Source of the DNA: Adineta ricciae
Taxonomy: Eukaryota; Rotifera; Eurotatoria; Adinetida; Adinetidae
Assembly (NCBI GenBank): GCA_905250025.1
Contig: CAJNOJ010000082.1
Coordinates: 1 to 64,000 of the forward strand
DNA length: 64,000 nucleotides
Direction: 5' to 3'
Shown: positions 1 through 64,000 of the stretch, in pieces
Layout of the letters: each line of letters opens with the position of its first letter
Numbering within the stretch: position 1 is the first letter of the stretch
The notes under the pieces: generated by a model
Databases searched by the model: none
Told to the model about the DNA's origin: nothing
What the model saw: only the letters and a program-made list of their open reading frames with translations
Program-made: the position numbers and the translations under genes

Positions 1-1417
1 CAACGTCGGCAAGACATGGAGGATTAATTACAACAGCAAACCATTCAACTCGACAATTTCTACCTGAATCACATTCTTGTTTTGGTCTTTCAAAATGGCA
101 TGATGAAGGTGAGTATTGATTTAATTATTTTGTCAGCCCATTACAAATATTGATCTTCTAATTATCTTTATTTTTGTAGGGGATAGTTCAACAGAAGATA
201 TCTATGCTGATTCTGCTGTGGGCTCAGATTATAGTGAACCACCAGCACATTTAACATTTCATTCAAGTAAAGCAGTTTCGTGTGATTCAGCGATCTCGGG
301 AACATCCTCTCACAAGCAATATTCATCATCTAACTCAGAACAAAATACCACAACGTCTCCAACGTCGTCTTCTCTGCTAATTTCTCCTACCAAGCAGCAT
401 TTTGCAAATCTTTCTCAAATTGATGAATCATCAGAGCAAATACCAAGCACCGACCAATCTCTTTCAAGTTCCTCTAATCAATATCCGACTATCAATTGGA
501 AGCAATTACGTGAAAAACAGCATGGTCAAAGTTTAGATAAAGCCAAAACATTTGTGACAAGCACATTGCCAAGAAAACCTATTGCTCTCCACGCGACGAA
601 ACCAATCAATTTAAACACATCATCACCTATCTCATTGTTAAACTATCATAAACATCAACCGAATTTTCGTAAGCGTATTGAACAATTTAGTACGACAGCA
701 AACAATCGTCCGTCTCGGCCACGAGCTGTTACAACTGATCTCTCTCAAGCATTACAAGCATCGACGACAATGACAAATAGCTCGCTGACCACGGTTTCAG
801 CAATGTCAGCTCGCACACCTTCAGACACGGAATCATTTACATATCCTAATGTATCTGAACTACGTAAAAATTTCGAGCAACAAACTAAGAAAACGATTCC
901 AAAATCAATTGAACTAACTACGATTAGTTCAACAACTCCACCGCCTGAATCGCCTTCATCGTATGCCCCGTCAATCATATCTACCAGTGGCTCTCGTTCA
1001 CCTTCGTCCTCGTCTTCATCGTCTTCTTCAGTATGTAAAAGTCGATGTTCATCATCTTCAAGTCGGTCATCGAATGAAATACGAACGCCATCCATATCTC
1101 CCACGAGTTCACCTCGGCCGAGTTATACAATATCGCGTTTAAATGCGGCATCGATGACCAACGAAGATGTCTTCTTTCCAATTGCTGATTGCAATCTAGT
1201 TATTAAACATAAAGTAACAAATGGACCGAAGAAAATAGGTCATGGTAGTCGACGTCCATCATCTCCACATCCACATGCACATTCAGACAATTCAAACCAA
1301 TTATCGAATTCCATGTATTCGATATCAAGTGGTTATACCGAAGAAGCTCATCTATCAGGTGTATGTAACGAGAATGAGCTTATGGGCGGAAGTACAGACG
1401 ATGCAGTCTATGTATAA
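1..1417 (+). CDS. Ser/Thr-rich disordered protein, C-terminal part (5' end outside window)
   Basis: Two exons are visible. The first runs in from the left edge to 108 (donor GTGAGT) and the second is 180-1417 (acceptor TTTTTGTAG). The reading frame crosses the 71-nt intron without a stop and ends at TAA 1415-1417, giving about 449 residues of a longer protein. The sequence is rich in Ser, Thr, Pro and Gln with no clear globular domain. It has an acidic patch soon after the junction (STEDIYADSAVGSDYSEPP), a short charged stretch (VSELRKNFEQQTKK) and a poly-Ser run. The C-terminus DDAVYV could be a PDZ ligand (hydrophobic at 0 and -2), but that is inference. It looks like the disordered tail of a signalling or scaffold protein whose domains lie upstream. 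I do not recognise the family. Confidence 0.75.
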
Positions 1418-4042
1418 AAAAAAGATCACTTTTTCCTTTTTTTCTCTCTTTTTAGATCCTGTAATAGAGTTTCTATATATATTTTTTTTCTATTTGTCGT
1501 GTACGCACACAGTTTGGATCGTTTTAGCGCATTCTATCGTTCCATTCAAACAGACGTACACAAGATGTGTTTTTCTTCTTCTTCTTCTTCTTTATCTTTT
1601 CTCTGTTGGTTAATATCACCTACGAGTATTCAAATGTTCCTCTCTGTCTCTCTCTCTTTTTCTTCGCTTCTTCCCATCCAATATTTGTGTTCCTTTATCT
1701 TTTGCTCTTTCTCTTCTCTTGTGATTCTTCTCTTTCTTTCTTTTTAGTTCTGTAAATTATTTGATGAGGTTATGTTTGAAATCAAAAAAAGAAAACAGAC
1801 AGAAGCAACTCGCATTGATGAACTCTTATGTAAAAGAAATTCGACATCGAGAGGACACTTTGGCTTCAGGTGGAAGGAGCAAAGAGAATATTGACATTTT
1901 TTGTCATGTGTGAAATTACATCTTAACCTACATTGTGTAAAACATTCGACAAATCATTGAATATGAGCTTGGCGGGAGAAAGACGAAAGAATATACAATG
2001 TTCATATCGACGGTTATTAGAAATGATGATGTAATCATTGATATTTGCCACATTGACAAACAGATTTCTATAGTTTGATGAAAGGAGAAAGAAATGAGAA
2101 TATTTAATCGTTTGAAATTATGACCTAAATAGGTTTTGATATGAATAATTATAATTTCAAATCGACAGTGTGTACACGCATTTTCTTGCTTCTTTTCGAA
2201 TTTGTGTTTATATATCATATGAGTGAATACACCTAATTAGAAAGACAGACAGACAATGCGTTGATGTTCATCTCTAATCCGAGCTGACACTATTGCACAT
2301 GTATACAATTGAAACTTGTCTAGTCGTCATCATAAACACATAGATGAGTGAATGTCCATGCACAGTGGACCAGACTATGTGATGAAGACGAAGAACAAAC
2401 AAACCTCAGAATTAATTGGCAGTAGAGAGAGAGATGAACATATACACACTTTCAAGATTCTCACTCGTGTTCGATGGAGATAGTTAAGGATTTCTTGTAA
2501 AAGTGGTCAAATATTTGTTGGATGTGCCAATGGATAAAGAATCGAATGATGTAACAATCAAAGACGATTTACATCGTTTCTCGTTCTCTTTATTCTTGAA
2601 GAAAGAGAGTAAACTGGATAGGAAAGGATTAGTGTAATGCATTAAACAAAGGTTAAGATTAAAATTCAATTATTCGATTTAAAATCAAATCAATTAATTG
2701 GTAAAAAGAGTTGATCTTTGAAAAATCTCAAATTTAAATCAAGCGAGTCTAGGCCTTGATTACAAATGTTATCTCGAAGATCAAGTTAGAACATCCACCT
2801 TCAACTCTATATATCAATGAGAGGGTAAATTCAAAACGAAATCGAACCCTTTCATTCATACAACAACGCACAATATATTGATATGAGTGATTGATTTATT
2901 TTTCTTGTGATGATGATGACCTTTCACAATTGATGTTCAATGAAGCAGATCTCGCACTTTTTTGCTTTTTCAAACTGTTCATTAAACAATACACTCTCTA
3001 AAGAATGAATAACTAGTTGACGACGACGACTAAAATTGTTATAATTCTTATTTTCTAACATTTCACTGGTGAAAGCAACACCTGGGGTTGATAAGTCGGT
3101 CTGATTTATTGGAAATATTTCTTTTCAAGAGTTTCTATTGCTTTTAAATATATACAAACTAAACGATTGAAAGAACACTTGAATTCATCGAACTGGAAGT
3201 TTTCAGTAAAATATACAATCGAGCGGCTATTGTACGATTGCATCGCATCGTCAGTTATGTGCATTTGATTACTTCAAAACGTTCACGTAACCTTTTCGAA
3301 ACCAGTGACCATCATTCTGTTTGTGATTCTATTGATCTCGCCGATATCTATGAATAATTTATGAATGACTAAATGTCATTCATTCAAATTCTTTCCGGAA
3401 AAGAACTACGTCATGGCCACCGGATTTCACATTGACTCTCATTCCCATATGAACGAATGGCGTTATGACTAGTTGACAAGCACAAACTTAGTACTCTGTT
3501 TTGTGAACTTGGGAATGAAGATGGCTGGAATTTCACTACGCTCTATACTAGAAATTTAATACGAAAAACAAATGGATAATTCTAATACAAATTTAATTCG
3601 CATTTGGCAATGTTCTTAGACAGTCTGATAACATAAAAAGCACATCCCCGTTTTCAACTGCACTGCACGTCAAGTTAACAATCGAGTGAGAAATACAACG
3701 AATAGGCACACGAGAAGAAGAAGAAGAAGAAAAAGGAAACGAAGAATAAGAAGAAGAATACGTGATTTTCTGTTGTTGTTGCTAAGAAATAATTTTCAAA
3801 ACCGTTGTTAGAATTAGCAACTAGGAAAAAGAAAAACAAAACGAGGCCTTTACAGACATATGTATTTGAAAGACCACATATATACAAAGAGAGAAACTTT
3901 TGTGACATTATTGGAAGCAAATGCGAACATGTGATGTAGATTTGAGTATACTATAGCAGCATATCAGAAGATTTCGTGAAGGAATATAATAGTTAGCAAT
4001 GAAATTATCACAGGGTTGTCATCATAAAGTTCAATATCAGTA
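1418..4042. other. Non-coding spacer between convergent genes
   Basis: No supportable gene lies here. Bases 1430-1750 are strongly T/C-rich with TTC runs and probably hold the 3' UTR of the upstream plus-strand gene. Bases 3715-3760 are an A/G-rich (GAAGAAGAA) stretch. The remainder is AT-rich with short open frames of simple composition. The genes on both sides end towards this spacer, so it should contain two 3' UTRs. Confidence 0.6.
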
Positions 4043-7000
4043 TTATTGTTCAACAACAACTAGTTCTTCGTCATCATCTAATGGACGTTCACTGAGTTCT
4101 TTACGAATAGCTTCCATAAGGATCTTTTCATCATTGTGTCGATTAGCTAGTTGGTCTACGTTGGAATGTTGTTGTTTGATAGTGTGCTGCTGTTCAGTGG
4201 TATGCTGTATTTGGGGAGCGGGTGATTTTGCTTGAGCAGGTTGTTGTTGTGTAGATAGTTGCTGAGGTGGTGGTTGTGGTACCACACGAGTTTGCGGCTG
4301 TGAAGGTGCTACTGGTTCGTCGGGTAAAAGTGGTTTGTCAAATCTTAACGGCCGTCGAGCATTTCCATTGGTAGATGGTGCAGGTGGATGCGGCTGTTTC
4401 GGTGGTGATGAACGTCTTTGATTAGCTCGTTCTTGTGCTAATTTTTCAATATCAGTCATTCGGCGATCATCATCGTCGAACAGTTGTTCACGCCGTTTCT
4501 GAGATGGATTTAGAATACCTTGTACTTGCGCTTTATCACGTTCATGACGTTGAGCTAAACGTTCGACTAAATCGTGATCATCGTTGTGTACTACTTTTGG
4601 TACTTGTCTTGGTACAGGTGGTGGACGAGGTACTTCAGTTGGTCGACGTTGAAGAGGCGCAGGTTCATCTCGATATGGTGGCGATGGTTGAGTGGCAGAA
4701 TTTAGCGGAATTTTGTGTCGAGTAGATACACGAGCATATTCCAATGCCTATTTAGGAATCGAGATCAGAAATATACATGTATGTGAATAAGGATAATGGT
4801 CATACTCGTTGAGTAACTGACGGCTCCGGTTGTGGTTTTCGTGTTTCTGATAATGTACGACGAGGAGCATCTGCGAGTATTTTCTTATTCCGAAGTTCGA
4901 TTTGTTGAGCATATTCTTTAGTTTTTGATATTTTATCACTCTAGACAAAAGTAAAGCAATGAAATATAATATTGAGAGATTTGACAAATAAAGATATTAT
5001 ATACTTTTTCTTTGTATTCAGGATTGTCATAATCAAAACCTAGATAACCGCTGCCAAATGCATAATTCTTTTTGAACTGTTCAAAATCACGACCCGTATA
5101 CGGTTTATAGTTTACAGGTTTCTTCACTTGTGTCAGTTTAGATAGATAAGAATCTAATCGGATAAAAAAAAAACAATAATTCAATACCGAAAATCATTTT
5201 TTTTTCATGTGTGTATGTAGATCAAGTTACCCTCCTGTCTTGCTTTAGCACTATAACTGTAATGATCAGTTGATTTATAGCTCGGTGGACTGTAAGCACT
5301 TTGACCAGAGCCTATCGTCGTTTTACCGTAACGACCTATGGACGGATTGACGGTAGGATATGGTACTGATGCCGGTGGTGAACTGCGTCGAGGAGGAGAA
5401 TGAGTTGGTGGTAATGACTAAAGTAAGAAAAGGATGATATTTTTGAGGAAAAGAAATGTTGCATAAAGTAAAATACGGCAAATGAGCTATGCAAGCAGCT
5501 ACCTGCTGCCAACGTCGCTGACAAGGACAATTTATCCAGCGACACTCAATAGGTTTTCGTTTTCGTTTCTGAACTGAACAATGTGTAACAATAATCTGAA
5601 CTACGAAATAGATCATGATGAAGCAAATCTTACTTGATCAATGCTATTCTCTAATTTTCGGATATGTCGATCCAGTGGATCTAAGCCAGAATGGTCTGCA
5701 CCATGATTTTGTTGTTGTTGTTGTTTCATATTTTGTAGATCAAGAAGACGTACATCAATATTCACAGATATTTTATCACCAACTCGAGTAACATGACTAT
5801 CTGTAAAAAGCAAAATAAAATTAGACTAACATTCTTCATGATTATTGGATCAGTTGTATTTACCGAGAGGAATTGATACTGTTGCTGGAAGATTTTCATT
5901 TTGCGTTCGATTTCCTGGATTTAGATTAATAGTTACAGGTAGATTGTTTTGACGCTCAGAATTCGAATAGGTTCCTGTATCGTGGTTCATTGGTTGTACT
6001 TGATCAAAGTTATTATGTGCGCTACAAAAAAGATAACGAATGGATATAGACCAACAAATGTCATTTACTTTTGGTTTCCATTTTGTTCATTTCTTTGATT
6101 ATTGTTAGTACCACCACCGAAAAGATCTTTGCGTTTCGAGTATAGGTTTTCATATTTCTTCGCTGGATAACGATGATAGAAGTTCTCTTTGTTTTTAATC
6201 ATGTCGATGTTTTCTTCGATATAATTAGTATTCGAGGCAGGTGGAAGCGGTGGCCGACGTGCGGGTGGAGACTTTGCGCCTGTTTTAGATTGAGCAGAAG
6301 AAAGTTTACTTCCAGTGCTAGTCCACGCGTTATTTGGAACATATGTGCCTTTTAAGATTTGATCACGTCGATTCGCTGATTCACGTTTCTTTGCATTCTT
6401 TTCTTGAACTTTGGCGTTCGTTCGTTGCAATTCATTCCATACAGCTGAAATAAGAAGAGATTATTTTATTAGCTTATAACAACAAAATGATCCTTCAATC
6501 GAAAAGTTTACCTTGTCGCTTGGAATCTTGATCATCTTGTTGTTCTACATTCTGCTGATTCGACATTGGTTGTCCTTGCGAATGTTGTTGTTGATAAGGG
6601 GTTTGGTCGAATTGATCATCGTTAACATCAGTGAAGAACATGTCTTGATTATTTGAAGGATAATTTGTGTTGAGAAATTCTTCGTCGTAATACTGTTGTT
6701 GTTGATGCGGCTGCTGCTGTTGTTGTTGCTGTTGATTAAACGGTGAGAATGAGTGGTATTCATCATTTTGTTGAGTAGATATGGGAGACTTTTGGTACTG
6801 CTGTTGTGAAGGATATTGTGGCGGTGGCATTCGTGGCTGTTGTGGCATTCTTGGTTGTTGAAATGAGACAGGTGCTGCCGGTGGTTGTGGCATTCTTGTT
6901 TGTGGAAATGGTGGTGGTTGTGAGGGATTCATAGTTTGCTGTTGCTGTGCTGGTGGTGGCATTCTTTGCTGCCGGAATGATGGTGGTCCTGGTGGCATAG

Positions 7001-9668
7001 GTTGATGCTGAGACGCTGCTGGAGGTGGTAATTGAGATGTATGTTGATATTGAGTTGTACCAAACATTTCTTGAAATTCGTTGAATGGATCATTTTCATT
7101 ATCAGGATTGTTATTATTGTTATACGTGGCTTGTCGATTAGGTACAGGTGGAGGTAATTGATGTTGATAAGGATTCATGTTGTTTGGTTGATGTTGTGGC
7201 TGCTGCTGTTGTTGTTGAGCTGGCATGTAAGGTGCACGCTGTGGTGGAGACATTCGTGAATATATATCATCGTAACTTTTATCTGATGGTTCACGTTGCT
7301 GTGGATGCTGTTGTTGTTGTTGCTGCTGCTGCTGCGGCTGCTGCGGCTGCTGCTGTCGTCTTTGCTGTTGCTGTGGTTGATATTGATGATTATTATTATT
7401 ATTCGGTGGCTGTTGCTGTGAAGGGCCGTATCCAGAACGCTGTGGTGGAGACATACGTGAGTAAATGTCATCATAACTTTTATCTCGTTGTTCGGTTTGT
7501 GGCTGTGGTTGCTGTTGATGTTGGGAAGGAGGGTGTTGTCTTGCGTTAGGTACGTAATTCTGACCGAGAGCATTAAGTAACGGTTGTTGGAACATTTGAT
7601 CATTTGCACCATATTGGTTTGAGAAAACTCCTGTACCATTGTCATAAGATGTCGGCATAAATACATCAACGTTATTCATATTTAAGGGGCGTGGCGGTAG
7701 TCGTTGCGGTTGCTGCTGTTGAAGTTGATGAGATGAAGTACTATTTGGAGCAGAGAATATTATATGTTGACGATCGTAGCTTGGCTGATGATCTTTTGGA
7801 TCAAGTGAATCGTAGAGTTCTGCTTCAAGTAAAGCTTCATTAACTGTACGATTAGCTGTATTTGATAATACTAAAAGATGAAACACATCGGATAAATGAT
7901 GTTTATTCAAATACAAATATAAACAAAAGTCGAACGAATTTGCAGAGTGAAAAAGTTCTTCTCGTTGTTACTCACTATATCAACTTATGTTAATGTTTGT
8001 TAGTCTATTCTTTTTCTTCTCTGAGTTTTTTTTGTTCTTATGACGACCAACACGGGCAACCGTCGACACACGAACAATTATCGTTGATACCATTTTAACT
8101 GCACAATTCTCTTTTCAAAGTTGTTTTTCTTACAATCAGGAGAAAACAAAAAAAAGTGGAGAGAAACGCAAGAAAATCAATCAAGTTACTTGACATCAAC
8201 ATTTCTCTCCGTTTACTTTCTTTCTTCGTCATTTATTCCCCTCTCTTTTCGCTCTTATAAATCATACTCAACAGTAATACGTTCGAAGAGTTGCTAATGA
8301 AATCTACTTGAGTTCAGAATCATCCTAGATGCAATATCGAAGACAAGCAATTCAAATCTGACTAAACACATTTTGTTAAATGGCACTTATTCGTACATAA
8401 CCATATGGTTCCCGTCAAACATAAAGACGAAGAGAAAGACATGAAATGCAGATCATGAAAGGTCTCTCTGATGTAAATGCGCACTAAATATAGACTTACG
8501 ATGGTTCGATTGTGATTGAACTGCTGGCCGAATAAGATTTGGTTCGTACGGAACGGAATTTCGCCTATACATAGGCTGTGTTAATTGTTGCTGTTGTTGT
8601 TGTTGAGTAGTCATGGTGTCCAGCTCAGCAAGTAATGGGCCAAGAAGTGGATCTTGACGGGGATCGGCTCTATGAAAAAAGAAACTATCGATTAGCAATG
8701 TCAAAATGAGTCTTTTCTTTTAGTTTTCAATTATCATCAAAGTAAATATAGAAATAAATCGACATCTATTCTCTTGATTTGATTACATCGAAATCAATGA
8801 AGCCTTTTTTCTTTCTATTGAATCGATCTGAATGTGAAATTCTGCTAAATGAAAAAGAATCCCTAAGTATTGTCTTTATTTGTCAGGCGACAGGCGTTTT
8901 CCTTTTTATGAGAAAAATAAAATTATGATGTCAGATTTAATTAGAATTCGACACATTCACACTGATTATTCTTGTCACACCTATATCATGCACGTAACTA
9001 AGTTTCCATCGCGTCAGAAAAAGAGAACAAAGGAAGAAAAACACGAGCGTTCGAAGCTCTAATCAGTAATCTGATCCTGTTTTGAAAACTTAACGAGTAT
9101 GATCTGATTTGATTTACCTTGGTGCATTTGTCAAGGAAAATGGTTTCGACGGATTTTGTAATTGTGTCAATGGCGCAGGTGGTTTCGAATCTTGTAGTAG
9201 TTGTGTAGTTGTTCGATAAGGGAATCTATGACGAGTATGAGCTGCTCCGAGGAGGTCCAATTCAAAATCCAACGAATCTATCAATGTATCGGTTGTCATG
9301 GTTGGAGCAGTTCCTTCAACAAGTGGTGCTGGAACTTCACTGAGACGACTTGGGACGTATCTATTGAAGATTGTTCAACATAATTGAAATCTAATTAGTG
9401 TCACTTACCTGTACATATCTTCTTCTTCTTTATTGTCGAACGACGGTGATTCTAAATAAACTCTCCTTCCGAATAGTCCTGTGAGGTCATCTTCTTTTGT
9501 GCTTGCATCCTGTTTCATTCTGGATTTCAAAGATGACTCTCCTTGAGTAGTTTTCATTTGTTTGGAAAATAAGAATTGGTCTGTATTGAGATCGTCGAGA
9601 GTATTCTCGCCAAAATATCGATTGGCTAAATCCCGATCATCGATAATCATTTTATCAAGTGCAGCCAT
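4043..9668 (-). CDS. Large Gln-rich protein, probable Jhy (juvenile hydrocephalus) homologue
   Basis: Spliced from 12 exons: 9668-9409, 9360-9118, 8669-8500, 7870-6512, 6444-6069, 6021-5864, 5800-5634, a short exon ending at 5503, 5417-5231, 5153-5005, 4940-4806 and 4747-4043 (stop TAA). All phases agree, giving about 1307 aa. The middle is poly-Gln/Pro-rich and disordered. The best-conserved block is near residues 965-1050: YKPYTGRDFEQFKK, then GSGYLGFDYDNPEYKEK, then KTKEYAQQIELRNKK. This tyrosine/glycine block followed by a charged helix resembles the C-terminal region of vertebrate JHY (C11orf63), a protein tied to ependymal cilia. The match is from memory and moderate. The start ATG at 9668 follows an acceptor-like TTTTAG by 22 nt. 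The gene is head-to-head with the zinc transporter. A ciliary role is inference. Confidence 0.5.
5503..5568 (-). other. Short exon with two possible acceptors (66 or 15 nt)
   Basis: Within the Jhy-like gene, the donor after QQ (GTAGCTG) at 5502 is clear, but the acceptor is ambiguous. AG before 5568 (GTTCAGTTCAG) gives a 66-nt exon that adds KRKRKPIECRWINCPCQ before RRWQQ and leaves a 65-nt intron, the usual size here. AG before 5517 (CTTGTCAG) gives a 15-nt microexon encoding only RRWQQ. Both keep the frame. I slightly prefer the longer form from intron length; both could be used. Confidence 0.5.
7236..7484 (-). repeat. Duplicated 16-residue motif in poly-Gln region of the Jhy-like gene
   Basis: The motif DKSYDDIYSRMSPPQR is encoded twice, at 7236-7283 and 7437-7484, with starts 201 nt apart. 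The copies are separated by CAG/CAA-rich DNA encoding long poly-Gln. They are identical in protein sequence but differ at several synonymous bases, so this is an old in-frame duplication. The repeated Tyr/Asp-rich motif may be a short binding motif; no function is known to me. Confidence 0.85.
7871..8499 (-). other. Long intron of the Jhy-like gene
   Basis: A 629-nt intron, about ten times the usual size in this window, bounded by GTAAGT at 8499 and TTTTAG at 7871. It is T/C-rich on the plus strand. I see no exon, repeat or RNA gene inside it. Confidence 0.6.
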
Positions 9669-10160
9669 TTGAATGAATTCGTTTTGATTTCTAAAAGTTA
9701 AAATAAATAGAAAAATAATCACCGAAAGAACTTTTTCGTGGATATTTTTGGCAAAAATCTACTATGTAGAATTACATGTCGCACGATGTTGTTTTTTTCT
9801 ACGAACGACCACTTAACAATACAACATACAAATTTTTATTGATGTCAACGCCATCATATGACCTAATCAATTGCTATGACAACAACCCTTTGTTTCTAAT
9901 CAGAAGAAAATGAACAGTTTTTTCGAATTAATACTGATTTTTCATCGATTCACTAAATTATCGAATTCGAACAAATGGAAAATATATTTCACAGAATTTT
10001 CATGGACACAGAACAATCTCTTTTTCTATATGGTTTATCGAAAGTAACCAATCACAAGCGGGTACATCAATGTTAAGAAAGAATCTATTCTCTTGCTTTT
10101 CTCGATTCATTAGTGTATGAAAATCTATTGACTAGATTAGTGTAACATCACTATTTTCAC
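9669..10160. promoter_or_regulatory. Shared upstream region of two divergent genes
   Basis: A 492-bp interval between the start codons of the Jhy-like gene (minus) and the zinc transporter (plus). It must hold both 5' ends and probably both promoters. I see no convincing TATA box or repeat. The minus-strand acceptor-like TTTTAG at 9691-9692 lies 22 nt before the Jhy-like ATG. Confidence 0.45.
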
Positions 10161-12613
10161 ATGGCTCATCATACACATTCTCATTCACATAGTGAAGGGA
10201 AAGCATCTCTACATGTTTCCAAAACTTGTCGATTAGGAACAGTATTGGGTCTTACAATAGCCTTCTTCTTCGTTGAACTTATTGGTGGATATGTAATGGA
10301 ATCGGTGGCTATTGCAGCAGATGCTATTCACATGCTTAGCGACAGCGGTGCTCTGATTATTGCTATGGTATCCGTACGAGTATGCATCTCAAAGATGTTT
10401 AATTGAATGAAATCTTGTTCATCTCTTCTTTTGTTTCCTCTTCGTAAAGATCGCCAAGCGAAAATCTGCAAAGAACACATTTGGGTAGGAAAGTAAAATG
10501 TAGAGAACAGAAGAGTATTTCTGTCTTTCGATTTGTTTAGTTGGGTGCGAGCACAAGAACTAGGCGCTATGGTTAATTGTATACTACTCATGTCACTTTG
10601 TTTCACAGTTATCGTACAAGCTATTAAACGTATAATCGCACCTGGGGCAATCGAAAAGGAATATTTACGATATTATATTATTATTGGTATCGTTGGTTTA
10701 GTTATTAATCTTATGGCACTAGTGATTCTTCGAGGTTCGCAGTTTGTTTTGCATTTCAGTACACTGTAGGACAAATCAATTGATTTTTCTAGGTGATATG
10801 GCTCATGGCCATTCGCATGGAGGTGGAGGAGGCAAAAAAGCGAAGCATAGAAAGAGCGGCAAGAAAGATGAAGATAGTATTGAGATTGGTGACAGTGAAC
10901 ATCTATGCAGTGATGAACATGCGACAGGTGAAGGACATCATGGGCATTCACATAGTCATGCTGTATCAGATAAAAATGAAGCAACAAATGCTAAACATAA
11001 AAAGAAGACAAGAGGTCCGTAAAAAATAACAAATTTAAATAATAATGTTCTTCCTTTGAACTTCTAGCGGCTGGCGGTGAGCAAATGAATATTCATGGCG
11101 CCTTTCTACATGTACTCAACGATGCTTTGGGTTCACTCGTCGTTATTGTTTCTGGCATTGCTCTACTGTTATGGCCTCATAAGCTTTGGGTTATCTATAT
11201 TGATCCAGTTGCTAGTTTACTTATGATTTCGATGATTGTTATATTTACTATTCCATTGTGTAAGTTTATTTGTATACAGAAAGAGAATCTACACTTTTCT
11301 CAATTTAGTACGTGAATCAGCACTTGTTTTATTGCAAACAGCACCTACACATATTGAAGTAGCCGATCTTCAAAAACGTCTTGTTCAACAAGTAGTTATT
11401 CTCGAATGATGCGTTTTCAGCAAGTAAATATGTCATTTCTCTTGCTTTCAGGTACCTGGTGTTCTTGCGGTACATGAATTTCATGTATGGCAATTAAGTG
11501 GCTCGAAGATTATCGCATCAGCACATATCCGTTGTCATAATCTAAGCGGCTATATGGACATTGCTGAACAAGTAAAAGACTTCTTTCACCAAGAGGGAAT
11601 TCATTCGACAACAATTCAACCCGAATTTATTGATGATGTATGTAATCGACACAGATATCTTAACTGATAAGAATTCTCTTTTATCTTTTCTAGCAAGAGA
11701 TCATTCTCGGCACAGTTGGTGATAAAGAGTGTATTCTCGAATGTCTCAAAGACTGTAGTATGAATACGTGAGTACATTTCCCTCACATAAAAGAAAACTT
11801 CCCACCATTAGTAATATTCATCGAAGAGGTGGGCAATATGTGAGAGAAAAATAAATCGCCCAGGTGAAGTAACACCTATTATGATGACGTTGTGGTTTTT
11901 CGAATAAAATAAAAATATTTTACTCTGATAACTTGTCGAGATAAGAAAGTTATTAAATTTTTTGTGTGATATAAGTACAGATGAGTGTTATTAGCTGAGA
12001 GGTCAATATTACTTTTTATTACTTAAATTTGTAAGCACTCTCATTACAGCTCATTTAATTTCTTACTCAAGGAAATCATGCTTGGAATTAATACTTGCAG
12101 TCGACTCCCTACATGTTTGTCTACAGAGGAAAGAAAACTAGTTTCTCACTCAAATAACTAGTAAATATTGTATGGACGCAGTGGGAAAAGCCGCCAGTCG
12201 GAGAAAATTTATTGTTACTACAACAGAAGAATGACTATTGATGAAATTGCTTTTGACTAAAGAACCAACGAGGATTAGTCTTATGGATCACAATGCAGTC
12301 TGCAAGATTCTATTGGTGTTATCTAGTACAACACGAGTATAGATAGAACCACTTGTTTCTATTATTCTATCGCATACCTCACGCGAATATCGACGTACGA
12401 TTCCTCAGAGTGACTTCATTGAATTGCCTTACATTCATGAACAATCTATTCGATAGACTACAGACGATCTGTATGTTATTTAGATGTTGTGGACAACCGT
12501 CAAGTTACATTAAACAACGACCCAATCGAATCAATGGCAATACTACCGAACCAAGTTCGTTCGATTTGTTTTTCATAAACAGTTTAATTCATCCTATGAA
12601 TATTTCTAGGTGA
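10161..12613 (+). CDS. Zinc transporter, SLC30A1/SLC30A10 (ZnT1/ZnT10) type
   Basis: A cation diffusion facilitator exporting Zn2+ from the cytosol in exchange for protons. Nine exons: 10161-10379, 10450-10484 (35 nt), 10541-10734, 10793-11014, 11068-11259, 11309-11391, 11452-11637, 11694-11767 and 12484-12613. All phases agree, giving 444 aa. The N-terminus is His-rich (MAHHTHSHSHSEG). The metal site residues are His and Asp in TM2 (AADAIHMLSD) and in TM5 (HVLNDALGS), the HD-HD set of zinc-selective members; ZnT10-type manganese transporters have Asn in TM2. The loop between TM4 and TM5 is His-rich (HGHSHGGGGG, GHHGHSHSH), as in ZnT1. The cytosolic domain has VPGVLAVHEFHVWQLSG and GIHSTTIQPEF. 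The final exon continues with CCGQPS after CLKDCS, matching the Cys-rich tail of ZnT1. ZnT1 and ZnT10 paralogues are hard to tell apart here. Confidence 0.93.
11768..12483 (+). other. Unusually long last intron of the zinc transporter
   Basis: A 716-nt intron (donor GTGAGT, acceptor TATTTAG) before the last coding exon; the other introns of this gene are 53-70 nt. The last exon is supported by phase and by the ZnT1-like CCG motif. I see no gene or repeat inside. The length leaves room for an alternative short C-terminus. Confidence 0.65.
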
Positions 12614-15578
12614 AAATCCTATCTTGTGTGGTCAAAAAGAACTGATCATCCCATCGATTGAAATCATCAGTCCAACGCGCTCGAATAGCTACGTCGAGTA
12701 ATATTTTGTTTCGAGGAATAGAAGTTAACAAACGAATTTTGTTTTTTTTTGTCAAATAATTCAATATCGCTTCTTTATATGTATTTCATATCGTTCTAAT
12801 GCAACCTTTGTACTTGAATTCCCTTTCAAACTATCAGTATATCATACACAGTGAATGTCCATCATGGTGAGTCAAATGCGAAGAAAGAAACGAGAGATTC
12901 TCAAGATCTGAACAAGTGTGTATGACAATTGATTGACTTCTAGTTCGAATTCTTCTCTCAAATTGTGTCCCTATTATTTCTTTGTAACATGAAATATTTC
13001 CTATGTCACTGCTTGCCTTTCTCTAATGCTTTTACTCTATTTAATCTTCAATACTTTCTTTTTTTTTCCTCGTGTTCCTTTTCTATTTAATTAATTCATA
13101 GTTGTTAAAACAATAATGAAGAAAAATACAGTCTAGTTCTATTACAAACCAAACTATCATCTGAAATCTCAGCAGGAAGCTCAAGAAGTTCTTTCCAATT
13201 GTATCAATAGAAAATTTATTCATTCGAACAAATATTGATGATATGTATATATTTGATTGATGCGTCGTTTTTATAGATTTTCATCTGCAAGAGTATTCTT
13301 TTTCATATTGTTTTATCATATCGGATAATAAACAGCGGCTTTCTGGATCACTGATTTCGACTTGTTTTGCATTCGGTCTGAGGTGATATATCCTTCAGAA
13401 GTGAATTCTGTTCTTTCAATTATTAGAATCAAAATCAAAATAGAATGAACCGTCGGAGCGTTGCGATTCTAAATTGCAATGCAAATAGGCAAATCTGTCA
13501 AATAGTCGACACATATTGACCGAACACACGTTAACATCCCATGATCAAATGTCATAACAGTAAAAATATTTTTTTCCAAATCGATGATTCGATAAATTAC
13601 CGTATTTGTCAATAATCTACGATATCAAGCACAATTCGTTTATCCAGTAGTTTCGTTTTTTTCCTTCTAATGATTAATAACAACGATTCGCTTAGAATCG
13701 ATAGGTACTCAAAAATATATATATGATATACGCTGCATCGTAATGAATAACAGAGAAGGGAAGGTTTATACACATGCATATATTACACCTATATGTAAAG
13801 CACGTCTTATGATACACATATATATATATATACATCCAAACAAAGTAAGAAAAATAAGTGATAATATGTATACTTGCTTGAAAATAAATTCGGTTCTTTC
13901 TGTGTTTTTCTTCGTTGGATGTCTTTTATTTGGTGTATACTATTAGGAATGATGATTTTGTAGATTTCTTTTTATACATATATATCTCGATTTATTCATT
14001 CAAATATTGGAAAATGTCATTGTTATTTCGATGATTCCTTTATCTCGAACAGCCATTTACTATTTCGTCTATATATATATACATATCGTTTTTTTTTCTT
14101 CTTCTCTTTCCATTTTCTTTCTTTGAATATAAAGTAACGCATCGAATTCGGTCTTCCGATAGTCGATGGAAGAATGATATGATGATACAATGAAACGAAG
14201 AAGAACCATCATACAACTCTATTCATCTTCCTTCTTCTTTTGCGTTGATTCAACTAAAGAAATGAAGGTAGATCGATGTTTGATAGTGATAAATAACGTA
14301 TGTTGTCATTTATTGAATAACAACTAGACAACACGAAGGAAAAAAAAGAGAACGAGATACGTTAATCATTAATATCTTATTTTTCAATTAAAACTCTCAT
14401 GTCTTCGTTCGATTTCGTTTTTCCCAACGATTTATCCATTTAGTTTATCGAACAGTTCTGATCAATCGTCAACGTGAAGATCAGGTTTTGTTTTATCACT
14501 CTACCCGAGGTGAGTTATCTGCTGGAATTTCGACAAGTCTAAAAGTCGGATTGTCGAACGCGGAAGAAGAGAATCAACAATGATGATTGTTTGATGAATT
14601 CTTCTTTTTTGCTCGACCAGTTTGTATCCGTCTTCTCTGATACGGATTTGCTCGTCAATGTTCATTCAGTTCTTTGCGTTTTCCTCTTCTTTCCTATTCA
14701 TTCTGCGTTTGGATCACGAGATAGAGATATAGATAGATACAGAAAGAGAGAGAGAGAAAAAAACCGAAAGACTCGTCATGATAATTCAAACCAACGTTAG
14801 ACACATACTCATCTAGACGTTCTTATGCGCATAAAGAAATCCGAGACTGGCAAGACGACTAATAAGAGTATTCTCATATTCTCCAAAAAAATAGATACAG
14901 ATTGAACGTTTATATGAGAGTATCGTGAATGATATGGAAAAGGCTTTTTCTGTTTTCTCTATTCCGCTTTTTCTTCTTCTTCTGTTCCTTTTACTTGGCT
15001 TCTATCATTTTCTTTTTTTTAGTGAACGTGTCTTGATTATTTTGCGGAGGATTTTGCCGCTTTCTCTAACCATCGTGTCTTCATTTTTTTATACTGCCTC
15101 AAGGCAACCAAATATCTTTCTACTTATCTACTTTGAAGAGAATTATTTGTTCTTTTTCCAATCATGTTCCACTGATACAATTCTTTTTGAAGAAGAAAAC
15201 TTCGCCGTTATCTTTCGTATCATCGGGTTAGAAATGATGCATGAATTCAACTGTTGCATTTATGTGTGACAAGAATTATTAAGTAATGCCTTGCTAATCA
15301 GAAGTTTGAACTAGAAGAACTGTATATGTGTGCGTACATATTCGAATCTTTCCTTTCTTCTTTCGTGTTCTTTATACATTCAAACAAATCAAGTCGATTC
15401 GGACTTTCAGTTTCTTACGTGTATAAAGTATTCGATAGTGAATAAGTAAACTTTTCTTTTCTTTTCTCCATTCACTCATATTTCATTTTTTAGAAGACCG
15501 TTTTTTTTTCTTCTTCTTTTCTTCTGCTTCTTCTTCTTCGTCTTCTTTTTTTTCCTTATAGAAATAGAAATCGACAAG
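12614..15578. other. Non-coding spacer, 3 kb
   Basis: No gene is supportable. It holds the 3' UTR of the zinc transporter and the 5' region of the next plus-strand gene. There are AT dinucleotide stretches near 13720, 13820, 13980 and 14070, and strongly T/C-rich DNA at 14940-15000 and 15450-15560. The last pyrimidine tract ends in TTATAG at 15561, 17 nt before the next ATG, and looks like a splice acceptor. Confidence 0.6.
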
Positions 15579-17538
15579 ATGTTGATGCCATCTCAGTCAC
15601 CATCATCGACGATCACTATTCAAACATTACCTTCAGATCAGCAACAGCAAGAATACGTCGATACATTAAATAATCAAAAGAATACGACAGTTATTAAATT
15701 TCGACGAGAGAAATCGATGGAATTTGATCAAGATTCAAAATTTACGTCGCGTATCAATGATGATATCAATAACAACTGTTCAAATTTTGCTACAACAGAT
15801 GAATCAATGAAATCAGTATCAAACCCATCAACGCCTATATCCAGCACAGATGATGATCGACCTTTATCATCAATTCAAGTACCACCATCGTCAGGTAACG
15901 CATCTCATTCAACAAATTTCACAGTCCTTTCTCTGTTATCTTCAGTATATAACATGGAAGTGGAGAAAACCTCAGTAGTTCCACCATCCACTCGTCGATC
16001 AGTTCGAACATCCTCGTCAGCAGCACATAAATCTGTCCATGATAATGGTCACCTTTCTTCATTGAATCTAGTTGATCCTGATCCAAATGTATTTCTTATT
16101 TCATCTGATACGAATTCTCACAATACCATTCGAAAGACGAAACATGATGTCAAACGCTTTGTGATGTATATAGATGAACGATTCGGTGAGCAAAAACCTA
16201 TACAAACACTGCCAGCAGAATCACTTTGTCGATACTTAAAACATTATTTCGAAAATACGAAAAAGTTCGATGGAACCCAATATGAACCGGACACATTGAG
16301 AAGTTTTTTATTAAGTGTTGAACGATACTTGAAAAGTAAAAAATATGAGTATAATCTCATGGAATCGCCATTGTTTCAATCATGTCGACAAATTATCATC
16401 AATAAACGTGAGCAATGGAAAAAACTAGGCGGTGGAAATCATTCCACCAACCATCATCAGCCACAATCGAAATCGTTCTTATCATCGGTTAATCTCAAAA
16501 CTCTACCAGTTTTTGATCGAACCAAACCCGATAATTTACTATTAGAAATGTATGTACATATCACAAAACTTTATCAAGATAAAATTCTACCACTGGGACA
16601 ATTACTTTGGGGTGATATCACTTTGGTCGATGAACAATATCTCGTATGTCAGCAGCAGAGACCAGAAAGTCAAACCACGCGATTGTATGCTACACCGAGT
16701 CAACCCTCGACATGTCCAGTTCAAGCATATCGTCTCTATGCTACTCATCGACCACCACAATGCAATACCTCCCGATCACCTTTCTTTCTTACTCCCCGTG
16801 CGTCTAGTGCACATCATATTTGGTAACAAAATCCTCTCATTATCGAACTAATTCCATTAGTGTTTTCTCTTTGCATATAGGTACAAAACAACAGGAGTAG
16901 GTAAAAATCTTGAGCAAGTACTTCAAAATGCTCTTCAACGTATTATTCTTCCAAAACAATTATCTCCGATCTCAACTTTGAAATCAAATGAACATTCATC
17001 TTCTACATCTATTTCGAATGATTTATTATCACCAACGTCGATTCTCAACGGGAAACGAAACGAATCACGAATCTCATCGTCCAGTTTATTAACAGCAACT
17101 AAACGACTTCATTCCTCGCCAACTTTAGTTCAACCTCTTAACCTTTCCGTCACGTTCTGTACAAATCCCATAGAAGATGATAGTGGAACAGCATCGTCAT
17201 CACCCTCAAATTCGTTATCAAATGATCTTACATCATCATCACCGTCCTGTTCAGTACTCAAAACGTCCTCGTGGCCATCGATAACTAATCCGATGTGGGA
17301 TGAAAGTGTCACTGATATTCTGTTAACAGTTGCGAAACAACGCGATGCGCGGATAGTGAAAATCAATATCCTTCGCACCTACTTGGAAGAAAAATTAGGT
17401 GTAGTGGAATTTCTATGTCTTTATCGTGGCTTTAAATCAGAACCAAAATTGACATTTCATGGGACACCATGGGAACATTATCAACGTTTTTTACCTGTTC
17501 TTTTTACATTACTTACTCTTGACAATACGACTGTTTAA
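15579..17538 (+). CDS. Protein with QRICH1/ZMYM-type (DUF3504, Crypton-derived) domain
   Basis: Two exons, 15579-16822 and 16881-17538, join within a Trp codon to give 633 aa. The first 180 residues are Ser/Thr/Gln-rich and disordered. Residues about 185-290 carry TKHDVKRFVMYIDERFGEQ, then LPAESLCRYLKHYF and YEPDTLRSFLLSVERYL. This is the pattern of the domain shared by QRICH1, ZMYM2/3/4 and KCTD1 relatives, which is derived from Crypton tyrosine recombinases. The second half of that domain spans the intron and ends WYKTTGVGKNLEQVLQ, like the conserved W-x-x-x-x-x-GKN element of the family. A Ser-rich linker follows. The last 75 residues (TYLEEKLGVVEFLCLYRGF, then FLPVLFTLLTLD) faintly recall the C-terminal segment of NEK kinases. 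A role in transcription or chromatin is inference from QRICH1 and ZMYM proteins. Confidence 0.8.
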
Positions 17539-18645
17539 GCAATGTCGTTGCCGTTTTTTTTCCTATTCCTCGTTTCTTTCTTTTTTGTTTGTTTTTATCA
17601 ATCATAAATTTTAATTTGTTTGTTTGTATATCTCGAATATGTCACGAAGAGAAAAGCTAATTTTCAACAGTTTTGTTTATATACGCCATGGGTTCCTTTT
17701 TTTTTCTCCTTTCTTTTAGTACGTAATTATTCATCGGATATCTTAGCAACAAGCCGAAAGAAAAATCGATCGGAATATGACAAAGAAGAAAGTCGTCATC
17801 GAGCAGCGTATCTTTTACGAAATAGACATCGAGTTTCTAGGTATTCAAGGTTAAATAATGTTTCTGTCATTGTATGATATTTCTATATCCATCAAAAACC
17901 AATCAACATCGTTTATTTTCGTATTCAAGCTGCTAAACAAAAACTCCATACATGGAAATCGCTTTTCTTCTTCTTAACAGATGTCAATCATTTCCTGTAC
18001 GACGAACAATGAGGAATTCCTTGCGCTGATATCAGCCATCGTCATTCGGATTTCATAAAATATTCGATGAATTAATGACAACTGGTTTAGTTTAGTTTTT
18101 TTTTACCAAATCAGAACAACAAAATGCGCGGATAAGACAGAAAAAAAGCCCACATGTCCTAACCATTGTCGTCATACATACAAAATAGAAAACACGTCAA
18201 AGAATAGCATTGAACCAAAAAAAAGAGAAAAACAAACATGTTAGTCTTTTTTACATCTAATATAAAGGGAAAAATCGACTCGATCAGATCTAACTGAAAA
18301 CAAGATGAACATCGCACATGAATTTGTTCAATCTTGCATTGTTTACACACATACACACTGTACAATGTAAAAGAAACGAACATCATCATCGTACAAGTGA
18401 TTTTGTCATCGTCACTGGATGGCCAACGTTAGCGCGGATAGGTGTATCGCGCACAGATTCCATTCTAAACAGAGAGAAAGAATTTTTCAATGATCAGGAT
18501 ATAATAATTTCATCTAAGAGAACAACACCGAGAGGTCACACGATTCTGTTCGTAGTTTTTGTTAGTTTATACAAACAAAACAGTGAACTAATTTCTTTTC
18601 GGTTATTTTCATCTATTAGAACTATACAAAATCAATTGATATGAC
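17539..18645. other. Non-coding spacer between convergent genes
   Basis: This 1.1-kb stretch lies between the stop codons of a plus-strand and a minus-strand gene and should hold both 3' UTRs. It has T-rich and A-rich simple sequence (17555-17600, 18100-18240). Short open frames here have no domain or splice support. Confidence 0.6.
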
Positions 18646-21600
18646 TCACGAGGAAGCACTAAAAATGGTAGGTTTTGTTTTCATCAGTTTGGAAAGACTG
18701 AAAATCGTTTTCATTTACCTTGAACAGTCATAACTTGAGAGAGAATTCGTTGATTGATTCTTCGCTTTTTGTTTTGATTTTCGTCGTTGCAAAAATGAAA
18801 GTTTCTTGGATGTTGGAACCGATGTTGATAAATGACTACGATTATCACTAACATAGTTGTGCGTGCCTAAAAATCAAACAGTACTGCTCGTTTAAGTTCA
18901 GAGAGAAAGTCCATATTAAGTCACCATTCTCGAATTCACCCATAGCATCAGCTCTGGCTGCCATCGCTTTCTTCTTTGAACTCGAACGAAACAGATTTCT
19001 GAATGATTGGGATATTGAACGACTACGACGGATTGGTGTTGACTCCATTGTATTCGACAGAAAATATTCTAAAATATCAAAGAAAAGTTTATTCGACGTA
19101 TGTAAAAAAGAATAGAATTGTCAGCGAATTAGTAATGCTATTCCTTTAACCACGTCAACATGCTTAATAGTATGTTAAGCATGCATTGAGACATACCGGG
19201 ATATGGTCCTGGTAGAGCTGTAGAAAGTTATGTATGATTTCGTGTGATGAAAGATGAGAAAAATCGAGAAAAACACTCTATCTTACCAGATGACAAACTG
19301 TGCGATGTTAAATTTGTCGGCGGTGATTGCAGAGGAGTGTTTAAATGTGTGATGCTGCTTGTTTGAGAGCCCATACTCGTATCATACTTGTTCTTGTTAT
19401 GTTTTCGTCGAGGTAATGTTAAATGCTTCAGAGAACTCATAAATGACTTGGACTTTTGTGGTTTATCACCTGTAAGGCCAGCGCCATCTCGAGGTGTTAA
19501 CGGCGTCGATGGGGAATACGGGCTCGCACCAGTGGTTCGAGGAATTGTTGATGCATAATCACGTTCCTAAAACGAATATTTATGTAAATACAATGTCACT
19601 ATGTTGAATACTTTGTAAATCTCGATAAGACATGTATGTCAGATAATCCGATGTCTCTACTCGACCAAGGTCTTACAGCTTGATACTATTTTTACTAAGG
19701 ATATGTCTGACAAAGTCGTTGACATATGCGTCATCATGTTTGTCCTTCGTTTAATGCATTGTATTTCGTTTTAATGTCGAATGATTCGATCATTTGAGTC
19801 CTTTCGCTTAATTTTGCCTACTACTCGACTGTGTGTCTGTTCATTATCATTCATCAAAACATTCGTGAGTCAATGTAGGTCGGTAGCGTGTCTTTTTATT
19901 TATCGAACTTACGTCATCGTATATAGTCGAAGATAGACCATAGTGTTTTGGTAAACTTCCAACATCGTACGATGACGTTAAGAAATCATTCGATGTTGAT
20001 TGTTGAAATTGATGAGGATATTCTTGATCAATTCGATTTCCTTCTAAAAGGAGAAAGTCGGCCGATTAGATTTGATTCGTAAAGGCAAAAATCATCGAGT
20101 AAAGCAGAATTACACAACAAATGTTATCTACCTCGGTCATTAAATGTCCAATTTTGACTGTCAGTTAGACTTTCGACATCGTAGCCATTACTAGCTGTGA
20201 TTAATTAATAGAAAAAAAAGAGAGAAATGTACAACGTTATTGATTACAATTAATCAACGAAAAAGAAAGCTACATGCAAGTACGAAAGAGCAATAAATAA
20301 TATGACTCTTACCAGCTAATGCATCTTCTTCAGATAATGTTGAGAACTAGAATAAAGCAGAGAAGTTTGGGTTTATTGAAAAATAACCATTCAAGTATGA
20401 GAAGTTTCAGAGAGATATCTATATTTATAAATATACAGATTACAGAAGCTATGACAAGAAAAATTTGCGTAGATGTCCTCGAGCTTTTAACCGATCACGT
20501 AATCGACTAGCAAAATCTGGCTGTTGCCAATCATTTGTTGTCGAGGATGTCAGTGAACTGGTATTAGATTTTTGTCCTACTAAAGGCGATGCTCCTAATG
20601 ACGACGACTTCACATTTGCCAAGGATCGATGACCATGGTGTCTGACACTCGAGTTTATTAAATTTGTTTCGAAAAGCGATAGAGATGTTTGCGTCATATA
20701 GGATGGTGTTTGAACAACAAAACCTGTCGATTCTTTTGGTATCAGTTGTACAATAGGAACTGGGCTTAGTTCGACCGATCGTTTTGCTGTTAAAGGAGAT
20801 CGTTGAAATGACAAAGGTAAACTCGATGTTTCTGGTTGAGCTGTCGGTGATGGCGATGGAGGTGGTGTTTCTTCCTCTAACGATACTGATATCACTGGTA
20901 GTATAGATGTTGTTGGTTTAGTTAAATCTGAACAAGAATTCGATTTGATTGGCTTCAATGTTGGTAATGGTGGATGATGCTGCCGTTGATTATTTCGAAT
21001 GTGTTCATTTTTCGAACGTATACTGGGACTTGTACAGAGATCGATCAGAATTCGATTTAAATTCGCTTCGCTCCGGCTTCGAACCATGGGAAAAGTATGA
21101 CTTGCTTACTTATTAGTCACTGGTATACTCCAAAAGCAGCAAATGTTAACTTATTTGCACATTTCTCATGCACCGTAATTTTTATATGAAACGTTCGAAA
21201 TGACGAAGAGCGTAGTAAATGAGATGAAGAAAAAAAGCAAAATATGGTAGGTGTATCGCAAGAAGAAATACAAAAAGTGACGGATAAAATAGAGAAAAAG
21301 AAAGGAGAAACGATGTGTCAAGTCTATCGAATACAAAACCTTATCATTAAAGTTGATCTTGCTTTTTCAAACTATCATTGCTTCACTCCGCCTTTTCTTA
21401 CCTAAGAAAGAGCGAATCTTTCTACGAAGTGCATCGAATAAGCCAGGTAAAATCCTTACGTACGACTATCAATCTTTTGTTTCATACGCAAATAATCGAG
21501 GTATCGACTTAGAAAATTTATTTACCTCAAGCCGAATAATGGATTCGGGATGTTGTGGGCTGAATTGAACATCTTGCTTGTAAATCGTATTCTGAACATA

Positions 21601-23403
21601 GGAGAACGGTATCAAAACATCCGCATGAACTGTGTCGACTAGAGAAGAGAAATAAAACGCGATATTTAAGGAAGAAATCGACAAATCACGAACCGTAGTT
21701 ATTGCCTGTTCGCTTAATTGCTTGTTTTCGATCGATGATTTGTAAATGTATTTGATTACTTTTATCATCACATTCGAAAAGAAAACGTTCATCCCAAAAG
21801 CTTGAAAAGATGAAAAAGAACATTCCAGAGAAAAATGTGTCATGTAGAACATACGGATTGAGACCATTGTTAGCTATACTTGTTTTCTGAACTTGTTGAG
21901 GATGATTTAACTCGAGAATACAATAAGGTTGCTCAACATCTATTCGAAAAGAAACAGAAAATACGTGAAATAGCAACAAAAGCCATAAATTTACCATGTA
22001 GTTTCACTGCTTTGACAATACGAACAAGTAGTCTTTTCGATTCTTTGTTGATCAATGAATCACTTGTATATGAAGGTGGATGTGTACTATTGATTAATAC
22101 AGTGGGTATAGAGTCATTTGGCTGATATTTAGCTGAGTTTAATTGAGGAGAACGAGACGTAGTTGTTTGAATAGATGATGTGGTAAGTTGTGCAGAAGAT
22201 GTCGACTAGAGTAACGCAAGATTACATCGACATCGAGCGTACGAAAGAGAATTTCTTACCGGTTTAGTTGCTCCCGAAGGAGATATTGTTGAAGAATTGT
22301 AAAGATGAGTTGCATTCGGAGCTTCTTGAGCATCAGAAAGACGAAACGAACATCGAACAACAGTTCGACTGATTGTCTCGTCTAATAATTTAACAAGATT
22401 TTGTTTGTCACTTTCCGATAAAGCCTAAAAAACAACAATCGTCAAGCTATGAAATCTCTTCGTTTGATCATACATGATTCGAATCAATAATGTTAACAGG
22501 GTAAATGTGAAGTTGTTGAAGATTAGCTTCAATTGAATACTGATTGGTATTAACAACTAATAAAATATAAATTTGACCAGATAATTTCTGTGTTTCCACC
22601 GAGAAATGTTGTTCTCTGAATGTATGGACCATATTCAAAGTCAAATGATCAATATCGAGCACTGCATTGATGATCTTCGAAGAGAATAAACAACGAAATT
22701 TCATTTGATACCGATCTCAAAAGCTAAAATATCTAATTACGATCTTTTCAGCAGTTGTTTCAGTAGTTCTGTTATTATTATTTTGAGAAACATTATGAAT
22801 TTTCGCATTAGCAAATTGCAGAGTTTCCACGCTGAGTCGGTCCTAATAATAATAAAAACATGTTTGTCTCAATTGGCTTTGTCAGTTAATTTGCTTAAGG
22901 ACACGCATCAATATGGTATACAGATGAAAAAATAGCGCTGCTACTTGATAATCAAATGTTTTCAGATGGAAAAGATACTTTACCTTTCGATTAAAGAGTT
23001 CTTGATTGATTGCGCGAAGGAATTCTTGCGAAAATTTCTCTCGGATGTGACTTTTACGGTTTAGTAAGATATTCAACAACGATGGCGTTGTTTTTTGTAA
23101 AAATTTGTTTCTTATTCTTGTGAATAATACTTGCCAATAAGAATAAGCGAAACGAAAATAAGTACGAAGAAGTTTTACTAAACGCTGATAATCGACAACA
23201 ATTAAATAGATTATTGTCAAGAGAATAAGAGACAAAAGAACAGTTAGATAAAGGTAACGTTGGTGTGACTTATCCGTAGGAAAAGCAAATTGGGAACGAA
23301 AGCTCTGATAATAAATCGATAGATTTTGAACTAATTGATGAAAATTATCACGTTGTCGTTCAATGAACGCATCGATGACTTCTTGACGGTTGTCTGCAGA
23401 CAT
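18646..23403 (-). CDS. C2CD2/C2CD2L (TMEM24)-like SMP and C2 domain protein
   Basis: Exons read from 23403: 23403-22984, 22842-22741, 22674-22474, 22424-22260, 22205-21995, 21939-21855, 21800-21694, 21638-21526, 21465-21402, about 21104-20452, 20346-20313, 20194-20132, 20043-19913, 19566-19287, 19217-19197 (21 nt), 19068-18925, 18866-18719 and 18658-18646. The N-terminus has a membrane helix (YLTVLLSLILLTIIYLIVV), then a region at the SMP position (KFSQEFLRAINQELFNRK onward). A C2 domain follows: LLVRIVKAVKLHDVEQPYC, GLNPFWDERFLFECDD, VHADVLIPFSYV. The tail is long, Ser-rich and basic (MESTPIRRSRSISQSFRNLF, LPRRKHNKNK). This order matches TMEM24/C2CD2, which moves phosphatidylinositol at ER-plasma membrane contacts. 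No phase-compatible canonical donor was found between the exon ending near 20452, where TAG follows, and the exon at 20346. The tail from 20346 down may be an isoform or a separate unit. Confidence 0.68.
19159..19183. repeat. Perfect 9-bp inverted repeat
   Basis: CATGCTTAA and its exact reverse complement TTAAGCATG are separated by 7 nt. The element lies in an intron of the C2CD2-like gene, between the 21-nt exon and the exon at 19068. It could fold as a hairpin in RNA, or may be chance. Confidence 0.6.
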
Positions 23404-23939
23404 GATGATTTACTTCAGTAGGATCTCTTCTGTTGTTTCATACGCCATACACTTGGTAAAAGAAACTCAATCATCATCATCATCATCAGCATCGAGCTGT
23501 CGACGATCGGCATTTTTCCTCATCTTTCCAAGTGTTTTACTGCGTATTTTGTCGTTAAGGATATGGAAAGCAACAGAAGAAAAAGGAGAAGAGAGAGAGA
23601 GAGCAAAGGAAGAGAAAATCTCCTGCGATATTATGCGTAGATAATGCTCCGAGGAAACAAACAAACGCTCGAACCTAGAACATATAAATCACATATAGGA
23701 TAAAGAATCGTTTTTCTCCCTCTCTTTCTTTATCGTTCTCATCATCTGGCCAAAAGGAATCCGTCAAGACGTCATTGATGGCAAACAAACAAACAAACAA
23801 GCAACCAACCTACGAGACAACATGGAAAAGAAACGAGAGAACAGCTTTGTTGATAGTCAATGAAGTCAATCGCTATGCTTTTCTGAGAAACGAGAAATAC
23901 TATATAACGTCAAGGTTAATATTGACTAGAAAAAGAAGG
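23404..23939. other. Short spacer between two tandem minus-strand genes
   Basis: A 536-bp interval between the stop of the LEA-like membrane protein and the start of the C2CD2-like gene. It has AAAC repeats near 23785-23800 and purine-rich stretches. No gene is seen. Confidence 0.55.
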
Positions 23940-26900
23940 TCATTGATATATCTCCATAGGACTTACTAGCTGTTTTAGAAATGTATTATTAATTGCTAGA
24001 CGACATGTTTCGCTAAGATTTCGAAATCCATCATTTTGTTCGCGTTGGAGCCATAATTGAAGTTGTTGATCAATTGTTGGGTCTAATGGTTGAGTGCTAT
24101 TATTCGCTGAAGTATTGTTTTCATTATCGGATGATGTCTTTTGCGTTGTTTTGGATAGATCAGTCTTCGATGGTGATGACGACGTTCTTGTTGTTTGTTT
24201 TCTATCTGTTGATCGATCGAAGTCTCTGTGTTGACGGAATGGTGATGATGACTGGGATTTTGGCAAACTTAGATAATATTTATAGATAGCACTGAGAATC
24301 ACACCAATCAAACCCATCAACGCCCAAAATCGAACGAAACGATAGATTTTCGCTTTGAAGCTTCCTTTCGGAATCTTTTGTATCAATGCACATGAAGAAT
24401 CTGGATAATGGCGATAGCATTTCGGCCCGTTTGATTTCAAGATTGATAGATAAACCAAAAATGGTGAATGTCGCCGATATGTATCGAGAAAATACAGATA
24501 GGATTGTTTACCAAGTCGATAACGATTTAATTTTCTGGCATAAGGAGAACATTTCACATCTGTATATGCTGTATACAAAGATGTACTGTTGTAGCGCGGT
24601 AAATGTCGTGCATGTTTTGTTGAAGAAATAAAGATATGGGCCAAATTAGATTTTGCTAGATGCCAAATATTCCAAGCTTCATCAAACCAACCATTAATTC
24701 GATTTTTCAGCTGTAGTTTCGATGCGATTTTATCGAGTAGTTTTGCTTCTTTTACTTTCTTCTTTCTACCTGGAAGTTTTTCTTGAATCGAGTCAGCGAT
24801 GGATTGCAATTTCTCTTTTGCTTTTTCGCTCAATGTTTTGGGTTTCTTTTCTTTTTTCAAAGCTTTGATCTTACCAACGACGGTTGTTTTTATCTGAACA
24901 GAGGCAAGTCGATATATGGTATCAAATCGAACTGCGAAACAAACCTGGTCAGCTTTCGTTTCCAGCTCTTTTTTCAATTTGGCAGCTTCGGCTTCCAGTG
25001 GCTCAACGACGTCGTGTTTTATTTTTGAAATAACTTTATCCGGTTTTGGTAAACGTTTTTTCGCCTGAAGATAAAATCAAATTTTTCTATGTCTACAGTG
25101 AAAACAGCTACGTACATCTTTTGCTTTCTTGACGATGAACTCGGCGGACTGTTTCACTGCATTTTCTGCATATTCTTCGGCAGTATCCAGAATATCAACG
25201 GTTTTATGTCTGAGTTCATTGGCAACGGAGATAACCTAAGAAAGATTTTTCAGTGATAACGTGAACCCGGCTGCTAAACGAACATACTTTCTCTGCAGCT
25301 TCCTGTGCACGATTCATCATCGATGGATCTTCTTCTTCTTCTTTGTCATTGCCGGCGGGTGATGATAACTAGAAAACAATATTTGATAGAAAACCTTTTA
25401 ATAAGGCATCAACGAACTTTGTTTTTAACATTAGTTATTACATCTTCGCCGAATTCTTTCACCACTTCGACTGGTTTACCTAACCCCTCTTTGATTTTAT
25501 CAGAAATTGATACGACTGCTTCATCGTCATTTTCCAATGCAGAGACAACCTAAAGAAATCTTTGTGTTGCTGTATGTTCGAAGAAACTCAATGACTAACT
25601 TTGTCTTTGACATTCGATTTGACTTTTTCCACGGATTCTCCTAAAGTTTCTTTCGCTTTGTCAGTTAATGTTGTGAATTGTTCTCCTTCATCATCCGAAT
25701 CATATCCAGATTCTTCATCTTCATCATAAGCATCAATAGATGAATGTAACTAAATATGACATGTGTTATCAACATTTTTCCTGATGAATAAATCCACTTA
25801 CTTTGCTTTGTAATTTATCTTCTACTGCTTGAGATATAGTTTTAGCATTTTCTATTAGCTCGTCATCTGAATCTGAACCTTCGTCCTCGTTAGTCGTCGA
25901 AGGAGAGAACTAGAATTGAATCACGTAATTCACTTTCCGAAAGAATTCTAAACAAACCAAACCTTTTTTTTTAATTCTTTGATATTTGTCACTGATTCAG
26001 CTAGACGTTGTTGTATTGACAAAGAACCATTATCGTCGTCTTTATCTTTTGAAGATGAAAATAGCTACGACAGATAAAACAAAAAAACTAGTATGAGCAG
26101 TATTTTGATATTTTCACAAACTTTGTCTTTAAGTTTTTCTCCTAAATTACTAGCTGAATCTAAACCTTGTTGCAGTTTGTCCCTAATACTCGCATTTTCC
26201 TCTTGAATATCATCATCATCGTCTTCGTCGTCGTCGACATCAGATCCTGACAGGTCGTCATCATCGTCGTCGTCATCATCATTATCATCTTCATCTTCTT
26301 GATCACTTTCCTCTGCATCTAAAAGTGAAGAGGAGGAATTGATTTGCACATATTCCTCCTCTTCTTGATCATCTAATTTATTCTGTTCATCTTTTGAGTT
26401 GATTACTGCAGGCTTTTTACTTTCCCATTTCTGAAAAGGTGCTTTGAGATAATGAATAATCCATCGTTGAAATCTTGAACTTTTCTTTTCTTCTTGAACT
26501 TCTTTGGGTTTATCCGTTGGTTTTATGCTCTCTATGCCACTTTTAATCGTCTTTCGCAGCGATTTAACTGTTTCTTCAAGTTGCTCATCACTGACTAACG
26601 GCTTACGTTTTTCACTGACATATGTTTCATTATCGTCTGTAAAGGCATTGATGAAACGTTTATAGACGTTCGCACGCATTGTTTCTACAACGCCTTTCAC
26701 AGCCGATTTAGCTGTTGTAGTTTGAACAGTCGTTGTTGGGGTCACAATCATAGGTGTCTATGAAAAGAAAACATTTTCGCGTGTTGATCAACATACTTAT
26801 TCATTTCTGTTTACCGAAGACACTTTAGAATTTGCATGATGATTTCGAATTGACAAAGCAATCGGTGTAAGAATAAATAAACATTGAACAAGCAGAAGAA

Positions 26901-27393
26901 CAAGAAATGTTCCTATAAATAAGTATCGTCGAATGTCTCCACGTTTTGCTGGATCATATTGAAGAGATTTATATCGTCGAACGAGATGTTCATCGTAGAA
27001 TTGACAAATGCTTTCGTGCGAAAACTTTGAAACGTAAAATGATGCAATTGAGCATAACCAAAACAGTGGAAATAGAATATCGTAGTCAACAGATTTCGGG
27101 AGTAATAGACGAACAGTTCTAAGTGGAAGCCAGAAAATAAGCGAAAAGATTTTAAATAATAACCGAAAAAGAAATTTCAGTAGCCAAAAGAACAAGATTT
27201 GAATATGAATTAAACAATATAAGAGAACAAGAAAGCCAACTGTTACTAAGAAACTTTGTCGTAATGATAGAAGACGTTGTTTAGTTAACATCGGATGGCC
27301 TTGTAATTGAACGATATAACCAGCTATCATATTAACTAACGGATGTTCTACGAGATTATTTACTGGCGGCGGTGGTGGAGTTAAAGATGGCAT
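23940..27393 (-). CDS. Membrane protein of LEA-like helical modules (unrecognised family)
   Basis: Ten exons: 27393-26815, 26757-26122, 26064-25963, 25909-25802, 25749-25600, 25549-25418, 25368-25288, 25235-25116, 25064-24945 and 24893-23940. They give 993 aa, every exon length divides by three, and all nine introns (49-57 nt) are phase 0. The N-terminal exon is a cluster of hydrophobic helices (LVTVGFLVLLYCLIHIQILF, ILFPLFWLCSIASFY, FIGTFLVLLLVQCLFIL). Exon 2 is charged with an Asp/Glu tract. Seven short exons follow, several starting Leu-x-Ser-Ser or Val-x-Ser and five of the first six, like exon 2, ending in Lys. They encode amphipathic segments such as LTDKAKETLGESVEKVKSNV and SDKIKEGLGKPVEVVKEFG, reminiscent of group-3 LEA proteins. 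The last exon has another membrane helix (FWALMGLIGVILSAIYKYYL) and a polar Ser/Thr tail. The ATG directly follows an acceptor-like CCAAG. LEA kinship is judged from composition and periodicity only. Confidence 0.8.
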
Positions 27394-28590
27394 CTTGGAA
27401 GTTCAAATAAATTCGTTGTTTCTAAATAGAATAACTGATAAATAACACACCCGGATGAAGTAACTATAAAACATGACAATGTCGATTGAGCATGTTATTC
27501 GATTGTTTTCTCCCTGGTCGAAAGAAAAGATTATGTGTCTACGCTTAAGAGATATGTGTACCAGCTAACCGTTGATTAACCTCAACGGATGTTCGTGTTT
27601 GGTTAAAATGTAAGCGACAATCAAATGTCTCTAGAGAAGTAACTAAAGATTACTTCGTCGCTTGTTTTTTCGCGATAACTGAGCAGCAAAAAAGGAAAGA
27701 CACATGCATACGAATAGGAATATATAATAACAAGTAAAACTCTTACTACAAAGAGACATAGAATGAAGAGAAAAACGCGAGATTGAAAGAGCTGCTGTTG
27801 CCATCGTCTTTTCTTTTTCGACGTTTCTTTGTCTACGTCATATAAAAAAGAAAGAAAATAAAAGAAAAATGTTCGACTACTTCTCTTCCTCTCATCTACT
27901 ATAAAGTTTTTTCTTTCTCTCTGTCTCTCGTGTTGCTACAACTCGTTCTTCACTCTTTGTTTTTTTCCTTTTTTATTTTATCAACAGACGCGCACGTTTT
28001 TCTTTTGATAGAGATGATTGAGCGTAAAGATAAAAAACAGATACGAAACCATGACAAAATCTATAATTAACATACCTAGATCATTTGTTTTTCATCTCGA
28101 TATCGGTCGACGTCAATCTAAAACGAGAAATCGTGTAAAACACTTCACAACTTGCTTCATAATCTTATATTCTGCACTTGTTTCTTTCTCTATGTATGCA
28201 AACATTTACTGATCATGGCGTGCTTTTCTCTCTTTCTTTTCATCTATCATTGCATAATGGCAAAGTTAAACGAGTAGATCAGAAAAAAAGTGCAGGATGA
28301 ATGTAAATTATTTGCCAGATTGTCACATGCACGAGTCAATGCGGACGAGAAAAACGTTTGCTCCAAGTAGTGAAACAACAGTATGGTGGTTTCTCTCGCC
28401 ATTATCATTTTCATATGTAAAGGTGAGTAATTACGTGGACTATTTGTATGACAGTCGTAAACAACATGGATACAGACGGAAAAAATGCAAAATATATATT
28501 TATGTCTTTTGAATGAATAATGAAAACAGAACTCAATTTCACTGATTGTGTGTCCAAAGATGGCATGAATTATTCAATTGTCAATATTTT
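27394..28590. other. Non-coding spacer, 1.2 kb
   Basis: Lies between the 5' end of the LEA-like gene and the 3' end of METTL16, so it should hold the LEA-like promoter and the METTL16 3' UTR. The middle (27820-28010) is A/G- then T/C-rich. No gene is seen. Confidence 0.6.
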
Positions 28591-30371
28591 CTATTCATGA
28601 CTTTGACAGTAGGTTGGAAATTGATTTTTGATATATTGGCCGATTTGATTAGCAGCGTCGGCATTTGTTCCATCGACAAACAGTAGATAAAGAGTGCAGA
28701 TACCTTCGTGTTCGTCTAAACGCATTTGAATAGTGCACACTTTCGCCGTTGGTTCATCATTGGATTTCAAACGTTTGGAAGGTGGTTCATCATTTGTATG
28801 CTGACGTCGGCGGCGTCGTTGATGAGACCAGAGATTGTCGTAGGCATCGAATATCCACGCATAGGAACTGAGGCTTGTCCATTTCAACTAAAAATAAATC
28901 AACGGGGTAATAAAAAATGGTGAAATAAAGTCATCTCGTGCGTTGCTTGATCAAATACGATAACTAACGAGAGCTGTTTGTGAAGGTTAAATATAAGAAC
29001 GAATGTTCTTCACTTTGCCGAGCAAATAGAATCCTTTAACTTACATGTAGTTCATTGAACAAATACGTCTCAAGATAATTTTTAATAAAATCAAATGAAT
29101 ATTTCGAATCAAACGGAACGCTGATGGGTGTCCGAGGAGTTTCGTTTTTCTTCTTGGTTTTCTATATTAATAGAAGCAAATGATATGCTAGTTTTCTTGC
29201 CAAAGAAATACTTTTAAGGCTTGAAATGCTTTTCGCGATTGACATTCAGAAGGAAATTGATACGTTTCATCAAATGTCCAGGCAATTGCCCAGCGCATGG
29301 TATTTCCTTGACATAATTCCGTATCGATATGTCGAATTTTTGCTAGATGCTTTTTAATACGATCTAAGCTCGATTTTTTGCCGAGTTGACTTGTAAAAAT
29401 TCTGCCGGAAAGGAAAAAAAACAAGAGCATTCTCAATAAAAATATGCTCCGATGAACGAATGAACTTACAACAGAACAGTTTTCTACCTGACATTTGTTG
29501 CGTATGTTTGACTTTCATTAATCATTCGTTTGACAAATTCAACTTCACCGCCTTGATCATAAATCGACTCAACAGGCGCAGCCGTATTTATTGAATTAGC
29601 CGACGGACGATCGGATTTACGAGTATTTGTCAAACCTTGAGATTCCGATGAATCACAATAAAACGGAGGATTACACATGAGAAAATCATAATGTTTAGTC
29701 TGATCGATGAAATCATGAAACAAAGCCGATGAATCCATCTGAACAACTAGAATAACACTCGAATGATTCAGTCATGATCAATCTGGCCGTGTGCTCACCA
29801 TGAATGCGATCTTGTAATCCGTTCTGTTCAACATTCTTCATCGCCATACGATAGTTAAATGGATCTATTTCGGAAACATACATCGTCCATTGAGGATTCA
29901 GGCGAACTGCAAGAAGTGCATGAATACATGAACAACCACCGCCTCAAAAGAACATCAATATGAGATTAGAAAAGCAGATATTTGCATTCTTTCTTCTCTA
30001 CCAATATCAATTCCGATCGCATCGTTTCGACACTCTATTAAATCCTCGATCCAATGGAGATAATTCAATTTCTGTGGAATTCTTGGTATCAAGCGATCTA
30101 CGATGTGAACAAGAAAGTCGAGATTGATTTCTAACGACTGAAATCCTGTCTTACCGAGACTTAGTTCTAAATCTAAATTAAAATCTTCTTTTGCCACTGC
30201 AATTGTTAATGCTCGGACAGCATTTGGATCACAAAAATCAAGCGTTACGCCACCTTTACTCTTTTCGATGAGATATTGTTTTAAATTTGGATGTTTTTCT
30301 GCGAGCTGCTGAAAGTCTGATGGATTCGATCGATAACGATTACGAACGTGCATATATGCATTGAAAGACAT
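28591..30371 (-). CDS. METTL16: METTL16, RNA N6-adenosine methyltransferase
   Basis: Six exons: 30371-30002, 29942-29799, 29746-29488, 29401-29212, 29161-29045 and 28887-28591, giving 458 aa (human METTL16 has 562). It uses SAM to methylate adenosine in U6 snRNA and in structured mRNA sites. The N-terminal module MSFNAYMHVRNRYRSNPSDF and LNYLHWIEDLIECR match the family. The SAM-binding loop is GIDIGGGCSC across the first intron, where human reads GIDIGTGASC. The catalytic motif NPPF is in DFLMCNPPFYCD. GGEVEFVKRMI, LGKKSSL and CQGNTMRWAIAW follow in the human order. The C-terminal exon ends TNADAANQIGQYIKNQF, corresponding to the vertebrate-conserved U6-binding region. The ATG directly follows TTTTTAG. 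The stop of the thiolase gene lies 150 bp upstream. The SAM synthetase gene that METTL16 regulates in other animals lies three genes upstream on the same strand. Confidence 0.95.
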
Positions 30372-30521
30372 CTAAAAAGGTTGCTTCTAGACATTGAATA
30401 CCACGAACAATCGGTCGCAAATCGTTAAAATCAAACAAAATTTTCTTTCTATGCAATCAAATGAATTTTTTTTCAATATAAAAAGTTTGTGATGATGACA
30501 AGGAGAGAAAGAGTCGAAGAT

Positions 30522-31776
30522 TTAAACACGTTCAACTAATAATGAAATACCTTGACCACCACCGATACAGGCTGCACCGATAGCATATTTACCTTGTCGT
30601 CGTCGTAATTCATAGACAAGATTTGCAGTGATTCGTGCGCCGGACGCACCTAATGGATGGCCAAGAGCAATAGCACCTCCGTTAACATTGGTCTTTTCGT
30701 TGGGTAATTTCAAAACTTTTTGGCAAGATAAAAATTGCGGTGCGAAAGCTTCATTTATATCAAATAGATCAATATCCGAAATTGATTTTTGAACTTTCTT
30801 CAACAAGTTCTCGATTGCCGGCACAGGACCGAAACCCATCAATGTTGGTTCGACTCCACTAACATGGTATGCGACGACTCGAGCTAACGGTGTAAGATTA
30901 TGCTTTTTCAAAGCTTCTTCACTACAGACAATTACAGCACCAGCACCATCACAAACGCCGCTGGCATTACCAGCTGTAACTGTTCCTTTGTCTTTGATGA
31001 AGACAGCGGGTAATTTGGAGAGTGTTTCGATTGTGGATTGTGGGCGTGGGTGTTCGTCGGTGTCGAAACTTTCTTCTGCACCTTTTTTACCTTTGAGTTT
31101 TATTGGTTCGATTTCATCTTTGAACGCACCTTGGTCATTTGCCTTTTTCCAACGCTGTTGCGATTGTAAAGCATATTGATCAGTATCTTGACGTGTCACA
31201 TTGTACTTTTTTGCTAAGTTCTCCGCTATATGTCAAAATAAAATCATTAGAACATACTTCACGATTTGATTTGTCACAATTACCTGTGATACCCATCGGT
31301 GTTTTGGCATATTCATCAGTCAATCCTTGCCACAATGTATCCTCGAGTTTTAAGTCCTGTCCCAATTTAGTTCCGAAGCGAATGTTTCGCACTGCATAAG
31401 GAGCTTGCGACATACTTTCAGCACCACCACAAAGTACAATATTTGAGTCACCCAACTGAATTTCTTGGCCACCGGATACAATCGATTGAAAACCTGATCC
31501 ACAAAGGCGATTCACTGTCAAGGCTGGAACATGAACAGGCACGCCGGCACGTAAAGCAGCATGTCGAGCAATGTAAGCGGCATCGGAAGATGATTGCATA
31601 ACATTACCAACAATAGTGCTGTCAATTGCTTCGGGGGATAGTTTAGCTTGTTTGAGAGCAGCACGATTGGCAAGCTCTTGTAAATGTGTTGCCGAAAAGT
31701 CTTTCAGTTTACCACCATATGTACCGAATGGAGTACGACGTGCAGCAACAATATAGACAGCTCTTTTGAATACCAT
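30522..31776 (-). CDS. ACAA2: 3-ketoacyl-CoA thiolase, mitochondrial ACAA2 type
   Basis: Two exons, 31776-31284 and 31225-30522, give 398 aa; human ACAA2 has 397. It cleaves 3-ketoacyl-CoA with CoA in the last step of fatty-acid beta-oxidation. The N-terminus AVYIVAARRTPFGTYGGKL aligns with ACAA2 and lacks an extra presequence, as in ACAA2, whose targeting signal is not cleaved. The nucleophile is Cys in NRLCGSGFQSIV. The active-site segments NEAFAPQFL, GGAIALGHPLGASGARI and CIGGGQGISLL supply the Asn, His and second Cys. The loop ESMSQAPYAVRNIRFGTKLG is close to ACAA2 rather than to ACAT or the peroxisomal ACAA1. All catalytic residues are present. It sits 150 bp from the METTL16 start in a tandem array. 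Confidence 0.95.
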
Positions 31777-32196
31777 GATTTTTTTTCTCTACTGTCTATT
31801 TGACGGATATCAACTTTAATTTATAGAGCAAAGTACGTACACGACTATCGACCTTTGACTTTCCCCTATCGTCATCATTTTAAAGCATCCAATCCATAAA
31901 TTACCATGTACGATTATAACTCGTTCGTTCTTTTCTTCGAACCGAATACGCGTAAGAACAATGTTTAAGCGACTAATAGCGACCTCGACTTTAACTGTTC
32001 ACAAAAACGAATAGTCTGCATTAAGAGATTCCAATAAATCAATCGAGACTATTCATAATCTCAAAGTCACTAGAGAAGAATACTACACCAAATACCAAAG
32101 AGTACCACGCAACAATAAGTGTATATTTTCGAATATGACATCAAAAGGAAAGTAGCAAGAAACTCTGAAAAGTGTATTTTTCAAACATATAGTAGA
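31777..32196. other. Non-coding spacer
   Basis: About 420 bp between tandem minus-strand genes, holding the thiolase promoter and the 3' UTR of the next gene. AT-rich, with no gene or repeat seen. Confidence 0.55.
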
Positions 32197-32643
32197 TTAA
32201 AATTTCTCAACTAATATAGATGTTCTTAATGCCTCCGATTTTTGTGTTGATGTTGGCGTTTCCATGGCTAAATTATCTACTCCACACGATTCCAACCAAT
32301 TGATCTGTGGACTCGAACAACCGCATGTTAAAATATCAATGCATTTCATCCACCAGGTGTTTTCACTTGATGGAATCGCTGATCGTAGTTCCCTGACATT
32401 GTGAATATCCGTTAGCGATCTGATTTTGGCTGGTCCGGGCTTGCACGAAGTTCGCTTGGAAAATATTGGCGGTGGTTTAATAGTACGTGTAATCAAACGT
32501 TGATTTGTAACTGTTGTAATTTTGGATGTAAAACAGCAGCAACCTGGTTTGTGAACATATTCAAATCGGATATATTCATCAGGTAATAAGCCAAGAGTCG
32601 GATTCGTTGGTTTCGGTTGTTGCACTGTTGGTGGAATCGACAT
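32197..32643 (-). CDS. Small Cys-rich protein, unrecognised
   Basis: A single uninterrupted frame of 148 aa. It starts MSIPPTVQQPKPTNPTLG and has a compact central part: YVHKPGCCCFTSKITTVTNQ RLITRTI, then DIHNVRELR, then CIDILTCGCSSPQINWLESC. The pattern of a beta-rich segment with TVTNQRLI and a helix-like end vaguely recalls small PH-like domains, but I would not assign it. Clustered cysteines (CCC, CGC) could be palmitoylated or bind metal; this is inference. There is no signal peptide or membrane helix. Codon use resembles the neighbours, it lies in a tandem run of real genes, and alternative frames are closed, which is why I call it. Confidence 0.6.
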   Translation of the reverse strand: MSIPPTVQQPKPTNPTLGLLPDEYIRFEYVHKPGCCCFTSKITTVTNQRLITRTIKPPPIFSKRTSCKPGPAKIRSLTDIHNVRELRSAIPSSENTWWMKCIDILTCGCSSPQINWLESCGVDNLAMETPTSTQKSEALRTSILVEKF

Positions 32644-33005
32644 ATTCGTGAAAGATAAATGTATGTGCTATTGAGGAGGGAAGAATGGAGATTAAGCTTG
32701 ACTTCTGATTACATTGTATCACGTCTTTCAACGTTTAGTGTTTTTTTTGTTATCTGTATACTTGGTGGTGCGTGCTATTTCATTGTACTATCGATTTATT
32801 TTTGCATAAGAGTCAGAAAAGCAAGTGTTGATATTGGATTTCATATGACAGACACACAAACAAACTTCCGCCTCGTGATTACAAATAATCTAAAGTTAAC
32901 CCACACAATGACATGTTATTAGCACAGGTGTATCACAAAAATAACTGAATTGAATACAACGAGATAGACAGTTATATTTGCTAAAGAATAAAATGAATCA
33001 TGGTG
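32644..33005. other. Short spacer
   Basis: 362 bp between the small Cys-rich gene and the stop of SAM synthetase; it should include the SAM synthetase 3' UTR. I looked for the METTL16 consensus UACAGAGAA on the transcript strand and found none. The nearest is TACAGATAA near 32752-32760, which differs at two of nine positions. Confidence 0.5.
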
Positions 33006-34464
33006 TTAGAATTTTAGTTGCTTTGCTTGTTCCCAAGGAAATTCAGGTCGACCGAAATGTCCATAACATGCTGTTTTTCTATAAATTGAATTTTTCAAAT
33101 TTAAATCTCTACAAATTCAATGAATGATTCCAAATGAAGACAAGTGGAAGTTTATCCTACCGAATAATCATACCAGGACGAAGGTCAAAGTTATTTTTAA
33201 CTATTTCCAATAGCTCTTTATTAGATTTCTGTGACGTGCCGTAGGAGAAAACAGTTACTGATAAAGGTTCAGCGATCGCAATGCTATAGGAAATTTGAAC
33301 GAGGCAACGGCGGCACAGCTTGGCCTTGACAAGAGATTTCGCTACCCAACGAGCGGCATACGCTCCTGAACGATCAACTTTCGATGGATCTTTACCACTG
33401 AATGCACCACCACCATGTGCACCCCATCCACCGTAAGTGTCAACGATGATTTTACGTCCAGTTAAACCCGCGTCACCTTGTGGACCACCGATTTCGAATT
33501 TACCGGATGGATTCAAATAATAAACTGTTTTATTATCTAAAATTTCTACTATTAAACACTTTGTATCTCACACAGAAAATCTTACCAAGTAAATTCGCGG
33601 GTATAACTGGCTCAATAATTTTCTTACGCAGATCGTCTCGCAATTGTTCTTGAGTGACTTGAGGACTATGTTGAGTAGAAATAACAATTGTATGCACACG
33701 TAGTGGAATACAAGCACCATGATCAAATTTGTATTCAATAGTGACCTGTGGAAAAAAGATTTCGTTCAGTTTTGAGTCTAAATCTCATCTACTTGAGTTT
33801 TCGAATCTGGTCGAAGATAATCCATTTGACCATTTCGTCGCAATTCCGCCATTTTAGCGTTTAATCTATGTGACAATTCAACTGTCAATGGCATACATTC
33901 TTCTGTTTCGTCTGTTGCATATCCGAACATCAAGCCTTGGTCACCAGCGCCAATATCATCATCAGCCTTCTCCTCATGCACTGCTTGTGCTATATCAGGT
34001 GATTGCTGTTCGATAGCGACCAGAACGTTCATAGTATTGTAATCAAAACCTTTTTCCGATGAGTCATACCCGATTTCACGAACGGTATTTCGAATGATTT
34101 TCTGATAGTCAAGTACAGTTTTCGTTGTTATTTCACCGCAAACCAAAATCATACCAGTTTTTGTACATGTCTCTATATGCAAATGACATTTTGACATCAA
34201 TACAAAAGGAAGTTTTCTTTGAACATACCACATGCAACTTTAGAGTTCGGATCTACTCGCAAGCATTCATCGAGAATGGCATCACTAATCTGGTCGCAAA
34301 TTTTGTCTAGAAAAGAAAAAAAAAGATTTTTACTATGTTTAATTTCACGTATAATTATATACTTCCTCGTGAGGAGAAGTAGTCAAACACTTACCAGGAT
34401 GGCCTTCACCGACTGATTCTGATGTAAATAGGAAGACTTCACCATTAGCATTGTCTGATTCCAT
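33006..34464 (-). CDS. MAT2A: S-adenosylmethionine synthetase (methionine adenosyltransferase)
   Basis: Six exons: 34464-34395, 34306-34229, 34172-33793, 33745-33586, 33536-33161 and 33078-33006, giving 378 aa (human MAT2A 395). It forms SAM from methionine and ATP in the cytosol. The N-terminus [20 protein letters not shown] carries the family's ATP and methionine-binding motif, with the catalytic His and Asp split by the first intron. [16 protein letters not shown] is the second signature. [20 protein letters not shown] and [19 protein letters not shown] form the phosphate-binding P-loop-like region. The C-terminus is [11 protein letters not shown]. All key residues are present. An acceptor-like TATTTCAG lies 30 nt before the ATG. 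It is in tandem with the Cys-rich gene, the thiolase and METTL16. The symbol names the closest vertebrate gene; MAT1A and MAT2A are a vertebrate split. Confidence 0.95.
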
Positions 34465-36597
34465 GATAAAAACTTCTTTATAAAATATATATACTGAAAT
34501 ACAAATGGATTAATTATTTAGAAATCTTTTTTTTGTTCATTATTATAGATTCACGTCCTAAATGCGCCGCTGACTAATCATTCTCTGAGAAAAGGAATTT
34601 TTTTCTCTTAAAAATGCAGAAAAAGAAATGTAAATATATAAGACGTAATGACTACAGCGCGAAGGAAGACGGAGAAAAGAAACGTTTCATGCAAGTTTAG
34701 TTTAAAAATAGGATGAAAGAAAAAATTTCACAGTATTAATAAGAAATACCTGACTTTCGTTTATCTAATATACAACTGAAGAGATGCAATCAATGTATGG
34801 TTTCAATCAAGGTCGTTCACGGTCTATTCTTGATTACGAATGAACGCCAATGAAAGACGACTCAATACAATCACCTTTTCGTTCTTTACTGTAAACAAAC
34901 ATATTTAATGTATATCACGGATGCATATTTATGACCATATAGTCGATGATCTTTTAATAATTTGCCGCATGAGAAAGGATTCGTCAGTTTTCTTCTCAGT
35001 GTAGTTGTCGATTTCGATTAGGAAAATGGATCACAGACTTAGACGAGTACAGATATCCAGAAACGAGGAAATTGATTTATTGGATTTGATGGAAATAATT
35101 GAAGTAGATGGAAAACTAAATCAGATGAAACATGGTCTATTTTTTTCGAAGCAATATTTCGCGTTTCTTCAGAAAAAAACAAGTTGATGTTATGTGATAT
35201 AAATCAGACGTTCTACTTCATAGAACACAATTGTAAAACGCCTTAACTATATTTTGTCATTTGATGAAACGTAGGTTAACTAGCCAATAATTCATCTATA
35301 TTTATATGAACCGAAGTTTTCAATGATTACTAAAATGCGCTTTCATGAGTCATGCTCAAGTATTTCTTGAAGCGCCATACATTTAGAATTACAAAAGAAG
35401 TCCTGCAGTGAAAAGGTATACTCCCTTTCTTTTCTGATTTTGTTTGTTGAATAATTTGATAGACAGAAATTTGTCTTACCTTCGCAATCTTTCATTTGTG
35501 AAATGTAAAATTTCAGCGCATGCTGTGAAACGTTATTAAGTCTATAAGAATGACTAAGCATAAGCGTAACGGACACGATTATCATGATTTCTAATACGCT
35601 TTTCTGGATGTAAGAACATTTTATCGCATGCATGAATCATAAATTTCGAGAAACTATCATGAAAATCATATTTCATTTAGCTTCGAAAAGTGTTCATTCT
35701 TTTCTCTTCGACGTGTTTAAACTTTTAAGCCAATCTAAAGTAAAAATTTATTTTTGGAATCTTTTAACTATTTGTTTTTCATTGGATAAGCATAGCCAAG
35801 AGCATTTTCAAGAGAAGCAAGATTCTGCGACAGTTACAAACCAATAGAAGTCATGAAACATAGTACAGAATGAATACTGTCGAATATCTCGCTAATCAAT
35901 ATCTGCAAAATATATTGGGATGCATCAATCACTCAATCAGATGATTACTCTTCTAGACGGTTGAGTAAGAAACTAATATACATTTCACATAGCTATCTAT
36001 GAAATTTTGAAAAGCTAATCGCCGAAGAACAACCGTGTCGTCTTTCTCGTGCCTTCTGACGAACGTTAACAACGAGGTACGTGTTTTGTATTTTGACTGA
36101 CGGATAGAAACAAAGATAAAGCAGATAATGTCTATAGTCTTCATGAACAAATGCATCAGTCAATTACAATGATGACACTGAAATATTGGCAAAACTTTAC
36201 AATTGTGGAAATATATTCAATAATTTGTTAGAAATGAAATGGCCAGTTTTAGTTTATTTCTCAAAGATTAAAATAACGTTCAACCCTTCGTAAAATGAAA
36301 ATAACAACAACAGTATGAGATAAACAAGAGTGCAGTTTTCTTCTATGTATATGTTTACATGATCAAATACTGAACAGAAAGAAGAAGACGAAGAAGAAGA
36401 AACTAAACGAAAGAAAAGCAAATAAAGCGAAAAACACCCAAAATGAAACATGTGCTTATGATATTATTACAGACGTTTGTTAGATAAAGAATTAAATCAT
36501 ATGCACCCTTATGATCATCCCATTCGAAGACAAACTAAAAGTATAAATTGGCCTAAGAAGAGTCTATCTGGTTTTCTTTTGTTTTCGATTCAAGTAA
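34465..36597. other. Non-coding spacer, 2.1 kb
   Basis: It lies between the SAM synthetase 5' end and the ARL1 stop. There is no supportable gene. Short frames at 35029-35187 and 35343-35850 have charged or mixed composition but no splice partners or recognisable motifs. 36370-36430 is A/G-rich. Confidence 0.55.
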
Positions 36598-37199
36598 TTA
36601 GGTTTTTTGTTGCAGCGAGTTTGCTAACCAGTCCATGGCTTCGTTTAATCCTGTACCTTTAATTGCTGATGTTTTAAATATTTGATACTTGCGATTTTTT
36701 AATGAGGTTAAACCAAGTGAATTAGCCACTTCACTAACACTCATACAACCTTCGAGATCTTGTTTATTGGCGAAGACACATAGAACGGCATTTTTCAATT
36801 CGTCTTCTTCAAGCATAGCAACAAGTTCTTGTTTTGATATACTAATACGTTCACGATCCATGGAATCAACAACATATATGATAGCATCTGTATTTGAATA
36901 ATAACAACGCCAATATGGACGGATGGATGTCTGGCCACCTTGAAAGAAGTTAAAATGAAATGTGAATAGAAGGAAGGGTGAAAACAAATTGATTTACCAA
37001 GATCCCAAACTTGAAATTTTAAATTTTTATACTGCACAGTTTCAACATTGAAACCAATTGTGGGAATCGTTGTCACAACTTCACTGACTTGAAGACGATA
37101 CAGAATTGTTGTTTTTCCTGCACCATCAAGACCCAGAATAAGTATTCGACGTTCTTTACTACCGAATAAACCAGAAAATATACTTAATAAACTGCCCAT
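36598..37199 (-). CDS. ARL1: ADP-ribosylation factor-like 1 GTPase
   Basis: Two exons, 37199-36998 and 36938-36598, give 180 aa (human ARL1 181). It is a Golgi small GTPase that recruits GRIP-domain golgins at the trans-Golgi. Gly2 of [13 protein letters not shown] is the myristoylation site. The P-loop is GLDGAGKT, switch I includes [13 protein letters not shown], switch II starts [17 protein letters not shown] across the intron, the base-recognition motif is NKQD, and SAIKGTGL closes the pocket. [15 protein letters not shown] is diagnostic of ARL1 rather than ARF or ARL5. TTTCAG lies 55 nt before the ATG, consistent with a spliced 5' UTR. Confidence 0.96.
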
Positions 37200-37780
37200 T
37201 CAAAAATAATTTTCGTCCTTTTTTGATGAAAAAACTTTCCGTTGTTATATGATACTGAAATGACTAATGTCTGATTATCAACATCTGAAATTAATAAACA
37301 AAAAGGATTATGAGAAGTTTGAAGTCAGCCATGAATATGTCAAAAAAAAATTTCTTCCTGATTCTTCTACTTTTGAAATAAACAAATTATTGGTCTTCCA
37401 CGTCGTCAGTTATAGTTAAGTGGCGATGTAGGTTGGTTGACTAACTAAACTCAAAATTGGGTGATGTATAAAATACTTTCATTGAACTAAACTTACCAGA
37501 CGAATCAAATACAGGCATTGAAATCTTATCTAAGTAACGTGTAAATACTTGGATAGAGGACGCTCTATGCTTATGAAGCTTAATTGATATTTAGTGCATA
37601 GAAACGACGCTTTAGGAGATTTCATACTAACTGAAGTCTTCGATCGGGTTTCCGATATCAGAAGAAATTTATTTTCAAATTAGGAATGAAGATTATATGA
37701 GAAACGATTAACAATAGAACGAATATTGTAAGCAAAATAAAGTGGTAAAATGCAGTTTATGAGTTGTATTTCTTCATCAG
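37200..37780. other. Non-coding spacer
   Basis: 581 bp between ARL1 and the small Tyr-rich gene. It includes the ARL1 5' leader (an acceptor-like TTTCAG at 37255-37258 on the minus strand) and the 3' UTR of the next gene. No gene is seen. Confidence 0.5.
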
Positions 37781-38073
37781 CTATTGCCGGTAGTAACGAG
37801 AATTGTTTTCGGGTGCTGTGTATTGTTGGTAACCATTCGGTGCTTGATAAAATGTTGAACCATTGCTATTCTGATAGTAATACGAGCCATCGGTATTACT
37901 ATAATGATAGTTACCTACACGGTAAGACAAAAAAAAGATGATTTGTTCTGTCGCAAAAACGACGTGTTCAACGTACCACCCTGTGCAGCTCCTTCGCCAC
38001 GGTTATCGTATCGATTACCGTATTGATTGACACCTCGTTGCCAATTTTGAGAATTTTGTTGCGAAGACGACAT
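37781..38073 (-). CDS. 76-aa Tyr/Asn/Gln/Gly-rich small protein
   Basis: Two exons, 38073-37977 and 37914-37781, joined in phase across a 62-nt intron (GTACGT..TGTAG), give 76 aa ending in TAG. The N-terminal half is MSSSQQNSQNWQRGVNQYG and the C-terminal half is built of Tyr-rich turns (YHYSNTDGSYYYQNSNGS, then FYQAPNGYQQY). No Cys, no membrane helix and almost no acidic or aliphatic residues are present. The composition is that of prion-like, phase-separating or adhesive sequences; the function is unknown. The clean splice, matching phase and start codon argue for a real gene despite its size. Confidence 0.65.
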
Positions 38074-39069
38074 CGTTTTTTTATGGATTTTCTATAATGA
38101 GTGAAATTGTGTTTATAAGAATAGCTGTTCTCGCAGCGCCTTTTTAAATACTTAATTAAGTATGTGCGCGTGCTATATAGATATATGTACTGATAAAATA
38201 TCTTCTTTCTTTTTTTTCCCAATGTCGTAATACTATTTTTGACACGTGCGATAAGACACCATGTCTGGTTTCAATTACAGACAAACAAATTCTTTTCAAA
38301 AAGCTAGACAGTTAGATTTCATTGTAAAATTTAGCTGATGTGTGTATTTGATTAACTAAGAACATTTCACAATCAACATGTCGTCTTTTAGAAACATTCC
38401 GTGTATGAATGAAAAGTCATTGTTAAATTTCGGGAAACGGATAGTTTAAGATCACTGCAGATACGTTAGCAGTGTGTTCGCATCAATATTTTCCGAGTTA
38501 CCGCTTCCGCTACGATGGTGCTTTGTTTCATTCGTAGGCTCAGAATGGAATATTTTCTCCTCTATTGGATATAACATAGACAGGAATAATTATATCATTA
38601 TTCAATGAATTAGTCACACAGGTATGATACATACAAGAATAAGTGATACAATCGTAGACAGTAGAAAACTCGCATAACACCACGTGACGCTGTGCTTCGT
38701 GTTGCGTTAAGAAACGGAATTTGACTTAGATATGAATTTGCGTAATTCAAAAGCTGATATGATGATCTTGTGAGTTTTGTGAAGAGTCAAAAGTAAAACG
38801 CTTTAAGAAGGAAACTTCTGGTGTAGCTAAACATAAAGTTCAAGTACAAATACTTTTAAAAAATTCAATACAGAAAACAATTTGTTCATTTCATTTGCTG
38901 ATTCGTCTGTGGGATATAATGATCTTTTTCGTATGATGTTATCAAATAAAAGACTTTGCAGATTGAATAATTGATTAATGGAGTGATATAGAAGTCGTTA
39001 ACTCGATTTGAGTATTAAACTTTCGTTCGAATTCTCAATTTTTCAGTTTAGTATTCCCGTTTTAAACGA

Positions 39070-39440
39070 TTCAACTTCCACCCACATCCGCACCCTCAAG
39101 ATGTATGGATATTTCGACTCCCTTCAGACAAACCACAGATTTTAACGAAAATCGTGTTTTGGGCGGATTTCCGGGCTACCCAGCATACAGCACATCTAGG
39201 ATGGCTTTGTTAACGTTCGCGGACATAAAGATAGTTTCGGTGAATCTCACCCTCACCTCAGGCTATCTACGCCCAGCTCAACAACATTCGCTCCACACCC
39301 ACACCCACACACCCTCAAGATGCAAAGTTGGACAACTCTATCTGACACAAAAGCACTACGGTGCGATCTCACCCTCATCCTCAAGGAGTTGTGGCTCGTA
39401 CCGGAAATGTAAGGATCGTGGTAATTTTGAGAGTGGGTGT
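39070..39440. repeat. C-rich island with repeated CACCCTCA motifs
   Basis: This stretch is much richer in C and G than its surroundings. CACCCTCAAGATG occurs twice (39091-39103 and about 39310-39322), and CACCCTCA recurs near 39248 and 39369. Bases 39293-39312 read as about two and a half units of CCCACA, the complement of TGTGGG. The outer edges are loosely inverted: CACCCACATCC on the left and GAGTGGGTGTTGATG on the right. It may be a decayed repeat or a fragment from a chromosome end. No coding frame in it is convincing. Confidence 0.5.
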
Positions 39441-40442
39441 TGATGAACAATAGAAAATAGAATATTCTTGCCTACGCTCTGAGCAGCACATTTACTGTTG
39501 TCTTCACCTTCACTTAAAAATGCATCGGTACAAGTTTGTGTCAGAATTTGAATTTGTCTGTGAGAAAATCGATTTAATAGTGCACAGGTTCTTTCGGAAT
39601 GTTAGCATTGATATAATAGTTGAATGTGTTTTAGGTATTGCGGAGCAATACATTTTCCATTCAATACATCGATAACTAGCATCCATTTCTTCGATGTTGA
39701 ACTGTCCTTGAAACTGTCATTCACAATCTGTTTTTAATTAAACATTAATCGTAGTCGTTTGATCTCTGATCCACTAGCTAGTCGACTGTACTCTGCAAAT
39801 ATTTTTCACCTAAATAAATAGTGACATATGAAAAAACCCCATGCGAAGAATGGTTTTTAACGATACAGTGGCGAATAAAGTACACAGAGTAATTTTATCG
39901 TTTCTGTTTCGAATTACATCATTCGATAATGATGATTCATCTATCGATGAGACACATGAATCAATGGCAATGACGCGATACTTAGTAATCATCTATTAAC
40001 CTGGGTAATTCTCATTTTCCAATGAAATTCATTTTCAGTATACTTCTACATTGTTTTTTCTCTTCTCTTCAATAAACCAACACAAACACAAAGAACATCA
40101 TCACCACAATCATAGCACCAGACAACGCACACACAAACAAATTCATCGTCGAAAACACAAACGGAGGAATTTTGCATCGAAAACATGATATATCTCATCT
40201 CTATATTTGTCTTTATAAGCGGCGCGGAATTAAAAACGAAGAAAAAAAGAACATAAGAAAGGTCTATACGTGATTGTACATATGAGAGACAGAGACAAAA
40301 GTATATAAAATGTTTTTGAGAGATTTTTTCGCTAACTTTCACATATATATTCACATATGATGAACAAGCGAAACAATAAAATAGATCCGATTAAAAAATA
40401 ATGAAAGTTTTGATGCGCTAAGCACGATGATAAATAGTAGAT

Positions 40443-40459
40443 AGAGAGAGAGAGAGAGA
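40443..40459. repeat. (AG)n microsatellite
   Basis: A short perfect AG repeat in the spacer 3' of profilin, followed by poly-A. Confidence 0.85.
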
Positions 40460-40709
40460 AAAAAAAGAGAAAGATCATGATCATATCAATTGTTTTGTTT
40501 ATGAAAGTATGGTTTTTAAGAAATGACAGAAGTATAAGTATAATAATGAGAAAAAGAGCAAAGCAGCAGCAGAAAAAGCATTGACTAACATAAAAGAAGA
40601 AAAAAGAATACATGCACACAAACCACTAATGACGCAAAAAAATGAGTAGTAAACTTTGAGGAACAAAAGAAGTGATGAGATATTGTGCCGGACAACAAGA
40701 TAGACATTT

Positions 40710-41188
40710 TTAATAGCCACAATTTTTCAAGTATTCACCGATCTTGCTAGTTGCACCTACTAACATTTCTGGTTTTTGATTGATACCAATCGAGACGATA
40801 TAAGCTAAAGAAAAATGACAAGAATTTCGTTGATTATTTTCAATGTTTTTCCTATTTACCTTGATTTAGTTTCACGACAACCATACCATCAGCACCTTTT
40901 CGAAAGACAACGAAATTGTCTTGATTACGAATGAATATGTATTTTTCACCATTAACTAAAATACCAGCTGGTTGGGCTGAAAAAGCTCTGGGCAATTCTT
41001 CTTTGAGATTATCGATATTCTAAAGAGAAAAACAAACATTCGATGATATTCGAGAAGTCTTCCTTAAACGAAAAACTTACAGGAAAATTCGGTGATGCCG
41101 CCCATTTTGAACCATCAGCACCAAATATTCCAGCATGCGAAATGCCTTGACTGGTTAAGTTTGTGATATACTGATCCCAACCTGACAT
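40710..41188 (-). CDS. Profilin
   Basis: Three exons, 41188-41081, 41019-40860 and 40804-40710, give 120 aa, slightly shorter than most profilins. It binds actin monomers and poly-proline and supplies ATP-actin to formins and Ena/VASP. The N-terminus MSGWDQYITNLTSQGISHAG has the conserved Trp and Tyr of the poly-Pro site. GADGSKWAASPNFP, GEKYIFIRNQDNFVVFRKGA and MVVVKLNQAYIVSIG follow in the family order. The C-terminal helix KIGEYLKNCGY carries the aromatic residue that completes the poly-Pro groove. An acceptor-like TTCAAG lies 16 nt before the ATG. Confidence 0.93.
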
Positions 41189-42343
41189 TTGAATAGTTTA
41201 ATATCTTGAAGAGATAATGGCTCTAGTTAACAATCTAGAAGAAAGAAATAGTAACTTCGATGAAATCGAGTGCTGATATTAATAGAAAAACGAAGGTTGA
41301 AAATAGAGAACATACGAGAATATCAGTAGCAGAATAGTACATAACTAGAGAGAAAAAGGAAGAAAAGACAGTAGATAAGTAAGAAAGGAGAAAGCGAATA
41401 AATAACAACAGTAGGAAAATAGTCGGAGGTGGTGGCGATGGCTGTGCGAACAGGAAAAACGCATGCACTAGGGTAAAATTCTTCGTACTAACATCGTTTG
41501 TCGATAATCTATCCTCTCATCACTAGAGTTGTTCTTCTGTCCGTAACGCACTCTCTGTTACTGTCTGACGTTAGAGAAAAAAAGAAAAAGAAATGCAGAA
41601 GAATGGCGAACGGTTATTCATGTCTCTCTCTTTATATATATACATGTATATTCATGATTATTATTATCATCATTAGTCGAAACTGATTGTTTAGATTTAA
41701 GTATGGTAAATAGAAATAAATACGTATCTGATTCATCGAACCGATGTGTCATCGAGAAAAAACAACAACGACAACAAAAAAAAACATGCAACTGATTTGA
41801 CTATGTATATCGATGATTTCAATCGACAAAAGAAAGAAAAACAAACGAAATAAATAATCTCTAGCGCCGCCTTCTATGCTGACCGAGAGAACTCGAAGCG
41901 GAAAAAAAAACATTTTTTCCATATTTTTGACTTGTTTTTGCCAATATTAAATGTCCATGATCTTATGGCGACTATAGACAAATAGGCATACACGAGACGG
42001 GATGGAAAGAAAAGATAATAACAACAAGAAATCTAATCGAACCTCGAAAGAGAACAGCTGGCTAGGATCTATGAGTCATAAAAGTGACATCTATATACAA
42101 ATGGAATTCGAGAAAAAATCAGTCTTTTCCACTCTGAAAATTTCGAGAAATCTTCTTTGAAAACATTTTTGAACGGTTTTATGTAAAAATGCAGGAACTC
42201 ATTCGGTTGGTTCGCATATTTTACTCTTAGTGATCCACCCAATTCTTATGAAATTGGAACTATAGTTTGTCCTAGTTTTAATTTTGTTTCTCTCTATTTC
42301 GTTATAATTATTCGATAGTTATATCTTTAGAACAGCGAATATC
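41189..42343. other. Shared upstream region of profilin and importin-7/8
   Basis: These genes are divergent, so the 1.15-kb interval should hold both promoters. It is A-rich (41570-41600, 41760-41790) with no gene seen. It ends with a pyrimidine tract and TATCTTTAG at 42330, 13 nt before the importin ATG. Confidence 0.5.
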
Positions 42344-45300
42344 ATGGATCTTGCCCCGGTGGTCGAAGCACTTCAAGCAACGCTTGTGCCTCATATGCGC
42401 AAGCAAGCTGAAGACAAACTTGCCGAGGTACGTTACTGTTTTGTGAAGAATTAACACATTTTCAATCATTGGTTCTAGTTTTGGAAAACATCAGGTTTCA
42501 TCCCATGTCTCATGCAAATCATTCTCAGTGAGCAATGCGACATGGGCGCTCGTCAAGCTGGTATTACATAGCTTCCCTGTTCAAGACGAAATTCTAATAA
42601 GTAATTTGATCTTTTTAGGAGCTATTCTACTGAAAAATCACATTAATGCCTATTGGTCCGATGGCACTGATTCTCCTTCAACAACCGACCCCGATATTCT
42701 TGCATTAGCTGATGCAGTGAATGTGAGTGTACCAAAAGTTAATGGTGATACCACCAAATCTTCAGCTATTTCTGATGCTGATAAAGATTACTTAAGAAAT
42801 GTTCTGATCGATGCTATCATACGCACAAAAGATCCGCTTAAGTAAGTCAAATTAGAAAACGAATGAACTACTTTTCAACAGAAACTCTTTCGAAGATGTC
42901 AATTGATTACAACAGCAGGTACAATGATAAAGAACGATTTTCCATCTAAATGGCCACAATTCATGAATCAAGTTCATACATGTCTATCAAGTGATAACAC
43001 TGAAACATGGACAAGTGTTCTCTTAGTTTTCTACATACTTGTTCAATATTATGAGTAAGTTTTGCGTATTTAGTTACAAAGTTCTATGCGGAAATGATCT
43101 CTAGATATAAGAAAGTTGAAGATCGTAGTCCAATGGATGATGTGATGGTTGTTCTTATGCCACTCCTTCATCAACGATTCATGCAATTATTCACTCATAA
43201 TGACTCCGATCAATCAGCACTTATACAAAAACAAATCTTGAAAATCTTTCATGCTTATACTCAGGTATGTTAACAAACTCATCTAAAAACGCAAATGATC
43301 GCCTAATATTCTGACATCAGAGATAAACGAAAGAATCCTTATCTCAGCTAAGAATGACATTAGGAGAAAAGCCACTCTATTTACAATGTAAATTATGATT
43401 GATAGATTGTCATGTCAATTACAAATGTTTTACTCGGTTATCCGTACAGCATACAGAAATAAACAAAACTTCTATCACAGTTGATCGTGAATAGATATTG
43501 AATAAAAATTTTTAACATGACTATTCTAGCTTCATCTAAGCTTCCGAGTACTACCAACACAAACAATGGCATCGTGGCTAGATACATGTTGCATGGTACT
43601 TGAAAGACGCTTGCCTGAACGTCTCGATGCGCTTGATGAAGATGATCGCGCTGATCATCCATGGTGGAAATGTAAAAAATGGGCGTTACATATTCTCATT
43701 CGAACATTCGAACGGTAGAAGATGTTCATTTGCATTGAAGAAATCGATCTATTTATGTTTTTACAGACACGGATCACCAGCTAATTTACCAAAAGGATCA
43801 GCAGCTGATCGTGTGGAGTTTGCTAATTTCTATCTGAAAGGTTTCTCTGGTACGGAAAATAAACATGTTTGTTTACATGAATACAACTATGTTTTCTTTA
43901 GCTAAGATTATCACACTTGTTTTCAATACTCTTGAAGCATACAGACAAAAAGTGTATGTGTCACCACGTGTTGTACAACTCTGTTTGAACTATTTACGAG
44001 AAAGGTAGTTGAATTAACTATTAGAGTTCCTTGCTTTTACGTTTTTACATTCTTTAGTGTTCGACATGCATTTTCGTGGAAAATTGTTCAAAATAATATC
44101 GTTGTTTTGATACAAGATATCATCTATCCATTACTATGTATCAACGATGATGATATCGAGTTATTCAATGATGAACCTGTTGAATTCGTTCGTGCACGTC
44201 TTGGTAGGAGAAAACCACGATAAGAAAGTCCATTTACCGTCTTATTAATCGAATTTCATTTAGATATCTTAGATGAATACATCAGTCCAGTCTCGGCTGC
44301 TGAATTGTTTCTTTCGGATGCTGTCGCTAAACGAAAAGACGTGTTAATGAAAACCGTTGCTTTCCTCGGAACCGTGATTCATAATGATACGATCAGTCCA
44401 AAACAAAAGGATGGTGTTCTACATATGTTAGGCGTTATTGGTAATGTTCTCATTAAGAAGAAAACATTTGCTGGTCAATTAGAAAACATTATTGTGCAAT
44501 ATCTATTTCCGGAATTACAAAGTCCAACACCGTATCTTCGTGCACGTGCTTGCTATGCCTTACGAAATTTTTCGAAATTGGAATTTACGAATTCGGAGAA
44601 CTCATCACGTTGTCTCACACATTTGATTCATTGTTTATGTAATGACACGTCATTACCCGTACAAATCGAAGCAGCAATGGCATTGAACTTGTTCATGTCG
44701 GACACAGACGCCGGTGAAAAAGGAAAAGCAATTATTGTTCCACATTTACAAGTCATCGTTATGCGTATTATTGAAATCATACGAAAAACTGAGATCGATG
44801 ATGTGATGATCGTCCTGCAGAAGATTGTCGGCTTGTATGATCAAGAATTACAGCCAATAGCCGTTCAAATGACAGCACAATTGGTTGAATTCTTCAAGCA
44901 TGTCATCTGTTCGGAAAGTTCAGCAAGTGATGAAACAAAAGTCGAAGAAAGAACAGTAGCAGCTATGGGAGTTTTAAATACATTGGATACAATTGTTAGT
45001 TGTATGGGAGAAAAACCAGAAGTAAGAAAACGAAATTTAAAATAGGAAAAAAAAACTCCTGTTCGATTCTTTTGTTATGTCTAGATATTAGCACAAATTG
45101 AACAACTTATCTATGAAGCAATTGTTGTGGTACTACGAGATGGTATTCTCGGTAAGTTTTCAAATCTGTTATGGATTTCAGATGTATGTCTGTCTTTTTT
45201 TTTGTATAGATTTCTATGAAGAAATATTAACTTTGGTTGATACATTAACAATCAATACGGTGAGTCCATTAATGTGGCAAGTGTTTTACTTAATCAAAGA

Positions 45301-46924
45301 AGCATTCTATCGAGATGCTGCTGATTATTTTGCTGGTAAGACACAACAGATGGTAGTAATATTTCATTTGTTTTCTTTCATGTCTAGAAATTATGAATTG
45401 TTTACACAATTATATTGTCAATGATACACCATCATTCTTATCACAACCCGATCGACTTGAAATCATTTTGGAAATGTGCAAACATGTAGGTCATCCGTAA
45501 AAATCTCATCTTAGTTTAATTAGCAGACAGATGAGCTTTCTAATTTATTCAAGTACTGTTCTTTGATAAAGAATGATCGATGAAGAATGTAATAAAATCG
45601 AACATTGATAATGATTTTGACCAATGCTCATAATAAAAGCAATATATTTGTAGGTCATAGTCAATGATCTCGGTGAAGATTCCGAAGCTCATGCTGCTAA
45701 ATTAATTGAAGTGATTATTCTTCAATGCCAAGACAATATGAGTATTGTAAGTATTCTTATCGAGAATGCAATACAATAGAACGATGCTTGACGCATTTCA
45801 GGCCTTACCTGCTATTGTTCAAATGATAGCTAAACGTTTCGAACGTGAAGTAATCACCAGTGAATTACGTTTAATGTTAATTCAAGTGTTTATTGTTATC
45901 CTATGGCTCAATCCAGACAGATTCTTTCAAACATTGAACACAGTTGCTGCAAGTGATCCAAGTACGCAGAAGATCATTGGTAACTTTTTCAATCAATGGA
46001 TGACTGATTGTCGTCTATTTGCTGGTGTACATGATCGACGTGTTTGCGCACTTGGTCTTTGCACACTTCTTCGTATCAATGCAAGCTATTATCCAGCAAT
46101 ATCGGAGGTTGTACCGAAGATACTTCCAAATTGCATCCAAATCTATGAAGGTTTGATGAAAACGTATCAACACAATGAAGAAGATGATAGCGATGATGAT
46201 AGCGACGATGATGATGATGATTCGGTTGCTAGTGGTAATATTTATGTGGGGAGAGTCGAAGTAAATTTTGGCTTCGTTTTGTAGAAATCGAAGATGGGGA
46301 AGATGAAACAATTGAGCATGAAGATGATTATTTAGCAAAATTCAAAGGAAAAGTAAGTCAAGAGAATAGTTCGCAACAGGAAAGATTTCACCCCATGTGT
46401 TTAAGGTACCTGATCATGAAATGTCCGGTGATGGTCTTGATGAAGATGATGATGACGACGACGATGAAGGCAGTGATTTTGATATAGATGAAACAGATCT
46501 TGAATCCTATTCAACTGTTCTCGAAGTAAATGAAGATATAGATGAATTTCAAATCTTCTGCGAAAGTTTACAAAGTAAATTCTTCACTAGAGTTTTTCAT
46601 TGTCAACTGATTTCTGTTCTTCTAGAACTTCAAGCAGATACAACTGGTTATAATCAAGCATTATTACAAGTTTTAACTGCTGAACAACGCACACAAGTAC
46701 AAAACATCATTCACTATGCTGAAAAACGAAAACAAGAGAAAGGTACGTTTTGTTCTTCTCGCATGTGATTGATTTCGAAAACAAAACGCTTTTTTTTAGA
46801 ATCCAATAAAATTCGTGATGCCGGTGGTTATAATTTCTCACAATCAGCCGCTTCTGGCCAACCGACGAATTTCAACTTCGCATCCAATGATCCATTAATC
46901 AACATTCTACAAAATCAGAAATGA
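42344..46924 (+). CDS. IPO7: Importin-7/importin-8 (RanBP7/8)
   Basis: Nineteen exons: 42344-42427, 42479-42560, 42619-42841, 42896-43054, 43105-43264, 43530-43714, 43767-43849, 43902-44004, 44058-44203, 44264-45021, 45085-45151, 45210-45335, 45388-45485, 45654-45746, 45802-46234, 46285-46352, 46406-46574, 46626-46742 and 46800-46924. All phases agree and give 1092 aa (human IPO7 1038). It is a HEAT-repeat nuclear import receptor released by RanGTP. The importin-beta N-terminal domain starts MDLAPVVEALQATLVPHMRK. Diagnostic blocks are HPWWKCKKWALHIL, SPTPYLRARACYALRNFSK, VQIEAAMALNLFMSDTDAG, SEAHAAKLIEVIILQCQD and AGVHDRRVCALGLCTLLRI. Acidic Asp/Glu tracts near residues 940-985 match the acidic loop region of IPO7/8. 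The C-terminus KIRDAGGYNFSQSA plus TNFNF resembles the human end. IPO7 and IPO8 are a vertebrate duplication, so the symbol stands for their common ancestor. Confidence 0.95.
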
Positions 46925-47632
46925 TTTTCGTTCTTTTATTGTTTTCTCTTTTCGTTTTTTACTGTTTAACACGAATAGTTAACAAGAAGAAGATATTTTA
47001 TGGTTCCGGTTATTGTTTTTTTTGTTAAAAAAAAAACTAATCATCGAAGTTTCAATCGTCTTCGCTCATGACCAACTCGACAAGGATACATAACATCCCT
47101 TTATGAAAATGTTGATAGAATTTACAAGGTCTCGTTTTTTGATTCTCTTTTGGCCTTGTAGAAACCAATTGTCTGAAGTAGGCAAATTTCAATTAATTAC
47201 ATCGAATAGGTTTTCCTGCTTGACATATTCAGTGGAATGTAACAATTTGATTCGATTTAGTTCGTTTTTGGGCTGATCAAGATAATTAATGATTGTTTCG
47301 TGAAAAGGAGTTGAATAACTGACGATAAGAGAGAGCATAGCAAGATTGTTTTTGAAACGGTCGAGTTTCACTGTTGTCAAAAGGAAGAAAGAATGATTTC
47401 TTACAGCAACGGCATCATTTTGCCGATCGTGTAAACAAATCAAAGCAGCGCACTTCGATAAAAAGAAGAAAAAAATCAATTTTTCTTCTAAATAATCGAG
47501 TTCGTCTCTCTCATATTATATCAATAGAAGGAAGCCAATATTACAGATCGATGTTATTGACAAATATTACTTTTGACGATTGATTCTACTCGAGTAAGAA
47601 AAAGAAATCAATCCAAGAGTTTTGTCAAGACG
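46925..47632. other. Non-coding spacer between tandem plus-strand genes
   Basis: 708 bp with T-rich and A-rich runs near 46935-47040. It holds the importin 3' UTR and the promoter of the next gene. No gene is supported. Confidence 0.5.
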
Positions 47633-49027
47633 ATGTCTGCACGGAGTCGACCAACGACTGGCTGGTCAACAGCCTTGTCAGCAACGACGCGTTTGAGCAG
47701 TCTTTCTAATCAAACAGCACCTTTGGTAACAACCCGACGAAAACTATTTCGACAGATTCAAAATAATCCAAAGAATTGTTCACAACGAATGAAACAATCC
47801 AAATATGATATGGAGGAATTGTTTAACTTATATTACTCAAACGATATCAAATTCGACACATTTCAGAAACAAATCGTTACTGGTAAAAAAAAAGATTTTC
47901 CGTTTTTTTCAATCGAAAAAATATTCTGGGTTTCTTAGGGACACGAATTCCAATGTTACGATCAGTGCCGGTATCACATCAGACTTTGACGAGTACATCA
48001 ATAGATACCTTCGATTCGAAACACTGTGTCACACGAGAACAATTGATAAGTAGGTCAATTTTGAGTGAACATCGTCAGTTAGTTTTGATCACATGTTTTG
48101 TTTTTCCAAAGACAATGAACAGCAACTCGTTGCTGATACTTTAAAATCAAACCCAATTACTGAAGTACATGAAGTTAATGAAGATTTGACACCTGATCAT
48201 TCATCGACCCGTCATGTATCTACACCAATAACGATTCCGACCGCTCCGAATCTACCGGAAAGTTTTTCAACAATTGAACAAAACGAATTATTCGATGCAC
48301 CTTTGGTTAAAAGTGTCACTTTTCTTGATGACAATTTCCAGGAATCGCATGAAACGATCGATGCATCAAAGGAACGTCCGATGTCTTCGAAATCAATAGC
48401 GTCATCATTTTCGTCATCAAATATACCAGCCAATGTCACAGCACCACCACAGCCATCACTAATGGCAATGAACAAAACTCAAAAAGATCCCCCATCGCCA
48501 ATGATTCCTTCGTCACAACCACCCGTTGTAACTGGCTCGGCAATGGCTGTTCGACAACGATTTTACACAAGACTCTCGGAGACTAGACAACGTCCAAAAT
48601 CAAATGTCACATTAAATTCTCGCCAACCAAGTCCAAAAAATCGGTTCGTTAGGAAATGGATCTGTCTACTCCTTTGAATAATAACTATCTTGTTAACGTT
48701 TTCTTTCTAGTCCGCCATCAGCATACACTCACATATCTATTGAATCAGATATGCCTGAATTACCTGCTTACATTGGCACACAACGCACCGTATCAATTCC
48801 ATCAAAATGCAGGTTAACTAAACGAATAGATACTCTTACATATTTGATTACATATCATGTTTCACTTTAGTCGTTACGTTCTTGTCACATTTCCCGAAGC
48901 TCCTCTCCGTTACAATTCGCCAACATACGTCGAACGTCTGCTCTTACCTGAACGTTTCCCGAGACTATTTCAAAATATTCTCCATAGCTACGATTCTCCC
49001 ACTTCACGTCAGCATAAAACCAAATAA
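47633..49027 (+). CDS. Disordered protein, unrecognised
   Basis: Five exons, 47633-47882, 47939-48049, 48112-48643, 48711-48812 and 48871-49027, join in phase to give 383 aa. I start at the ATG of MSARSRPTTGWSTALSATTR; no in-frame ATG lies just upstream. The N-terminal 90 residues are basic and end in a helical segment (SKYDMEELFNLYYSNDIKFD). The middle is Ser/Pro-rich and acidic in patches. The C-terminus is more ordered: YVLVTFPEAPLRYNSPTYVE, then LLLPERFPRLFQNILHSYDS. No membrane helix or signal peptide is seen. I know no family with this pattern. The introns (54-67 nt) and codon use are normal for the window. AATAAA follows 75 nt after the stop. Confidence 0.75.
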
Positions 49028-49100
49028 AGAATTTCGTTTTGTTTGACGAAAAAAGGAACTGATTTGCTTGTCATTGTATTTTCTTTTCTCTTTTTTTCAA

Positions 49101-49106
49101 AATAAA
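49101..49106 (+). terminator. Polyadenylation signal AATAAA
   Basis: A canonical AATAAA 75 nt after the stop codon of the 383-aa plus-strand gene, within a T/A-rich 3' flank. The RIM-BP gene on the other strand ends 370 bp further on. Confidence 0.55.
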
Positions 49107-49473
49107 ATTCAAACAACAAAGTTTTCCAATGTAACGATCAAACAAAAACAAACAAAATTCAATCATCGGAGATATTATATACATATAATGATAGGTGAAA
49201 AGATGATAAGGTCAACACTACCGGAAAAATACACATTTACATAGACACTGTTTGCTCTCATTTACTGTACGAAAAACAAAACCTGAGTAGAGTTGTTTTT
49301 TTTTCAAAGCAGGAGATGAGTTCGTTCACTTTTGAATTGAGGAATCTATCAATGAAAGTTCGTTCGATTTCGGAGGAAGATCTCTTGTTGAAATATCATC
49401 TATACTTGATGAGGACTTCTAAAAGAACAAAATCGAGAACGATCGTCTGTCAAAGATTTTCAGCGCAAGAAAA

Positions 49474-52400
49474 TTACCGTCGATATGATGATTTCTAGAG
49501 GATGAGAAGAAGAAAAAAATAAGCAAAATAACTAATTTCGGAAAAGAAGTCTAGTTTCCTCTTTACCTTGTTTTCGTTCAGCATCATTGGTTCATTATCT
49601 TGTTGATGAGAATTCTCATTTGTGGTCATGGATGAAACTTCTTTGAGAAAGTTTGATGGAACTAATCCTTTGCTACCATTTTCTAATTCACCAAGATAAA
49701 ATCCATCGTCATGAACATTTCCATGCACGTAGATAGTATCACCCGATTGAAATGATAACTCCTCGTCAGGATTAACATTAGGAGAATGTTCCGTTGGATT
49801 GTAATCAAATAAAGCTACCATTTTCTTTATAGATTGTGGTGGAGATTTGGAATTTGTTTGATTCGTACCAGGTGATAGACGTTTTGTTGTTGATGAAGTT
49901 GTCGCACTGGAACTCGATGCCACTTGAAGATCGAAGAATATATTCATGATTCAAGAAGATAATCATTTAACTTACTCGACGACATGCGATTGGAATTGTC
50001 TAAATTCATAGTACCAGCAAGTAAATGTGCTTCTATTTCGGCATCATCGAGTTGAACTTCGGAAATCATGTTACTTGGCACAAAGCCTGTGCGACCATTT
50101 TCAGTTTGCCCAATGTAAAATCCATCGGCATCTTGATCACCATAAATCTATACAGAAAGATTTGTATTGTTGATGAAAATGGTTCTTCATAAAAAGAAAT
50201 TCTTACGCGAATCAATTGTCCCTCTTTGAACGGTAATTCTTCTTCATTATCTTTATTTGGTGACATGGCGTTTGGATCGTAGTCGAAAAGACCGATAAAT
50301 AAACGTGGAGGATTAGTTGTTTTAATCATATGACTATTCATCAATGGGACAGATGTGGTCGATGATGATGCGGCAGGTGTTTGTTCTTTAGCCTTGATAG
50401 GTTTCATTGGTACAGGAGGAGTGATATGTTGTTCTTCTGAAGATGTGGATGTATGACGTGGCGAAGACATTTTCGCTTTGTTCATGTGTGGATTGCCGTT
50501 GATGGGTGCAGCTGTTGTTCGTTTTGTATCAGTATGTTCACGTTGTTTTACCGGTGAAATTGTTGTAGATGCTTTACTTGTTTTTCGTTGAGTACTCGGA
50601 GATTTCATAGGCGTTGGCGCATCTTCTGACTGTTGTTTCATGTAGGCTTCATAACCGAAACGTTGCTGCGGTTGATCGTGTTGGTCACGATTACCATTTT
50701 TCGATTTGGCTGCCGAAGCAATGATGGGACTATTCGGACTCGGAGAATTGATTTCAATTTGCGGGACATCTGTATTGACGGATGCCGCTGAAGGTGCTGC
50801 CGAAGAAGATTTCGATGATGATTGAACCGGCGGTACACCAACGAGCCGCGTGGAAGTTTTATGGATTGGACGGATTTTATCAGGATTAGCTGTTGAAGAT
50901 TTTATCGGTGGTGGTGGTGTATTCATCGACGGTTGATTTACCACCGAGGTCGGTGGTCGAGAAGATGGAATACTCGTCGTCGACGGTGGCGGTGGTGGTG
51001 GCAATGGTTGCGAAAAATCTTGTTGACGAGAAGACTAGAATTAAGCACCAAATTTTCCTCTATATATGTGAAGATGAAGAAAGCGAATCAAACCTTTGAT
51101 GGAGTTTCTGCAATGCTTGATGGCGGCGGCGGCGGGGGCGGTTGAATAGGTGGGGGTGGGGGTGGCTGCACAGGAGGTGGTGGCAGTTGCGCAGGAGGTG
51201 GTGGCGGCGGTGGAAGAATTTGCGGTTCAGGATTTGCTATTTCGTCTTCAGAAGTTGTTCTTAGTGTAATGGAAGAGGATGCTGTCAATGGTACGGACTC
51301 TTTATCAAAGGCTTCTTCACAAACTGGAGGAATCGCAGGTGGTGAAACGTCCATATCCAGCTAATCAGACATACAAAGGTGTAATTGAAAATACCATAAT
51401 CTAGAGTTAATCGTCCTACTTTTTTCAAAATTTCATCGAGATCTATTGGAGCAGAATCGTGTGATTCCCCTTCATTTTCTGTTAATGTGCGAATCGTTAA
51501 GAATCTTCCGTGATGTATTGTACTCATGTTAATGACAGTATGATCATCTATAATCAAAGAAAATGATTTCAGGATTATTTTCTCGTGTTCAATGACTGAC
51601 TTGGTGGATTTGTTATGTCTTGTAATTGTCGACCATCGACAAGAACTCGATAACCACGAGCAGCAGTTGTTGCCGATGTCGGTTGCTCCCAAGAGATAAG
51701 CAGCGTGTTGGATTGTGGACCAGCTATTACTTGTACTCGTTTGGGCGGCTCAATAGATTCGTCTAGAAATCGAAATCAATGAAAATTTCCTTTTCGAAAT
51801 CGAATGAGAAAATGTACCGAATGAAGTAGTGCGAAATTCAATCGAAGCTGCTAGTTGTTGTTGTGTGCTTGCCACATTGTTTGGTTTGGCTTTGATCGTT
51901 ACTTTATGTACCGTGTTCGGTATTAAACCCGATAGTTTAAATCGATAAACTCCTGCTTTTAATGTTTGAACATCAATGTCATTCACGAATAGTTTATGAA
52001 CAATATCGTTCGACGCAGGCCACCAAGAAACGACAGCTGATGTCTGATTAATCCGGTCAACACGTAAATCACTTGGTGCATACGATACGTCATTCATGTT
52101 TCCATTAGAATTTGACATTGCTAACAGTACTGTACATTCTTGATCACGAGATAAGCCACGCTGTGTGATAGTTCGAACACTTATACGATGATGTTTTTCA
52201 TTTAGATTGATGTTTTCAATTAATGCGCGTGTACGTTCATTAGCACGAATAGTTGTGTATAAGGAATGATCAAGCAGTACTTGATAACCAAGTACTTGGA
52301 CTGTGTTTGTGGATGGAGGATTCCAGGCGATTAAGACACTATTGGTGAGATACTTTTCTACACGAAGACTCGTCGGACATGGAACTAAAGAAATACATTT

Positions 52401-55400
52401 AATCGAATCCCATAAATGAAATGGAATTAGCCATTCTTACCATGTTTACCAAAGGAGAGACCATTCGTTGAGGCAGATTCCGAAAGATTTCCGGCCGTTG
52501 CTAGTACTGAAAAGAATAAGAAAGAACGCTCTTACTTTCACAAGACAAAATTTTCTTTTCATAAATATTACATTGCTTCCGAAACATAGCTGGTACATTG
52601 ACAGATGTAGTGACTTCAGAATTTATACTAACGGGTTGATCACGGCGTGGTGATATCGTTCCATCTATGAGAGAAAATGACAGGAGATCAACAAAGAAGC
52701 CGAAAATTTCTCCTACCGGTAAGTGTTCTTCCTATCAGCCGTTGAACTATATGTCGTATAGTTTCAGGTAGGTCATCAGGATTGAGAATTGGCTCAACTA
52801 AATTTGATGGAATCAAACCATATCGACCCTCCAGATTTCTTCCATCATAGAATCCATCCTAAAAACGATAATAGCATTGTATGCGATTCCTATTGTCAAT
52901 TCTCGATTTACTTCATCGACGTCTCCATAAGTCAGATAGTATTCTCCGATACGTAATGGTAGTTCTACTTCCGGATGATCATTAGGTGAGAATTGCAATG
53001 GTTCATAAGAATATTTCGCAACGACGACTTGAGCTGTTTGAGTATTCAGACAGATATTCGATTTGATGTCTTGATTTTCTACTGGATTTTTCGATTGACT
53101 GGCGATCGATTTGACCAATGGTCGTTGTTGAACTGTTGTAGCTAATGAAGCTGGTGGCATAGCTGAGCTCATCATGTTATCTGATGGTGATGTTTGAGAG
53201 TCAACCATAATTGGCAGAGGCCATGGATGAGGAGATGGTATTGGCGAGGAATGATTATTCGAAAGCATAGCCACGGATGACGATGGCAACATTCGGTCAC
53301 GTCTTGCTTTTAAGGATTCAAATTCGAGAAGAATCTCTTCATGTTTCAACGATTGTAATTCAGTTTTTCGTTCGAGATCATGAATTTTTTCCTTAAAAAA
53401 AGACTCAATTAATAGAAGATTGATATGAAGATGATAGATTGAATTACTTCAAGTAGATGAATCGTGTCTTGATGTTCTTGTTTGGTTGCATCGTGCATCT
53501 AGAAGAATTTTCAAGAGACGTAGGGAACAATTGCAAGGAAAACTTCAACTAACTCTTTGAAATTGTTCAAAATCATCTTGTTTTCGTTTCAATTCTATTT
53601 TATTTACTTCATTTTCAACGTTCAATTGCTTTTGTAAATCAGTGCTATCACGTAATGATTTGATTATTGCTTCGAGTTCACGAACTTTCTGGTTAAGCTG
53701 CTCATTTTCACGTCGTTTCATATCACATTCAGACATTTTGGAATCCGAGGTTGTCCGAAATCGCTCACATTCTTGCGTCAACTATTGAATGAAAAGAGAA
53801 AAAGGCATACATAGAGATGCGGATTGATATTGAGCACATTGTATTATTTATTCAAATATTGATTATTTTCTTTTCCTCACGATTTTTTTCTGCATTTTAT
53901 TAATGCATAGAGTCATCACTAACCCGTTCATTAGTATTTGTTGCATTGCTAATTTCGGTGCGCATTTGCGTGTTTAGCATTGAGGCACTCTCGAGTTCTT
54001 TGATCTAGAGGGTAAAGAAAAAATGTATCTTGAGAATAGAAACAAGAGCAGAGAGGGAGGAGTAAAGTGAGAGAGAGAGAGAGAGAGAGAGAGGGAAAGA
54101 CAAAGCCTAACGAGGAAGAAAAAGATGAATGCCATGGTGCAAGTACTTACAAGCCGAGCATTTTCTTTGTTCAGATTTGCTAGTGCCATTGCATGATCGT
54201 CGGATTTTTTCTGCTGTTGACGTTCGAAGAAAGCAAAAAAGAAAAAGAGAATAGAATGAAATAGAGAACAACAAAAAAAAATATGAGGAGAAAAGAGGAT
54301 GGTTTTCTGCATCATACAATTGTGAACAGGTCGATTTCTTTCTCTTCGCCAACAACGAATGAGGCGGGCAACCAGCCAACCAAACAAGCTAGTTCTCTCG
54401 ATTCCGGAAACATGATCTTTATTTCTTTCTCTTGTGCGTCTCACCCTTATTTTCCACCCCTTTAGCACTTTTTGCTTTGGAATATTATATGTATTTAGAA
54501 TGTGGATAGGACTTACGCTGAGTTGAATTTCCGTTTGTAATCGTTCGACTGTTGCCTGGAGATCTTGACAACGATCTTCAACTGCCTGCATAGTTAAAAG
54601 GTCATTTTCTAATTGTGTCTTGCGCAGATCAATTGCTTGAAATGTTTCTCGGTCTTCGTTGTATCGTTGTTTCAACATCTGCAAATCTCGATTTTCAGTC
54701 TGAAGATATTTGATTTCATCGAGCCGTTTTCTCAAGATCGTTTCATGGGATTCTTTCATTTGATTACGTTCTTCGCGTAGCAAATCATTCGCTGCACGTA
54801 ATTGTTCATTATCGAGACGAAGTTTGATGTTCTCATCATTGAGATGTTTGATATCATTTTCATAACTGTTCTGATTATCTTGGTATTTATCTTTCAAATC
54901 GTTGTAGTTTTGTTTTAATTCATTGAATTGATTGAATAAATCATCGTATTGACGACGTTGGTCAGCATGTTCTGCTGATCGCGTTCGATCACGTGTTTCG
55001 ATCTGTGTCAAACGTGCTAATTCACCAAGTAAATGTTCGTTTTGGCTTTTCAATTGCTCGTTTTCATGTGAACAATATTCGAACGTTGATTTTTCATTCT
55101 TATACGTATTTTGTATTTCCACGAAGCGTTCTTCGATCTCTGTTAGATGTGTATACTCATTTTGAAGATGTCTATATGCTTCTTCAAGTTCAGTATATTG
55201 TTGAAGCTATTAGAAGTAAAGAGAAGAAATAAAGAATGAATGAATAGAAGAATAGATACAATTCTATTCTTGCTGATCGAACGTCTTCCAATAGAGAAAA
55301 CGGCTTTAGAAGATTAAAACAAAAAACGAGAAAAAGCGGCTTAAATGAAGTTGACAGTTTTATTCCTGAGGACCTATGATGAGTGACTGGTTATTTTGAT

Positions 55401-58400
55401 GACGACGACGAAGAAAAACAAAATCATGAAAATGAGTATCTTCTAACCTGTAATTTCAGTTTGGTGACATGTTCGTCTTCAGCGCGTGCCAAACGATGTA
55501 CTTCACTTTTTAGCGCTTCATTCGTGTCTTGTAATGCTTGATAATGAAAGGGATCGATGGAAGATGCTGTTGAAGAATTAGTTCTCGAGCGGCCACTTGC
55601 TGTTGTTGTTGTTGTCGGGTATTGTTGCTGTTGTTCCGTGACATTCGTCGTTGTATTCGCTGCTGATGATGGCTAAACAGAAAAGAAACATGCGAATAAC
55701 GAGACACTTTCGATGATGAATTCGCAATGAAATGTCTGTTTGGCAAACCTGTGAGAATGTTTGTTGTAAATTCTGTTTTGATGACTTCACATCGCGAATA
55801 AAACCGGTAAAACGCGGCGATGATGAGCTGGTCATAATTGTTTTCGATAGTTTTTCTTTATTTTATACTTAAGAGAATCAATCTCTACTTTCTCTATTCT
55901 CTAACTAATGCTTTATTCTTGTGGTTCAGCTAAGTTTGATACTACCACATCTACATACATACATACACGCACACGCGAGCGTAAATAACTAATATGATTA
56001 TCTCTGAGAAAGAGAGGAGTCTTCTGCAACCGGTAGTAGTGTGGTAAAAAAATATTCCCGTTTTTTTTTCTTCTTTCTCTTTCTCTCTCTCACTTTCTTT
56101 TGCAACGACAAGAGGAAAAAACTGATGAAGAAAAAGCAAGAAAAAAGTGGGAAACAGAACAGAAACTTAACGAGAGAAATAGTCACAAGAAGCAAAAAAG
56201 AGGAATGTTCATCGACCGAACGAGGCCTCGCTCTAGCGCGCGTGCCGATGAAGATGTCTTTCTATTTGCACTTTTTTCCTTCTTCTCTCTTTCCCACATG
56301 TCTTTCTCACAATACATGGAAGATTAGAATGACTGATGAAAAACAAGAGAAGAGAGAAGAACGAGAATGAAAGAGGGAGAAACTATCGAAGTGATTCGAT
56401 AAATAAGAAAGTTTTCTTTTCAATATGCACATGAAACAAATCTTGTATTCTTTCCTTCCAGTTTTTTTCATCAAGGAAATGGATCGAACAACAATAAGAA
56501 GACGTCTGTCTACCTAAGAGACAGTCAATAATGTGGAAAGAAAGGCAGTTTCCGTCATCTTTCAATGGGATGCTTGAAGACTTACGCCTATATTTGCTAT
56601 CGAGTTCAATGTTGATGTTGTTCTTGAAGCCAAAAGACGTCGTTCAAGATGAAGTTTTTCAATATTTATCTGTCGTAATGCTGTGCCAAGATGATTTGCC
56701 TAGCAAAAGAAAAAACACAAATATTCATAGGAATTACGCGACGATGTTTCCTTGGTTATCAATTACTGTCGATAATTCTTGCAGTTGAATACTTAATTGT
56801 TTGATTTCATCGTTTTTTTTCTTCAATAACTTCTGATATTCGATAGCATCTTTACTGGCTTGCTTTGCCAATGCTCGTTTGATTAATTCTTTATCGTGAT
56901 CTTTCTAAAAAAGATGGCAATCATTATGATTTCAAATCTTTACAGCCGCATTCTCAAACAGTTACTGGTTGCTCCTGTTTAAGCACTTCCAATGTTCGTT
57001 CGAATCGTTTGACACGATCGTGTAATTCAACGAGATCCTGTTGTGAAGACTGTTTTTGTTCATCATGAAGATGTTGATTCTAAGTTTGATAAAGAACAAA
57101 GGAGAATATTAAATTAACTTGGAAAATTCGAACAAAAAAAGAACAAGAAAAGGATGAAAATCCCTGTAGATCATAAGTTGCCGTTCGTCCCTAAACTCAT
57201 CAATAATCGGCACTTGAGAAAAATTCATTTTCACTGAGTGAAAAATCGATCGCACCAAATGAACTAATCCTTTACACGATTTTTACTAAACGCTGCTTCA
57301 TGCGTTTGTATATTTCGAGTAAAAATAGCAAAACGCTGATATGAATTCTAGGAAAGTAGAACAATGCTTATTTAAATAGTACATGCTAGATTAAATAGAA
57401 ATGAAGAGTACAAAAACAACACAGAAATTTCACATCATAACTGAGATGAAAAAAATTCCACAATAGAATTACTGCCTAATCGCTGGATGCTTGTTTTAGA
57501 TAAGCAATTAGATCCTTTCGTTCCTCATCCTTTTTCAAGCCAGCGAAAATCATTTTTGTCCCTGGAATGTATTTCTTTGGATCTTTTAGATAGACCCAAA
57601 GAGTATCACCGCCCCAAGTGATATTCTTGTTTTTGTTAGCATCGCTGTAATTAAAACCAGGAACTGAACCAGTGTGTCGACCAAACAAACCATGTAGATT
57701 TGGCCCTTGTTTATTGCCGCCACCTTTTTCAGCAGTGTGACATTGAGAACATTTCGTTTTGAATAGTTTTGCACCCTTTTCAGGATCACCACCTTCCCAT
57801 TCACCACCGCCTCCACCGCCAGATGCTTCTTTCTTATCCCCACTTTTGTCTCCACCGCCGGATTTGGCATCGCCTCCCTTATCACCGCCTTTGGCACCAC
57901 CTTTATCAGCTCCACCCGAAGCTCCTCCTTTATCACCACTATTCTTGGCGCCACCTTTGTCTCCACCTTTATCAGCACCACCCGATGTTGCTCCACCTGA
58001 TGCTGCTCCACCTTTATCAGCACCACCTGCTTTAGCAGCACCTCCAGCATCGTTTTTATTTGCTTTATTATCTTTGTCAGCTGGTTTTGATCCACCACCA
58101 TCACCATTGCTCGATTTTCCACCACTTTGTTTAGCTTCGTCTCCAGCCATTGCCTTAACGTTGAGTTCACCTAGTTAAGTTATAATTTATGTTTTGAGGA
58201 CGTATGCGTTGTACGCGAATACTTTATGTTTGTCGAGATACGAATGGACGAAAAAAAGAAGAGAAAATAAGGGCGAGGCAAGCATTGTAGAAAAGCGAAA
58301 AAAACGAATGTTGACGAATCGATCAAGGGCATTAACTCAAATGAGTCACACAGGATATCATAGATGAGAGAGGACGTGCTAAGGCAACTTATATATATCA

Positions 58401-59380
58401 TGGCGGATCATGCGCGTATGTACACGTGATAGAATAAAACTCGTCTTTTGTAACTTACCGTAGAAATGACCAAATCAGGATCAGTACTTCGTAATATTTG
58501 TACTGGCGCAATTCTCTTACTGGCAGTTTCATTAATATCAAGAACAGTCTCTGGCACTGACCATGTTTTTAATTGTTCGATGTCATATGATTGTTCAGCG
58601 ATGCGTTGGTCACGTAAAAGTAACTGCCGTTGTAAATAAGAGACAAGATCTTTCTGATCTTCTTTACAGAACACATTGAGTTCATGCTCGTATTGAAGAC
58701 GAAGTTTTGTAATCTTCGCTGATTTATCGAGATCCGATTTGGATTTCGCCTGCAACGAGATAACGTAAATAAAACAGTTTTAAAGAATAATATTAATTTC
58801 ACAAGGTGACATTCTATTTATTTTGAGTACATGTACACTCGCCGAAGGCAAAGAAAAACATATAGAAAACCAGTTTCCTCTCATTTAGGCAATAAAAAAA
58901 GATGAATCATTTTGGCTGGGCATATCTAATAACATATAGACACAAGACAAAATACTTACTTAACAATCAATTAATATCTTGCTTTTCTCGTTGAGTGAAG
59001 AAACTATTTTAGTTAATACTTTCATGCAAACTTACTTTGTATAAAGTTTCCAACTGTGTCTTTGCTTGCTTCAACGCGACTAATTCACGTTTGAGTTTGT
59101 CAATTGTGTTAACTAGAGCTTCACTTGAATCCTCTGGTTCGATGGAATCCGTTTGATCATGAACATTCTGAGCCAATGTGTTGATTGTTGTTTGACGAGA
59201 AGAACCGTGTGATATGGATGAAACAGTCTCCAACTCCGATCCTGATGATGCAGCCGAAGATGGTGAATGTGTTGATAGTGTACAACCAGTGACTGTCTGA
59301 GACGGAGTTAGATGATTGAGAAGCGTTGTGGTCAACGAGCTTGTTTTCATCATCTCAATGATTGATTCGCAATAATTCAA
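49474..59380 (-). CDS. RIMBP: RIM-binding protein (RIM-BP), presynaptic active-zone scaffold
   Basis: Coiled coil, then SH3, three fibronectin III domains and two SH3 domains, the RIM-BP order. Amino-terminal exons: 59380-59036, 58749-58459, 57079-56966, 56904-56767, 56699-56586; [20 protein letters not shown] resembles the TSPOAP1/RIMBP1 amino-terminal helix. The next exons run from ATG 55835 (55835-55749, 55672-55448, 55206-54517 and others) to the stop at 49474, about 1568 aa. SH3-[21 protein letters not shown] and [20 protein letters not shown] (53391-52912, 52858-52717). FN3 domains: 52384-51818, 51762-51601, 51547-51420. A poly-Pro linker is at 51360-51094. SH3-[22 protein letters not shown] (51034-50207, 50147-49976). 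SH3-[23 protein letters not shown] (49922-49567). A 21-nt exon 49494-49474 encodes KSSYRR. RIM-BPs link RIMs to calcium channels. The join between 56586 and 55835 is unresolved, so 55835 may be an internal start. The cytochrome c gene lies in the intron 58458-57080. Confidence 0.9.
54069..54093. repeat. (GA)n microsatellite in a RIM-BP intron
   Basis: A perfect GA repeat of about 25 bp in the intron between the exons ending at 54151 and starting at 54004 on the minus strand; on the transcript it is a (TC)n tract of the intron's pyrimidine-rich 3' half. Confidence 0.85.
55836..56585 (-). other. RIM-BP intron or internal promoter region
   Basis: A 750-bp interval between the amino-terminal coiled-coil exons and the ATG at 55835. 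The upstream donor at 56585 is a strong GTAAGT. No acceptor with the right phase joins it cleanly to the 55835 exon, because frames entering that exon from upstream close at stops. It may contain a promoter for a shorter isoform. The middle, 56040-56110, is T/C-rich. Confidence 0.45.
57476..58150 (-). CDS. Cytochrome c with long Gly/Lys/Asp-rich N-terminal extension
   Basis: A single-exon gene of 224 aa. Residues 117-224 are a complete mitochondrial cytochrome c: heme attachment CSQCH (Cys134, Cys137, His138), [20 protein letters not shown], the Trp in [20 protein letters not shown], and the axial Met200 in [15 protein letters not shown]. It carries electrons from complex III to complex IV in the intermembrane space. 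Residues 1-116 are a low-complexity extension of Gly, Lys, Asp, Ala and Ser with repeating GGADKGG and DKGGA units, starting [20 protein letters not shown]. Normal cytochrome c is about 105 aa with only a few residues before the core. The extension is in frame with no intron or internal Met, so it must be translated if this ATG is used. The gene lies on the same strand inside a RIM-BP intron. An AG (TTAACTAG) lies 20 nt before the ATG. The role of the extension is unknown. Confidence 0.92.
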
Positions 59381-60516
59381 TCATTTTCATACGCAGATAT
59401 GTTGCACATTGACTATACAACGAACAAGAAGAAAGACAAAATGGGAGAGAACACGGTCTGTCAGAAAATTCATTCATATACATGTACTTCGTGGTTGAAT
59501 GAAAAAAAATGCAAGGAAGAACGAAATCGATGGAGGCGAGGAGCGAAGCAATCGATCAGGTCCGATGTTAAAAAGAGAAGCGTAACTGAAAGAAACAGAG
59601 AAAATGAGAGATTCATCTTTGAAACATGTTCCGAAAGGAAGACGACATGATCATGAATAGCTGCTATTTTCAATTCACGCAAAATTATTATAAAAGAAGA
59701 GGAAAAACAAGACTATCCTGGCCTATAATATAGACTAGTTCCTTGAAAGAACAAAAGGAAGCGGCAGGTGGTATATCTTGTGTGTATGGATTCATACAAT
59801 TTATTAAAGAAAATGAAGCCTGATTCGACTAATGACTTGCCAATGAAATATAATAAAGCAAACGATTATAGAACAAATATTAAAACAACACTTGAACAAA
59901 GTTTATTGGTATGACAATAGAAGGTCGTTACCTTGAATCGTCTCTTCTATGAGAAAATCAAGCGGAGGACATAAAATATGTATGTAAATAGATGCGATCA
60001 GTGAAATTGATATCAAATCGAATTTTTTCCTATTTGCCTCATATGCCTATAACGAACTGTAAGTGCCGTTATTTTTCAATCAGAGAATATTGATGTTCAT
60101 TTCTGTAAACCTGAAGCACGACGGTGTGTGTGCAGCGAAATCGAATTTCAAGTGTCATTTGATGCAAGAACAAGCGCTGAACTTGTACGTATGACATACT
60201 TGAAATGAAGTGTCTCAGGAAGGGAAGATTGGAATTTTGAGTAAGAAAAAAAGGCGAACTCACTGATCGGCTTTTTCCTGCTTCGAAGAGAAGAACGTCA
60301 AGCTGTAGACGAAATGTTCACTCGAGTAGAAAATATCCCACACATGATCTACTTTCAAAGTGATTCAATTTTCTTTTTCATTTACTGAAGAAAAACGGCG
60401 CTACTACGCCAACTAATTAAATTGAACTGTCAGATCGAATAAACATTTCGAAAGAAATTGAACACATTACCTACGTCTCTTTTCCTCCCTTTATAAACTC
60501 GGTTTATAATGAAAAT
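59381..60516. other. Spacer between divergent genes
   Basis: 1.1 kb between the RIM-BP start and the small coiled-coil gene on the plus strand, so both promoters should lie here. There is no gene I can support; frames near 59400-59680 are purine-rich simple sequence. Confidence 0.5.
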
Positions 60517-60993
60517 ATGACGGATGGGGTCATTAGACGTTCAATTTCGACTGATAGTAACGCAATCCTGTCAAATTCATCAAGTTTAATCACACGAACA
60601 ACAATACGCGAAGCGAATAACCACCTACAAATGTTGTACATACGTAATCAAGAACTCGAACAATTGACACATGAACAAAAAGAAGAAATTCAACAAAGAA
60701 ATTTCGAATGTAGTAAACTGTATCGAGCTAATCAACTCTTAGAACAACATTGTCAACAATTACAGGCCTTACTTGATGATCGAACTCAACGTTTATATTC
60801 GTACGAACGAAAAGAAGTTCTCTTTCAACAAATAATCGAGTTCAAACCAACTCTCGAATCGTTAGTAAGAATGTTAAATACATTCGAGCAATCGTCGTCA
60901 TTATTACCAGTTTCAATCGATAATAAACCATTAGAGTTCGTCCAAGCAGCGAACAGAATAACTCCTTCCGAGATCTATTTGTCAGATTTGTAG
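60517..60993 (+). CDS. Small coiled-coil protein, intronless, unrecognised
   Basis: One uninterrupted frame of 158 aa starting MTDGVIRRSISTDSNAIL. Residues about 35-90 form a strong coiled coil rich in Glu, Gln and Leu (REANNHLQMLYIRNQELEQL, LLEQHCQQLQALLDDRTQRL). A second helical part (VLFQQIIEFKPTLESLVRML) and a short tail ITPSEIYLSDL follow. It lacks introns in a window where almost every gene is split, so it could be a retrocopy or simply a small gene. A role is not assignable. It sits between two presynaptic scaffold genes, which may be coincidence. Confidence 0.65.
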   Translation: MTDGVIRRSISTDSNAILSNSSSLITRTTIREANNHLQMLYIRNQELEQLTHEQKEEIQQRNFECSKLYRANQLLEQHCQQLQALLDDRTQRLYSYERKEVLFQQIIEFKPTLESLVRMLNTFEQSSSLLPVSIDNKPLEFVQAANRITPSEIYLSDL

Positions 60994-61755
60994 CTCATTT
61001 TTGCAGTAGATTTTTTCCAAATGTTAATATTGTGCATGATAATGAAGAAGTACATGTGGTCTGATTTATTTTTTCTTAATTATATCAAAATACATACAAC
61101 TGAATTGTAAGGTTTCATCATAAATTCTCCTTATATTTGCTTTTAAATTTTAATTTCTTTCACTCGTTCTTTTTTCTTCATTTCCGTACGAAGTGACATT
61201 CCTATTATCTTAAGTTCTTTCTTTTTTTTTATCAATAATATCATTCTGACTGTATATATAACAAAAAAGGACCGCCGAACAAGAAGAAGTACATAATGGA
61301 AGAAAGAGAAAAAAAACTGAAGGCCGAACATGAGTATGCGAGGTTCTAGAGAATTATACTTGAAAAAAAAAACGAAGAACGAAAGAGATACGTTGTTTAT
61401 CCATTTGCTGATCATTGAAAAGTGGAGCTCAGTCAATAAGAATAATAAATACACGAAACACTGTTCACACATTTCGTTGCTCGACAAAATTCAAACAAAA
61501 AAAAAGAAACGACTGTATGTACAAACAAGAGAGAGAGAAAGATTGAATCAACGCATCAGAAGATTTTCAAGACTTTTGTTTTGATTTAACTTGGCGTGCG
61601 CATATGTGTGTGTGTATGTGATAGGTAGACACAAATCAATGTCACATATACTCTTCGAGTTCCAAGAACAAACGAGCTGAGATCGAATACTGAAGGTGAT
61701 GGCAACATTATTTATAAGATAAAAAAAAACGAGAAACAAACAACAAGAAAGACTT
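60994..61755. other. Spacer between convergent genes
   Basis: 762 bp holding the 3' ends of the coiled-coil gene and Mint. It has T-rich then A-rich simple sequence (61160-61230, 61360-61520) and a short TG run near 61605-61620. No gene is seen. Confidence 0.55.
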
Positions 61756-64000
61756 TTATATATAAATTGGATTTTCTTGTCCAGTTAAGAGACGATACAT
61801 TTGGGTCGGCATGGTTTTCATTCGAAGCTAGAAAAGTGTAACGAATATACGGGTTTGCAGATGACAAATCACTTACTTCACCGATGGAATTTGAAAGCAT
61901 ACTAACGATTCTTTCATGTGGGGTTGCGACAACACTATTTCCGTTTATTTCAATAATTCGATGGCCAACGCGGACACCACCACGTTCGGCGATACCGCCG
62001 CGAAGTAAACTACAAATCTAGGAAAGATACAAACACGCTTTATTCTAATCGATGCCGATTATTAAGAACTTACGATGCCGTTCTGTACACTAAAGCCGAG
62101 CTAGATTGAAAAGAAAAAGAAGTTTTTCAACCGAGGTTTCTTGATCGATAGAAATGCTTACCTGATATTTTGTATCTGGTCGACGGATGAGTACTTCAAC
62201 AACTGGTGGACAAGGAACAACGACTAATCGTACAGTTGTTAAATGTTTGACACTCTAAATAGAATTTTTCATCAATCGACCTATTTTTATAGCGAACTGG
62301 AATACTTTAATCTGTGCTTGACAAGAAGACAAAGGTAATCCAACTAAACTAATTCCATTAACCGATATGATCTGATCCCCGATATTCAAATGTCCACCTC
62401 TAATCAAAACAAAAACAGAACACAAATAGAAAACGCGTTTTCTTTCTACAGGATAAACCTACCTTGCCGCTGGTCCAGTTGGCATCATATTGGCGATAAC
62501 AACGGTTGGTAACATCGATCCCCAACCACTTTCAACAATCACTATACCGAGTGGTTCATTTTTTGCTTTAGGAACAATAACCTATAAGATGAAGAAGAAT
62601 TTCATAGAGGATCACGCTATAAGACAAAGCTGATTTACTTCTTTTTGACACTCTTTCTTCGAAAATCGATCGAGTTCTTCGCTGCCAATTTCTTGTTGAT
62701 TTAATACTTCTTGATAATCAATATCACGTGTAAGACTTGGATCATCGATACCATTCGCTTTTAAAAATTCAACATATGCAACTTGAAATGCTTGACCGAT
62801 CGAATGAGCAATTGGTTGAGCCTTTTCAAAATAAAGACATCGATGTTAGTTTGATCGATCAATTTTCTTTTCAACAATAAACTCACTTCTTCGGATTCAA
62901 ACACATGACAAATCATCTTTTGATTGACGGAGACCACACGACGGGTGGCTGTTTCATTTGAATCATCACTTCCATTAACACTATCATCTGTATGTTGAAG
63001 ATAACGGCGTTTAGCCATTAGCACAACAAGATCACCGATATCAGCTAAAATAAACAACAATTCAATGTACGAATCCATATCTTTTCCGTACATACCAATA
63101 TAAGATATTGATCTCAACGAATGATCCATCAGAATATCTTGTAAATCAGTATTTAGGACCATAATTTTCTCGGTCGAAATAAATAGATCGACTTCAACCG
63201 ATGGCTGACTTTCGCCTTGCGGTGCTTTGATTCGGCCAACGGCTTCTTGAGCTTGCATCATTCTTGACGCTTTCGTTGGATTTCCTTCGACGAGTAGTTG
63301 CGTTGAACCGAGATAACGACAACGGAATAGAACGCCTTCGATTAACACTGATGAGTTTTCTGGATGAGCAATTGATTGAGTGAGAGCTAAAACAAAAAAG
63401 ATATTTATCTTCTCATTGACATTGACTTTTCCCACGTATGAAATGCATCACAAACGATAGGGAAATCTTATTGAGTATTGACAAAAGAGAAAGAAAAGAC
63501 GAAAGGAAGTAATTCGTAGTGAATATAAGGAAAACATACTTTCTTGTGATTTCGATTTGCTGGTTGGTTTGGACACAGCCTATTTATCAAAGAAATACAT
63601 ATAGAATAGATTTAGATATATGAAACGTACAGCATCACGAATGGCTTGGTTTTTCGCATTGATACGATGTTCAACGCCGAGCAATTTATCAGTTTCTTCA
63701 TCTGTATCGTAATCTAAACGAAAGATAGGCGAGTTTTCTCGATAGTTTTTCGTATGAAAAGAAATCATAAAATCAAATCATGCTTGTTTTCTACCCACAA
63801 AATCACAGTTAAAATAAAGGGGAGAGGAAAAAAAGAACATGCTACACAAACCCTTTTTTCGCACTGGTTTTGGATTAGTATTTCCCTCATCTAAAGTGTC
63901 TACTGGTTAGTGGTGTTAACCTTGATTCGAAAATGAAGAAAAAGAAGCTATTTTTACCTGCTGGAGCTGTGGATGTTTCTTCTGGTGGAATTTTTGTTCG
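61756..64000 (-). CDS. APBA: Mint/X11/APBA adaptor (LIN-10 family), 5' end outside window
   Basis: Exons inside the window: 64000-63958, 63890-63852, 63713-63631, 63579-63540, 63386-62887, 62821-62639, 62581-62463, 62399-62306, 62254-62162, 62100-62074 (27 nt), 62017-61877 and 61827-61756, all in phase. The PTB domain spans the exons from 63386: [71 protein letters not shown] and [17 protein letters not shown]1 follows ([40 protein letters not shown]). PDZ2 is [20 protein letters not shown] to [12 protein letters not shown]. The C-terminus [18 protein letters not shown] matches the conserved Mint tail, which can fold back on PDZ1. Mints bind the APP tail, Munc18 (through a region not seen here), CASK and calcium channels in neuronal trafficking. 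The amino-terminal part lies beyond the right edge. Confidence 0.95.

Follow-up and report, generated by a model that had tools for sequence, protein, structure and literature searches.

The window analyzed here, a stretch of 64,000 nucleotides from the bdelloid rotifer Adineta ricciae, encodes a cytochrome c behind a long hydrophilic N-terminal tail, and this extended gene is genuine: it encodes an unusual form of a familiar protein and has an ordinary ohnolog elsewhere in the genome. In cytochrome c, a textbook case of conservation, both length and sequence vary very little, and its heme attachment is recognized in the N-terminal part of the molecule. Judging from sequence comparison, we assign a probability of about 0.6 to the reading that the extended protein functions as an electron carrier in mitochondria and keeps a disordered, rapidly evolving tail that was gained after a gene duplication. 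The anatomy and the history of the gene are well supported; translation of the tail, import, heme attachment, tail retention and tail role are what we infer for its product. A tail longer than the core, beside an ordinary ohnolog in one genome, amounts to a natural experiment on how far import and heme attachment tolerate an extension, on the effect of a disordered tail on diffusion and mitochondrial release, and on how duplicated genes diverge in an animal without conventional sex.

A cytochrome c core behind a long N-terminal extension

The gene consists of one open frame whose translation starts MAGDEAKQ (Table 1). The protein has a predicted mass of 22.0 kDa, heme not counted. The initial annotation had described a complete core preceded by a 116-residue extension longer than the core itself, and both descriptions hold. 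The CxxCH motif and the axial Met are present, the Pfam model Cytochrom_C (PF00034) covers residues 124-221 (2.2e-14, 55 bits against a cut-off of 21.3), and residues 121-223 align without gaps to bovine cytochrome c in phmmer (1.1e-47), with 74 of the 103 aligned positions identical; the extension is read directly from the translation and recurs in a second extended copy elsewhere in the genome.

With ordinary animal cytochrome c, represented by the bovine protein (2b4z), the extended protein shares the 103-residue ungapped core, CxxCH, the spacing of the Phe and the axial Met. These features, together with the Cytochrom_C domain, are those of mitochondrial class I cytochromes c, but the length of 224 residues lies far outside the approximately 103-112 residues of that class. 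Among the best 60 of 110 PDB matches, 59 are chains of 103-112 residues, many of them mutants of a few proteins, and we take the remaining one (9q39, 413 residues, named "Peroxidase,Cytochrome c isoform 1") to be an engineered fusion. A literature search returned, among the matches listed, no description of the extended rotifer gene, and none of a natural cytochrome c from any animal that bears a long extension at its N-terminus. The positions K7, K25 and K39 (horse numbering), which we take to be Apaf-1 contacts, read A, G and H in the extended core, and A, G and Q in its ordinary rotifer counterpart. Searching the genome for the NB-ARC domain of Apaf-1 gave no match among 14 candidates under exon-by-exon scoring, which a split gene could escape.

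Table 1. Features of the extended cytochrome c gene and of its host gene (window coordinates)
Feature	Position	Strand	Basis and remarks
Extended cytochrome c CDS, single exon, 224 aa + stop	57476..58150	-	Translation; copies on C93 and C64
N-terminal extension, residues 1-116, Gly/Lys/Asp/Ala-rich	57803..58150	-	Disorder taken from composition
Cytochrome c core, residues 117-224	57479..57802	-	Pfam PF00034 and PDB phmmer; dN/dS 0.044 against C93
CSQCH heme-attachment motif, residues 134-138; Phe130 three residues ahead	57737..57751	-	Translation
Axial Met, residue 200 (Met80 in horse numbering)	57551..57553	-	Ungapped alignment to bovine cytochrome c
Inferred intron of RIM-BP-like gene, holding the cytochrome c gene	57080..58458	-	Splice motifs; same arrangement on C64
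Host exon upstream of the nested gene (...DPDLVIST)	58459..58749	-	67% identical to C64 counterpart, the alignment extending a few residues into the intron
Host exon downstream of the nested gene (NQHLHDEQ...), near boundary only	56957..57079	-	52.5% identical to C64 counterpart

The frame that contains the tail is the only one of the 72 stop-to-stop open reading frames of at least 100 residues in the window that combines a GRAVY below -1 with more than 6% Gly. Tandem Repeats Finder gave three rows within the tail, each a short imperfect array, and a fresh minisatellite or recent tandem-repeat expansion was therefore rejected as an explanation for it. On the strand opposite the tail, 143 codons are open (57747-58178, +) and Pro/Ser/Ala-rich, probably as a by-product of codon composition.

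Copies in the genome and the origin of the tail

When the whole assembly (130,461,839 bases, 1033 contigs) was searched in six frames, three cytochrome c matches emerged, located in the window (C82) and on the contigs C93 and C64. The match on C93 (200795-201460) is a second extended gene, of 222 residues, which is 94% identical over all 224 residues of the window protein; because this second contig encodes the same extended protein, an assembly artefact can be dismissed. The match on C64 (424552-424875) is 83% identical and covers residues 115-222 only. It represents an ordinary cytochrome c of 110 residues that starts MGNEWEGGD, and thus supplies the second, ordinary gene for which the initial annotation had proposed a search.

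Positions 51157-61090 of the window align to C93 in a single piece of 9.9 kb with 94.8% identity. C64 aligns to the window between 51.8 and 62.3 kb in 12 pieces of 70-89% identity, every one of them collinear and in the same orientation, the core included. The dS of the core is 0.18 for C82 and C93 and 1.76 for C93 and C64, and it is saturated for C82 and C64. These values are consistent with the dS given for Adineta ricciae homologs (0.14) and ohnologs (1.27) in the relevant passages of PMC5916493, which place the GC content of the genome at 35.6%; that of the window is 36.1%. With a low-Ks collinear homolog on C93 and a high-Ks collinear ohnolog on C64, the arrangement matches the bdelloid scheme of homologs and ohnologs, and the genes on C82 and C93 are best read from these comparisons as a homolog pair, with the C64 gene as their ohnolog. 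The C64 copy shares with the extended gene the host intron, the collinear neighbors, the core and the N-terminal motif EWEGGD, and it differs in having no tail. A bdelloid quartet allows up to four copies, three of which were located here; the homolog of C64, absent from the search, may be collapsed in the assembly, missing or lost. A published A. ricciae assembly of similar size has 39% duplicated BUSCOs (PMC7943196, in part).

Because nearly all of the best PDB matches are of ordinary length, the short form is most simply taken as ancestral and the tail as a gain on one ohnolog, and we rank loss on the other ohnolog as less likely. When residues 1-115 were searched against the genome, only the two extended genes were matched (two candidates), which speaks weakly against a tail borrowed from another gene, as low-complexity queries search poorly. 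In the collections viral_contigs and genome_contigs, which are not meant for animal genomes, none of 14 and 102 pattern matches, respectively, was confirmed as a relative.

Probable nesting within a RIM-BP-like gene

The inferred host intron begins with the donor GTAAGT after ACG and ends with the acceptor CTTAG before AATCAA, and it spans about 1.4 kb in the window, against about 1.1 kb on C64. The exons that flank the cytochrome c gene appear, from their strand and collinearity, to belong to one minus-strand RIM-BP-like gene with a coiled-coil region and an SH3-like stretch that scores below the Pfam cut-off; further along, the same strand encodes the Pfam domains Ig_RIMBP2 (5e-11) and fn3. 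Since the same host intron holds the gene on C82 and C64, the nesting is older than the duplication. On C93 the acceptor was found and the exact donor string was not, so that the nesting there rests on the unbroken 9.9-kb alignment. Near the host gene are two further stretches conserved on C64, an open reading frame rich in coiled-coil-like sequence (60421-60993, +) and a PDZ-domain stretch (61715-62254, -).

Probable translation of the tail and selection on its sequence

The start codon of the extended gene stands in the context GCAATGG, which agrees with the Kozak-type start rule, and no other in-frame ATG lies between it and the core. None of the donors GTAAG, GTGAG, GTATG and GTAAA occurs in the first 400 nt of the CDS, and its first 420 nt contain no acceptor AG that follows at least 7 pyrimidines in 10. 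The tails of C82 and C93 differ by two indels, each of 3 bp; elsewhere in the 9.9-kb alignment there are 21 more, only one of which (18 bp) has a length divisible by three, and the 308 bp directly upstream of the gene are free of indels. The tail has a dN of 0.058, a dS of 0.232 and a dN/dS of 0.25 between the two copies, and 16.5 of its 31 changes are synonymous, against 9.4-9.7 expected without selection (binomial p 0.010-0.014), a modest excess (p about 0.01) drawn from this one pair of copies. The 3-bp indels, the dN/dS, the lack of an internal ATG and the lack of canonical splice signals together indicate that the tail is probably translated. An unspliced intron or a misread frame was rejected on the frame-keeping indels, the lean towards synonymous change and the missing splice signals. 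The same observations bear on a false start, a caveat that the initial annotation had raised. The tail would then never be made, because translation would begin either from a non-AUG codon where the core starts or on a transcript in which a spliced leader or an exon from upstream is joined near the core. With no in-frame ATG ahead of the core, neither a canonical donor nor a pyrimidine-rich acceptor in the tail, and tail changes that keep the frame and lean synonymous, we regard such a start as very improbable.

The core is the more strongly conserved part, with a dN/dS of 0.044 between C82 and C93 and two nonsynonymous changes among 13, the other 11 being synonymous (binomial p about 1e-4). 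DNA divergence between the two copies is 9.1% in the tail, 4.0% in the core, 5.2% in the adjacent host exon, 5.5% in the upstream noncoding sequence and 9.8% in the downstream noncoding sequence; the tail exceeds the core, the host exon and the upstream noncoding sequence and comes close to the downstream noncoding sequence, and relaxed selection therefore contributes in part. The constraint on the tail between the extended copies appears moderate, with frame, length and composition apparently maintained and the exact sequence loose.

Relaxation raises the question of whether the extended copy is a mere passenger, drifting while the ordinary ohnolog is the essential one and carrying its tail as a tolerated low-complexity expansion without a role. 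The presence of the ordinary copy would allow for this, and the fast evolution of the tail, in both DNA divergence and dN/dS, would agree with it, as would the changes that each core has acquired on its own, seven in the extended core (including G56N and V3P) against four in the ordinary one with the bovine sequence as outgroup, a slight excess that could reflect relaxation. However, the dN/dS of the core and its two nonsynonymous changes in 13 place the extended copy under strong selection, and in both extended copies the tail stays in frame and differs in length by no more than two residues. We consider drift of this kind a possible, though not a probable, account, and prefer a working carrier with a retained tail.

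At 85 identical residues, GC3 is 0.42 in the ordinary copy (L005 4553-4885, the C64 copy) and 0.25 in the extended core, an elevation that is not seen in the controls (EF1A 0.30-0.33, actin-like 0.21-0.26). The codon score was taken as a stand-in for expression level; it fails to distinguish the copies and gives no clear sign of their relative expression.

Composition of the tail

The tail is composed of 36% Gly, 16% Ala, 16% Lys and 12% Asp, carries a net charge of +3 and is restricted to the residues M, A, G, D, E, K, Q, S, N, P and T. Residues 1-116 contain no L, I, V, F, W, Y or C, and hence no transmembrane anchor of the cy/CycM type; Arg is absent as well, and the start Met is the sole large hydrophobic residue. 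On this composition, with no Arg and no hydrophobic stretch, a matrix presequence and a membrane anchor were both rejected as readings of the tail. A GGGGGG stretch connects the tail to the core. AlphaFold2, run from three sequences, gave an uninformative model (mean pLDDT 40.5), and the disorder of the tail is therefore taken from its composition, by which it is probably unstructured.

A tail that is made need not be kept, and a protease of the intermembrane space or the cytosol could cut it off to leave an ordinary mature cytochrome c. The GGGGGG junction, which is likely to be flexible and accessible to proteases, would suit such processing, but the tail, devoid of Arg and, beyond the start Met, of large hydrophobic residues, resembles neither a matrix presequence nor a bipartite sorting signal, and cytochrome c import normally involves no cleavage past the start Met (PMC4158909, in excerpt). 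Removal of the tail thus seems quite unlikely, and retention is the reading that we follow.

The initial annotation had likened the tail to hydrophilins or LEA proteins. Hydrophilins are defined by more than 6% Gly and a hydrophilicity above 1 (PMC7448490, in part), for which we took GRAVY with the sign reversed as the index, and with respect to these numbers the likeness stands, as both the tail (Gly 36%, GRAVY -1.23) and the whole extended protein (Gly 25%, GRAVY -1.10) lie within the definition, while the ordinary C64 copy (Gly 14%, GRAVY -0.79) falls short in hydrophilicity. With respect to the LEA family it does not, as none of the three Pfam matches of the extended protein at E<=1 is a LEA model, and the rotifer tail further differs from hydrophilins and LEA proteins in being fused to a redox protein.

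The resemblance nevertheless suggests a special case of the preferred reading, in which the extended protein would be a desiccation isoform whose hydrophilin tail confers protection on drying, either to the intermembrane space or to the carrier. The contrast in hydrophilicity between the extended and the ordinary protein would favor this, as would the grouping of Adineta ricciae with the desiccating bdelloids in a figure legend of PMC7943196. Against it stand the lack of a LEA family match, the lack of any occurrence of cytochrome c in the main text of a desiccation study of Adineta vaga (PMC10809525), and the weakness of hydrophilin criteria as an argument, since they describe composition and not role and would fit simple spacers too. 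A link between the tail and desiccation is possible, and a dedicated desiccation isoform is unlikely.

Heme attachment, import and a proposed mechanism

Heme lyase recognizes helix 1, a Phe at a fixed spacing and CxxCH (PMC4158909 and PMC8112865, in excerpt). In the extended protein these determinants are internal yet intact, and one heme lyase locus was found in the genome, as two exon matches on C235. The closest arrangements known to us from PMC7474732 (in part), which is also our source for the bacterial proteins, are the cytochromes cy of Rhodobacter, CycM of Bradyrhizobium and the yeast construct Cyc1-MA, which like the extended protein have the core preceded by an N-terminal extension that includes a flexible linker, and which carry a hydrophobic anchor that the rotifer tail lacks. 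In Cyc1-MA, a targeting segment, a transmembrane anchor and a linker of bacterial origin precede yeast Cyc1; the protein was detected by its heme spectra, which were slightly reduced, and respiratory growth was kept, with a greater sensitivity to cell death (PMC7474732, same passages). The anchored protein may bypass the cytochrome c import route, and the precedent is imperfect because the construct is equipped with targeting and membrane segments of its own. Since it respires, a long N-terminal extension is compatible with function, harmlessness aside. The expectation of the initial annotation that the extension would affect heme attachment is weakened by the intact determinants and by this yeast protein (PMC4158909, PMC8112865 and PMC7474732, as excerpted).

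We propose the following course of events. A cytochrome c gene would have come to be nested in the intron of the RIM-BP-like gene before the ancient bdelloid genome duplication, and would have been kept on both duplicates. One ohnolog would have stayed ordinary, at 110 residues, and the other would have gained about 115 disordered residues, rich in Gly, Lys, Asp and Ala, right after the start Met. During import the unstructured tail would pass the TOM pore together with the apoprotein, and heme lyase would recognize the internal segment of helix 1, Phe and CxxCH and attach the heme. The tail would then stay at the N-terminus as a hydrophilic, nearly charge-balanced bristle, and its role would be one of bulk, providing hydration or spacing in the intermembrane space or slowing diffusion or escape; a role of bulk appears the most likely because selection seems to keep frame, length and composition rather than the exact sequence.

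Taken one step further, an ancient asexual lineage might have split cytochrome c into a free ordinary carrier and a tailed carrier that is kept hydrated, localized or retained on drying and rehydration. We put this forward tentatively, as a scenario with the odds well against it; if true, nature would here have fused an electron carrier to a protectant against desiccation.

A further cytochrome c domain in the genome

The Pfam search of the genome found the genes on C82, C93 and C64 and one more domain hit, on C4, which belongs to a different protein. Around 479304-479552 of that contig, an open frame of 584 residues with a bacterial-looking sequence and a GC content of about 50-63% ends in a C-terminal cytochrome c domain (CKTCH). 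This GC-rich stretch directly follows one of 34-38% GC, and the transition reflects either horizontal transfer or an assembly join.
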